Below are positions 1 to 43,481 of a stretch of 43,481 nucleotides of DNA, in pieces (within the stretch, counting starts at the first letter, position 1; each line of letters begins with the position of its first letter). The position numbers and the translations under genes were made by a program. The notes below the pieces were generated by a model, which was not told where the DNA came from, searched no databases, and saw nothing but the letters and a program-made list of their open reading frames with translations. The DNA is from Desulfobacteraceae bacterium (lineage in GTDB: Bacteria > Desulfobacterota > Desulfobacteria > Desulfobacterales > RPRI01): contig JAABQB010000023.1 of NCBI GenBank assembly GCA_011391695.1, positions 1-43,481 of the forward strand. Reading direction: 5' to 3'.

Positions 1-31
1 GCGATTTTATCGTAAATTTATCAAAACGCAT
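1..31 (-). CDS. clpB: ClpB-type disaggregase, first 10 codons only (partial)
   Basis: An ATG at 31-29 reads MRFDKFTIKS to the window edge. This is the usual N-terminal start of the ClpB AAA+ disaggregase, which works with DnaK to solubilise aggregated protein in the cytoplasm. A strong AGGAGG ribosome-binding site lies 6-7 bases upstream (about 38-43). Only ten residues are visible, so the call rests on the N-terminal signature and the clean start site. The gene lies downstream of the TonB receptor gene on the same strand, but a REP-like double hairpin separates them, so it probably has its own promoter. Any protein with a similar N-terminus remains possible. Confidence 0.55.
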   Translation of the reverse strand, partial: MRFDKFTIKS

Positions 32-87
32 AAATGCCTCCTGATTTAATGATACATTTTTGCTGGTTCCGTAAAATATCTTAGATC

Positions 88-160
88 CTGTCACTCCCGT
101 GAAAACGGGAGTCCAGAATTAGGTGAAAAGACTGGATCCCCGCTTCCGCGGGAATGACGA
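88..160. repeat. REP-like double-hairpin intergenic repeat
   Basis: Two facing hairpins. The first has an 8-bp perfect stem (93-100 with 105-112) closed by a GAAA loop. The second has arms 136-143 and 148-155 with one mismatch and a TTCC loop. The outer ends GTCACTCCCG and CGGGAATGAC are inverted copies with one mismatch, so the unit is a palindrome of palindromes. Its wording (gtcactcccg / ctggatcccc / gcgggaatgac) resembles extragenic repeats common in Proteobacteria. It sits between the end of the TonB receptor gene and clpB and may act as a transcript-end structure. Confidence 0.7.
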
Positions 161-176
161 AAAAGAGAAAATAAAG

Positions 177-2210
177 CTAGAATTCAAACTGGATTCCAGC
201 AAAAAAATTTCTTTCGGGTGCTGGGTAGAAATTCCGCTTCGTCAGGAAAGTATCCATAACACCATACTCCGAGTATTTCCTGTCGGTCAGATTATTGACT
301 CCTATAAATGCCTTGATCATCTTGTATTTGTACGCAAGCTTTGCATCAATCGTATAATACGAATCAAGCTTATCGAAGTTATTTGCCTGATCGCTGATTA
401 CATGACTTGAACCAATGTAATTATATGCCGCCGAAAAAACAAGACCGGTAACAGCAACATCGTCGATCCGGAACCCGAGATTCCCCTTGTAACCGGGCAC
501 TGCGGGAATCTCATTTCCTTTGTATGGCGCTTTTTCAAAGTTTGCCTCTTCATAGGTGAAATTTCCGAAAAGGGTAAGTTTATCAATCGGTTTCGCCTTG
601 TATCCGATTTCAATACCCTGATGAAGCGTTTCGGGATGATTTTCGTTGCCGAATGTTGATGGATTATAGAAAAGTTCATTCTCTATCTCAGCCCTGAAGA
701 GAGTTACGCTTCCTGAAATTCTCTCCGTGAAAGAATGCCTGATTCCGGCTTCATAATGGATCCCTGTCTGGGGTTTAAGCCCGGTATTGGCTTTATACGT
801 TAATGTGCTCCAGTCAATGTAAACCAGTTCATCTGTGAGCGGAAACCGAAAGCTCCGGTTAGCCCTGACAAATACTGAAGATTTTTTAGCATATATGAAT
901 GTCAGCCCTGCATTGTAAGCATTTTCAGAATCACTTGTCTGTTCGTCAAGAGGCCCGAGAAAACCTGTCATATCTTTTTGTAAAAGGTCATACTGTACTT
1001 TTTCATGACGCGCTCCCAGAGATAGAAGGATATTCTCTTTAACGGCGTATTCGTTGTTTAAATATAATCCTGCGGAATCTCTTTTAATATTTGAAATGCT
1101 GGTTTTGGTCGTTAACGGTATGAAAAAACCGCCATACGAATCTATATCCTGTTCAGACCAGTAAAAATCTGCACCGGCAACCAATCTGTTCTTGTGGTTA
1201 AAAATGTCTCCGTTCCAAATATACCGGGGAGTAACACCCCATGTCTCCGAATTGGAATCGGTTGCCAGCGGACTTGTTGAATCCGGAAAGACAGCTTCGC
1301 TTGAACGATTCCTGTAAGATAAGTCAGCTACCATCGTTCCGTAATTTCCAACCATTAGATCTATCCCGGCTTTTATATAAGAATCTTTACTGTTTCCTTC
1401 ATCCAGAGGATTGGTACTATCTCTTCTATCTGATTTCAGCTGCGTTTCCGTCAACGGACCCGGAAGACCGTATTCATCTTCATGATATGAACCGATTATT
1501 TTCAGACTTAATGATTCGCTTGCATCAAAAACAATCTTTCCTCCGATATCTTCAGCTTTGTATTTGTTATTCTTTCTGTACCCATCAGTCTCATCATGGC
1601 TTGCATTAATGGATGCGGCTATCATGTCATATCCCCCGCTGACGGAGGCCTCCATGCGTTTGCGATCATAACTTCCCAAAGTAATGCCGCCTTTTGTCGT
1701 GAATTTGTCGGATGGTGTTTTTGTGATTATATTGATCACGCCTCCCGTCGCATTATCTCCATAAAGAACAGTTCCTGTTCCCCTTACAATTTCAATCCGT
1801 TCAACCTGATCGATCGGGATCTGTGTCCAGTCCACTCCGCTAAGATCAATACCGTTAACTCTGCGGCCGTCTACGAGAACCAGAGTGTTATATGGCCCTG
1901 TTTCGCCATAGCCTCGCAAATCAACCTGTGTATTTTTTCCGTTTCCTTGAAGATTTCTGACAACAATACCCTCTCCTGAACTCAATAGATCGGATATTGA
2001 ACCTGCATTCGAATTTTTTATATCTTCATGGGTAATAACGGTTATTCCGGCCGGAACTCTTTCGATTTCACTCGCGGTTCGGGTGGCGGTGACCACAACC
2101 TCAGGAAGCGTGGCCATACTTTTTTCTTCTTTTGTCGCCGTTTCAGCCCGGCAAACTCCTGCAAACATAAGAGGAATACAAATAATAATAAATTTCAAAC
2201 ATTTGAACAT
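177..2210 (-). CDS. TonB-dependent outer-membrane receptor, BtuB-like
   Basis: A 677-residue outer-membrane receptor that would import a ligand, probably cobalamin or another corrinoid, using TonB energy. Residues 1-22 form a signal peptide ending VCRA. The TonB-box/plug region follows (LPEVVVTATRT from about 34, plug to about 170, with DLRGYGE, VLVDGRRVNG and RGTGTVLYGDNATGGVINI), then a long beta-barrel ending in a C-terminal aromatic residue (GIQFEF). The start has a good AAAGGAG site 8 bases upstream. The substrate is inferred from the cobalamin riboswitch and terminator upstream; without them only 'TonB-dependent receptor' would be justified. No frameshift is seen. Confidence 0.9.
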   Translation of the reverse strand: MFKCLKFIIICIPLMFAGVCRAETATKEEKSMATLPEVVVTATRTASEIERVPAGITVITHEDIKNSNAGSISDLLSSGEGIVVRNLQGNGKNTQVDLRGYGETGPYNTLVLVDGRRVNGIDLSGVDWTQIPIDQVERIEIVRGTGTVLYGDNATGGVINIITKTPSDKFTTKGGITLGSYDRKRMEASVSGGYDMIAASINASHDETDGYRKNNKYKAEDIGGKIVFDASESLSLKIIGSYHEDEYGLPGPLTETQLKSDRRDSTNPLDEGNSKDSYIKAGIDLMVGNYGTMVADLSYRNRSSEAVFPDSTSPLATDSNSETWGVTPRYIWNGDIFNHKNRLVAGADFYWSEQDIDSYGGFFIPLTTKTSISNIKRDSAGLYLNNEYAVKENILLSLGARHEKVQYDLLQKDMTGFLGPLDEQTSDSENAYNAGLTFIYAKKSSVFVRANRSFRFPLTDELVYIDWSTLTYKANTGLKPQTGIHYEAGIRHSFTERISGSVTLFRAEIENELFYNPSTFGNENHPETLHQGIEIGYKAKPIDKLTLFGNFTYEEANFEKAPYKGNEIPAVPGYKGNLGFRIDDVAVTGLVFSAAYNYIGSSHVISDQANNFDKLDSYYTIDAKLAYKYKMIKAFIGVNNLTDRKYSEYGVMDTFLTKRNFYPAPERNFFAGIQFEF

Positions 2211-2259
2211 AACACTTTCTCCTTTCCCAAATTAATAAAGTTAATCTGGGTCCGGGCAT

Positions 2260-2293
2260 AAAAAAACCCGGACCGAAATGAATCGATCCGGGG
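2260..2293 (-). terminator. Rho-independent terminator, expression platform of the B12 riboswitch
   Basis: On the minus strand a CCCCGGA/TCCGGG hairpin (2267-2293) is followed by a run of seven T residues (2260-2266). It lies between the cobalamin riboswitch and the receptor start at 2210, about 95 bases after the aptamer ends. That position and the T-run are typical of a transcriptional attenuator: with B12 bound, the terminator would form and stop transcription before the receptor gene. A second TCCGGG just downstream (2251-2256) could offer an alternative pairing partner. Confidence 0.75.
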
Positions 2294-2389
2294 ATTTCCC
2301 ATTTTTTATCCTCTGATCTTACTAAATACCTCGGTCCTCGAATGGTATTTTCGAGATCTTTGCATAACACCCAAAAATCTCTTTTCTTA

Positions 2390-2697
2390 TTCAGGCAGGT
2401 CTTCTGACTTACGGATCATTCTAATGCCGCACCTTCCCGGACTGAGACCTTTGTATAACGCCCCCTTTTGCCCGATTTCTTCGTCAGACTCAAATTTTAA
2501 TCCTCGAAATACTACAATGTATTCCTGCGGTTAAAATTATCGCCTTCCTCGAACTTGGACAAAATTGGACGTTCTTCAAAGGTCTCGGACTATAATTATC
2601 CAGTGGTTTAATGCGGTTTTCGTCCCCGATTACAGCGGCGGGCCCGTCCCCGATTTTAACGGGGTTCCCTTTTATTTTTTAAATACAAGCACCTGAA
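2390..2697 (-). promoter_or_regulatory. Cobalamin riboswitch (B12 element), interrupted by a MITE
   Basis: On the minus strand the conserved parts occur in order: a P1 arm TTCAGG (2692-2697), AGGTGC, GGGAACCCCG, the core GGGCCCGCCGCTGT, ACCGCATTAAACCACTGG, then after a break GGGAAGGTGCGG, and the B12-box-like AAGTCAGAAGACCTGCC with the closing arm CCTGAA (2390-2395). The aptamer is about 310 bases rather than about 200 because a 143-bp element lies in one peripheral hairpin. Without it the arm reads as a short CTGGA/TCCGG stem. A terminator downstream completes the switch. It probably represses the TonB receptor gene when B12 is plentiful. Confidence 0.9.
2444..2586 (-). mobile_element. Palindromic MITE inserted in the riboswitch, with 5-bp target duplication
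   Basis: A 143-bp non-coding element with perfect 10-bp ends GAGACCTTTG / CAAAGGTCTC. The similarity extends to about 24 of 30 positions (AACGtCC..TTTTGtCC against its mirror). Inner inverted pairs (ATTTTAA/TTAAAAT, AATAC/GTATT at the apex) mean it can fold as one long hairpin. It is flanked by identical GGACT pentamers at 2439-2443 and 2587-2591, as expected for a target duplication. Deleting the element and one pentamer rebuilds a canonical riboswitch hairpin. It has no transposase, so it is a non-autonomous element mobilised in trans. Confidence 0.8.
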
Positions 2698-2708
2698 CGA
2701 TTATGTCT

Positions 2709-2735
2709 GTTATATATTTATATTTTTAAAGTCAA
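2709..2735 (-). promoter_or_regulatory. Possible sigma-70 promoter for the riboswitch transcript
   Basis: On the minus strand TTGACT (2730-2735) and TATAAC (2709-2714) are 15 bases apart in a very AT-rich stretch. Transcription from about 2702 would begin a few bases before the riboswitch P1 arm at 2697. The hexamers are good but the spacing is short, so this is tentative. It lies next to the decayed insertion sequence. Confidence 0.4.
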
Positions 2736-2756
2736 TAAATTTTATTTAAAAAGGCG

Positions 2757-2940
2757 TCACTTACACCCGTAATCGCGCCGCTTTCCCTGACTTAATCTGC
2801 CCTCTGTCCAATCTCCATAAGCTTCTTCAAATCTCATCTTCCGAATCTCCTGCGATAACTCTGTCCGTCTCATTTGTCACCTCCATCGGTGACTATATCA
2901 AACCGGACAGATCATGTGCTATAAACCCGGACAGTTTACT
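2757..2940 (-). pseudogene. Decayed 5' end of an insertion sequence (transposase N-terminus)
   Basis: An ATG at 2873 opens a 38-codon frame whose first part (MRRTELSQEIRKMRFEEAYG) resembles the start of transposases of the ISNCY/IS481-like type. With two one-base corrections the next residues become SQEEAARLLGVSDA, a helix-turn-helix like that of such transposases; as it stands the frame ends at 2757. Upstream, two copies of CCGGACAG (2903-2910 and 2927-2934) look like terminal or transposase-binding repeats of the element end. The rest of the transposase is absent. The family assignment is from memory of sequence style and is tentative. Confidence 0.5.
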
Positions 2941-3005
2941 TGCTTCTAACATTTTTGAACCATCGGTATTGTAAATAATCATATCTTCTGGTAAAAATCA
3001 GACGC

Positions 3006-3650
3006 ATGGATACCAAAGAGAAAAACAATGAAAAGCCGTTTCTGATACTTGCCTCCAAGTCTCCCAGGCGAAGGTACTTATTAAAGCAGGCTGGTCTTTC
3101 GTTTTCCGTAATACCAAGTGATTTTGATGAAAACTCGGTTCCGGCAACTCATCCTGATAACTATGTCAAAGTCTTAGCCGAATCAAAGGCAATGGACATA
3201 TCAAACAAGTATCCGGAAAGTTGGGTAATCGGAGCTGATACGGTTGTTGTTATCGGCGGACAAATCCTTGGAAAACCATCATCCCTTTCAGATGCAAGGG
3301 AAATGCTCAAGAGCTTGAGCGGACAGACGCATCTGGTTCTGACCGGCTACTGCATCTGCTGCAAGGTTAAAAACCGTTTTTTTTCTGAAACAATCAAAAC
3401 AGAAGTCCTTTTCAAGAATCTTACCGATGAAGAAGTTGAATGGTATATCCATACAAAGGAGCCTTTTGACAAGGCGGGTGCATATGCAATACAGGGACTC
3501 GGAACTTTTCTCGTAAAAAGCGTAAACGGATCATACACCAACGTGGTCGGACTGCCTGTATGCGAAGTCCTGGAAATACTGATAAAAGAAGGTGTCATGA
3601 GTTTTGAATCAAATCACAGGATCAATAATTTCTTTCGGGAGCAGTTTTGA
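3006..3650 (+). CDS. maf: Maf-family nucleoside triphosphate pyrophosphatase
   Basis: A 214-residue cytoplasmic Maf/HAM1-fold enzyme that would hydrolyse non-canonical or pyrimidine NTPs (dTTP/UTP in the YhdE branch) to NMP and PPi, a house-cleaning role linked to cell-division arrest. Signatures are ASKSPRRRYLL near residue 17, PSDFDE, VIGADTVVV with the catalytic Asp, GKPSSLSDAREML, FDKAGAYAIQG and YTNVVGLPV. Length is slightly above the usual 190-200 because of the C-terminal tail. It begins a tight plus-strand operon: its stop TGA overlaps the TTG start of yggS. The upstream ribosome-binding site is weak. Confidence 0.93.
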   Translation: MDTKEKNNEKPFLILASKSPRRRYLLKQAGLSFSVIPSDFDENSVPATHPDNYVKVLAESKAMDISNKYPESWVIGADTVVVIGGQILGKPSSLSDAREMLKSLSGQTHLVLTGYCICCKVKNRFFSETIKTEVLFKNLTDEEVEWYIHTKEPFDKAGAYAIQGLGTFLVKSVNGSYTNVVGLPVCEVLEILIKEGVMSFESNHRINNFFREQF

Positions 3651-4342
3651 AAGAAAGAATAAAAGAAATTTTAAACCGTATAAATAAAGCTGCCTCCTCC
3701 TGCAACCGTGAACCTGAAAGCGTAAGCATTGTTGCTGTTACCAAAACAGTGCCTGCGGAAAGAATCAGGGAAGCTGTTGCTTCGGGAATATCTGTCATAG
3801 GTGAAAGCTACATCCAGGAGGCAAGAAACAAATATGACCTCCTTTCCGGCACCCCTGTCTCATGGCACTTTATAGGCCACCTTCAGACAAACAAGGCAAA
3901 ATACGCCGTAAAAATGTTTGATCTTATTCACTCGGTTGATTCAGTCAAACTTGCAGAAGAGCTTGATATCCAGGCAAAAAAAATCAACAAGGTGCAAAAC
4001 ATCCTTATCCAGATCAACATAGGCAGGGAAGAGACAAAATCAGGGATAAATGAAGAAGATGTACAGGACTTCATAAAGGAATCTGCCCGGTTTCAAAACA
4101 TTGCAGTTAAAGGTCTCATGGTAATCCCTCCTTTTTTTGACGACCCTGAAATTGTGCGGCCCTATTTTTCGTCACTGCGCATACTGCAGGGCAAAATCAA
4201 AAATTCGTTTGTTTCAGATGCCATGCGGAGCATTTCGGTAGATGAGCTTTCCATGGGAATGAGCGGGGATTTTGAGGTTGCAATAGAAGAAGGCTCGACG
4301 CTTGTCAGAATTGGAACTGCTGTGTTTGGAGAAAGAAAATGA
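3647..4342 (+). CDS. yggS: YggS-family pyridoxal-phosphate homeostasis protein
   Basis: A 231-residue PLP-binding protein of the YggS/PROSC family, which keeps free pyridoxal 5'-phosphate and related amino-acid pools in balance and has no known catalysis. The PLP lysine is in VAVTKTV (K33); other signatures are GESYIQEA, WHFIGHLQTNKAK, HSVDSVKLAEEL, GLMVIPPF and LSMGMSGDFEVAIEEGSTLVRIGTAVFG. The start is TTG inside the maf stop (TTGA) with GGGAG six bases upstream; length and N-terminal motif agree with it. Its last codons overlap queH (ATGA), indicating translational coupling. Confidence 0.93.
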   Translation: MKERIKEILNRINKAASSCNREPESVSIVAVTKTVPAERIREAVASGISVIGESYIQEARNKYDLLSGTPVSWHFIGHLQTNKAKYAVKMFDLIHSVDSVKLAEELDIQAKKINKVQNILIQINIGREETKSGINEEDVQDFIKESARFQNIAVKGLMVIPPFFDDPEIVRPYFSSLRILQGKIKNSFVSDAMRSISVDELSMGMSGDFEVAIEEGSTLVRIGTAVFGERK

Positions 4343-4869
4343 AAACACTCTTGCACATATGCTGCGCCCCCTGTTCCATATATCCCGTTAAAACCATGCG
4401 CGCAGATGGAATCGACGTAACCGGTTTTTTCTATAACAATAACATCCATCCATATACCGAGTATATCAAAAGAAGGGACGCGCTGGTTCAATATGCAAAA
4501 TTTGCTGATCTTGAAATAATTTTCAGAGACGATTATGACCTTGAGGGTTTTCTCCGGTCAATGATATTCAGAGAGGCAAACCGCTGCGCTTTCTGTTACC
4601 ATGAGCGCCTGAATGTTACAGCTTTATACGCAAGGGAGGCCGGTTATGATTCTTTTACCACCACACTTCTTTACAGCATATATCAGAAGCACGATATGAT
4701 TAAGGAGATCGGAGAATCGGCCGGGAAGTCGGCTGGAATTCACTTTTGCTACAGTGATTTTCGGCCCGGATGGAAAGAGGGAGTAACTGAATCGAAGCGG
4801 CTTGAGCTGTACAGGCAGAAATACTGCGGATGCATATACAGTGAAAAAGAAAGATATTTGACTGCGTAG
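4339..4869 (+). CDS. queH: Epoxyqueuosine reductase QueH
   Basis: A 176-residue protein of the QueH (former DUF208) family, which reduces epoxyqueuosine to queuosine in tRNA, a non-homologous alternative to QueG. The cysteine pattern fits iron-sulfur and redox sites: HICCAPCS near the start (C8, C9, C12), CAFC (C83, C86) and YCGC near the end (C163, C165). FFYNNNIHPYTEY is also a family signature. The ATG overlaps the yggS stop by four bases, and the M48 protease gene begins directly after its stop. Nothing looks altered. Confidence 0.93.
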   Translation: MKTLLHICCAPCSIYPVKTMRADGIDVTGFFYNNNIHPYTEYIKRRDALVQYAKFADLEIIFRDDYDLEGFLRSMIFREANRCAFCYHERLNVTALYAREAGYDSFTTTLLYSIYQKHDMIKEIGESAGKSAGIHFCYSDFRPGWKEGVTESKRLELYRQKYCGCIYSEKERYLTA

Positions 4870-6696
4870 ATGTTTACCAACTTCATATATTTCATAATTG
4901 CAATACTCATCTACTCTACCTATCAGTATTCAGGTTCGGCAAATGATGCCTCTCTTCCGGAAGCTCTTTTTATTTTTATCTGCCTTTCCATCATCTTTAT
5001 TTATTTCATTTTCAGCGGTTTCAGAAAGCTTGAAAAAAGCATCTCATATGAAAATCGGTTTTTATATTATAATAAATTCGATTCTTTATTAAACACCGGT
5101 TCCATAATTGCCATACTCCTTTTTGCCGTAAATATTTATGGCATCAACCTCCCCTCCTATACCCGCGAAATACCTCTCTTCAAATCGGTTCCGGCTGTTG
5201 AGGCTCTTTTTTTTCTGTGCCTCTTTCTGCTTTATCTGTCCATAATATGGGCCTTGGCATTCGGGGCATATAAAAAACTTTATTGCGCTGATGATTTATC
5301 AAGGCGCTCTTACGTAACTTCCAATATTTCCTTTTCCGTACCGGTTGTGATGCCTTGGCTGCTCCTTTCTTTTGCAGCAGACATCATTAATCTCCTGCCG
5401 TTTGAAAGCCCGAAACGGTTTCTTTCAACAACCGGGGGCGAGCTTATCTTTTTTACCTTTTTTCTCTTTGTTATCGCCATTTTCGGTCCTGTTTTAATTC
5501 AAACATTCTGGAGATGCACGCCAGTTGAGGAGGGAAATAACAGGGAAATGATAGAGGCGGTCTGCAAAAGAGCCGGTGTAAAAATTTCCGATATCCTTTA
5601 CTGGCCTGTATTCGGAACAAGAATGATAACGGCCGGTGTAATGGGACTCGTAAGCAGATTCCGCTACCTTCTCGTCACGAAAGCCCTTCTCAGCCTTCTT
5701 GAGCCTGAAGAGATTGAATCAGTCATGGCCCATGAAATAGGACATATTAAACTGAGACATTTCTTGTTCTACATGGTATTTTTTTTAGGATATATGCTCT
5801 TTTCCCTCGCCACCTTCGATATGATTATCTATCTGGTGATTTATGCAAAACCTCTCTACCGCTTTCTAACAGACTACGGGGTTAAGCAGGCTACGGTCAT
5901 CTCAATATCCTTCGGTATCACCATCACAATTTTGTTCCTTGTATATTTCCGGTTCATTTTCGGATATTTCATGCGCAACTTCGAACGTCAGGCTGATATA
6001 TACGTTTACTCATTTTTCGACAGCGCAAAACCGCTCATATCAACCCTCGAAAAAATTGCGTATGCAAGCGGACAGCCTGCCGACAAACCGAACTGGCACC
6101 ATTTCAGCATCAAAGACAGGATTGAATACCTTAAAAGGTGCGATGCTGACAAGACCTGGATCAAGCGCCACAATATCAAAATTAAAAAAAGCATGGCGGT
6201 ATACCTTGCAGGATTGTTAATAATCGGGACGGTCGGCTACAATTTGAATTTCGGTGAAAAGGGGAAAAGAATAAACGAGTATTTCATTGAAAAGATTCTA
6301 CTCGGGGAAATACAAAATAATCCCGATAATCCGGATCTCCATGGAATGCTCGGAGACTTTTACTACAGCATAAAGGACCTTCATAAAGTGAAAAAAGCGT
6401 ATGAAGATGCACTTTCCATTGATCCTGATAATCCAAGGGTTTTAAATAATCTGGCGTGGCTATACGCGACATGCGAAGATGAAAGCATCCGGAATGCCGC
6501 GATGGCCGTTACTCTTGCCAAACGGACTGTCAGGATTGAGGAAAAACCACATTTTTATGATACGCTTGCAGAAAGTTATTATGCTGCAGGGGAATATAAA
6601 GAGGCGGTTGAAGCGGCGAAAAAGGCTCTTTTACTTGCAGGTTCAGACAAATCCTATTACGAAAAACAGCTGAATAAATTCCTTACCGCCAAATGA
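4870..6696 (+). CDS. M48-family membrane zinc metalloprotease with C-terminal TPRs
   Basis: A 608-residue integral-membrane peptidase. The N-terminal half has several hydrophobic spans (about 1-25, 30-50, 70-95, 110-135, 160-180, 190-215). The HtpX/Ste24-type catalytic motif HEIGH is at 288-292, and the third zinc ligand is probably Glu372 in FERQAD. Further spans follow at about 300-365 and 430-450. The tail holds about three TPR units (NPDNPDLHGMLGDFYYS, NPRVLNNLAWLYA, AESYYAAGEYKEAV). The family degrades misfolded or orphan membrane proteins or processes termini. The start ATG immediately follows the queH stop. The specific substrate cannot be inferred. Confidence 0.88.
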   Translation: MFTNFIYFIIAILIYSTYQYSGSANDASLPEALFIFICLSIIFIYFIFSGFRKLEKSISYENRFLYYNKFDSLLNTGSIIAILLFAVNIYGINLPSYTREIPLFKSVPAVEALFFLCLFLLYLSIIWALAFGAYKKLYCADDLSRRSYVTSNISFSVPVVMPWLLLSFAADIINLLPFESPKRFLSTTGGELIFFTFFLFVIAIFGPVLIQTFWRCTPVEEGNNREMIEAVCKRAGVKISDILYWPVFGTRMITAGVMGLVSRFRYLLVTKALLSLLEPEEIESVMAHEIGHIKLRHFLFYMVFFLGYMLFSLATFDMIIYLVIYAKPLYRFLTDYGVKQATVISISFGITITILFLVYFRFIFGYFMRNFERQADIYVYSFFDSAKPLISTLEKIAYASGQPADKPNWHHFSIKDRIEYLKRCDADKTWIKRHNIKIKKSMAVYLAGLLIIGTVGYNLNFGEKGKRINEYFIEKILLGEIQNNPDNPDLHGMLGDFYYSIKDLHKVKKAYEDALSIDPDNPRVLNNLAWLYATCEDESIRNAAMAVTLAKRTVRIEEKPHFYDTLAESYYAAGEYKEAVEAAKKALLLAGSDKSYYEKQLNKFLTAK

Positions 6697-6768
6697 TTAC
6701 TGATAACTGAACACTGATAACTGTTTCCCTACCGGCCACTCGACCCCTTGACCCATCGAACCCTTCTT

Positions 6769-9075
6769 TTACTTTATGCAGACTTTCCTGACCTGTATGA
6801 AATCGGTGTAGCCTCCGAATACTTTTTCAATTCCATCCTGTTTAAGTGTGGTCATTCCGTCGCTTATAGCCTGACCTCGGAGTTGTTCCATCTTGGCCAT
6901 GTTCTGGATCAGTCTCTTCATTTCATCGGTACCCATCAGAAGCTCATGAATACCCATACGCCCCCTGTAGCCTGTTCTGTTGCAGGCTTCGCAGCCTTCC
7001 GGCCTATAAAAAACGATATTCTCCGAATAAGGAATATTTAAATTTTTTTCAAAAGCCTCATTACCATACTCTCTTACAATTTCTTCGTATTCATGTCTTG
7101 AAGGAGTATAGGGCTGTTTGCAATCTTTGCAAAGAGTTCGAACAAGGCGCTGGGCAAGAATGCATAAAATGGCATCGGCGAAATTGAAAGGATCCATACC
7201 CATGTCAAGAAGACGCGTTATGCTTTCGGGAGCGCTGTTTGTATGAAGAGTTGAAAGTACAAGGTGGCCGGTAAGTGAAGCTTCAATGCCTATATGAGTA
7301 GTCTCTTTATCGCGCATCTCCCCAACCATTATAACATCTGGGTCGGCACGCAAAAAGGCTCTCATTGCTGCGGCAAAATCAAAACCTATTTTTGATTTTA
7401 CCTGAACCTGTCTTAATCCCTTCTGGGTTATTTCAACCGGATCCTCGGCAGTCCAGATTTTTGTTTCGGGCTTATTTATGTATCCCAGCGCGGAATGAAG
7501 CGTTGTGGTTTTCCCTGAACCTGTGGGGCCGCACACAAACATAATACCGTAAGGCTTGCTTATAGCACTGACAAAATTCTCAAAATTTTTCTCCGAAAAA
7601 CCCATCTTGTTGAGAGGAAGAGGCTCACCGGCTGCAAGGATACGCATTACAATATCTTCAAGCCCGCCCTGAGTCGGCACAGTTGCGACACGGAGCTCAA
7701 TATCCTTGCCGCCGTACTTCTTGAACTTGATCTTTCCATCCTGCGGCTTGCGCCTTTCGGCAATATCAAGATCGGCCATTATCTTGATGCGTGATACTAC
7801 TGCATTCTTATAGCTGAAAGGGATTGTCTGATAGAGTGTGCAGTGGCCGTCTATTCTTATTCTGACATGGGTATTCTCCTTGCCGGGATAAGGTTCGATA
7901 TGTATATCCGAAGCCCTTCTGGCATAAGCATCAAGAATAATTTTATTGACGAGCTGGACTACCGCGCTGTCCTCCTCTCCCACTCCGGATTCAGCCTCCA
8001 TTACTTCCTCGGATTCTTCCTGAAGTTTTGAAAGGATGTCATCGATTCCTGAAAGTTCTTTTTCATCCTGTGTAAACAGTTTGATGAAATCGAGAATATC
8101 CTGCTTTAATGCTACTGAAAAAACCAGACTTTTACCGGCAAAGAGAGTTTTGATATCGTCGATCCTCTGAATATCATGAGGATTGTCGATAGCTATCATA
8201 ATATTTTCTTCTTCTCTCCGGATAGGCACCCAAAGATTATTGCGCATGAAAGGGACTCTCAGGCCGATCAGAAGATCGCCCGGTATCGGGAAAGTGGGGT
8301 TATATTCCGCATAAGGAACCTTATAAAATTCGCTGAGAGATTTCCCGACCTCCTTCTTGGGAATTTTCAAGTCTGAAACAAGAATATTCTCTACAGGCTC
8401 TTTTCTCTGTCTTGCATCACCGATTGCTTTTTCAAGCTCCTTCTGTGTGAGTATATGGTTTTCAAGGAGATAATCGAACTTGGTGGTTCTCGATTTAGCC
8501 ATGCGTTTCTGATTATAAAGGGCTATACCGAGTATCTTGGAAAGCTCCTCCACGGCCTGTTCATCTATATTTTTAAATGAAGAACCGTCTTTGCGGTTGA
8601 TAAGCTGGATAACTCCAAGCAGGTATTTTTTATATATTATCGGAAAAGCCAGAATCTGCTTTGTAACATACCCGGTTTTTTTGTCCCAGCGTTTGTCAAA
8701 CTTTAATTCCCTGTCTATCGAAGCAAGCTCGCTGTCATCATAAACATTTTTTACATTAAGCAGTCTTTGCTTAAAAGCCGCATAGCCGGCAATGCTGCTT
8801 ATTGACACGGGAATCCTTATCTCGGATATCTCTGTTCCGGATTTGAATCTTGAAACCAGTTCTCTCGTTTTCCCGTCTACAACGTAAACCGTTATTCTTT
8901 CGGCATCGAAAAGTGAAGTGATTTCATTTTTCAGATTTACCAGTATCTCATCGAGATTTGAAGCGGCATATATCTTGTTGCCAATATCCTGCAGTTTTGT
9001 TCTGTACTCGACTTCGGATTTTAAATCATTAGCGCCGGAGCTATTTATATTGAAATTATTATTACTTGTTAGCAT
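6769..9075 (-). CDS. GAF-domain GspE/PilB-type secretion or pilus assembly ATPase
   Basis: A 768-residue hexameric ATPase of the type II secretion / type IV pilus family with an extra N-terminal GAF domain (about 30-195). Next come a GspE N-terminal (MshEN-like) domain (about 205-320; ILTQKELEKAI, VPYAEY) and the motor: Walker A GPTGSGKTTT at 516-525, DPDVIMVGEMRD from 578, and a zinc site of two CxxC pairs (C649/C652 and C695/C698). GAF fusion suggests that a small ligand or redox signal controls the motor. No other pilus or secretion gene is nearby, so it is an orphan. The ribosome-binding site is poor. Confidence 0.9.
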   Translation of the reverse strand: MLTSNNNFNINSSGANDLKSEVEYRTKLQDIGNKIYAASNLDEILVNLKNEITSLFDAERITVYVVDGKTRELVSRFKSGTEISEIRIPVSISSIAGYAAFKQRLLNVKNVYDDSELASIDRELKFDKRWDKKTGYVTKQILAFPIIYKKYLLGVIQLINRKDGSSFKNIDEQAVEELSKILGIALYNQKRMAKSRTTKFDYLLENHILTQKELEKAIGDARQRKEPVENILVSDLKIPKKEVGKSLSEFYKVPYAEYNPTFPIPGDLLIGLRVPFMRNNLWVPIRREEENIMIAIDNPHDIQRIDDIKTLFAGKSLVFSVALKQDILDFIKLFTQDEKELSGIDDILSKLQEESEEVMEAESGVGEEDSAVVQLVNKIILDAYARRASDIHIEPYPGKENTHVRIRIDGHCTLYQTIPFSYKNAVVSRIKIMADLDIAERRKPQDGKIKFKKYGGKDIELRVATVPTQGGLEDIVMRILAAGEPLPLNKMGFSEKNFENFVSAISKPYGIMFVCGPTGSGKTTTLHSALGYINKPETKIWTAEDPVEITQKGLRQVQVKSKIGFDFAAAMRAFLRADPDVIMVGEMRDKETTHIGIEASLTGHLVLSTLHTNSAPESITRLLDMGMDPFNFADAILCILAQRLVRTLCKDCKQPYTPSRHEYEEIVREYGNEAFEKNLNIPYSENIVFYRPEGCEACNRTGYRGRMGIHELLMGTDEMKRLIQNMAKMEQLRGQAISDGMTTLKQDGIEKVFGGYTDFIQVRKVCIK

Positions 9076-9121
9076 ACTTTTTACCGCCGTTTTTTAATTT
9101 TACCTGTGCCTGGGCAAAAAA

Positions 9122-9364
9122 TTAACTATTCGGCTTTTTGACTTCCGATTTGCCGTAGTTATGATATACTTTTTTAAGACCCCCGCCGATGAGCAAAATA
9201 CCTAAAAGATAAAAACAGAATCGAATAAAAAACATTGCCGAAGAAAATTGCCCTATTTTTTCTATCTGAGGCATAACCTGGGGTATCCTGTAGAACACGC
9301 CGATTCCGGCAAGAACAAGAATAATACCCCAGACAAACTGAAATATTTCTCTGTTTTTTTCCAT
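9122..9364 (-). CDS. Small two-span membrane protein, unknown function
   Basis: An 80-residue protein with two hydrophobic spans (IFQFVWGIILVLAGIGVFY and FFIRFCFYLLGILLIGGGL) and a short charged tail. An ATG at 9364 has GGGAAAA about six bases upstream; a longer reading from 9394 has no such site, so the shorter form is preferred. It lies between the GAF-ATPase gene and the enoyl-CoA hydratase gene. The family is not recognised. A role near the ATPase at the inner membrane is possible but only by position. Confidence 0.6.
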   Translation of the reverse strand: MEKNREIFQFVWGIILVLAGIGVFYRIPQVMPQIEKIGQFSSAMFFIRFCFYLLGILLIGGGLKKVYHNYGKSEVKKPNS

Positions 9365-9479
9365 ATAATTTTCCCGGCCCAATATAAAGACCATTTTGTA
9401 ACCTCTAATCTATCGCCATATCGGGATACGTGGGTATAGTAGCTAATTAATCATAAAATGTCAAACGGTTAACAATGAT

Positions 9480-9509
9480 GGACTTTTTACAAATCCGTCA
9501 ATTCTTAAG
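9480..9509. repeat. Copy of a ~28-bp repeat overlapping the 3' end of the crotonase gene
   Basis: GACTTTTTACAAATCCGTCA at 9481-9500, followed by ATTCTTAAG, closely matches GACTTTTTACAAGATCATCA at 10451-10470 followed by ATCTTAAA. The copy covers the last codons and stop of the enoyl-CoA hydratase gene. With the other copy and the inverted relative near 10336, it brackets that gene. Confidence 0.55.
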
Positions 9510-10289
9510 TGTTCCCTTAAAAGCAGCCTTTCTTTTTTCAAGAAAAGCGCTTGTCCCCTCTTTGGCATCAATGCTTGACATGCATAATGCGAATGAGTCG
9601 ACTTCTATACTGCAACCGGTAAAGATATCAATATTCAAGCCATTGTTTATTGCCTGCTTTGCGGCACGGAGAGAGGTTTTTCCTTTTTGTGCTATAATCC
9701 TGGCTGTTTTTAATGTTTCATCCATAAGGGCTTCAGCTGCAAAAACCCTGTTTACCATTCCTATTTCAAGCGCTTCAGAAGCTGAAATCATTTTGCCTGT
9801 AAATATCATCTCTTTTGCCATGTTTATTCCTATCAGTCTCGGAAGCCTTTGAGTGCCTCCGAATCCGGGAATAATTCCAAGGTTGATTTCAGGCAGGCCG
9901 AACATCGCTTTTTCAGAGGCATAGATAAAATCAGAGGCAAGCGCAATTTCACTCCCGCCTCCAAGAGCAAAACCATTTACAGCTGCTATTACCGGTATGG
10001 TCAATTCCTGGAGTTTACTGATTACGCTCTGCCCTTTTTTTGCAAAGATTTTACCCTCAAGAGAATTGAATTTTGATAGCTCAGTAATATCGGCCCCTGC
10101 AACAAATGATTTTTCACCGGCTCCGGTAAGTATCAGGACTCTGATGTCTTCGTTGCCCGAAATTTCATCCAGCACATGGGAAAATTCTCCAATCAGTTCC
10201 GAGTTCAACGCGTTAAGCGCCTTGGGTCTGTTAAATGTAATAGTTGCAATCCCTTCTTCAATTTTCAAAATAATGTTACTGTATTCCAT
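9498..10289 (-). CDS. Enoyl-CoA hydratase / crotonase-family protein
   Basis: A 263-residue cytoplasmic crotonase-fold enzyme, most likely hydrating short-chain enoyl-CoA or 3-hydroxyacyl-CoA in fatty-acid or butyrate metabolism. Signatures are ITFNRPKALNALN, GAGEKSFVAGADI (first oxyanion-hole strand), GGGSEIALASDF (second, with the first catalytic Glu) and FGLPEINLGIIPGFGGTQRL (second catalytic Glu). The ATG at 10289 has GGAGGG nine bases upstream; the longer frame from 10367 adds 26 residues with no family similarity. It stands alone, flanked by copies of an intergenic repeat. Substrate specificity cannot be read from the sequence. Confidence 0.9.
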   Translation of the reverse strand: MEYSNIILKIEEGIATITFNRPKALNALNSELIGEFSHVLDEISGNEDIRVLILTGAGEKSFVAGADITELSKFNSLEGKIFAKKGQSVISKLQELTIPVIAAVNGFALGGGSEIALASDFIYASEKAMFGLPEINLGIIPGFGGTQRLPRLIGINMAKEMIFTGKMISASEALEIGMVNRVFAAEALMDETLKTARIIAQKGKTSLRAAKQAINNGLNIDIFTGCSIEVDSFALCMSSIDAKEGTSAFLEKRKAAFKGTLKN

Positions 10290-10335
10290 TCTCTTTTTTC
10301 CCTCCGTGAAAAAACTTTTGTTGTTAAATGGAAAG

Positions 10336-10477
10336 TTGATGGACTCATAAAAACCATATTTTCTCACAAAGGCACTAAGAACACGAAGAAAAAAACAATT
10401 TAATATTAACAGGTTAACTTTGTGATCTTTGTGGCTTGGTGTGAGATCCTGACTTTTTACAAGATCATCAATCTTAA
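10336..10477. repeat. Intergenic inverted-repeat element (~142 bp)
   Basis: The ends are imperfect inverted copies: TTGATGGACTCATAAAAACC (10336-10355) against GACTTTTTACAAGATCATCAA (10451-10471). Inside, TCTCACAAAGGCACTAAGAA (from 10361) faces GATCTTTGTGGCTTGGTGTG (from 10423), another inverted pair. It lies between the crotonase gene and the EamA permease gene and has no coding potential. It looks like a mobile extragenic repeat; a third end-like copy is at 9480. Confidence 0.6.
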
Positions 10478-10519
10478 AACATCAACACATGGTATTGTCA
10501 AATCCAAAACCCAGAGAGG

Positions 10520-11416
10520 CTATGGCTGAACTGTTTTACTGTTTTCAGCCGATGCCGAAATATATATTGCAGCAAGGATTAAACTTCCTCCGGCCAATTT
10601 TAATAATGTCAGTTTCTCGTTGAAAATAAGATACGCAAGTATGGTGCTCCCTATCGGCTCACCAAGAAGCGTAACGGCAACAAGGCCGGGGGTAAACCAT
10701 CTCAAAGCCCAGTTAAAACAGGTGTGGCCGATAAGCTGACTTACTATTGCCAGCCCGAAAAATGATGCGACTGTCGCTGTGCCGTAACCCGTGATCTGCA
10801 TACCCATCGATAAAACTGCAACCCAGAGGAAAACGGCGGCACTACCGTAACAAACCATTATATATGCTGTAAGGGTAAGTTTCCTGCGTAAGTTTCGTCC
10901 GATCAAAAGATAAAAAGCAGCGCATATGCCCCCGATAAGAGCAAGAAAATCACCGAACAAGGCTTCTTCGCCTGCTGCATAATCGCCTGCTCCAATTATT
11001 GCAGCGCCTGTAACGCTTATTATTATCCCGGCAACAGAAGCGGTTTTAAGGCGTTCCCCTGTGATAAATGATGAAAGAAGCCCGACCCACAAAGGGTTCA
11101 TATTAACAAGTACAACGCTGTTTGCTATGGAAGTATAGCTTAAAGATGAAATCCAGGCGGCAAAATGAAACGCAAGAAAAAGTCCTGACAATGCGGAAAG
11201 AAGAACCTCCTGCCTTGACAGGTTTATTATTTCATCTTTTGCCCATATCCACGCAACAGGAGCTATAATCAGGGATGCAATGCCGACTCTGTATGCTGCA
11301 ATAACTATAGCAGGAGCTTCGGCAAGCCGTGCGAAAACAGCTCCGGTTGAAACAGCCGCAACGCTAATTCCAAGAGCTATATAGTGGTTTACAGAAGGTT
11401 CGGTCTTAATCTGAAT
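10520..11416 (-). CDS. EamA/DMT-superfamily permease, apparently with an ATT start
   Basis: A roughly 298-residue, ten-span drug/metabolite transporter. The frame from the first standard start (TTG at 11191) lacks the first two or three spans, but it stays open upstream for 75 codons that encode exactly the missing part (VNHYIALGISVAAVSTGAVF, APAIVIAAYRVGIASLIIAP). That stretch has no in-frame ATG, GTG or TTG. An ATT at 11416-11414 lies nine bases after a perfect GGAGG (11426-11430), just downstream of the amidase stop. ATT initiation is therefore proposed. The transported compound is unknown; a base error hiding an ATG is the alternative. Confidence 0.8.
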   Translation of the reverse strand: MQIKTEPSVNHYIALGISVAAVSTGAVFARLAEAPAIVIAAYRVGIASLIIAPVAWIWAKDEIINLSRQEVLLSALSGLFLAFHFAAWISSLSYTSIANSVVLVNMNPLWVGLLSSFITGERLKTASVAGIIISVTGAAIIGAGDYAAGEEALFGDFLALIGGICAAFYLLIGRNLRRKLTLTAYIMVCYGSAAVFLWVAVLSMGMQITGYGTATVASFFGLAIVSQLIGHTCFNWALRWFTPGLVAVTLLGEPIGSTILAYLIFNEKLTLLKLAGGSLILAAIYISASAENSKTVQP

Positions 11417-11421
11417 ACCCT

Positions 11422-13308
11422 TTAACCTCCCTTGCCGCTCTTTATTGGTGGACCGATTAATGCGTTGGGATTTATCTCCTTCATATAATTGCGCACGCCG
11501 TTAATTATTGCATCGCACAAAAGTTCCTGATAATCGGGATCGAGAAGACGCATGCATTCCCTTTTATTGCTGATAAATGAAGTCTCAATTAATATTGCCG
11601 GCATCTGTGCTCCCAGAAGAACATAGAAAGGCGCCTTTTTGACACCCTTGTTCTTTACATTATCATAGTTGGAACTCAGTTTTTTGAATAAAGCATCCTG
11701 AACATGCCCTGCCAGGCGGCTCGATTCGTTTATTTTGGCGTTTTGCATAAGGTCGTTCAGTATTGATTGCAGGTCGCTGATGTTTTTTGTTGATGTCGCA
11801 TTTTCCCGAGCTGCCACAAGAATAGATTCATCGTCTGTCGCAAGGTTCAAATAATAAGTTTCTATGCCGTATGCATTTTTATTCCTTGCAGCATTGGTAT
11901 GCAGGGATATGAAAATATCCGAGTTTTTTGTGTTGGCAATAGCTGTCCGCTCCTCGAGGGTAAGATATTTATCACTGTTCCTGGTCATTATCACTTCACA
12001 ACCAAGCTCATTCCTGAGTTTGTTCGCAAGCTTTTTGCCCAGTATAAGGACAATATCTTTTTCATGAACCCCTTTCATATAACCCGGAGCGCCGTAGTCA
12101 TCTCCCCCGTGACCCATATCGACGGTTACCTTTTTTACACCCAGAGCAAACTGCTTTGCCAGAGCACCGGCAGACATTTTATCGCCTTTCTCCACATATT
12201 TATCTTCAGGCGCTTCCTCTTTTACTTCTTCCTCCCGGATTCCCCACACATCTATTATTATTCTGAAAGGGTTCTTAAGAGAAAATATCTTGTAGGTTTT
12301 ATAAGACTTTATATCTACCACAACCCTAACAACACCCGGCTCGTACTGTCCGGCACGCGCATCACTCAACAGGTCGTCATTTATCGGGATTACTCTTTTA
12401 ATGTCGCCCCCAAGTCTGCTGTTGCTCAAATCCACGTATAAACGCTGCGGCTTATTCAAAGCCGGGTCCTGTTTTAAAAGCCTGTGACTATAGCTTGTTT
12501 CGCCGTCAGCATTTATGACAATCCTGGTATAGTTCGGATTTGACCAGTATCTTAAATCGGAAACAGTAACTGCACCGCCTCCTGCCGTGGATAGAGCTTC
12601 CTCTCTGCTCTTTGCCTTCTCTTCACCGGCGGCAATTATTGCCTTTATTCCGTCTGCAGGCTCTTCTATCTCTTCCTTTTTATCGACAATAACAGCTTCC
12701 TTATAAATTTCTTTCTTTTCGGGTTGAGTATAGGGAGGCTCTGGCTTTTTCAGACTAATATTTGCCGATGTCTCTTTTTTACCTTTTGCACCATGACCAT
12801 TGCTTTCACTCAGCCCTTTGATGGTATTTGCGCCTGGAATCTGATCAATTATTTTTATAGCTTTTGAACGGTATTTGCTGTTTGGAAATCTTTTAATGAT
12901 TCTTTCAAAACAGTCGATAGCCTCATTTTTGTCTGCAGCTTTTTGGGAACGCTTATAAAGTTCATAATAGAGGGTTCCCGACAGATAAAGACCGGCAGGA
13001 GCCCAGGGACCTGAAGGATCTTCCTTGAACACCTCATCAGACTTTTTAATGCACTCAAGCCAGTATTGTCTGTATTTCTGCCTGGCGGGATTATTGAGAA
13101 GAGAATTATAACAGTTATCGGCCTTTAAATATTTACCTTTTGCGTTTCCTGCAAACCCCGGACAGGGCTGAAAAAAGAATGCAAAAATAAAGGCCGCCAG
13201 ACAAAACATATTTATTGTCCGCTTTAAATGGTATCTGTTCATAGTCCCATTATTCTGCCTGCCTGTTTCTTTTTTCATTAACCGGCTCACCCTGTCCGAA
13301 TATGTCAT
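11422..13308 (-). CDS. N-acetylmuramoyl-L-alanine amidase (AmiC-type) with AMIN domain
   Basis: A 628-residue exported peptidoglycan hydrolase that would cut the MurNAc-L-Ala bond during daughter-cell separation. A hydrophobic signal segment (CLAAFIFAFFFQPCPGFAG, about 36-54) is followed by a TPR-like region (60-155), a low-complexity Lys/Glu linker, an AMIN targeting domain (about 245-350) and an Amidase_3 domain (about 390-610). Zinc and catalytic motifs are VDMGHGG, HEKD, SLHTNAA and LIETSFISN. The start ATG overlaps the mutS stop (ATGA); a later Met23 directly before the signal sequence is an alternative. Confidence 0.92.
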   Translation of the reverse strand: MTYSDRVSRLMKKETGRQNNGTMNRYHLKRTINMFCLAAFIFAFFFQPCPGFAGNAKGKYLKADNCYNSLLNNPARQKYRQYWLECIKKSDEVFKEDPSGPWAPAGLYLSGTLYYELYKRSQKAADKNEAIDCFERIIKRFPNSKYRSKAIKIIDQIPGANTIKGLSESNGHGAKGKKETSANISLKKPEPPYTQPEKKEIYKEAVIVDKKEEIEEPADGIKAIIAAGEEKAKSREEALSTAGGGAVTVSDLRYWSNPNYTRIVINADGETSYSHRLLKQDPALNKPQRLYVDLSNSRLGGDIKRVIPINDDLLSDARAGQYEPGVVRVVVDIKSYKTYKIFSLKNPFRIIIDVWGIREEEVKEEAPEDKYVEKGDKMSAGALAKQFALGVKKVTVDMGHGGDDYGAPGYMKGVHEKDIVLILGKKLANKLRNELGCEVIMTRNSDKYLTLEERTAIANTKNSDIFISLHTNAARNKNAYGIETYYLNLATDDESILVAARENATSTKNISDLQSILNDLMQNAKINESSRLAGHVQDALFKKLSSNYDNVKNKGVKKAPFYVLLGAQMPAILIETSFISNKRECMRLLDPDYQELLCDAIINGVRNYMKEINPNALIGPPIKSGKGG

Positions 13309-15932
13309 GAATCAGTTTTTTTTATTTTTTCCTGCATCTCATTCAGAAAATATAATGCATCCAAAGGAGTTATTTTAGATATATCAATTTTGTTTAACCG
13401 TTCAACAAGAAAATGTTCCGGTCTGGAAAACATATTCAGCTGCAAATGACCTTTTTTAGATACGGCATCATCCCCGGCAAATACGGGAGAACCGTTTGTC
13501 CCGTGTTCATTTTCTATTTTATAAAGAATTTTTTTTGCGCGCACAATTATTTTTTCAGGAATTCCAGCCAGTCTTGCGACCTGAATACCGTAGCTCCGGT
13601 TTGTTCCCCCTTCGGCCAGTTTTCTTAAAAAAATTATTTCATCATTCCACTCTTTCACCAGTATATTAAAATTTTTTACACGCGGCTTTGTAGCTGAAAG
13701 CTCCGTCAGCTCATGATAATGAGTGGCAAAAAGGGTTTTAACACCCTTGCCTTTAAGATCATGAAGATATTCGGCAACTGCCCAGGCAATACTTAAACCG
13801 TCAAACGTACTGGTGCCCCTTCCAATTTCATCCATGATGATAAGGCTTCTCGAAGTTGAATTGTTCAGAATATTTGCGGTCTCCTGCATCTCTACCATGA
13901 ATGTGCTCTGACCGGAAGAAAGGTTGTCAAGAGCTCCAACCCGGGTAAAAATCCTGTCGGTAATATTAATGGATGCTTTTGCTGCCGGCACGAATGACCC
14001 CATATGCGCCATGAGAACTATCAGGGCAACCTGCCGGAGAATGGTTGATTTGCCGGCCATGTTGGGTCCGGTTATTATCAGGACCTGGTTTTCATCATCA
14101 TCCATTCTGATTGAATTAGGCACAAAACGCTCACCTGTTATCATCCTTTCAACAACGGGATGGCGCCCGTCTTCAATCAATATGAAACCATCATTGTTCA
14201 TTGCCGGACGTGAGTAATTATACTCGTGGGCTGTTTCAGCAAGGCATGCGATACAATCGAGACCGGCCAGAAACTTTGCGGCTCTCTGAACATCAGGGTT
14301 ATATTTCGCTACCTCTTCCCTTATATTCATGAAAAGTTCGTATTCAAGAGCGTTTCTTCTTTCCTCGGAGTTAAAAACATCCCTTTCATATTGCTTAAGC
14401 TCTTCGGTAATATATCGTTCCGCATTAACAAGAGTCTGCTTCCTGACATATTTGTCCGGAACCGCTTTTACATTGGCTTTTGAAACCTCTATGTAATACC
14501 CGAAAACCTTGTTATACCTCACTTTCAGGGAATTAATTCCTGTTTCCGCCCTCTCCCTCGCTTCAAGCCTCGCAAGCCAGTTTTTCCCATCGCTCCCGGT
14601 TTTAACCAGATTATCAAGCTCCTCGTTATACCCGGCTTTAATTAATCCTCCCTCGTTTATAAAAGGAGGAGCATCCTCTCTTATTGCCTTGTCTATAAGA
14701 TCCGCAAGAATCAGAAGATCATCAATGCTGGCATCCCATTTCAGATAGCCCGCCTTTAAATCAAAAAGAGCGGTTTTTATGGAGGGAAGAGCATAAAGTG
14801 AATTTTTCAGCGCAACAAGATCCCTCGCATTCGAATGTCCCATTACTATTTTGCTGCCAAGGCGCTCCATATCATAAACAGATTTCAGGCCTTCTCTTAT
14901 GCTTCTTCTGGCCCGTATGTCATTATAAGTCTCTTCAACCGCATCGAGCCGGGAAATAATATCATTGCTCTCCTGAAGGGGATATCTCAACCATCTCCTT
15001 AAGAGCCTGCCTCCCATGGAGGTAACCGTTCGGTCGAGAATTCCGAGAAGAGTGCCGTGCCTCGAACCGGTTCTTAAATTTTTCAGAATCTCGAGGTTCT
15101 GGCAGCTTGTTTCATCAACAAGCATGTATTTTTCAAGTGAGTATGTTTCAATTGACGAAATGTGCCCTACATCCTGCTTCTGAGTTTCACGCAGATAATG
15201 GACAAGAGCCCCTGCAGCACTGACTCCATATTTCATATCCTCGCATCCGAAACCTTCGAGAGACATGGTTTTGAACAGCGCGAGAAGCCTTTCACGGCAC
15301 CTTTTATGATCAAATTTAATGTCTTCAAGATATGTTACAGCTTTTCCATTTAAGGCATCAGTCAATCCGGACAGGAAAGAATCATTTCTGGAAGATTCGG
15401 GCAGCAGAATCTCGCTGGGGGAAACTCTGAGAAGCTCTTCTTTCAGCAATGGCAGGTCTTTTGTCTCTGTCATGCGAAACAGACCCGTGGAAATATCCAG
15501 ATAGGAAAGGCCAGCGGTATTTGAATCATGGACTATTGAAAGTATATAATTATTTGTTTTTTCATCAAGCAATTCATCTTCTAAAATCATTCCAGGAGTT
15601 ATAACACGTACCACATCTCTTTTAACAATGCCCTTTGCTTCGGCGGGGTTTTCCTTTTGATCGCAAATCGCGACCTTAAATCCGTTATTAATCAGTTTTG
15701 CGATATAGCCCTTTACAGCCCTGTGCGGAACCCCGCACATGGGGATCGGGAACTCGTCATTTTTATTTCGGGAGGTTAAGGTTATTTCAAGAATCTTCGA
15801 CGCAGTTACAGCATCTTCAAAGAACATTTCATAGAAATCTCCCATTCTGTACAAAAGAATTGCATCGGCGTACCTGTTTTTTATCGACAGGTACTGCTTC
15901 ATCATGGGGGTGGTGTTTGGATGAAGGTTCAA
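13305..15932 (-). CDS. mutS: DNA mismatch repair protein MutS
   Basis: An 875-residue MutS that recognises mismatches and recruits MutL. The N-terminal mismatch-reading motif is GDFYEMFFEDA; connector, lever and clamp domains follow; the ABC ATPase has GPNMAGKSTILRQ (Walker A) and DEIGRGTSTFDGLS (Walker B/signature). The TTG at 15932 is preferred because it keeps the conserved stretch before TPMMKQY; the first ATG lies nine codons in. The gene overlaps the amidase by four bases and starts two bases after the stop of the LapA-like gene. It is full length with no altered residue seen. Confidence 0.96.
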   Translation of the reverse strand: MNLHPNTTPMMKQYLSIKNRYADAILLYRMGDFYEMFFEDAVTASKILEITLTSRNKNDEFPIPMCGVPHRAVKGYIAKLINNGFKVAICDQKENPAEAKGIVKRDVVRVITPGMILEDELLDEKTNNYILSIVHDSNTAGLSYLDISTGLFRMTETKDLPLLKEELLRVSPSEILLPESSRNDSFLSGLTDALNGKAVTYLEDIKFDHKRCRERLLALFKTMSLEGFGCEDMKYGVSAAGALVHYLRETQKQDVGHISSIETYSLEKYMLVDETSCQNLEILKNLRTGSRHGTLLGILDRTVTSMGGRLLRRWLRYPLQESNDIISRLDAVEETYNDIRARRSIREGLKSVYDMERLGSKIVMGHSNARDLVALKNSLYALPSIKTALFDLKAGYLKWDASIDDLLILADLIDKAIREDAPPFINEGGLIKAGYNEELDNLVKTGSDGKNWLARLEARERAETGINSLKVRYNKVFGYYIEVSKANVKAVPDKYVRKQTLVNAERYITEELKQYERDVFNSEERRNALEYELFMNIREEVAKYNPDVQRAAKFLAGLDCIACLAETAHEYNYSRPAMNNDGFILIEDGRHPVVERMITGERFVPNSIRMDDDENQVLIITGPNMAGKSTILRQVALIVLMAHMGSFVPAAKASINITDRIFTRVGALDNLSSGQSTFMVEMQETANILNNSTSRSLIIMDEIGRGTSTFDGLSIAWAVAEYLHDLKGKGVKTLFATHYHELTELSATKPRVKNFNILVKEWNDEIIFLRKLAEGGTNRSYGIQVARLAGIPEKIIVRAKKILYKIENEHGTNGSPVFAGDDAVSKKGHLQLNMFSRPEHFLVERLNKIDISKITPLDALYFLNEMQEKIKKTDS

Positions 15933-15934
15933 AT

Positions 15935-16276
15935 CTATACTTTTTGTTCGGAAGAGAACTTGTTTTTGAGCGAAATAACTTCATTTTTAAGTTCAGACAT
16001 TTTTTCCAGATTTGAATCTATGGTATATTTCAAACCCTTGATTTCTGCATTAAGCCTGAAGCGTTCAAAAAGGGCAATGACATATGAAACAAGAAGACCC
16101 GCAAAAAAACTTATAAGTAATATAATGCCCGTGGGTAATTCAGGAGTGCTGTATTTCCTTATTAAAAGATTTAAACTTATACTGTTTTTTGTAAGAAGAA
16201 ACGCCCCGTTATCCCAAATAAAAAGTCCGATGATTACAAAAACGATTGCTAAAATGACAGATTTGATTATGTTCAT
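15935..16276 (-). CDS. LapA-domain small inner-membrane protein
   Basis: A 113-residue protein with an N-terminal span (IIKSVILAIVFVIIGLFIW), a short periplasmic stretch, a second span (GIILLISFFAGLLVSYVIALF) and a C-terminal coiled coil (about 75-110). This is the layout of LapA/DUF1049 proteins, which in enterobacteria help lipopolysaccharide assembly with LapB. No LapB-like gene is adjacent, although a TPR lipoprotein lies further along. It sits between the HIT gene and mutS. Confidence 0.72.
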   Translation of the reverse strand: MNIIKSVILAIVFVIIGLFIWDNGAFLLTKNSISLNLLIRKYSTPELPTGIILLISFFAGLLVSYVIALFERFRLNAEIKGLKYTIDSNLEKMSELKNEVISLKNKFSSEQKV

Positions 16277-16295
16277 TTTTATTACTCCGGTTTTA

Positions 16296-16781
16296 TTAGG
16301 CGGAAAGCATTAAATTTGTAAAATGCGGCTTCAGATTATTATATGTCGCCGTTAAGTGTTCCGGTATAACCCGGACATCCGCGAAAACTGCAAGCGCGTT
16401 TGTATCACCGAACCATCTTGGCACAATATGAAAATGGAGGTGCTCCTCGATACCCGCACCGGCAACCTTTCCTAAATTTAACCCCACATTGAATCCGTCA
16501 GGTTTCATAACAAGTTTTAATATTCCTATGGATTTCTCAACAAGGACAAGCAGATCAGCCATTTCGTTCCTGTCAAGCTCTGTGAGTGTTGCAACGTGCC
16601 GCACAGGGGATACCAGAAGGTGGCCGTTAATATACGGGAACTTGTTCATCACAACCATGGTTGAATTCCCTTTAAAAAGTGTCAGGCCATCATTTCCGGA
16701 AAGTGCGTCGCAGAAAATACAGCCTTCGTTCTTATTTTCCAGAATATACTCAATACGCCATGGCGCCCAAATCGTTTTCAT
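16296..16781 (-). CDS. HIT-family nucleotide hydrolase/transferase
   Basis: A 161-residue histidine-triad protein of the Ap4A-phosphorylase-like/Fhit branch, acting on dinucleoside polyphosphates or AMP conjugates. The triad is HLHFHIVPRW; the N-terminus KTIWAPWRIEYI and the CIFCD motif are typical of this branch. The ATG at 16781 has AGGA five bases upstream and matches the usual start of the family, so the 16-codon extension to 16829 is rejected. It belongs to a minus-strand run with the LapA-like and UPF0280 genes. Confidence 0.9.
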   Translation of the reverse strand: MKTIWAPWRIEYILENKNEGCIFCDALSGNDGLTLFKGNSTMVVMNKFPYINGHLLVSPVRHVATLTELDRNEMADLLVLVEKSIGILKLVMKPDGFNVGLNLGKVAGAGIEEHLHFHIVPRWFGDTNALAVFADVRVIPEHLTATYNNLKPHFTNLMLSA

Positions 16782-16847
16782 ACAGATCCTGTCCTGCTTT
16801 GAATAAAATTTTATCCCTTTAACACCCAAAACTCAACTGTTTTTTCT

Positions 16848-17582
16848 TCAGAGAGAAACGACTTCAATATCTCCCCAGAATCCAGCAGCGTCTCCGATTA
16901 TTATTACGATCCCTGTCACACCTTCAATACTTTTTCCAAACTCTATGGCATTCCCGATATCCTTTTTATCTTTTACACAGTTTCCAACCGCCGTTGCAGC
17001 GGCATCCGCAAGAGAACATGAGTCTGAAACAATACACACTGCATCTGCCTTCCCGAAACTAAAAGAATGCCCGACCGTTCCGGAAGAGGTGCAGACAGCC
17101 GCGGGTTTTTTACTCGAATCGATCAGCAGTCCCATCTTCAGGCTTAAGGGTGAACCGGCAGCAAAGATACCGACTTTAAGCTGTTTCCCGGTTTTGATAA
17201 ATACATCTCCGCCGTTTTCAACAACCACTTCATCGGAATATGACAACAGTGCCTTACCCACCTGTTCGGCAATGGCGCCTGCTACCGCAGCCATCGGCCC
17301 GACACCTGCTTTTTGCCCGGCAGCTGCCATTTCGTTGACTACAACCGGAGCAGGCTTGTCAATATGCCATGGGACGAGAGTCGTTCTGAATTCCGGATAT
17401 ATTCCCATGTAATTTTCAATAAATCCCCTCTGCTTCAGAACCATATCTCTCGCAATATTTTCAAGAGCCCTTGAGGCGTGAATTAAAAGATCTGTTTCCT
17501 GCACAACAACATTGAAAGAAACAAGGCTCTCTATTCCAACAAGGTTGCGGTACGTTCTCTCCTGATGCGCTGTATTACCCAT
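16848..17582 (-). CDS. UPF0280 / COG2122 family protein (ApbE-like fold)
   Basis: A 244-residue protein of the UPF0280 family, distantly related to the FMN transferase ApbE, with no settled function. Recognisable parts are the N-terminal Tyr-Arg region (ERTYRNLV), the central GVGPMAAVAGAIAEQVG and VENGGDVFIK, and CTSSGTVGHSFSFGKADAVCIVSD. Members occur mainly in methanogens and sulfate reducers, often near one-carbon genes. The ATG has AAGG about nine bases upstream. It follows the dGTPase-like gene by 11 bases, so the two are probably co-transcribed. Confidence 0.85.
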   Translation of the reverse strand: MGNTAHQERTYRNLVGIESLVSFNVVVQETDLLIHASRALENIARDMVLKQRGFIENYMGIYPEFRTTLVPWHIDKPAPVVVNEMAAAGQKAGVGPMAAVAGAIAEQVGKALLSYSDEVVVENGGDVFIKTGKQLKVGIFAAGSPLSLKMGLLIDSSKKPAAVCTSSGTVGHSFSFGKADAVCIVSDSCSLADAAATAVGNCVKDKKDIGNAIEFGKSIEGVTGIVIIIGDAAGFWGDIEVVSL

Positions 17583-17593
17583 AAATTATACCT

Positions 17594-18763
17594 TCAACCC
17601 GATTCCGGGACAGGGCGCAAACTTTCAGGACACTGCCTTAAGAAATACTGATCCGTCATACCGGCAATAAAATCCCTTACAATCTCTTCTTTCTTGTGAT
17701 TCGTCATGTAATCTTCGGAAATGTCTTTTAAAAAATTTTTAAAAATGGCGGACCCGGTTTTTTCTTTTTCCAGATCATCGAGATATCTTTCAAAAAGCAA
17801 TTTGAACAGGTCCCTGATACGGTTTGTGTGCTTTTTGATTTTTTCATTCATATAAATCCGTTCAAGGTTAAATGCTTTAAGACGTTTTAAGGACTCCGAC
17901 ACTTCGGGGCTGAAGGCCACATAAATATTCCGGAAACTGGTTTTAATGATATCGGTAACAAGATTGTATACAATTGTTCCATTGGTGTTCCCGAGCACTC
18001 TGACGCTATCTCCGGGAAGATCTTTTCTGTTGATAACTCCAAGTCTTATGGCGTCTTCAATATCGCGTCCTATGTAGCTTATGGTGTCCGCCATTCGCAC
18101 AACACAGCCTTCAAGTGTCATTGGAATAAGTTGAATGGACGGATCCTTTTTTTTCATTCCCATTTCATCTTCAAGCGTTCTGAAATTTTTAGCCCTTTCC
18201 GGCTTAAGCCGATCATTATGGATTTCCCCGTCATGGCACAAGATTCCGTCGAGCGTCTGCAAAGAGAGGTTCCATCCCTTCCCCTTTCGTTCAACCTTGT
18301 CAAGAAACTGAACACTCTGAACATTATGAGAGAAGCTTCCTATCCCAGCGGACTCACAGAGTTCCGACAGGAACTTCTCACCGTCATGCCCGAATGGAGT
18401 GTGGCCTATATCATGGCCGAGAGAAACGGCTTCAATCAGATCCTCGTTCAGGCCAAGGAAACGCCCTATCGTTCTTGCCACCTTGGAAACCAGCTGAACA
18501 TGAAGGACCCTGTGTGTTATATGATCATTCCTGATCAGATAAAAAACCTGGGTCTTGTCGATGTATCTCGTGTAAGCCATGGAATGAAGTATGCGGTCAA
18601 CATCAAGGGAAAATTCCTGCCGGTAGCCAAGGTCTCTCGGTTCCTCGTATTCACGGCGCAAGCATGTTGAGCTTAAAACTGCAACAGGGGAAAGATTCTC
18701 TTCTTCTCTCCTGTTCAGGACCGTCTTTATCATATCGAGCGGACTCTGATCAAATATCTCCAT
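17594..18763 (-). CDS. dGTPase-like HD-domain triphosphohydrolase
   Basis: A 389-residue HD-superfamily enzyme of the deoxyguanosinetriphosphate triphosphohydrolase-like type, expected to release triphosphate from dNTPs. Signatures are SMAYTRYIDKTQVF, the metal site ITHRVLHVQLVSKVARTIGR, GHDIGHTPFGHDGE, and later MADTISYIGRDIEDA with the last Asp ligand. Length is within the family range. Its start overlaps the end of the ATP-grasp gene by 14 bases. Nucleotide specificity cannot be deduced. Confidence 0.9.
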   Translation of the reverse strand: MEIFDQSPLDMIKTVLNRREEENLSPVAVLSSTCLRREYEEPRDLGYRQEFSLDVDRILHSMAYTRYIDKTQVFYLIRNDHITHRVLHVQLVSKVARTIGRFLGLNEDLIEAVSLGHDIGHTPFGHDGEKFLSELCESAGIGSFSHNVQSVQFLDKVERKGKGWNLSLQTLDGILCHDGEIHNDRLKPERAKNFRTLEDEMGMKKKDPSIQLIPMTLEGCVVRMADTISYIGRDIEDAIRLGVINRKDLPGDSVRVLGNTNGTIVYNLVTDIIKTSFRNIYVAFSPEVSESLKRLKAFNLERIYMNEKIKKHTNRIRDLFKLLFERYLDDLEKEKTGSAIFKNFLKDISEDYMTNHKKEEIVRDFIAGMTDQYFLRQCPESLRPVPESG

Positions 18764-19523
18764 TTTCTATCATCTTCTCCATAAGTTTTATATAATCTAT
18801 CCCGGCGGCTTTGAAACCCTCTTTTCCGTATTTCATGTTGGCCTCAATAACATAAAGATTCCCATCATGTCTGCATATATCGATCCCGACGTCATCCCAG
18901 CAGCATGAAACAGCTGTATGAAGAGCAAGATCTGTCGCCTGCCGTGGAATGAAATCGAGGCTAACTTTCCCTCCCGCGGCAATATTGCTCCTGAACTCTC
19001 CATCCCGTGCAATACGCCAATACGCGTGAATCACTTTACGGCCTACGACAATCACGCGCAGGTCGCGGTCAGCAGGCAGATATTCCTGGACATATGCTGT
19101 TTTCGTAATTCCGCAGTACGATTTTAGCTCTTCCTGATTCCTAATGAGATAAACTCCTCTTCCCATTGCGGAACCCCTCGGTATCTTGCAGACAAAAGGA
19201 AAATTAAAATGGTTCAAAATGCTTTTTTTCTGCCTTGTTCCGAAAAAAGTTCTTGTTTTCGGATGTGGTATCCCGATCAGCTGGAAAAGCGCCGTCTGCT
19301 TGATTTTGTCCTGAACATACTTATAGGTATGGCAGCTTGGAAATGTTTTTTTATTCATGGAAGAGAAGAGATCGGAATAATAAGTGGAGGGGTAATATAT
19401 CTTCTCGGCGCTTCTTATCATAGCCGCTTCATGCGGAGAATAATCTGAAAAGTTGGGCTTTACCCCGAGCGTTATTACATTACGGCAGTTTTTCAGCCTC
19501 GATTCAAGGGCAATAACAGGCAT
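18750..19523 (-). CDS. RimK-like ATP-grasp ligase
   Basis: A 257-residue ATP-grasp enzyme related to the RimK/glutamate-ligase group. Visible motifs are NFPFVCKIPRGSAMGRGVYLI (ATP-binding Lys and glycine loop), AYVQEYLPADRDLRVIVVGRKV, the Arg-rich IARDGEFRSNIAAGG, and the metal-binding tail DVGIDICRHDGNLYVIEANMKYG. It would join an amino acid to a carboxylate, but neither substrate can be named. Slightly short for RimK because the N-terminal domain is compact. The 3' end overlaps the dGTPase-like gene. Confidence 0.83.
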   Translation of the reverse strand: MPVIALESRLKNCRNVITLGVKPNFSDYSPHEAAMIRSAEKIYYPSTYYSDLFSSMNKKTFPSCHTYKYVQDKIKQTALFQLIGIPHPKTRTFFGTRQKKSILNHFNFPFVCKIPRGSAMGRGVYLIRNQEELKSYCGITKTAYVQEYLPADRDLRVIVVGRKVIHAYWRIARDGEFRSNIAAGGKVSLDFIPRQATDLALHTAVSCCWDDVGIDICRHDGNLYVIEANMKYGKEGFKAAGIDYIKLMEKMIENGDI

Positions 19524-19541
19524 CTTTGTCAGTCCTTTTTC

Positions 19542-19580
19542 CCCCTCACCCTAGCCCTCTCCCGCAAGGGGAGAGGGAAT
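19542..19580. repeat. GC-rich palindromic extragenic repeat
   Basis: CCCTCTCCC (19555-19563) pairs with GGGAGAGGG (19569-19577) around a GCAAG loop, preceded by CCCTCACCCTAG. This pattern is a common extragenic palindrome in Proteobacteria. It lies between the LolB-like gene end (19671) and the ATP-grasp start (19523). On the minus strand no clear T-run follows, so a terminator role is uncertain. Confidence 0.65.
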
Positions 19581-19670
19581 ATTTTTGATTTCGTTGCTTA
19601 TAAGGTGCCGTTCACGGCATAAAATTAGCTTTTAACCAGAAATCAGAAACATGAGCTTTCTTTATTCCGA

Positions 19671-20465
19671 CTACTCCGGAGGATTCAAAACGAATATGGA
19701 AGGAGATACAGGGATGTCTGTCCAGCATCTCTCCAAATCAATTGTGAAAGAATCTCCTCTGTCGTTTGAGACAAGAAGCCTTGAAGGAAAACGATATTCA
19801 TTAACGTTATTTTCTCCGTCAAATGATGCACGGTAAATTATTTCACCCATTGAATCGAACAGTTCCACTTTTACAGCCTCTTCCCGCGACTCGTCCAGAT
19901 ATATTTTCTCTACAACACCCAGCCATCTTTTCTTTAATACCATAACAGCAGGCCCGGTATCATGGCCAACTATTACCGCCGAATCAAATTCTACAACCGG
20001 AATCCTTCCCGACAAAAGCAAAATAATATCTTTTGATTTCACCGGAATAGATATGAAGCTTTCCATACTGGCATTTGCAGAACGTTTCTTATAATAGCTG
20101 TTATCGGCATGTGAAAAGAAATATAACCATTCCCCGTCGGTCGCAATCCTTGCCAGGGGCTCTCCCAGGAGGCCGCGCAATAATATCAGAAGTTTATTCT
20201 CATCCCCGGCTATCCATGCCATGTTTGAGGAAACGGTTTCTCTGTTTTTTACCGAATAATTTACCCGCCCCGTACCCTTAAATGTTTTTATATCCCTGTT
20301 TTTGCTCTGTAAAATCTCAATAGTATGCCGGATCACCGGCTCAACGGAATCACGCGTTTGAAGATCGCCTGAAATATTTAGGGGTATTTTTTCTAATATG
20401 CCTGCACAGGCCGGAAGGAACAGAAGAGCACACATAATAAGATAGAGGCGGAAGTTATTTTTCAT
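19671..20465 (-). CDS. LolB-like / DUF4292-type outer-membrane lipoprotein
   Basis: A 264-residue lipoprotein starting at ATG 20465: KNNFRLYLIMCALLFLPACAG has a lipobox (LPAC) after a hydrophobic signal. The mature part is a beta-rich half-barrel of the LolA/LolB type (FKGTGRVNYSV, NKLLILLRGLLGEPLARI, WLYFF, FPSRLLVSNDRG). LolB receives lipoproteins from LolA and inserts them in the outer membrane. The longer frame from 20564 adds a second hydrophobic stretch and no motif, so it is rejected. The TPR lipoprotein gene upstream is its usual partner. No strong ribosome-binding site is seen. Confidence 0.75.
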   Translation of the reverse strand: MKNNFRLYLIMCALLFLPACAGILEKIPLNISGDLQTRDSVEPVIRHTIEILQSKNRDIKTFKGTGRVNYSVKNRETVSSNMAWIAGDENKLLILLRGLLGEPLARIATDGEWLYFFSHADNSYYKKRSANASMESFISIPVKSKDIILLLSGRIPVVEFDSAVIVGHDTGPAVMVLKKRWLGVVEKIYLDESREEAVKVELFDSMGEIIYRASFDGENNVNEYRFPSRLLVSNDRGDSFTIDLERCWTDIPVSPSIFVLNPPE

Positions 20466-20474
20466 GCCCTTTAT

Positions 20475-20564
20475 ATGAGAATACAAGAATAAGAATACAG
20501 AATATAGAATAAAAACAATGACATGATTATTCTGGCTCTTGACTCTTGGCTTCTGTATTCTCAT
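20475..20564. repeat. Inverted 11-bp repeat around degenerate TATTCT heptamers
   Basis: ATGAGAATACA (20475-20485) and TGTATTCTCAT (20554-20564) are perfect inverted repeats separated by 68 bases. Next to the left arm the minus strand carries successive heptamers TATTCTA, TATTCTG, TATTCTT and TATTCTC. It fills the 105-base gap between the TPR and LolB-like genes. It could form a long hairpin or be an extragenic mobile repeat. Confidence 0.6.
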
Positions 20565-20570
20565 GTTTCG

Positions 20571-22271
20571 TTATTTGATAATTTCCTTGATTTTGTTTAT
20601 CAGAATAACCCTCTCCTCTTTTTTATACTTGAGCGCTCGATTATATGATTCAAGGGCGTTTTCCCGGTCATTCAATTTCAGGTATGCGTCCCCCATGTGC
20701 TCAAGTATTATTGGATCATCAGCAACGATGGCAATCGCTTTTTTCAAAAACTCAACGGCTTTCGCATAAAGTCCTTTTTTGAAGTATACCCATCCCAGGC
20801 TATCCGTGATATACCCGTCGTCCGGCTTATATTTCAATGCTTCTGTAATCAGTCTCTCCGCCTCATCAAGATTCTCACCTCTATCGGCATAAGTATAACC
20901 AAGAAAATTAAGCGCATTCGAGTTTTTGGGATCAATCCTGATAACCGTTTTCATCTGCTCAATACTTTTTTCTTTATCCCCATCCTTGTCATAGACAACT
21001 CCCAGCCGGAAATGGAACCTTGGATCATCGGGATTCATCTCTATTGCCTTTAAGAGCGCCTCCTCGGCATTATCAAACTCTTCCAGCTCTTCATGGAACA
21101 AGCCGAGATAGAACTGATATTCCGGGTTATCGGGATCTTTTTCAATCACATTCTTTATGTAGGTAACCGCATCATTCAGCAGTCCTCTGCTTTGGTAAAT
21201 GAGAGAAACATGGACTGCGGCATCGGAATAAAATCTTGAATCATTCTTTACTTTCAGGAAATGTTTGAGTGCCGTCTCTTCCTGTTTTACTGAAAAAAAG
21301 GCAAGCCCTGCTATATGGTGCAACTCGGAACTTTCAGGAGCGCCTTTTAACATCTCTTCTGCAATCGTTATCGTGCCGATATAATCCCGTTTATCAAGGA
21401 AAAACTGAATTATATTGATAATAATGTCGAAGTTGGAGAGACTCTTTTTGCCGAGATTATGAAGAATCTTCCCGGCCTCGTGATGGATGCCGTTTGTTTT
21501 GTAATAATACCCAAGCTCAAGAGCCGCCCTTATGTTATCCGGATTCTTTTCGAGCAGTTCATTTAATACCTGTATTATTTTCTCCTTTTTACCCTGGATT
21601 TTATACAGATTTACAAGTTCATACCGCGACTCATCCAAATCCGGCTTTAATTCTATCGATTTATGGAAATATTTTTCAGCATCTGCATAATTCCTCTTTT
21701 GCCCTTGAATTTTGCCAAGATACAAATAGCCAAGATACAAATCGGGGAAATTGGTTATAAGCTTCTCAAAAACAGCAATCGCCTTATCCAGATTTCCCTC
21801 TTCTATGTAAAGGCTCCCAAGCAGGAGATATATGTTTTGCTGTTTAGGACTCTCCGCAATAATCTTTTCGTAGGCTATCTTGGCATCATCGGTCTGCCTT
21901 AAGGAGTGCTTTATCCTCCCGAACATAATAAGAGCGCCTACGTTTTCAGGATCTTTTTTGATTATCTCTTCGACAATCGCCAGGGCTTTTTCGTTCTCTT
22001 TCTCCTGGAGGTACATGTTGACAAGTTCTCCCTTGAGAAAGAGAGAGTCGGGATCAAGATCAACAGCGCGTTTCATTAGCTCTATTGCCGGTCCGGTATT
22101 TCCCCTGTTTTTTAAAATCTGGGATTCAGTGAAATAGAAATATCTGTTTTCAGGAAAAGAGTCATCGGTTTTGCTCCTGTCGGTGGCAAGATATTTCCCC
22201 AAAGAGGCGCATCCTCCCAGAAGCAATGTAAGAAAAATGATTATGATTAATCCGGCTGATTTGAATTTCAT
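20571..22271 (-). CDS. TPR-repeat lipoprotein
   Basis: A 566-residue protein with a signal peptide and lipobox (LTLLLGGCAS, Cys about 21), then about 13-14 tetratricopeptide repeats to the end (for example NIYLLLGSLYIEEGNLDKA, NALNFLGYTYADRGENLDEA, LEHMGDAYLKLNDRENALES). It should be an outer-membrane-anchored periplasmic scaffold. The start ATG overlaps the rpoH stop by one base (TAATG). The LolB-like gene follows after a 105-base repeat-bearing gap; the two genes are commonly paired in Desulfobacterota. Confidence 0.88.
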   Translation of the reverse strand: MKFKSAGLIIIIFLTLLLGGCASLGKYLATDRSKTDDSFPENRYFYFTESQILKNRGNTGPAIELMKRAVDLDPDSLFLKGELVNMYLQEKENEKALAIVEEIIKKDPENVGALIMFGRIKHSLRQTDDAKIAYEKIIAESPKQQNIYLLLGSLYIEEGNLDKAIAVFEKLITNFPDLYLGYLYLGKIQGQKRNYADAEKYFHKSIELKPDLDESRYELVNLYKIQGKKEKIIQVLNELLEKNPDNIRAALELGYYYKTNGIHHEAGKILHNLGKKSLSNFDIIINIIQFFLDKRDYIGTITIAEEMLKGAPESSELHHIAGLAFFSVKQEETALKHFLKVKNDSRFYSDAAVHVSLIYQSRGLLNDAVTYIKNVIEKDPDNPEYQFYLGLFHEELEEFDNAEEALLKAIEMNPDDPRFHFRLGVVYDKDGDKEKSIEQMKTVIRIDPKNSNALNFLGYTYADRGENLDEAERLITEALKYKPDDGYITDSLGWVYFKKGLYAKAVEFLKKAIAIVADDPIILEHMGDAYLKLNDRENALESYNRALKYKKEERVILINKIKEIIK

Positions 22272-23182
22272 TATTTCGTCACCACATTGTCGATATATGA
22301 TACAAAGTCGGGCATCTCTTCTTTTACAAACTCTCTCATCTTGGTAATTATATTTTTTTCAACCTGGCGCACACGCTCTCTTGATATACCGTAGCGGTCG
22401 CCGATTTCCTGCAACGTTGCAGGATCGTCTGAAAATATACGGAGGTCGAATATCTCATTCTCCCTTTTCGACATACGTTTCCGGAATATCTCAATCTTGC
22501 TGTGAATAAGGTTATCCATCTCCTTTTTAGCCATCTTCTCTTCAGCGGATTCAGAATCGTAACTTATAAATTCAATTTTTTCCGAATCCGAATCATCCGT
22601 CAAAGGAGCATCAAGAGAAACATCCCATCCGTCAAGCCTTTGATCCATATCAACGACTTCCTTTTCGGTCACCCCCAGTCTTTCAGATAAAAGCTTGGGT
22701 TTCGGATCAAAGCCCTGGTCAATTAAATTCTGTTTTTCCTTCTTCAGTTTGAAAAACAGTTTCCTCTGGCCCTGTGTAGTCCCTATTTTAACAAGACGCC
22801 AGTTATCCATAATAAATTTTAATATATAAGCCTTGATCCAGAATGACGCATAATATGAAAACTTTACATTTTTATACGGATCGAATTTACGAACCGCCTG
22901 CATCAGGCCTATGTTCCCCTCCTGAATAAGATCAAGAAGGTTTTGCATCCACATCCTCTGGAATTCAAGGGCTATTTTTACAACAAGCCTGAGGTTTGAA
23001 GTAACCATTTCGTACGCCGCATCCCTGTCATCATGTTCGAATATCTTTACGGCAAGCTCATGCTCTCTATCCCTTGAAAGCAGCTTATGTTTGCTTATTT
23101 CCATCAGATACCGCTGAAAGGGATCGTACTTTACGAGAGACTTCTCAGAAACCTGATTCATTTTATTATTTTTAACTGCCAT
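22271..23182 (-). CDS. rpoH: RpoH-type (sigma-32 family) RNA polymerase sigma factor
   Basis: A 303-residue group-3 sigma factor. Region 2 is RDAAYEMVTSNLRLVVKIAL through NLLDLIQEGNIGLMQAV and KFSYYASFWIKAYIL; the RpoH-box-like QRKLFFKLKK follows; region 4 has TLQEIGDRYGISRERVRQVE. This fits a heat-shock sigma factor, though the central acidic loop DDSDSEKIE is not found in E. coli RpoH. The first ATG is used; AAGG lies about 11 bases upstream. It would direct chaperone genes, possibly including the clpB gene at the window start, but no matching promoter was recognised there. Confidence 0.88.
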   Translation of the reverse strand: MAVKNNKMNQVSEKSLVKYDPFQRYLMEISKHKLLSRDREHELAVKIFEHDDRDAAYEMVTSNLRLVVKIALEFQRMWMQNLLDLIQEGNIGLMQAVRKFDPYKNVKFSYYASFWIKAYILKFIMDNWRLVKIGTTQGQRKLFFKLKKEKQNLIDQGFDPKPKLLSERLGVTEKEVVDMDQRLDGWDVSLDAPLTDDSDSEKIEFISYDSESAEEKMAKKEMDNLIHSKIEIFRKRMSKRENEIFDLRIFSDDPATLQEIGDRYGISRERVRQVEKNIITKMREFVKEEMPDFVSYIDNVVTK

Positions 23183-23363
23183 TAAAACAGCACCTTATTC
23201 CTGGAATCTCACCGTAACAAGCGACGGATGGGTTTCGTTGTGACCGCATCGGCATGAAGGATAGTCGGTTTTTAATTCGTACTCCTAAAGATAACTCATT
23301 CATTCCTTCATCCCCAACTTTTTTATGGACATGCATGAAACGTTATGATATCAGGGAAATCCC

Positions 23364-23440
<77 letters not shown>

Positions 23441-23533
23441 TCCTTTTCCTTTAAATAACACTCTATCATAATTTCAAAATATTTCAATCCGAATTAAGCG
23501 GATTTTGTTTATACATACTTAAAAGGAGAATTC

Positions 23534-23746
23534 GTGCAGGGAATTGTTACTTTCATAAAGCTTGTTGCTGTTTTTACAGCCGCGACTTACCTTGGAAGGT
23601 GGCTCCAATCTGAAATAAAAAAAAGCGCCTTAAGGAAAGAAACCTGGCATAAACCATACTTGTCATTGCCCGGGATTATTATCATTGGAGCTACATTATT
23701 CCTGCCGATCCTGATATGGATAATAAAGCGAAACACCCAGCCGTAA
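23534..23746 (+). CDS. Small two-span membrane protein, unknown function
   Basis: A 70-residue protein with spans IVTFIKLVAVFTAATYLG and GIIIIGATLFLPILIWII joined by a basic loop (EIKKSALRKETWHKPY). The GTG start has AAAGGAG about five bases upstream. It lies about 90 bases after tRNA-Arg. Family not recognised; length and layout resemble conserved small membrane proteins of Desulfobacterota. Confidence 0.6.
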   Translation: MQGIVTFIKLVAVFTAATYLGRWLQSEIKKSALRKETWHKPYLSLPGIIIIGATLFLPILIWIIKRNTQP

Positions 23747-24119
23747 GAAGCGAGGTCTGAGTAAATCAGGCCGGTCAGATAAACAGAGCACTATTTCATT
23801 GAGATCTTTTCCCGAAAATAGTATCAATTGTGCACATGATAATATAAGGAAGCTCAACGGTAAATTCCAAAATAAATCCTATCAAAATCAACAGGTATAT
23901 AAACGGAAGTTTAATAAAATTGAACTTTACAGTTTCATATATTTCTTCAAATTTCAAAAAGTATATCCCTATACCAAGTAACGTTCAGATTTTTTATAAG
24001 CACCTTATTCATAAAAATATTTCATATCCTTATTTCCTTTTCAGCCTTCAAATCAATATTTATCTCCAAATGCCATCTATTTTTTCAAAAAGAATCGCTT
24101 TATTTTCAGTCGAATATTC

Positions 24120-24149
24120 TTGACTATTGCGGTTATATCTGAATATATT
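24120..24149 (+). promoter_or_regulatory. Likely sigma-70 promoter for the HD-GYP operon
   Basis: TTGACT (24120-24125) and TATATT (24144-24149), each one mismatch from consensus, are 18 bases apart. Transcription would start near 24156, about 90 bases before the ATG at 24246, so the MITE-end copy would lie in the leader. Confidence 0.45.
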
Positions 24150-24208
24150 ATCAAATATTATGAATCAGTTATTCATAGTATATAGATGAGTTAAAATATC
24201 GATATCAC

Positions 24209-24224
24209 GAGACCTTTGAAGAAC
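24209..24224 (+). repeat. Solo 16-base copy of the MITE terminus
   Basis: GAGACCTTTGAAGAAC is identical to the first 16 bases of the element in the riboswitch (minus-strand end at 2586). Beyond it the similarity ends (ATTTAAAATGG against GTCCAATTTTG), and no facing end is found nearby. It may be a remnant of a deleted copy or a captured end serving as leader sequence. Confidence 0.5.
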
Positions 24225-24245
24225 ATTTAAAATGGAGCATATGAC

Positions 24246-25946
24246 ATGGACCTTGCATCTGAACTTGAAAAAATCGATCTCACCTCTGTTCCCGACCACG
24301 GAAGTCTCTCCATTGATAAAAAACTCGACAAGCTTTTAAAGTCTGTTCTAAAAACGGTAAAAGATTATGCCGAAAATCAGTTAAAGCATATAGATCAAAG
24401 CATAAAGATCGGACTCGCTCTTTCGACCGAAAAGAACATCGACAAGCTTCTTGAGATGATAGTCCTTGAAGCAAGGGCCATGTCGAACGCTGATGCAGGC
24501 ACCCTGTATATCACAGACAAGGAGAGCAAATATCTTATTTTCAAGATACTGCAGAACGACACCATGAATCTCAGGATGGGCGGTACCAGCGGTACTGAAA
24601 TAAACTTTCCCAGCATCCCTCTTTATCCGGATGGAAAACCAAATCATGATAATGTATCGTCCCATGTCGCAATATCAGGAGAGATTGTAAATATTCCGGA
24701 TGTATATGAAGCTGAAGGTTTTGATTTCACCGGTCCTAAAAAATATGATGCAAAAACCGGTTATCGTTCAAAATCAATGCTGGTTATCCCGTTGACAAAC
24801 CACGAAAACGACATAATCGGCGTGCTTCAACTTCTCAATGTGAAAAATCCCGAAACAGGAGAAGTCACCGGATTCTCCAATGAATATGTGGATGACATAG
24901 CTTCCCTTGCTTCCCAGGCTGCCGTGGCATTGACCAACACGCAGCTGATTCAGGATTTAAAAGATCTCTTATATGCTTTTATCAAAAGCATTGCCATGGC
25001 AATCGATGAAAAGTCCTCCTACACCGGCGGTCATATCAAAAGAGTTGTCGAGTTATCTATGATGATAGCCGAAACAATCAATGAAACAAAGAGTCCGCCC
25101 TTTGAAGATGTCTCATTCGATAACTACGAGATGGAAGAGTTACATATTTCGGCATGGATGCATGATATAGGCAAAATCACAACTCCTGAATACGTGGTTG
25201 ACAAAAGCACCAAGCTACAGACCATTTTCGACCGCATAATTCTTGTTGAAACCAGATTCAATCTCGTAAGAAAATTTATCGAAAATAAATATCTTAACAG
25301 AAAATTGGAACTGCTCCAGAAAGGCGCGGACAAAAAAGAGACTGATAGTCTGGATTCAGAGCTCGAAGCAGATCTTAAAATTCTTGAAAGCGACCTCGAA
25401 TTTATAAAATCCTCAAACTTTCCCGGTGAATTTATGTCAGATGACAAGATAAATCGAATAAAAGAGATAGCAGCGAAAACCTATCTTCTTTCAGATGGAG
25501 AGCACCCTTATATTACAGATGAAGAGATGGAGAACCTGACCGTAAGAAAAGGTTCCGTTACGGAAAAGGAACGGAAAATCATTGAAAATCATTCCGCCGT
25601 TGCATATAAAATGCTGAGCCAGCTTCCATTTCCAAAAAAGCTTCAAAATGTCCCTCTTTACGCTTCGGAGCATCATGAAAAGCTCAACGGATCAGGGTAT
25701 CCCGAAGGGCTTACAGCAAAAAATCTTCCCTTGCAGTCGCGCATTATAGCTGTCGCAGATATTTTTGAAGCATTGACAGCAAGAGACAGGCCATACAGAA
25801 AACCGATGCATGTTTCTCATGCGCTCAAAATAATGGATTTTATGAAAAAAGACAATCACATCGATTCAGATATATACGATCTTTTTGTTGAAAGCAGACT
25901 GCATGAAAAATACATGGAAAAGGAAGATATGAAAAATGGGAACTGA
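24246..25946 (+). CDS. GAF and HD-GYP domain protein, probable c-di-GMP phosphodiesterase
   Basis: A 566-residue signalling enzyme. An N-terminal helix (about 25-50) precedes a GAF sensor (about 55-235), a linker helix and an HD-GYP domain. The metal site HD is H306-D307 (WMHDIGKI) and the later signature SEHHEKLNGSGYPEGL gives H476-H477-E478 and GYP at 484-486, so residues for cyclic-di-GMP hydrolysis are present. About 100 extra residues, rich in Lys/Glu helices, sit between the two halves of the site. The start has GGAGC seven bases upstream. The 3' end overlaps the SPFH gene by 11 bases. Confidence 0.9.
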   Translation: MDLASELEKIDLTSVPDHGSLSIDKKLDKLLKSVLKTVKDYAENQLKHIDQSIKIGLALSTEKNIDKLLEMIVLEARAMSNADAGTLYITDKESKYLIFKILQNDTMNLRMGGTSGTEINFPSIPLYPDGKPNHDNVSSHVAISGEIVNIPDVYEAEGFDFTGPKKYDAKTGYRSKSMLVIPLTNHENDIIGVLQLLNVKNPETGEVTGFSNEYVDDIASLASQAAVALTNTQLIQDLKDLLYAFIKSIAMAIDEKSSYTGGHIKRVVELSMMIAETINETKSPPFEDVSFDNYEMEELHISAWMHDIGKITTPEYVVDKSTKLQTIFDRIILVETRFNLVRKFIENKYLNRKLELLQKGADKKETDSLDSELEADLKILESDLEFIKSSNFPGEFMSDDKINRIKEIAAKTYLLSDGEHPYITDEEMENLTVRKGSVTEKERKIIENHSAVAYKMLSQLPFPKKLQNVPLYASEHHEKLNGSGYPEGLTAKNLPLQSRIIAVADIFEALTARDRPYRKPMHVSHALKIMDFMKKDNHIDSDIYDLFVESRLHEKYMEKEDMKNGN

Positions 25947-27063
25947 TAATGTTTTTTTCCTGGAAAATCTGGAATGGTTCGATGAAACAGGGAAAGAGCT
26001 TGTTCACCGCATTCCTGAAAAAGGCTCCGGAGAGATTAAATACGGCGCGCAAATGACTGTACGGCAAAGCCAGGCCGGAGTTTTTTTCTATAAGGGGAAG
26101 GCGATAGATGCATTCGGTCCCGGGCGGCATACCCTTAAAACCGCCAATATCCCCGTGCTCACAAAAATAGTCAGCATTCCGTGGGGTATGACCAGTCCGC
26201 TCAGAGCCGAAGTCTATTTTGTCAATCTCAAGGTTTTTATAGACCTTAAATGGGGCACAAGGGATCCTGTCGCATTCAGGGACTCACAGCTTGGTCTCAT
26301 AAGGCTCAGGGCTTTTGGAATGTTCAACATGCAGGTTGTGCAGCCTGTTCTTTTCATAAACAGGATTGTCGGCACACAGGGAATATTCACTACATCGGAA
26401 ATTGAAGAGTATCTTAATAAGGTAATAGTATCCAGATTCAATGACTACATGGGAGAAACTCTCGATTCAATACTTAACCTGCCTGCAAAATATGAAAATA
26501 TTGCCGAAGGCCTGGCAAAGCGCCTCAAAACCGATTTCAGCCATTTGGGACTCGGGCTCGCAAATCTCTACATCAACTCAATTACACCGCCTCCTGAGGT
26601 GCAGCAGGCTATAGATGACAAGAGCCGCCTGGGCGTTTTTGACGACATGAACAAGCTCATGCAGATGAAAGCCGCCATGGCAATGGAAAAGGCTTCGGAA
26701 TCAGAAGGCGCTTCAACGGGCATGGGCGCAGGACTGGGGGTCATGCTTCCGGCAATGTTCGCGAGATATTTCAGCACGGATGAAAAACAGGCCAGGGAAG
26801 ACGGCGCAAAAGAAGCAACCGGATGCCATGAATGCGGCAAGTCAATTCCTGTCGATTCGAAATTCTGCCCGTATTGCGGACACCAGCAGCTTGTTTTCAG
26901 CCAATGCAGAAAATGCGGAAAAAACCTTACCCCGAATGCGAATTTCTGCCCGCGCTGCGGTCATGCCGCGGAAGAAAAGGAAAAGTCAAATATCTGTAAA
27001 AAATGCGGCGGCAGCAACCTATCGGAATCAATATTCTGCAATATGTGCGGTGAAAAGCTTTAA
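25936..27063 (+). CDS. SPFH-domain ('virion core protein'-like) protein with three zinc ribbons
   Basis: A 375-residue protein. Residues about 15-245 form an SPFH/Band-7-like domain of the COG4260 (YdjI, 'virion core protein') type, seen in FGPGRHTLKTANIP, LKVFIDLKWGTRDPVAFRD and LINSI-like helices near 215. A Gly/Ala/Met-rich linker follows, then three zinc ribbons (CHECGK..CPYCG from 297, CRKCGK..CPRCG, CKKCGG..CNMCG). It has no transmembrane segment, so it is probably a soluble oligomer or membrane-peripheral scaffold. It overlaps the HD-GYP gene before it and a second zinc-ribbon gene after it. Function unknown. Confidence 0.82.
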   Translation: MGTDNVFFLENLEWFDETGKELVHRIPEKGSGEIKYGAQMTVRQSQAGVFFYKGKAIDAFGPGRHTLKTANIPVLTKIVSIPWGMTSPLRAEVYFVNLKVFIDLKWGTRDPVAFRDSQLGLIRLRAFGMFNMQVVQPVLFINRIVGTQGIFTTSEIEEYLNKVIVSRFNDYMGETLDSILNLPAKYENIAEGLAKRLKTDFSHLGLGLANLYINSITPPPEVQQAIDDKSRLGVFDDMNKLMQMKAAMAMEKASESEGASTGMGAGLGVMLPAMFARYFSTDEKQAREDGAKEATGCHECGKSIPVDSKFCPYCGHQQLVFSQCRKCGKNLTPNANFCPRCGHAAEEKEKSNICKKCGGSNLSESIFCNMCGEKL

Positions 27064-28288
27064 TTTCCATATAGAGCATAAATGTCCCAGGTGCGGCGCA
27101 CCTGCGATACTTGAAGAGACAGACCGCCTTTTCACATGCCCTTTTTGCCGCGTGAAGTCATTTCTCCTGGAACATGATTATTTCCGGTACATGTTCCCGT
27201 ACCCTGATAATCCAAAGGGCCCTCCCGTATATTTTCCGTACTGGCGATTCAAAGGGATTCTCTATTCATGCGGTCCGTCGGGGACTGAACACAAATTCAT
27301 AGACTTAAGCCGCCAGGCATTGTTATCAGAATATTTCCCGGCATCACTCGGGATAAGAAGCCAGGCTTTAAAGCTTCAATTCGCACTCCCTGAAACCGAA
27401 GGAACCTTTTTAAGGCCGGTTCTCTCGCAGCCGGATATGATTCATGGCATAAGAAAACTTTTTTCATCACAAATGAGTGGCAATAAAGAGATTCAGTCAT
27501 TCATCGGAGAAACGACAAGCATCATATATGCTCCATTTCACGTTATAAACGACAGGCTTTACGATTCCATACTTGACATGCCTGTATTATCCAGGCTTCC
27601 CGATGATTTCGATATAAGCGGTTATCCTGCGGAAAAACCCGACTGGCCGATAACTTTCATCCCGGCGCTATGTCCTGCCTGCGGATGGGATCTGGCCGGA
27701 GAAAGGGATTCTCTGGCGTTGTTATGCAGAAACTGCGACTCGGCATGGCATCACCGGAACAAGCGTCTGGAAAAAATCGATATGGGATATATTCCGGGGG
27801 AAAGTGATAATCAGATGTTTCTTCCCTTCTGGATGATAAAAACCGGTTTTTCCGGAATTGACCCTGAACAATACACCGATTTGATGGAATCAACCGTTCT
27901 TCCGTCAGCGTTTAAGGAGTTCCGTATTGAAGAAAAATTTATATTCTGGATTCCTGCATTCAAGATTCGCGCCCAGCATTTTCTTCGTATTGCGCAACAG
28001 ATGACATTTGTTCGGCCCCTTGATGAGATCACCGAAAAAGCGCCTGACGGAAAAACACATTCTGTCACACTGCCTGTCACAGAAGCGATTGAAAGCATTA
28101 AAATAGTCATGTCCGGCTTTATAAAATCGAAAAAAGATCTCTTCCCTTCACTTATCAATGCCCCTGTAATTCCTGAAAGTTTTCATCTTGTTTACATCCC
28201 TTTCAGAACCGGGCCTCATGATCTTATCAACGAGAAATACAGTGTTGCCTTAAATAACAATGTTCTTTCAACGGCAGGTAATCTATAG
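27050..28288 (+). CDS. Zinc-ribbon protein of unknown function, partner of the SPFH gene
   Basis: A 412-residue soluble protein starting at GTG 27050, inside the last 14 bases of the SPFH gene. A zinc ribbon follows at once (CPRCGAPAIL..CPFC); a second lies near the middle (CPACGWDLAGE..CRNC). Between them are repeated aromatic-rich segments (YMFPYPDNPKGPPVYFPYWRF, FLPFWMIKTGF). The frame upstream of 27050 is only a shadow of the SPFH zinc ribbons, so the 502-codon reading is rejected. No Shine-Dalgarno is evident; translational coupling is likely. The family is not recognised. Confidence 0.72.
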   Translation: MKSFNFHIEHKCPRCGAPAILEETDRLFTCPFCRVKSFLLEHDYFRYMFPYPDNPKGPPVYFPYWRFKGILYSCGPSGTEHKFIDLSRQALLSEYFPASLGIRSQALKLQFALPETEGTFLRPVLSQPDMIHGIRKLFSSQMSGNKEIQSFIGETTSIIYAPFHVINDRLYDSILDMPVLSRLPDDFDISGYPAEKPDWPITFIPALCPACGWDLAGERDSLALLCRNCDSAWHHRNKRLEKIDMGYIPGESDNQMFLPFWMIKTGFSGIDPEQYTDLMESTVLPSAFKEFRIEEKFIFWIPAFKIRAQHFLRIAQQMTFVRPLDEITEKAPDGKTHSVTLPVTEAIESIKIVMSGFIKSKKDLFPSLINAPVIPESFHLVYIPFRTGPHDLINEKYSVALNNNVLSTAGNL

Positions 28289-28432
28289 ATATATTTTCTA
28301 TATTCCCTTACCTGTCAGAACTGGAGAAAGGCCAATAAATAACGGTTCATCCGGTTGAAACATAGATTTCTCTTCTCTAAGGAAGATGTCAAGTGCTGAC
28401 TTCATGAGCACCGTTTATGTGTCCAATATTTC

Positions 28433-28461
28433 TTGACATATGAAGCCGGTTTTTTTATACA
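28433..28461 (+). promoter_or_regulatory. Likely sigma-70 promoter for the PilZ gene
   Basis: A perfect TTGACA (28433-28438) and TATACA (28456-28461) are 17 bases apart. Transcription would start near 28468, after the ATG-like codon at 28433, which argues that the PilZ frame does not begin there. Confidence 0.5.
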
Positions 28462-28591
28462 TCATCCACCCAAAAGGAAGTTCCTATCAATAAAATGGTC
28501 GGACTGTAGAACAGCAAGTTGTCCTTGGTCTATTATGTTTCTCCTTGTTGTTTTTTTATTGCTGTTAAAAACTGTAGGAAGGATAAGGTTG

Positions 28592-28975
28592 GTGAAAAAA
28601 TACGAAAAATATCGGGCGGCTCGTCACCGGGGTGCGACACCCTTGGAGCTTAAAGACGGCAGGGGCGTCACTCGCGATTTCAGCAGCACAGGGATTTTTT
28701 TCGAAACTGATAAATCCTTTACTCAAGGCCACTCCATAGATTTCACGATTGTGCTGGAAAACGTTGATCCGGACCGACCTGTGCGCGTGAAATGCCGTGG
28801 AGAGATAGTCAGGGTCGATGAGAGCGGACAAAAGATTGGCGTTGCTGTCGCTATCTCTTCATATAACTTCGAGAGGCTGAAGGATCCAGTAGAAAAGCCA
28901 CGTGAAGGCCGGAAGCCGAAAGAAGGCGGCATTGCTAAAAAACGACCTGTCCCTCGATACTTGTCCCATAAGTAA
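28592..28975 (+). CDS. PilZ-domain protein
   Basis: About 127 residues from GTG 28592 (GGAAGGATAAGG upstream). One PilZ domain spans about 8-105: the basic N-terminal segment RAARHRGATPLELKDG, then RDFSSTGIFFETD (the D/NxSxxG motif is DFSSTG), then VKCRGEIVRVDESGQKIGVAV. PilZ domains bind cyclic di-GMP and act as effectors. A longer frame from 28433 would add a hydrophobic stretch (MFLLVVFLLLLKTVG, ATG at 28535), but no ribosome-binding site supports it and a promoter overlaps its start. The tail is Lys/Pro/Arg-rich. The neighbouring HD-GYP gene makes a shared c-di-GMP theme possible. Confidence 0.72.
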   Translation: MKKYEKYRAARHRGATPLELKDGRGVTRDFSSTGIFFETDKSFTQGHSIDFTIVLENVDPDRPVRVKCRGEIVRVDESGQKIGVAVAISSYNFERLKDPVEKPREGRKPKEGGIAKKRPVPRYLSHK

Positions 28976-29009
28976 GCCAGAGTTATGTCATTTTTTATAA
29001 TAATTATAG

Positions 29010-29040
29010 TGAAGCTCCCCGCCGCAAGCAGCGGGGAATG
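29010..29040. repeat. GC-rich hairpin after the PilZ gene (REP-like)
   Basis: CCCCGC (29017-29022) pairs with GCGGGG (29031-29036), plus a flanking T-A pair, around CGCAAGCA. The wording GAAGCTCCCCGCCGC..GCGGGGAATGC resembles dispersed extragenic repeats. It follows the PilZ stop by about 40 bases and may end its transcript, but has no T-run. Confidence 0.5.
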
Positions 29041-29055
29041 CGCTCGCTGTTTCGG

Positions 29056-29085
29056 TTCAAATCGGGACTGTTCCGATTTTATAAT
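29056..29085 (+). promoter_or_regulatory. Possible promoter of the CsgG/FGE gene
   Basis: A perfect TATAAT at 29080-29085 with TTCAAA (29056-29061) 18 bases upstream. An inverted pair AAATCGG/CCGATTT (29060-29066 and 29073-29079) lies between them and could bind a regulator. The start codon at 29124 is about 32 bases from the expected start point. Confidence 0.4.
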
Positions 29086-29123
29086 GTAATTTCTGCAACT
29101 TTCTTTCATTGAGGTTATGATGC

Positions 29124-30482
29124 ATGAAGACATCAATTAAAGCTCTATTTGCGTTACTATTTCTGATCCTTGCCGTATCCGGCGCTTTGGCCGCCGAAAT
29201 AAAAACGGTTGACAATTACATAGCCGTTTTTGACTTTGAAGTCACAACCGGCGACAAGGGTATTTCCCGTCCTCTTGCAGACAGGGTTATTCACGTCTTT
29301 TCCGAGTCCGATAAGTACGAAGTCATAGATCGTGGCAATATGAACAAGATACTTGATGAGCAGAAATTCCAGATGTCGGGCTGCGTTGCGCAGGAGTGCA
29401 GGGTCGAAGCTGGCCAGATACTTGGAGTCGGAAAAATAGTAAACGGTTCGATTGGTATGGTGGGAAAGACCTATTATCTTATGCTTCAGTTGATTGATGT
29501 TAAGACCGGGAAGGTTGAACTTTCAGCGGAGGATGTGTGCAGATGCGAAACAGACGAGCTTCTTAGCTCAACTAAGATGCTTGCGAAAAAGCTCCTCGGT
29601 GAAAAGGTTGAGCAGCCTGTAGCAACCTCAGCAACTTTGACCATACCCAAGCCAGCTGTACCGGAGCCGAAAATCACCAATTCAATCGGCATGCAATATG
29701 TTTATATCAAGCCCGGAACATTCATGATGGGCTCGCCTCCAAGTGAACAGGGAAGAAACAGCGATGAAACACAGCACCAGGTGACGTTGACCAGAGGATA
29801 TTATATGGGGGAGACCGAGGTTACGGTTGGTCAGTGGAGGGCCTTTGCGCGGGATTCTGGATATAGGACCGAGGCTGAAACCGGCGGAGGTGCACGTGTC
29901 TGGACAACGGGAAAGTGGGAGCAGAAAGAAGGAACCTATTGGGACAACCCGGGTTTCCCTCAATCGGACAATCATCCTGTAACATGTGTATCCTGGAATG
30001 ATGTTCAGGAATTTATCAAATGGCTCAATCGCAGAGATGGTAACATCAATCGCCTTCCCACAGAAGCTGAGTGGGAATATGCAGCAAGAGCTGGAACAGC
30101 TGCTGTCAACTATTGGGGAAATAATTCCAATGAAGCTTGCGGATATGGTAATGTTGCTAACAGCAGCAATTGGCTTGACTGGGAAGCCCACAAATGCGAT
30201 GACGGCTATGCTAAAACAGCACCGGTAAAAAATTATAAACCAAACAATTTTGGTTTATATGATATGATAGGTAATGTCGGGGAGTGGTGTCAGGACTGGT
30301 ATGGGACTTATCCATCAAGTGGTGTTTCGGATCCTGACGGACCTTCCCAAGGCGAAAAACGGTTGGCGCGGAGTTGCAGCTGGCGCAATATTGCAGTGCA
30401 TTGCCGTTCGGCTAAGCGCTCCAGCGTCGGCCTGAACTTCAGTTCAGGAACCCTGGGGCTTCGCCTTGTCAGGATCCCTTAA
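29124..30482 (+). CDS. Exported protein: CsgG/LpoB-like domain plus FGE-sulfatase (SUMF1) domain
   Basis: A 452-residue protein with a Sec signal (MKTSIKALFALLFLILAVSGALAA). Residues about 27-155 resemble periplasmic CsgG/LpoB-type proteins (IAVFDFEVTTGDKGISRPLA, YEVIDRGNMNKILDEQKFQM, GCVAQECRVEAGQILGVGKI). Residues about 187-452 form a formylglycine-generating-enzyme-like domain (IGMQYVYIKPGTFMMGS, ETEVTVGQWRAFARDSGY, NRLPTEAEWEYAARAGT, NFGLYDMIGNVGEWCQDWYG). Most such bacterial domains are not true FGEs. The usual RGGSW and GFR motifs read RSCSW and LGLR here. It seems to be a single-gene unit. Substrate unknown. Confidence 0.85.
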   Translation: MKTSIKALFALLFLILAVSGALAAEIKTVDNYIAVFDFEVTTGDKGISRPLADRVIHVFSESDKYEVIDRGNMNKILDEQKFQMSGCVAQECRVEAGQILGVGKIVNGSIGMVGKTYYLMLQLIDVKTGKVELSAEDVCRCETDELLSSTKMLAKKLLGEKVEQPVATSATLTIPKPAVPEPKITNSIGMQYVYIKPGTFMMGSPPSEQGRNSDETQHQVTLTRGYYMGETEVTVGQWRAFARDSGYRTEAETGGGARVWTTGKWEQKEGTYWDNPGFPQSDNHPVTCVSWNDVQEFIKWLNRRDGNINRLPTEAEWEYAARAGTAAVNYWGNNSNEACGYGNVANSSNWLDWEAHKCDDGYAKTAPVKNYKPNNFGLYDMIGNVGEWCQDWYGTYPSSGVSDPDGPSQGEKRLARSCSWRNIAVHCRSAKRSSVGLNFSSGTLGLRLVRIP

Positions 30483-30755
30483 ACTCCGGCTTTTTAACTT
30501 TTAATTTTCTATATAAATTTTCGTTTCTGAACAGTTAATAGGTGCAAAGTGGCAGTTTTGGCAGTGAAAGCAGTCTGAAATAATTTAAGGATGCAAATTC
30601 TGAGAGATCCTTCCTGTAAATGTTGCTTTTTTTATTTCCCCATTTCATACAATCTTCAATCGGTAATGATCAAATAACTGCTGAACGCTAACTTGAAATA
30701 TGGTACGGGTATGTAGGGCGGGTTAGAACCTTTAACAGTCATTGCAGGGATTTGT
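30483..30755. other. Intergenic region, 273 bases, nothing recognised
   Basis: No repeat, hairpin with a T-run or convincing coding frame was found between the CsgG/FGE gene and the next membrane-protein gene. The sequence is AT-rich; the promoter of the next gene presumably lies here but no clear pair of hexamers stands out. Confidence 0.4.
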
Positions 30756-32246
30756 ATGACAAATACATTGCTTATAATTATTGTTATAATCGTGACTGTA
30801 ACCATAGCAGTCTTTTTTCTTTTCCGGTATTTTTTAAAGGTTTCCCGAAAGCCGGTTCTGGAAGTAAGTCTTGTGCCGATTGATAATCCGAGATGGTCCG
30901 ACAAGAAAAAAATCGGGGAGTTAATTGATGCTTTTAAAAGAAATCGTTTTGATCTGGCCGGATATTATGAATGCTGGGAAATGTCAGGACTCATTATATC
31001 TGGTTTTGTAAAGCCATCTGAACAATTGCTCGGAGTAATTTATGATCACCCTATAGCCGGAATATGGATTGATATTTGTGTTGAGTATAACGATGAAGAA
31101 AACCTCACCGTTTCAAATGCTCCAGCAGGACAAGAAATGGATCACATGCCGCAATCAACAAAAATATATTTGAAAGGAAGTTCTCTGGATGAACTTATGG
31201 CAAAAGTCCTGGCCGAGAGAAATAACAAGGGGCGGAAAACGGTAACAAAAGAAGATTTTGCTTCAACTTTTGAAGAAGCATATAAAAAAGAAGCGAAGTG
31301 GCGAGCAGGTAGAGGAGGCGCGACCTTCCTGGAAGTAAAAAGGGTTGCAGACAAAATGGGTATACCTTTGGATAGTGAAAAAATGCAAGCAAATACTCAG
31401 CAATTACAAAATATCTGGATGGAGGAGAAAAACAAGCCGAAAAAAGTTAAGAGAGGATTGTATGAGGCAGAGCTACCCGGAGAATTCCAGAGGCCGGAAT
31501 CGTTCCGTCAAAGAATGGAACAAAAAAGCGAGCCCATGCCCCAGATTAATATACCACTATTACCGTTTTATATTATTCTTATTACAGCAATAAGCTACTG
31601 GTGCTATTACGGCTATAAATACAATCAAGCCCATTGGCCTGTTTCTTTAACAGCAGTTATTATCTTTGTATCTATCTTTCTTTTGCTTTTCATTATTTTA
31701 GTCTCTTTATGGGGATATAATAAACAGGTTAAAATGTGTTCTTACTTGAAACGAATTGCCGATCTTACCCCTGGAGCTTTTATATTTATATCCGGGAAAT
31801 CTCCCACGCTGTTCTATGCCCGAGAGAGATGGATTGCAAAAGTTGTTTTTTGGCAAGGCAGTGATGATGGGGGAGGCACCACAAGCCTGGAAGCGATTAC
31901 GAGGCATTCCGGCGGATGGCTGTCAATTACTAGAAAGAATATAATCAACAAGGTTTTCGCCCGATCCGACAAAAACAACATTCCACTACCGGAGAGCGAT
32001 TTCAGCAATAAGTTTACAATGTCGGGTTCAGATAAAATATTGGCTGAAAAACTGCTTAATTCCAACATTGCAAATATAATAATGCGTCTAGATGAATTCA
32101 AGAAACCGTTTATAGATATTGATGGTAAATCGGTAGTGATAAGAATCGATGGGGAACTTTCCAATACAAGCAAAGAAACAGAACTAAAAAAATTTTTAGA
32201 GATAGCCGAAAATATCGTTGATGCCGTAGTGAAGCAGGGAGGATAA
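30756..32246 (+). CDS. Membrane protein of unknown function (weak DUF3137-like C-terminus)
   Basis: A 496-residue protein. One N-terminal span (LLIIIVIIVTVTIAVFFLFRYF), a soluble segment of about 240 residues (IDNPRWSDKKKIGELIDAF, FDLAGYYECWEMSGLIISGF), two central spans (LLPFYIILITAISYWCYYG and AVIIFVSIFLLLFIILVSLWG), and a C-terminal domain about 340-496. That tail (SDFSNKFTMSGSDKILAEKLL, IRIDGELS) is loosely like DUF3137 proteins, but I am not confident. No catalytic motif is seen. The next gene starts 15 bases later, so they are probably co-transcribed. Confidence 0.6.
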   Translation: MTNTLLIIIVIIVTVTIAVFFLFRYFLKVSRKPVLEVSLVPIDNPRWSDKKKIGELIDAFKRNRFDLAGYYECWEMSGLIISGFVKPSEQLLGVIYDHPIAGIWIDICVEYNDEENLTVSNAPAGQEMDHMPQSTKIYLKGSSLDELMAKVLAERNNKGRKTVTKEDFASTFEEAYKKEAKWRAGRGGATFLEVKRVADKMGIPLDSEKMQANTQQLQNIWMEEKNKPKKVKRGLYEAELPGEFQRPESFRQRMEQKSEPMPQINIPLLPFYIILITAISYWCYYGYKYNQAHWPVSLTAVIIFVSIFLLLFIILVSLWGYNKQVKMCSYLKRIADLTPGAFIFISGKSPTLFYARERWIAKVVFWQGSDDGGGTTSLEAITRHSGGWLSITRKNIINKVFARSDKNNIPLPESDFSNKFTMSGSDKILAEKLLNSNIANIIMRLDEFKKPFIDIDGKSVVIRIDGELSNTSKETELKKFLEIAENIVDAVVKQGG

Positions 32247-32261
32247 GAGAACAAAAACAGA

Positions 32262-32747
32262 ATGAAAGAATGGTGCTTAGACATTGATTCCTGGCCGGGT
32301 CCCAACCGCAAGAAGTGGCCTGGATTACGGGACATTATTCAGGAAAGCCCTTACGGCAGATACGTCGCGGTTCTTTATTCGTGCGGTGAAATAGGTATTT
32401 ACAAAGAAGTAGGAATTTTTGCTCTGCTCGAAGAACCAAAGAATTCTCCAAAGATTTTGCTTCGTCCCCGCGGATTGACTTGTCTTGTTTCTAATTCTGC
32501 CGATACAACCATTCAATGGATTGGGGAGCGGTTCTGTGTGGTTACTCCTTATAGCATAAGGCCGAGCTTGTCTTTGTCTGGAAAGGTCAAATCGTTTTAC
32601 GGGACAATGGTTTTTGATTTGAAAGAGAATAAGGTTGCATACGATCCCGGTGCTTCTTCAGAAGAAATCATCTCTGCCCTTCCAAACAATTTATTATGGA
32701 AAAGCTGGAAGCGTTTATCTTGGTGGCCGAAGTTGTGGCATAAGTGA
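32262..32747 (+). CDS. Small protein of unknown function
   Basis: A 161-residue soluble protein with a Trp-rich N-terminus (MKEWCLDIDSWPGPNRKKWPG) and C-terminus (LLWKSWKRLSWWPKLWHK) and beta-type segments between (YVAVLYSCGEIGIYKEVG). The family is not recognised. It follows the membrane protein gene by 15 bases and probably works with it. No strong ribosome-binding site is seen; a hairpin about 100 bases after the stop may end the transcript. Confidence 0.55.
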   Translation: MKEWCLDIDSWPGPNRKKWPGLRDIIQESPYGRYVAVLYSCGEIGIYKEVGIFALLEEPKNSPKILLRPRGLTCLVSNSADTTIQWIGERFCVVTPYSIRPSLSLSGKVKSFYGTMVFDLKENKVAYDPGASSEEIISALPNNLLWKSWKRLSWWPKLWHK

Positions 32748-33069
32748 TAGATATGACTATTCCCCGAAGATTCATAAGACAATAAGATACAGTTCAGTCA
32801 GCTTATGACTCCGATGCTGACTTCGGGTAATCCTTGAATCCTGAACCCCTTTCTCCCAATAATTGGGAGAAGAACCTTCTTTTTATAATCTTGTGACCCA
32901 CCAGCCATTTATTTCTTTCTGGCGGCTTAAGGAAAGTAAAGAGAATTTTTACACAAATCTTAAAAAAAGTGCTAAAATATATATATATGAACTTTGCTAT
33001 CGTTATGAATGAATCTGTTTTAGCCGGTTTGATACAACTAGAACCCAGTTAACGCATCATAAAAAAGTC
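32748..33069. other. Intergenic region with a hairpin and AT-rich upstream stretch
   Basis: A 322-base gap without a convincing gene. TTCTCCCAA (32851-32859) and TTGGGAGAA (32863-32871) form a perfect 9-bp hairpin with a TAA loop; a T-rich stretch begins about nine bases later, so it may be an inefficient terminator. Nearer the kinase gene are TTTACA (32948-32953) and TAAAAT (32973-32978), 19 bases apart, a weak promoter candidate, followed by an ATATATATAT tract. Confidence 0.5.
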
Positions 33070-34557
33070 ATGAAGACAAAAACAGCTGAAGAATATTCTC
33101 TAAAAGCCATCGAATCCTTCAAAAATCGCCTGATCGTGGTTTCGAAAAATTTTCGGATTCTCGCCGCCAGCAACTCCCAATCCGGAGCTCCTGAAAAGGA
33201 TATCCTTGGGAAGTTTTGCCATCAGGTCTACTATAACAGATCCGAACCCTGCGACAACTGCGCGGTAAAAGTAGCGCTCGGAGAACAGAAACCATCGCTC
33301 TGTCCAAAGCCGGAGCTTGCGTTGCTGAATGGACATCTTCCCTGCTATTATGCCTATCCCATATACAACGGCAACGAAATAGAAGCATTCGTCAGCATGG
33401 ATTTCGACATGCCCGCCATTGGAATGCTGGAAGAGAAATTGAACCGATCTTACGTGCTTATGGAGAGCCTCCTGCTCAACGCAGTCGATTGTGTGGTGGC
33501 CGCTGATATGTTGGGTGAAATATTTCTTTTCAATCACTCGGCAGTGCAGGTTTTCGGTTACAGCAAGGAAGAAGCCTTAAGAATCTTGAATGTAAGGAAT
33601 ATTTATCCCGAAGGCGTTGCCTACGAGATCATGAAGAGACTCAGGAGCAACGAATACGGTGGAAAGGGACGGCTTGAAGGATACCCGGTGGATGTGGTGG
33701 ACAAAAACGGCAATCTTATTCCCATCGGGCTGAATGCATCTATCATATATGAAAATGATCGGGAAATCGCCACCATCGGTTTTTTTCATGACCGAAGAGA
33801 AAAGATCAGGATGCAAAAGGATCTGGACATTGCACAAGTTCAACTTCTGCAGGCGGAAAAAATGGCATCCCTCGGCAAGCTGGCAGCCGGAGTAGCTCAT
33901 CAGCTCAACAATCCTTTGGGCGGTATTACGCTTTTTGCCAAGCTCATGATAGAAGAATACAATTTGCCTGAAAACGCACAAAGCGACCTGAATCGTATCC
34001 TCAAAGATGCGGAAAGATGTCGTGATACAGTCAAGGAACTGCTGGAGTTTACCCGGCAAACCCGCCATCTCATGAAGCCTAACGACTTGAATAAATTGTT
34101 GACAAGAACTCTTTTTTTATTGGAAAATCAGGTACTTTTTCAAAATATCGCCATTCATAAAAATTTTTTGAATGATCTGCCGTTGGTGGTTTCGGACGCC
34201 CAGCAGTTGAATCATCTATTTATGAACATTATCCTCAATGCAGCCCAGGCAATGGATAGCAAAGGAACACTGACGATCAGCACAATGTTATTGGAAAACA
34301 AAGAATGTGTCCGCATCCAGATTTCCGATTCAGGACCGGGCATTCCCCAGAATGTGCTGCCCCATATTTTCGAGCCGTTTTATACTACCAAGGAGGAAGG
34401 CAAAGGAACCGGCCTGGGACTCAGCCTTGCCTATAACATCATTGAAAGTCATGGCGGGCAAATTTCAGCAGAAAACAATCCCGACCATGGTGCAACATTT
34501 ATTATCGACCTGCCGCTAAATCAAAAATACGAGGAAGGAGAAAAGGGTGGTGAATAA
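33070..34557 (+). CDS. PAS-domain sensor histidine kinase
   Basis: A 495-residue kinase with no transmembrane segment, so a cytoplasmic sensor. The N-terminal PAS-like domain (about 20-115) has cysteines in GKFCHQVYYNRSEPCDNC, a pattern seen in many Desulfobacterota sensors that may bind metal or sense redox. A second PAS (about 130-245) precedes the dimerisation helix with phospho-acceptor H277 (GVAHQLNNPLGG) and an HATPase (NAAQAMDSKG, DSGPGIP, GTGLGLSLAYNII). The last 11 bases overlap the next gene, a receiver-kinase, so the two form one signalling unit. Confidence 0.9.
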   Translation: MKTKTAEEYSLKAIESFKNRLIVVSKNFRILAASNSQSGAPEKDILGKFCHQVYYNRSEPCDNCAVKVALGEQKPSLCPKPELALLNGHLPCYYAYPIYNGNEIEAFVSMDFDMPAIGMLEEKLNRSYVLMESLLLNAVDCVVAADMLGEIFLFNHSAVQVFGYSKEEALRILNVRNIYPEGVAYEIMKRLRSNEYGGKGRLEGYPVDVVDKNGNLIPIGLNASIIYENDREIATIGFFHDRREKIRMQKDLDIAQVQLLQAEKMASLGKLAAGVAHQLNNPLGGITLFAKLMIEEYNLPENAQSDLNRILKDAERCRDTVKELLEFTRQTRHLMKPNDLNKLLTRTLFLLENQVLFQNIAIHKNFLNDLPLVVSDAQQLNHLFMNIILNAAQAMDSKGTLTISTMLLENKECVRIQISDSGPGIPQNVLPHIFEPFYTTKEEGKGTGLGLSLAYNIIESHGGQISAENNPDHGATFIIDLPLNQKYEEGEKGGE

Positions 34558-36037
34558 ATCTGAGGGCTTGCACGTACTCGTCGTGGATGATGAGCAGAAT
34601 ATTCGAGATGCTTCTGAACGAATACTAACACGCATGGGATTTAAGGTTTCCAAGGCCTCCCGCGGCGATGAGGCCATTTCATTGTTTAAACAGGAAGGCC
34701 ACTCCATCATTTTTCTCGATTTAAAAATGCCGGGCATGGATGGTATGGATGTACTCAAACAGGTTCGGCAAATGGATGAAGCGGCTCTTGTTATCGTGAT
34801 CACCGGCTACGCTACTCTGGAAACCGCCATTGAGGCCATGAAGCAGGGCGCATATGATTTTATTTCCAAACCCTTTGAGCCGGACCAACTTCGAATCATC
34901 GTCAATCGCGCTTCTGAAAAAATTCAATTGAAAATGGAAGCGGAAAGACTGGCGGCGGCGCGTAAAAAAACCCTTTTTGATTTGAGTACCGAACAAAGCC
35001 GCATCCGTACAATCATCGATTCCCTTCCCAATGGTCTGCTGGTTACCAATAAGAACGGCCAGGTCGTTTTGATGAATCCGGCTTTCAAACAGCTTATCGA
35101 AATCGACCCGGCCAAAGGCATTGGAGAAACCATTGATCAATACCTGCCGGTCCCGGGATTGTGCGACCTGATTCTTAAAATATCGATGGGCAGGTACATA
35201 GACTATGAAGATATCCCGGCTTACGAATTTGCCCTGTCTGAAAATAAGTACCTCATGGCCAAGGGGCAGCCGGTGCTGGGAGAAAAGCGGGAATGTCTCG
35301 GTGCGGTGGTCAACCTTGTCGATATCACGGCCATGAAAGTCTTTGACCGCATGAAATCGGAATTTGTGGCCAAAGTCTCCCATGAACTCAGATCTCCGCT
35401 TGCCACCATTCATGAACAACTGGCCATAGTGCTGAGTGACATTATAGATACTGCCCCTCAAAGCGACCAGCAGATTCTCAGCCGTGCCAAGGAAAAAACC
35501 CACGGGCTCATATCTCTCATCAGCGATCTTCTGGATCTTTCACGCATTGAAGAAGGTTTGATCTGCCAGGAACCCGTACCGGTTCAAATTGATACCCAGT
35601 TGAAGGAGATCATCAAATTTCTGGGCGCAAAAGCCGAAGCCAAGAATCAATCCCTGACCCTCGAAATACAGGAAGGGGGTCTTACGGAAATTCAGGCCGA
35701 TCCGCTGGCACTTGAAAGCATCTTCGGCAATTTGATTACCAATGCCATCAACTATACCCAGAATGGCGGCAATATAAGGGTGGTTGCGGATACGGTAGGC
35801 GGCAATGTCCGCGTCAGGGTCATCGATAACGGATTCGGTATCGATGACAAAAACCAGAAAAAGATTTTCGAAAGATTTTACAGGATAAAAAACGAGAAAA
35901 CCCGTTATATCACCGGCACCGGCTTGGGGCTTCCCATCGTCAAGGAACTGGTGCAGTCTTTGGGCGGGTTTATCGAGGTGGAAAGCGAGGCAGGTCGGGG
36001 GAGTGTTTTCACGGTACTTCTGCCTGTCAACAAGTAG
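34547..36037 (+). CDS. Receiver-PAS-histidine kinase (hybrid response regulator kinase)
   Basis: A 496-residue protein starting at GTG 34547 inside the preceding kinase gene, with GGAGAAAAGG upstream. The receiver occupies about 8-125 with phospho-acceptor D58 (IIFLDLKMPG) and lysine in SKPFEPDQL. A helix and PAS (about 155-265) follow, then a HisKA domain with H279 (KVSHELRSPLATIH) and an HATPase (NLITNAINYTQNGG, DNGFGIDDKN, GTGLGLPIVKELV). The upstream kinase could phosphorylate D58 to tune this second kinase. No DNA-binding output is present, so a further partner is needed. Confidence 0.9.
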   Translation: MVNKSEGLHVLVVDDEQNIRDASERILTRMGFKVSKASRGDEAISLFKQEGHSIIFLDLKMPGMDGMDVLKQVRQMDEAALVIVITGYATLETAIEAMKQGAYDFISKPFEPDQLRIIVNRASEKIQLKMEAERLAAARKKTLFDLSTEQSRIRTIIDSLPNGLLVTNKNGQVVLMNPAFKQLIEIDPAKGIGETIDQYLPVPGLCDLILKISMGRYIDYEDIPAYEFALSENKYLMAKGQPVLGEKRECLGAVVNLVDITAMKVFDRMKSEFVAKVSHELRSPLATIHEQLAIVLSDIIDTAPQSDQQILSRAKEKTHGLISLISDLLDLSRIEEGLICQEPVPVQIDTQLKEIIKFLGAKAEAKNQSLTLEIQEGGLTEIQADPLALESIFGNLITNAINYTQNGGNIRVVADTVGGNVRVRVIDNGFGIDDKNQKKIFERFYRIKNEKTRYITGTGLGLPIVKELVQSLGGFIEVESEAGRGSVFTVLLPVNK

Positions 36038-36093
36038 TATATCTTATCCTTCTTCTGACCGATACCGAGAGACATTTGAATATCTCAAATTCA

Positions 36094-36122
36094 GATCTGC
36101 AAGGGTAATGGGCTTGCAGGTC
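36094..36122. terminator. Hairpin between convergent genes
   Basis: GATCTGCAAG (36094-36103) and CTTGCAGGTC (36113-36122) form a 10-bp stem (one G-T pair) with a nine-base loop, between the convergent ends of the hybrid kinase and the AroE-like gene. There is no T-run on either side, so it may only block or stabilise transcript ends. Confidence 0.45.
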
Positions 36123-36145
36123 CCTTAACCGCCGACTCAAAATTA

Positions 36146-36958
36146 TCAGGGACTTAAGGCCGAAATAAACTCATCCGCCGACAACTGAAGGCCGGTCCAC
36201 AATGAAAAAGTGCGCCGGGCCTGATACGCCAGAGGCTTCAGGCCATCCGCAAACATGATTCTCCTGTCGTTCGCCATATCCTGCCAGAAAGTCTGCTGGC
36301 GATCATAATTCAAATCCATTACCAGCTCGCATTCAGGCAGATCCAGTGAATGAATCAAGGCATTGAATTCAGGCGATTCATCCGGACTTGAAACTGACGT
36401 GGCATTAACGATGAGGTGGACCGGAAGCGACCGCCCTTCCAACTCCGACAACAGAAGGACCTCACCTCCAAAGCGCGATACCATTTTCCGGGCTTCTGCT
36501 TCATCGCGCCCTGAAACAAAAATCGTTTTGGTGCGCAGCCAGTTGAGGATAAACACCACAGCTTTTGCCATGCCGCCGGTTCCGAAAACAACGGCCGATT
36601 TATCCTCGACATCAAATCCGAGCGCGGTTAAGGCATCCATAAATCCGATGGCATTTGTATTGTATCCTTTCAGCTTGTTTCCATTCCGCACGATGGTATT
36701 GATGGCGCCGATTATATTCGCTCCTTCGGACAGGACATCCAGATAGGGGATGACCGCTTCCTTATACGGCACAGTTACATTGGCGCCGGCAATGTTCAAA
36801 ATTCTCAAGCTTTGGATTGCCTGCCCGAGATTTGCCGGGGCGACGTTGAACGGTACATATATTCCCTTGATCCCCATCCGGCTGAATATGGTTGTGAAGA
36901 TCGCGGTGGACTTGGCGCGATATGCCCTTTCATCGCCTATGATGCAATATACCTGCAT
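36146..36958 (-). CDS. AroE-like shikimate dehydrogenase homologue with altered active site
   Basis: A 270-residue member of the AroE/YdiB fold: N-terminal substrate domain, then a Rossmann domain (VVFGTGGMAKAVVFILN). Catalytic Lys66 (NVTVPYKE) and the Gln of the terminal helix (LAYQARRTF) are kept. Asp102 of AroE is Asn102 here (GYNTNAIG), and the shikimate-binding GNPIxHSxSP loop reads GDERAYRAKST with one serine lost. It is the last gene of the Hdr/Met cluster, 18 bases after hdrCB. Classical shikimate dehydrogenase activity is doubtful; a different substrate or a non-catalytic role is possible. Confidence 0.8.
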   Translation of the reverse strand: MQVYCIIGDERAYRAKSTAIFTTIFSRMGIKGIYVPFNVAPANLGQAIQSLRILNIAGANVTVPYKEAVIPYLDVLSEGANIIGAINTIVRNGNKLKGYNTNAIGFMDALTALGFDVEDKSAVVFGTGGMAKAVVFILNWLRTKTIFVSGRDEAEARKMVSRFGGEVLLLSELEGRSLPVHLIVNATSVSSPDESPEFNALIHSLDLPECELVMDLNYDRQQTFWQDMANDRRIMFADGLKPLAYQARRTFSLWTGLQLSADEFISALSP

Positions 36959-36976
36959 GAAAATTCCGAGGTTAAG

Positions 36977-38296
36977 TTAAGGTCGTGATTCCGCTGGATA
37001 GAGGTTGACGTCCGCCAGGTCGGGTCCAAGATATGTGCGCTCGTTTTCGCCGAGAACACCCAGCGAAAGGCATATCAGCGTCCACAGATGTAGCGTATGA
37101 TATCCTCCGCCGTAATGCTCGGATAAATCATGAACCTGTGCATGGCAGTTATGACAAGGCGTTATGCAATATGCAGCGCCGGTATTCTTGATCTGCTCAT
37201 CTTTCAGTTTCCCGTATGCACGCCTTGCTTCAGGCAGACCTGACTGGAGAAAACCGCCTCCGCCTCCACAACAGTAATTGTTCGACTTGTTCGGCGTCAT
37301 GTCAATAAAGTTATCCTCACCGACAACTGCCTTAACCACGAATCTCAAATCCTCGGCAACAGGATCTCCGAAACTCTTTCTTACAAGCTGGCAGGGGTCC
37401 TGAACAGTAAACTTTACCTTCAGATCCTTATTCCAGTCCGAATTGACTTTCAGCTTTCCTTCCCGGATCCACTGCGCATAACACTGAATAATGCTCTTGA
37501 TTTCAAAATTGTAGGGTATGCTGAATTTTTTCAGTCCGACCCGGACTGCGAAAAGTTCGTGCCCTCACTCCGTATTGAGCCAGACTTTGCATTTCAAATC
37601 ATCCACAGCCTTCGCCTTGACTTCGACAATGCGTTTCCATGACGGGTTATCTGCCATGAACAGGCAATAATTCTCAGCAGCCCAGCCTTTTGAACCGTAT
37701 GTCCAGTCTGCGCCCACAAGATGAAGAATCTTCCACAGGGGCACCATTTCGTCAGGCTCGGTTACAGGTTCTCTCGAATTCTGGTTAAGAAAAAACTCGG
37801 CACCGACCTTGTCCATCGGAGCCTGGAGATTTTCAAATCCTTCCTGATTTTCTCTCACCTCAGCCGCAACATCCTCAACAACAAAACGCCAGTCCTCCTC
37901 GGTTGCCCCCATTGCGCTGCATGTGTCATTCCTGAGCGCCATATCGCATGAGCCGAGTATCCCTTTCGGCCTCTCTTCCCTTGGCCGGCTCCCTCTTACA
38001 TTGAATACCAGCGCCGGTATGTCGATTTTCATTGGACATACATATATGCATCTCTGACACATTGTGCACATCCAGGCCCAGTCGCTCTTTAATAGCTCAT
38101 CATCCATTCCGAGCGCCGCCATGCGCAGGAATTTTCTGGGATCCATTCCTTCGAGTCCCGTAGCCGGGCACCCGGATGAACAGGCTCCGCAGGTAAGACA
38201 GAGATTCAGGTTTCCTTCATCGGGAAGAAGCGCCTTGACCTTATCAATAAATATGCTTCGTTTTCCACGTTTTAAACTGATTACCTCTGATGACAT
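36977..38296 (-). CDS. Fused HdrC-HdrB-like iron-sulfur protein containing selenocysteine (Sec244)
   Basis: A 439-residue protein when the in-frame TGA at 37567-37565 is read as selenocysteine. Residues 28-95 carry two [4Fe-4S] motifs as in HdrC (C33/36/39/43 and C77/80/83/87). The rest is HdrB/DsrK-like: KVWLNTE-U-GH, where relatives have Cys before GH, then one complete CCG domain (C302, C342-C343, C381/C384) whose spacing fits CX31-39CCGX35-36CXXC. Without read-through the gene would end before its CCG domain, whose nearest start (TTG 37348) has no ribosome-binding site. It would pass electrons from HdrA to the methylene-THF reductase or a disulfide partner. Confidence 0.88.
37532..37548 (-). 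promoter_or_regulatory. Bacterial SECIS hairpin for Sec244 of the HdrCB protein
   Basis: In the mRNA, CAGUCC pairs with GGACUG (a seventh G-C pair is possible) around a GGGUC/GGU loop. The first loop G is 22 bases after the UGA, within the 16-37 base range of bacterial SECIS elements, and the loop begins GG. SelB would bind here to deliver Sec-tRNA. Confidence 0.8.
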
Positions 38297-38348
38297 GATT
38301 CTTTTCCCTTGGTCTTAACCAAAACATTCATACATTTTTTACTGAATA

Positions 38349-38738
38349 CTATATCTTCAGCAGTCTCTTAACGCTCTCGGCAATCTGTTCGGCCGATGCC
38401 GGTTTAGGCAGATAATCATCGGCTTCCGTACTCATCCCGTCATAATGTGAATATCGTGTGGAGGTAACAAGCGAAGCGACGGCCGTAAGAAGAACAATGG
38501 GAATACCCGAATATTTATCATCACTTTTTAAAGTTGAACATACCTTGTAACCGTCAATCTCAGGCATCATGACATCAAGGACAATTGCATCCGGAGGATT
38601 GCTCCTGACCTTGGCAAGACCTTCTGCCCCATCGTATGCAAGTTCAACTTCAAAACCTTCCTTCTCCAGACCCTTTTTAACAATCATCGAGAAATCAGGT
38701 TCATCATCCACTACAAGAATTCTCTTTTTACCACTCAT
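38349..38738 (-). CDS. Single-domain response regulator (CheY-like)
   Basis: A 129-residue receiver with no output domain: RILVVDDEPDFS (acidic pair), AIVLDVMMPEIDG (phospho-Asp), LTAVA and YLPKPASAEQI (Lys). The ATG at 38738 has AGGAG seven bases upstream; a GTG two codons earlier is rejected. About ten extra residues (STRYSHYDGMSTEA) sit before the KP loop. It lies between metF and hdrCB on the same strand, an unusual place for a stand-alone receiver. It may regulate the electron-transfer complex by protein contact. Confidence 0.88.
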   Translation of the reverse strand: MSGKKRILVVDDEPDFSMIVKKGLEKEGFEVELAYDGAEGLAKVRSNPPDAIVLDVMMPEIDGYKVCSTLKSDDKYSGIPIVLLTAVASLVTSTRYSHYDGMSTEADDYLPKPASAEQIAESVKRLLKI

Positions 38739-38843
38739 CAGCACTCTCCTTTAATTCTTCAGGAAATTGATATTTGTACGTCTTAAGTCTCTATTTTTCT
38801 CAAGTTTGCCTGAAATATTAATATCACAGAACAGTCAGAAAAA

Positions 38844-39776
38844 TCAATCAACTTTAGGCCTTGGATAAAGCCCTGTACTTTCAACTATTTCAGGAACCTT
38901 TTCTTCCCATTCTATCGCCATTATGTGAAAGCCTTTAACTCCCTCAACCTCTTTTAAACGCTGAATCGATTCGATGCATATCTTAATGCCTTCTTCGGCC
39001 TGTTTTTCCTTTGGAGTGGCGGCCATTCTTTTTACGACATCGTCCGGAACATCCATTCCCGGAACCCGATTTTTCATATATTTTGCCATACCGGCGGTTT
39101 TTAAAGGGGTAAGCCCTGCTAAGATATGGACTTTTTCATGCAGACCCCTTTCTCTCACCATTTTCATCCACAGCTCAAACTTCTCAAGATTATAAATACA
39201 CTGGGTCTGTATGAATTCAGCGCCGGCGGCAATCTTCTTTGCAAGGCGCGGAACTCTTATTTCAAAAGGATCCGCAAAAGGATTTGCGGCGGCGCCAACA
39301 AACATTCTGGGGGGACGATCAATATCGCCGCCACCAAGAAATTTCCCTTCATCACGCATATGTCTTACCGTTTGAAGCAGTTGCATCGAATCAAGATCAT
39401 GAACGTTTTGTCCCTGAGCACAGTCTCCAAAACTCTGATGGTCTCCGGAGAGGCAAAGCATGTTGAAAATATCGAAGGCGGCAGCTCCAAGTATATCGCT
39501 CTGAATGGCTATCCTGTTCCTGTCGCGTGTTACCATCTGAAGAACAGGCTCAAGTCCCATTAACTTAAGGCGTATGCAGGCCGCAAGGCTGCAGAGGCGT
39601 GTAACGGAAGTCTGGTTATCCGTTATATTGATGGCATCTACATGATCCTTTATCAGGTTTGCTTTATGCACAATATGTTCTATGTTGCTGCCGCGCGGAG
39701 GGCCGCACTCCGAAGTAACGGCAAGATGACCTGCGGCAAGAATTTTCTCCAGTTTACTCGGTGTTTTGCAATTCAT
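38844..39776 (-). CDS. metF: 5,10-methylenetetrahydrofolate reductase, MetF subunit
   Basis: A 310-residue FAD-dependent TIM-barrel enzyme that reduces methylene-THF to methyl-THF, here most likely in the methyl branch of the Wood-Ljungdahl pathway. Signatures are VTSECGPPRGS (catalytic Glu region), DAINITDNQTSVTRL, MVTRDRNRIAIQSDILGAAAF, CLSGDHQSFGD, GAEFIQTQCIYNLEKF and HILAGLTPLKTAGMAKYM. Its ATG overlaps the metV stop by four bases. The MetV and Hdr neighbours suggest the MetFV-Hdr type that uses an iron-sulfur electron chain instead of NADH alone. Confidence 0.95.
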   Translation of the reverse strand: MNCKTPSKLEKILAAGHLAVTSECGPPRGSNIEHIVHKANLIKDHVDAINITDNQTSVTRLCSLAACIRLKLMGLEPVLQMVTRDRNRIAIQSDILGAAAFDIFNMLCLSGDHQSFGDCAQGQNVHDLDSMQLLQTVRHMRDEGKFLGGGDIDRPPRMFVGAAANPFADPFEIRVPRLAKKIAAGAEFIQTQCIYNLEKFELWMKMVRERGLHEKVHILAGLTPLKTAGMAKYMKNRVPGMDVPDDVVKRMAATPKEKQAEEGIKICIESIQRLKEVEGVKGFHIMAIEWEEKVPEIVESTGLYPRPKVD

Positions 39777-40441
39777 AACTGCACATCCTCCCTCGCAACT
39801 TTTCGTGGTCCCCCGGCCCTGTCGGTAGACCAGTCTTTCAAAGGAATAATATTTTCATAATCGTCAATTTTGCCAATCGCCTTGAGGCGGTCGACTATAA
39901 GCTGCCATGCACAGTCAACATCTTTGCTTATTTCACACTTTCCATTCGTGGAGCCGCCGCATGGCCCGTTTAAAAGTCTCTTTGCGCATCTTGAAACCGG
40001 ACATATACCGGCTGTTTTTGCAAGAATGCACTTACCGCATGCCTGGCACCTTTCCGTCCACAATCCACGTTTTTCGGTAACACCCAGAAAACAGGTGTTG
40101 ACGCCTGGATATACCGGCAGGGCCTGATATTTTTCGGCCATGAACTGAACCCCCACCCCGCATGCCAGCGAGAGAACCGCATCGTACTTATCCACCCTGT
40201 CCCGTATCTCTTCAAGATACTCATGGTCGCATTGACGCTCCAGTGTCACCTCATCAATTTTTACATCCTTTCCCTGATTCAGAAAATACATCCGGAGGGC
40301 CGAGGCCAGTATTCCCACTTCCTTTTTTCCTCCGGCCTCGCAGACTGTCACACATTCGTTGCAGCCCAGTATCAGGATCTTGCTGTAATTCTCGACCTCT
40401 TTGATTATCTCCTCTATCGGCTTTTTGTCGGCTACAATCAT
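39773..40441 (-). CDS. metV: Methylene-THF reductase iron-sulfur subunit MetV
   Basis: A 222-residue protein of the MetV / methylene-THF reductase C-terminal family. The N-terminal part (ILILGCNECVTVCEAGGKKEV) is typical; the C-terminal half binds iron-sulfur clusters (CQACGKCILAKTAGICPVSRC, NGPCGGSTNGKCEI). MetV forms a heterodimer with MetF and feeds it electrons. Overlap with metF (ATGA) indicates stoichiometric translation. It starts 68 bases after mvhD. Confidence 0.93.
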   Translation of the reverse strand: MIVADKKPIEEIIKEVENYSKILILGCNECVTVCEAGGKKEVGILASALRMYFLNQGKDVKIDEVTLERQCDHEYLEEIRDRVDKYDAVLSLACGVGVQFMAEKYQALPVYPGVNTCFLGVTEKRGLWTERCQACGKCILAKTAGICPVSRCAKRLLNGPCGGSTNGKCEISKDVDCAWQLIVDRLKAIGKIDDYENIIPLKDWSTDRAGGPRKVAREDVQL

Positions 40442-40509
40442 ATATCACGACCTCTCTTTCCTTTAAAATATTAAAACTCACCGGTTTTATAATTTTATAG
40501 TAATTGCCA

Positions 40510-40944
40510 TTAAGCTGCCTTCTTTTTAGAAGCCAATTTAATCGGATTCGGGCCAAGTTGTCTTATAAGCTCGTCCATTTCTAATGCATATTGGGCAAAT
40601 TTTGGACCCTCTGCTGAAGATAGATTCCTCATTTGAACTCTTTCACCGCCAATCCCGATTGAATCAAGTATTATTTTGGCCTGTTCTATTCTTTTTCTTG
40701 CCCTTAAATTACCACTGTTGTAGTGGCATTCCCCTTCCAGACAACCAACCGCATATACTCCGTCAGCGCCTTTTTCAAAAGCTCGCAGTATGTGAAGAAT
40801 ATCCACCTTGCCGGTACATGGTACGCGTATGATTTTAATATTAGTCGGATAGCTCAATCTCATGGAACCTGCCAGGTCCGCGGCCGTGTATCCTCAGTAA
40901 TTGCAGCAAAAAGCGATTATTACAGGTTCGAACTCCTGATTCAT
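40510..40944 (-). CDS. mvhD: MvhD-type iron-sulfur subunit containing selenocysteine (Sec17)
   Basis: A 144-residue protein if the in-frame TGA at 40896-40894 is selenocysteine: MNQEFEPVIIAFCCNY-U-GYTAADLAG, where MvhD relatives have CNWCSYAGADLAG. The rest follows the family (IKIIRVPCTGKVD, FEKGADGVYAVGCLEGECHY, VSASEG-like NLSSAEGPKFAQ). MvhD carries a [2Fe-2S] cluster linking HdrA to an electron donor; the methanogen relative VhuD is a known selenoprotein. ATG 40944 overlaps the hdrA stop (ATGA) with GGAGGG upstream. The shorter frame from 40863 would lack the cluster-binding N-terminus. Confidence 0.92.
40864..40879 (-). promoter_or_regulatory. Bacterial SECIS hairpin for Sec17 of MvhD
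   Basis: In the mRNA GGACCU pairs with AGGUUCC, one U being bulged, around a GGC loop. The first loop G is 20 bases after the UGA. A bulged U in the stem and G at the loop start are features of bacterial SECIS elements bound by SelB. Confidence 0.75.
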
Positions 40945-43481
40945 AAAACCCCCTCCAGCAAGGCTTCCACCTTACTCAATATCTGATCATCCTCATACCA
41001 GTTCAACTCAATAGCCTTTGCCGGACATTCAGCAGCGCATACTCCGCAACCGTGGCAAAGCGCAACATCAATCTCGCTGACTCCATCAGCATTGATTCTC
41101 GGAACACCATACGGACATGACCTGACACATATCAGGCAGGAAGCACACTTTTCCGCCTCAACACAGGCAGTAACAGCAGATAGCGTCAGAAAATCCCGTG
41201 AAAGGAATGTTGTGGCTCTTGAAGCGGCAGCCAGAGCCTGAGGAATGGCTTCCGTAAGAAGTTTCGGACTGTGCGCGGTTCCGCATACGAAAATGCCGTC
41301 GGTTGCCATATCAACAGGCCTTAACTTTACATGAGCCTCCATGAAATAGCCTTCCGCGTTCAGGGCAAGCTTTATAATCGAAGATAATTCAGTGGTGTCC
41401 GTAGGCCTCATCCCTGCGCTTAAACCGAGAATATCAGCCTGGACTTTTAAACGGCGGCCCAGGACATGATCCCTGAATGTAACTGTCAGACCGTCATCGG
41501 TTGATTCCACCACAGGCATATCATCAGGCGTATACCTGAAGAAGAAAATACCCTTGCGCCTTGCCTCCGTGTAATAATCCTCCAATAGTCCGTACATCCT
41601 CATATCTCTGTACAGGATATAAATGTTGACATCCGGATTCAGCTCCTTGATATGAAGAGCGTTCTTTACAGCGCTCTGGCAGCATATTCTCGAGCAGTTG
41701 GGATTCTCATCGTTTCTGGATCCGACGCATTGTATCATTACCACGCTGTCAAGGCCTGCGGATCCTTCTTTATTAAGGCGACCGGCAAGTTCTATCTGTG
41801 TCATAACTCTTGAATCCTGCCCGTACAAGAACTCGGTAGGAATGTACTCGTTGGCGCCAGTGGCAAGAATTACAACACCGTGATCGATTTTCCTCTCATA
41901 CATCCCGGGTCCTACAATCAACTCCGTGGTAAAATTTCCCTTGAATCCTGAAAAGCCGACTATAAGGGACTGGGTTAAAACCTGTATTTTGGCATGGTTG
42001 TTTACTTTTTTGATCAGATCCGAAACATAAGGGCCTATTTTCTCTCCTTCAATGGTTGATGTCAGGCGGTTCGCCGTGCCGCCAAGCTGCGGTTCTTTTT
42101 CGACAAGGACAGTCTCAAAACCCTGGTCTGCAAGACCAAGGGCTGCATTCATGCCGGCTACACCGCCGCCGATAATAAGGGCTCTTTTAACAACCGGTAT
42201 TCTCTTTTCATGGAGAGGATTCAGAGTTGCAACTCGCGCAATGGCCATTTTAACGAGTTCTTTGGCCTTTTCTGTGGCCTTAACAGGGTCATTGGAATGC
42301 GTCCATGAATCCTGGTTCCGTATGTTTGCCATTTCAAAGAGGTATTTATTTAAACCGCAGGCTTCCAGGGTATCCATGAAAATCGCTTCATGGGTCTTGG
42401 GAGTGCAGGCTGAAACAACAACTCTGTTAAGACTCTTCTCCCTGATAATCTCCTTCATCCTGTCCTGAGAATCCTGGGAACACGTAAAAAGATTCTCCCC
42501 GGTAAAAACAACATGGGGAAGCCCGGAAGCATATTCGCATACGGCTTTAACATCAACTACACCGGCAATATTAATGCCGCAATCACAAACAAATACTCCG
42601 ATTCTCGGCTCCTGTCCCGCCACATCAATTTCATCAGGAACCTTGACGGTTTTTGTCCGTGTTCCCCTTGCTTCGTTCAACTTCCCTCCGGCAGCGCATG
42701 CGGCAGCGCTTGCCTCAATAACGGAGCTCGGAATATCCTTGGGGCCCTGGAAAATTCCGCAGGCATATACGCCGGCTCTTGACGTTTCAATCGGAGTAAA
42801 AGGTTTACTCGATGCAAAACTGTACTTGTCCAAATCTATATTGAGGCGCTTTGCCATTTCCACTGTTGACTGCGGAACCTTCAGGCCGACTGAAAGAACA
42901 ACCATATCGAATTCTTCTTCCCGGATATCTCCTGATTCATCTGCGTACCTTACAAGAATATCTTTGCTCTCTTGGATTTCGTTCATAGTATGAACGCGCG
43001 CCTTGATGAAACGAACTCCATCCTTATCTTTTGCCCTGTTGTAATATTTCTCGTAATCTTTCCCGAATGTACGCATATCCATGTTGAATATCGCGCAATC
43101 GACACCGCCATGAGCGTGTTCCTTTGCAATCATGGCCTCTTTCACGGCATACATGCAGCATACCGACGAACAGTATCCGTTCCCGCACTTGTTGTTGTCT
43201 CTCGATCCGACACACTGGAGCCATGCAATTTTTTTCGGCTCCTTCTTATCCGACGGCCTCACGAGATGTCCCATTGTCGGCCCTGATGCGCTGAGTATTC
43301 TCTCAAATTCCAGGCTGGTCAACACGTTTGGACTTGTCTTGTAATGATAAAATTCATCGAGAACCGATGGATCAAAGGCATCACTTCCCGGGCAAAGTAT
43401 GATGGAGCCGACCTCAATCTCTTTTTCAGATGTTTTCTGGCTGTGGTCAACCGCGCCGGCAAGACAGGCATCAACACACTG
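40941..43481 (-). CDS. hdrA: HdrA-like flavoprotein, tandem fusion, 5' end outside the window (partial)
   Basis: At least 846 residues, open to the window edge. The visible part starts in a first HdrA module (ILCPGSDAFDPS, WLQCVGSRDN with CGNGYCSSVCC), continues through a full second module with FAD/NAD loop ALIIGGGVAGMNAALGLADQ, GSRNDENPNCSRICCQSA and a C-terminal ferredoxin of two [4Fe-4S] clusters (CVEAEKCASCLICVRSCP; CHGCGVCAAECP). HdrA carries the bifurcating FAD. The tandem form resembles HdrA2-type proteins of sulfate reducers and acetogens. The GTG at 43325 is not the start. Its stop overlaps mvhD. Confidence 0.92.
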   Translation of the reverse strand, partial: QCVDACLAGAVDHSQKTSEKEIEVGSIILCPGSDAFDPSVLDEFYHYKTSPNVLTSLEFERILSASGPTMGHLVRPSDKKEPKKIAWLQCVGSRDNNKCGNGYCSSVCCMYAVKEAMIAKEHAHGGVDCAIFNMDMRTFGKDYEKYYNRAKDKDGVRFIKARVHTMNEIQESKDILVRYADESGDIREEEFDMVVLSVGLKVPQSTVEMAKRLNIDLDKYSFASSKPFTPIETSRAGVYACGIFQGPKDIPSSVIEASAAACAAGGKLNEARGTRTKTVKVPDEIDVAGQEPRIGVFVCDCGINIAGVVDVKAVCEYASGLPHVVFTGENLFTCSQDSQDRMKEIIREKSLNRVVVSACTPKTHEAIFMDTLEACGLNKYLFEMANIRNQDSWTHSNDPVKATEKAKELVKMAIARVATLNPLHEKRIPVVKRALIIGGGVAGMNAALGLADQGFETVLVEKEPQLGGTANRLTSTIEGEKIGPYVSDLIKKVNNHAKIQVLTQSLIVGFSGFKGNFTTELIVGPGMYERKIDHGVVILATGANEYIPTEFLYGQDSRVMTQIELAGRLNKEGSAGLDSVVMIQCVGSRNDENPNCSRICCQSAVKNALHIKELNPDVNIYILYRDMRMYGLLEDYYTEARRKGIFFFRYTPDDMPVVESTDDGLTVTFRDHVLGRRLKVQADILGLSAGMRPTDTTELSSIIKLALNAEGYFMEAHVKLRPVDMATDGIFVCGTAHSPKLLTEAIPQALAAASRATTFLSRDFLTLSAVTACVEAEKCASCLICVRSCPYGVPRINADGVSEIDVALCHGCGVCAAECPAKAIELNWYEDDQILSKVEALLEGVL

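Follow-up and report, generated by a model that had tools for sequence, protein, structure and literature searches.

A predicted selenoprotein of HdrC-CCG type encoded beside hdrA, mvhD, metV and metF in a member of the Desulfobacteraceae

A 43,481-nucleotide stretch of a Desulfobacteraceae genome (contig JAABQB010000023.1, assembly GCA_011391695.1; hereafter, the window) carries on its minus strand a gene that plain ORF calling divides in two at an in-frame UGA. The evidence as a whole is best explained, with a probability of roughly 0.8, by a single selenocysteine gene whose product, the HdrC-CCG protein, would act as electron carrier of a module made up of HdrA, MvhD, MetV and MetF. The decoding of UGA 244 as selenocysteine (Sec) under a downstream SECIS hairpin is, on comparative grounds, close to certain, and the HdrC-CCG protein is a member of a selenoprotein kind recognised before.

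Gene frame and codon 244

The minus-strand frame runs from 38296 to 36977 and comprises 243 codons, a TGA at 37567-37565 (codon 244), a further 195 codons and a TAA; frame, coordinates and codon counts had been given correctly in the first-pass annotation of this DNA. With the TGA read as Sec, the frame yields a single protein of 439 amino acids with U244. A truncated gene plus a stray 3' fragment had been forecast for standard annotation, and the table-11 ORF list indeed splits the gene into a 243-aa ORF and a TTG-started downstream piece of 123 aa; the two are now settled as one gene.

36977..38296, minus strand: HdrC-CCG fusion gene, predicted selenoprotein of 439 aa with U244 (frame, Pfam domains, homologues)
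37565..37567, minus strand: in-frame UGA, codon 244, read as selenocysteine (TGA in 142 and Cys in 21 of 163 homologues)
38024..38209, minus strand: HdrC-like 4Fe-4S dicluster domain, residues 30-91, eight invariant Cys (Pfam PF13183 and invariant columns)
37133..37408, minus strand: CCG domain, residues 297-388, with C302, C342, C343, C381 and C384 (Pfam PF02754 and invariant columns)
37532..37548, minus strand: bacterial SECIS hairpin of 6 bp plus an inner closing pair, with one invariant loop G (alignment, covariation, folding)

The two Pfam domains lie on opposite sides of the TGA. Judged by sequence, the five cysteines of the CCG domain are those expected to ligate a single noncubane [4Fe-4S] cluster, and the product is of the DsrK/TmcB/HdrD sort, with two predicted cubane-cluster sites and one predicted noncubane-cluster site. 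The CCG spacing is C302-x39-C342-C343-x37-C381-xx-C384, and the domain consensus is CX31-39CCX35-36CXXC; the second gap of 37 exceeds this by one residue, so that an earlier description of the spacing as exact was too strong. The residues around codon 244 had likewise been matched to the Cys-Gly-His site of HdrB/DsrK-like proteins. The DsrK half of that comparison stands, a DsrK/TmcB-like protein of the same genome (L171, G000:C39:69123-70280; 31-33% identity) having Cys rather than Sec in TE-C-GH together with a full second CCG set, and the HdrB half is too strong, HdrB chains showing VCNGC at this place in a weak alignment.

Homologues were drawn from 59 genomes (own included), from the best 80 of 433 relatives' loci, a set that leans towards close relatives because the best 80 were taken, and from 297 genomes of the phylum, 38 of which hold a match at E <= 1e-100. 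Cultured carriers of the gene include Desulfopila aestuarii (L066), Desulfonema magnum (L074) and Desulfosediminicola flagellatus (L071). Among 163 distinct homologous translations, codon 244 is TGA in 142, TGC in 18 and TGT in three, with no other codon and never TAA or TAG; matches with E > 1e-20 or not spanning residue 244 are excluded from this count and identical translations are merged, though a gene retrieved from two loci whose matches end differently may have been counted double. The alternation of Sec and Cys that had been proposed as a check is thus what the alignment holds. The 142 Sec-type genes end in TAA (77), TAG (48) or TGA (16), the stop of one not being reached. Across nine close pairs, dN is 0.03-0.14 before as well as after the UGA, and in the five pairs with dS computable on both sides dN/dS is 0.03-0.10 upstream and 0.01-0.08 downstream, values which indicate that purifying selection carries on past codon 244.

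These patterns bear on three other explanations. The UGA could be a true stop between an HdrC-like gene and a separately translated (or reinitiated) CCG gene, as the table-11 split with its TTG-started 123-aa ORF would have it; against this, no in-frame start-like position within the first 60 codons after the UGA is common to more than 24 of the 142 Sec-type sequences, so that the separate conserved start named earlier as grounds for doubt did not appear, TAA and TAG never occur at codon 244, 21 homologues run through continuously with Cys, and the downstream hairpin covaries. This explanation is very improbable. A pseudogene decaying after a nonsense mutation, for which nothing speaks beyond the stop itself, has a negligible chance and was rejected, being contradicted by the conservation of the TGA and its flanks: the same TGA recurs in 142 distinct sequences from many genera, with low dN/dS on both sides. 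An altered genetic code with UGA read as tryptophan or another residue would also leave the frame open, but TGA ends genes here (hdrA at 40943-40941 and 16 of the 141 terminal stops reached in Sec-type genes), the homologues have Cys and not Trp, and Sec machinery (selA, selB, selD) is present; its probability is likewise minute. The two-gene and altered-code explanations were rejected as well.

To follow the distribution of Sec and Cys, a quick maximum-likelihood tree was built with residue 244 masked from 146 rows, 125 with Sec and 21 with Cys, sequences under 330 aa and near-copies among the 163 having been dropped. At least six Sec/Cys changes are needed and the starred branches force six, against about 20 with shuffled labels. 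The Cys copies form several separate groups and also occur as paralogues beside Sec copies in one genome (for example in genomes G005 and G006). A second, distant (36-37%) Sec paralogue with the UGH motif is found in the window's own genome (L152, G000:C18:41090-42220), adjoining a split hdrA with a fused MvhD-like domain.

The SECIS hairpin and the selenium machinery

The hairpin CAGUCC-GGGUC-GGACUG (37548-37532) spans 17-33 nt downstream of UGA 244 and places its five-base loop 22 nt from the UGA, sequence and distance both agreeing with what had been reported earlier. A 36-nt piece folds at -11.8 kcal/mol (z -2.68; 3 of 200 shuffles as good), and a 51-nt piece is less striking and unremarkable when taken alone (z -1.39; 21 of 200). 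When the same peptide is recoded synonymously, 17 of 5000 recodings of the window's own gene fold as well, and a value of 0.05 or less in this test is reached by 127 of 136 Sec genes and by none of 20 Cys genes, homologues below 50% identity being left out. Median hairpin energies are -11.2 kcal/mol in the 142 Sec genes, -6.25 in the 18 TGC genes and -2.7 in the three TGT genes; by the energies of these 21 Cys genes and the recoding test on 20 of them, the hairpin was not found in Cys homologues.

Covariation was assessed in 134 Sec-type stretches, where 91.7% of cells pair, compared with 10-41.5% when the partner is slid by one to three columns. The covariation score of 0.237 (shuffled mean 0.109) and the 74 cells changed on both sides (23.0 in shuffles) are each reached by none of 500 shuffles; the number of pairs with double changes, five of eight, is reached by 63 of 500. 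In 31 sequences the G-C pair that closes the loop is replaced by U-A, A-U or U-G; the outermost pair of the eight does not form in 74 of 134, and the apical-loop G27 is invariant. RNAalifold recovers six of the eight pairs unasked. The SECIS interpretation made from the single sequence is thus borne out by a hairpin kept through compensatory changes in the 134 sequences and not found in the Cys genes. In three Cys-type genes (L138, L140, L212) the sequence following codon 244 shows, as judged by eye, a lasting likeness to the SECIS stem and is possibly a fossil of a change from Sec to Cys.

As regards the machinery for Sec insertion, a search for selB and selC had been suggested as a check, and its outcome is divided. 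The own genome encodes selB (386.1 bits), selA (627.8 bits) and selD (373.9 bits), all over cut-off, and its SelD (L048, G000:C39:18285-19208, with an in-frame UGA) reads ...ASG-U-AAK, so that it looks like a selenoprotein itself; the UxxK motif of SelD is listed in PMC13188914. No selC was found over cut-off by the Rfam model in the 116-contig draft (150 of 237 first-look candidates scored), the best match reaching 45.9 bits against a gathering score of 47 and being called tRNA-Ser by ARAGORN, and none was found in the assembly by same-genus selC DNA, by selC flanks or at the place (C56) syntenic to the selC of a relative (G001). A tRNA-Sec match of at least 73 bits is present in 22 of 30 genomes (the own genome being among the 30 and without one), and ARAGORN called tRNA-Sec for all six relatives' matches checked. 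We read the missing selC as an assembly gap, one missing piece of the machinery. Four same-genus genomes (G002, G003, G004, G009) are also without a tRNA-Sec match over cut-off.

Gene neighbourhood and proposed role

The gene belongs to a same-strand run of hdrA, mvhD, metV, metF, a response regulator, the hdrCB(U) gene and an aroE-like gene, the response regulator sitting between the HdrC-CCG gene and metF.

40941..43481, minus strand: hdrA, truncated on its 5' side where the contig stops (profile match)
40510..40944, minus strand: mvhD/frhD, likewise carrying an in-frame UGA, at 40896-40894 (CNYU, CxxU motif; frame, homologue comparison)
39773..40441, minus strand: metV-like protein (DUF5981, methylene-THF reductase C-terminal; Pfam PF12225)
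38844..39776, minus strand: metF-like methylene-THF reductase (Pfam PF02219)
38349..38744, minus strand: response-regulator receiver protein inside the gene run (Pfam PF00072)
36146..36958, minus strand: shikimate dehydrogenase-like (AroE) gene, downstream neighbour in 8 of 47 loci (profile match, neighbour count)

The mvhD gene appears to be a second Sec gene. Its table-11 ORF starts at 40863, losing the N-terminus, and among 107 distinct MvhD-like sequences the CxxU place holds TGA in 59, Cys in 33, Ser in 13, His in one and Gly in one. Its hairpin is weak (-6.0 kcal/mol; 124 of 200 shuffles as good) and on energy grounds unremarkable; the argument for Sec comes from the TGA in 59 of 107 sequences. 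Elsewhere in the window lie a pair of histidine-kinase genes (33070-36037, plus strand), of which one includes a receiver domain and which in some relatives (L154, L178, L188) remain adjacent to the hdrCB-aroE end, and a cobalamin riboswitch (2377-2711, minus strand; 103.3 bits).

Neighbours were counted at the 47 of 80 loci with at least 4 kb upstream and at least 3 kb downstream, 33 being dropped for too little flank. HdrA is near at 34, MvhD at 34, MetV or MetF at 28, all four at 26 and none at 11. The window's own order, hdrA-mvhD-metV-metF-hdrCB, occurs at 11 loci, hdrA-mvhD-hdrCB-metV-metF at 12 (some with an extra hdrA or mvhD) and metV-metF-hdrA-mvhD-hdrCB at three. The gene set of a methylene-THF reductase module of Hdr type (hdrA, mvhD, metV and metF with an HdrBC protein) is thus clustered in the window and at 26 of 47 loci. 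In further relatives' stretches with at least 3 kb to each side, 14 of the 27 Sec loci have metV/metF as neighbours, as does one of the 12 Cys loci, the single Cys case and one of the 14 Sec cases depending on a 25-26% MetF match. Given the 11 of 47 loci without partners and the 13 of 27 Sec loci without metV/metF, the link to methylene-THF reductase appears strong in the window's type and not general for the subfamily. Two further matches in the own genome exceed their cut-offs, dsrA at 616.3 bits (adjoined by a second DsrA-like match) and the acetyl-CoA synthase domain CdhC at 235.8 bits, and the host is therefore likely a sulfite-reducing bacterium with an acetyl-CoA pathway.

From this setting, it is moderately probable that the HdrC-CCG protein is the electron-carrying subunit of an HdrA-MvhD-MetV-MetF methylene-tetrahydrofolate reductase of Hdr type, connecting C1 metabolism with further electron carriers of the cytoplasm, and the module's two selenoprotein subunits would presumably be MvhD and the HdrC-CCG protein. 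Somewhat less probable, though with a sizeable share of the odds, is a real selenoprotein that serves as a general DsrC- or ferredoxin-linked carrier (like TmcB, HmcF or DsrK) and stands near metVF by happenstance in some genomes. The highest-scoring NCBIfam models, HmcF, TmcB and DsrK (each far under its cut-off), agree with such a carrier, as do the 11 of 47 loci without hdrA, mvhD or metVF, one of three viewed (L078) lying beside a formate dehydrogenase-like gene, and the 12 Cys-type loci, where HdrA is near nine, MvhD near eight and MetF near one; MetV or MetF at 28 of 47 loci, 26 of them with all four partners in three main orders, argue against it, since the few metF genes per genome would presumably give far fewer neighbours by chance. 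At L078 (6001-13308), the Sec copy without hdrA or metVF adjoins an opposite-strand gene whose resemblance to formate dehydrogenase was judged by eye. Under the module reading, the HdrC-CCG protein becomes a candidate electron partner of methylene-THF reductase in bacteria with both dsrA and acetyl-CoA synthase genes.

Cluster sites and comparison with known systems

An AlphaFold2 model of the HdrC-CCG protein (pLDDT 80.5, pTM 0.83, from a shallow alignment of 38 rows) has EtfD of Mycobacterium smegmatis (PDB 9ojn) as its best solved fold, at Z 23.1 with 367 residues matched, followed by HdrB chains at Z 19.6-20.6. No DsrK, TmcB or HmcF chain is among the matches listed in this search or in one with Foldseek, which excludes nothing. 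Across 27 diverse members the eight cubane-site Cys, C302, C342, C343, C381, C384, residue 244 and His246 are invariant; among 38 close members the same holds for C211, which lies in the first CCG half. In the HMM alignment to EtfD, counted along the printed alignment, residue 244 falls on Cys581 and His246 on His583. In EtfD, according to PMC13083937, Cys581 helps to bind a linear [3Fe-4S] cluster, and the noncubane cluster has His583 as a ligand beside Cys637, 672, 673, 709 and 712. Glu247 stands in the place of EtfD Cys584, and the 27 diverse members share no other invariant Cys in their first CCG half; for these reasons the EtfD-type linear [3Fe-4S] cluster is probably absent, leaving Sec244 alone beside the noncubane cluster. 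In close members C211 may be a further ligand beside Sec244, and it would not make a full second set.

That Sec244 lies beside the noncubane cluster, at the place of a second cluster in EtfD and of a second, catalytic one in HdrB, and serves as a redox-active selenol for disulfide chemistry or fast electron relay is an evenly balanced proposal. In the mechanism envisaged, MetVF would oxidise methyl-THF or reduce methylene-THF, electrons would pass via MvhD and the HdrA flavin to the two cubane clusters and then the noncubane cluster of the HdrC-CCG protein, and Sec244 would speed thiol/disulfide or electron exchange with the final partner. Sequence-level support covers Sec decoding (comparative), domain make-up and gene clustering; the complex, the direction of electron flow and the final partner we infer. 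A bolder and rather unlikely version is a two-Sec methylene-THF reductase complex of sulfate reducers, in which Sec244 would replace the whole first HdrB CCG cluster and a site of His-capped noncubane [4Fe-4S] cluster plus selenol would reduce a protein or small-molecule disulfide. If this were true, C1 oxidation would be coupled directly to the thiol pool of sulfate respiration.

The selenoprotein kind itself was known. A Sec-containing Fe-S oxidoreductase (GlpC) was listed in 2006 (PMC1794560), and the table of a 2026 review gives 'Fe-S oxidoreductase-like protein, PTHR43551, UGH, 1' among its high-confidence predictions (PMC13188914). The novelty implied by the first-pass annotation is therefore lower than it seemed, the kind and its UGH motif both being published. 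The HdrC-CCG protein has the UGH motif in an Fe-S/CCG oxidoreductase and, like the GlpC-like UGH selenoproteins, comes from the Deltaproteobacteria and lies near hdrA and frhD/mvhD Sec genes; the published operons run glpC-hdrA-frhD-frhG-frhA (hydrogenase), whereas hdrA, mvhD, metV and metF are the neighbours here. The likeness to the UGH kind (reference protein WP_174406253.1) is one of description. With the GlpC equivalog TIGR03379 the protein scores 24.4 bits (cut-off 279.9), and with DsrK, TmcB and HmcF, whose domain order is equal to its own, it reaches 111.5, 163.4 and 177.4 bits, far below the equivalog cut-offs of 400, 735 and 750.

Among characterised or named relatives, HdrD4 (HdrC+HdrB type) and HdrF2 of Desulfobacterium autotrophicum HRM2 have been named selenoproteins (PMC2702500). 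HdrD4 likewise unites HdrC and HdrB domains in a single selenoprotein that lacks transmembrane parts and belongs to a sulfate reducer; it differs in not being placed beside metF in the text available, and the likeness is one of description. The catalytic type of HdrB and HdrD has two complete noncubane sites, whereas the 27 members here have one site plus residue 244. EtfD, the best fold match, aligns its C-x-H with U-G-H but has (PMC13083937) a membrane part and a linear [3Fe-4S] cluster bound by four Cys; of the two Cys in its C581-x-H-C584, only C581 has a counterpart here (U244), the second position being E247.

Clusters of hdrABC-mvhD-metVF with fused hdrBC and phoBR neighbours have been described in marine Chloroflexi (PMC5736913), and metF-HdrABC in Seep-SRB1g (PMC10553843). 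They resemble the window in having hdrA, mvhD, metV and metF together, a fused HdrCB in some and two-component genes nearby, but the available text names no Sec in their HdrBC, whereas HdrCB and MvhD both contain UGA here, and one HdrB cluster site of the two is incomplete in HdrCB. The available text of the literature searched names no selenocysteine in an HdrCB protein of a MetVF cluster. To the published systems the present analysis adds, from sequence, that the subfamily often appears beside hdrA, a putative second Sec gene, mvhD, and metV and metF (all four at 26 of 47 loci), and that predicted Sec244 takes the alignment position of an EtfD cluster-ligand Cys, which the noncubane-cluster His follows two residues on. 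A poorly studied UGH selenoprotein kind is thereby extended to a well-defined metabolic setting.
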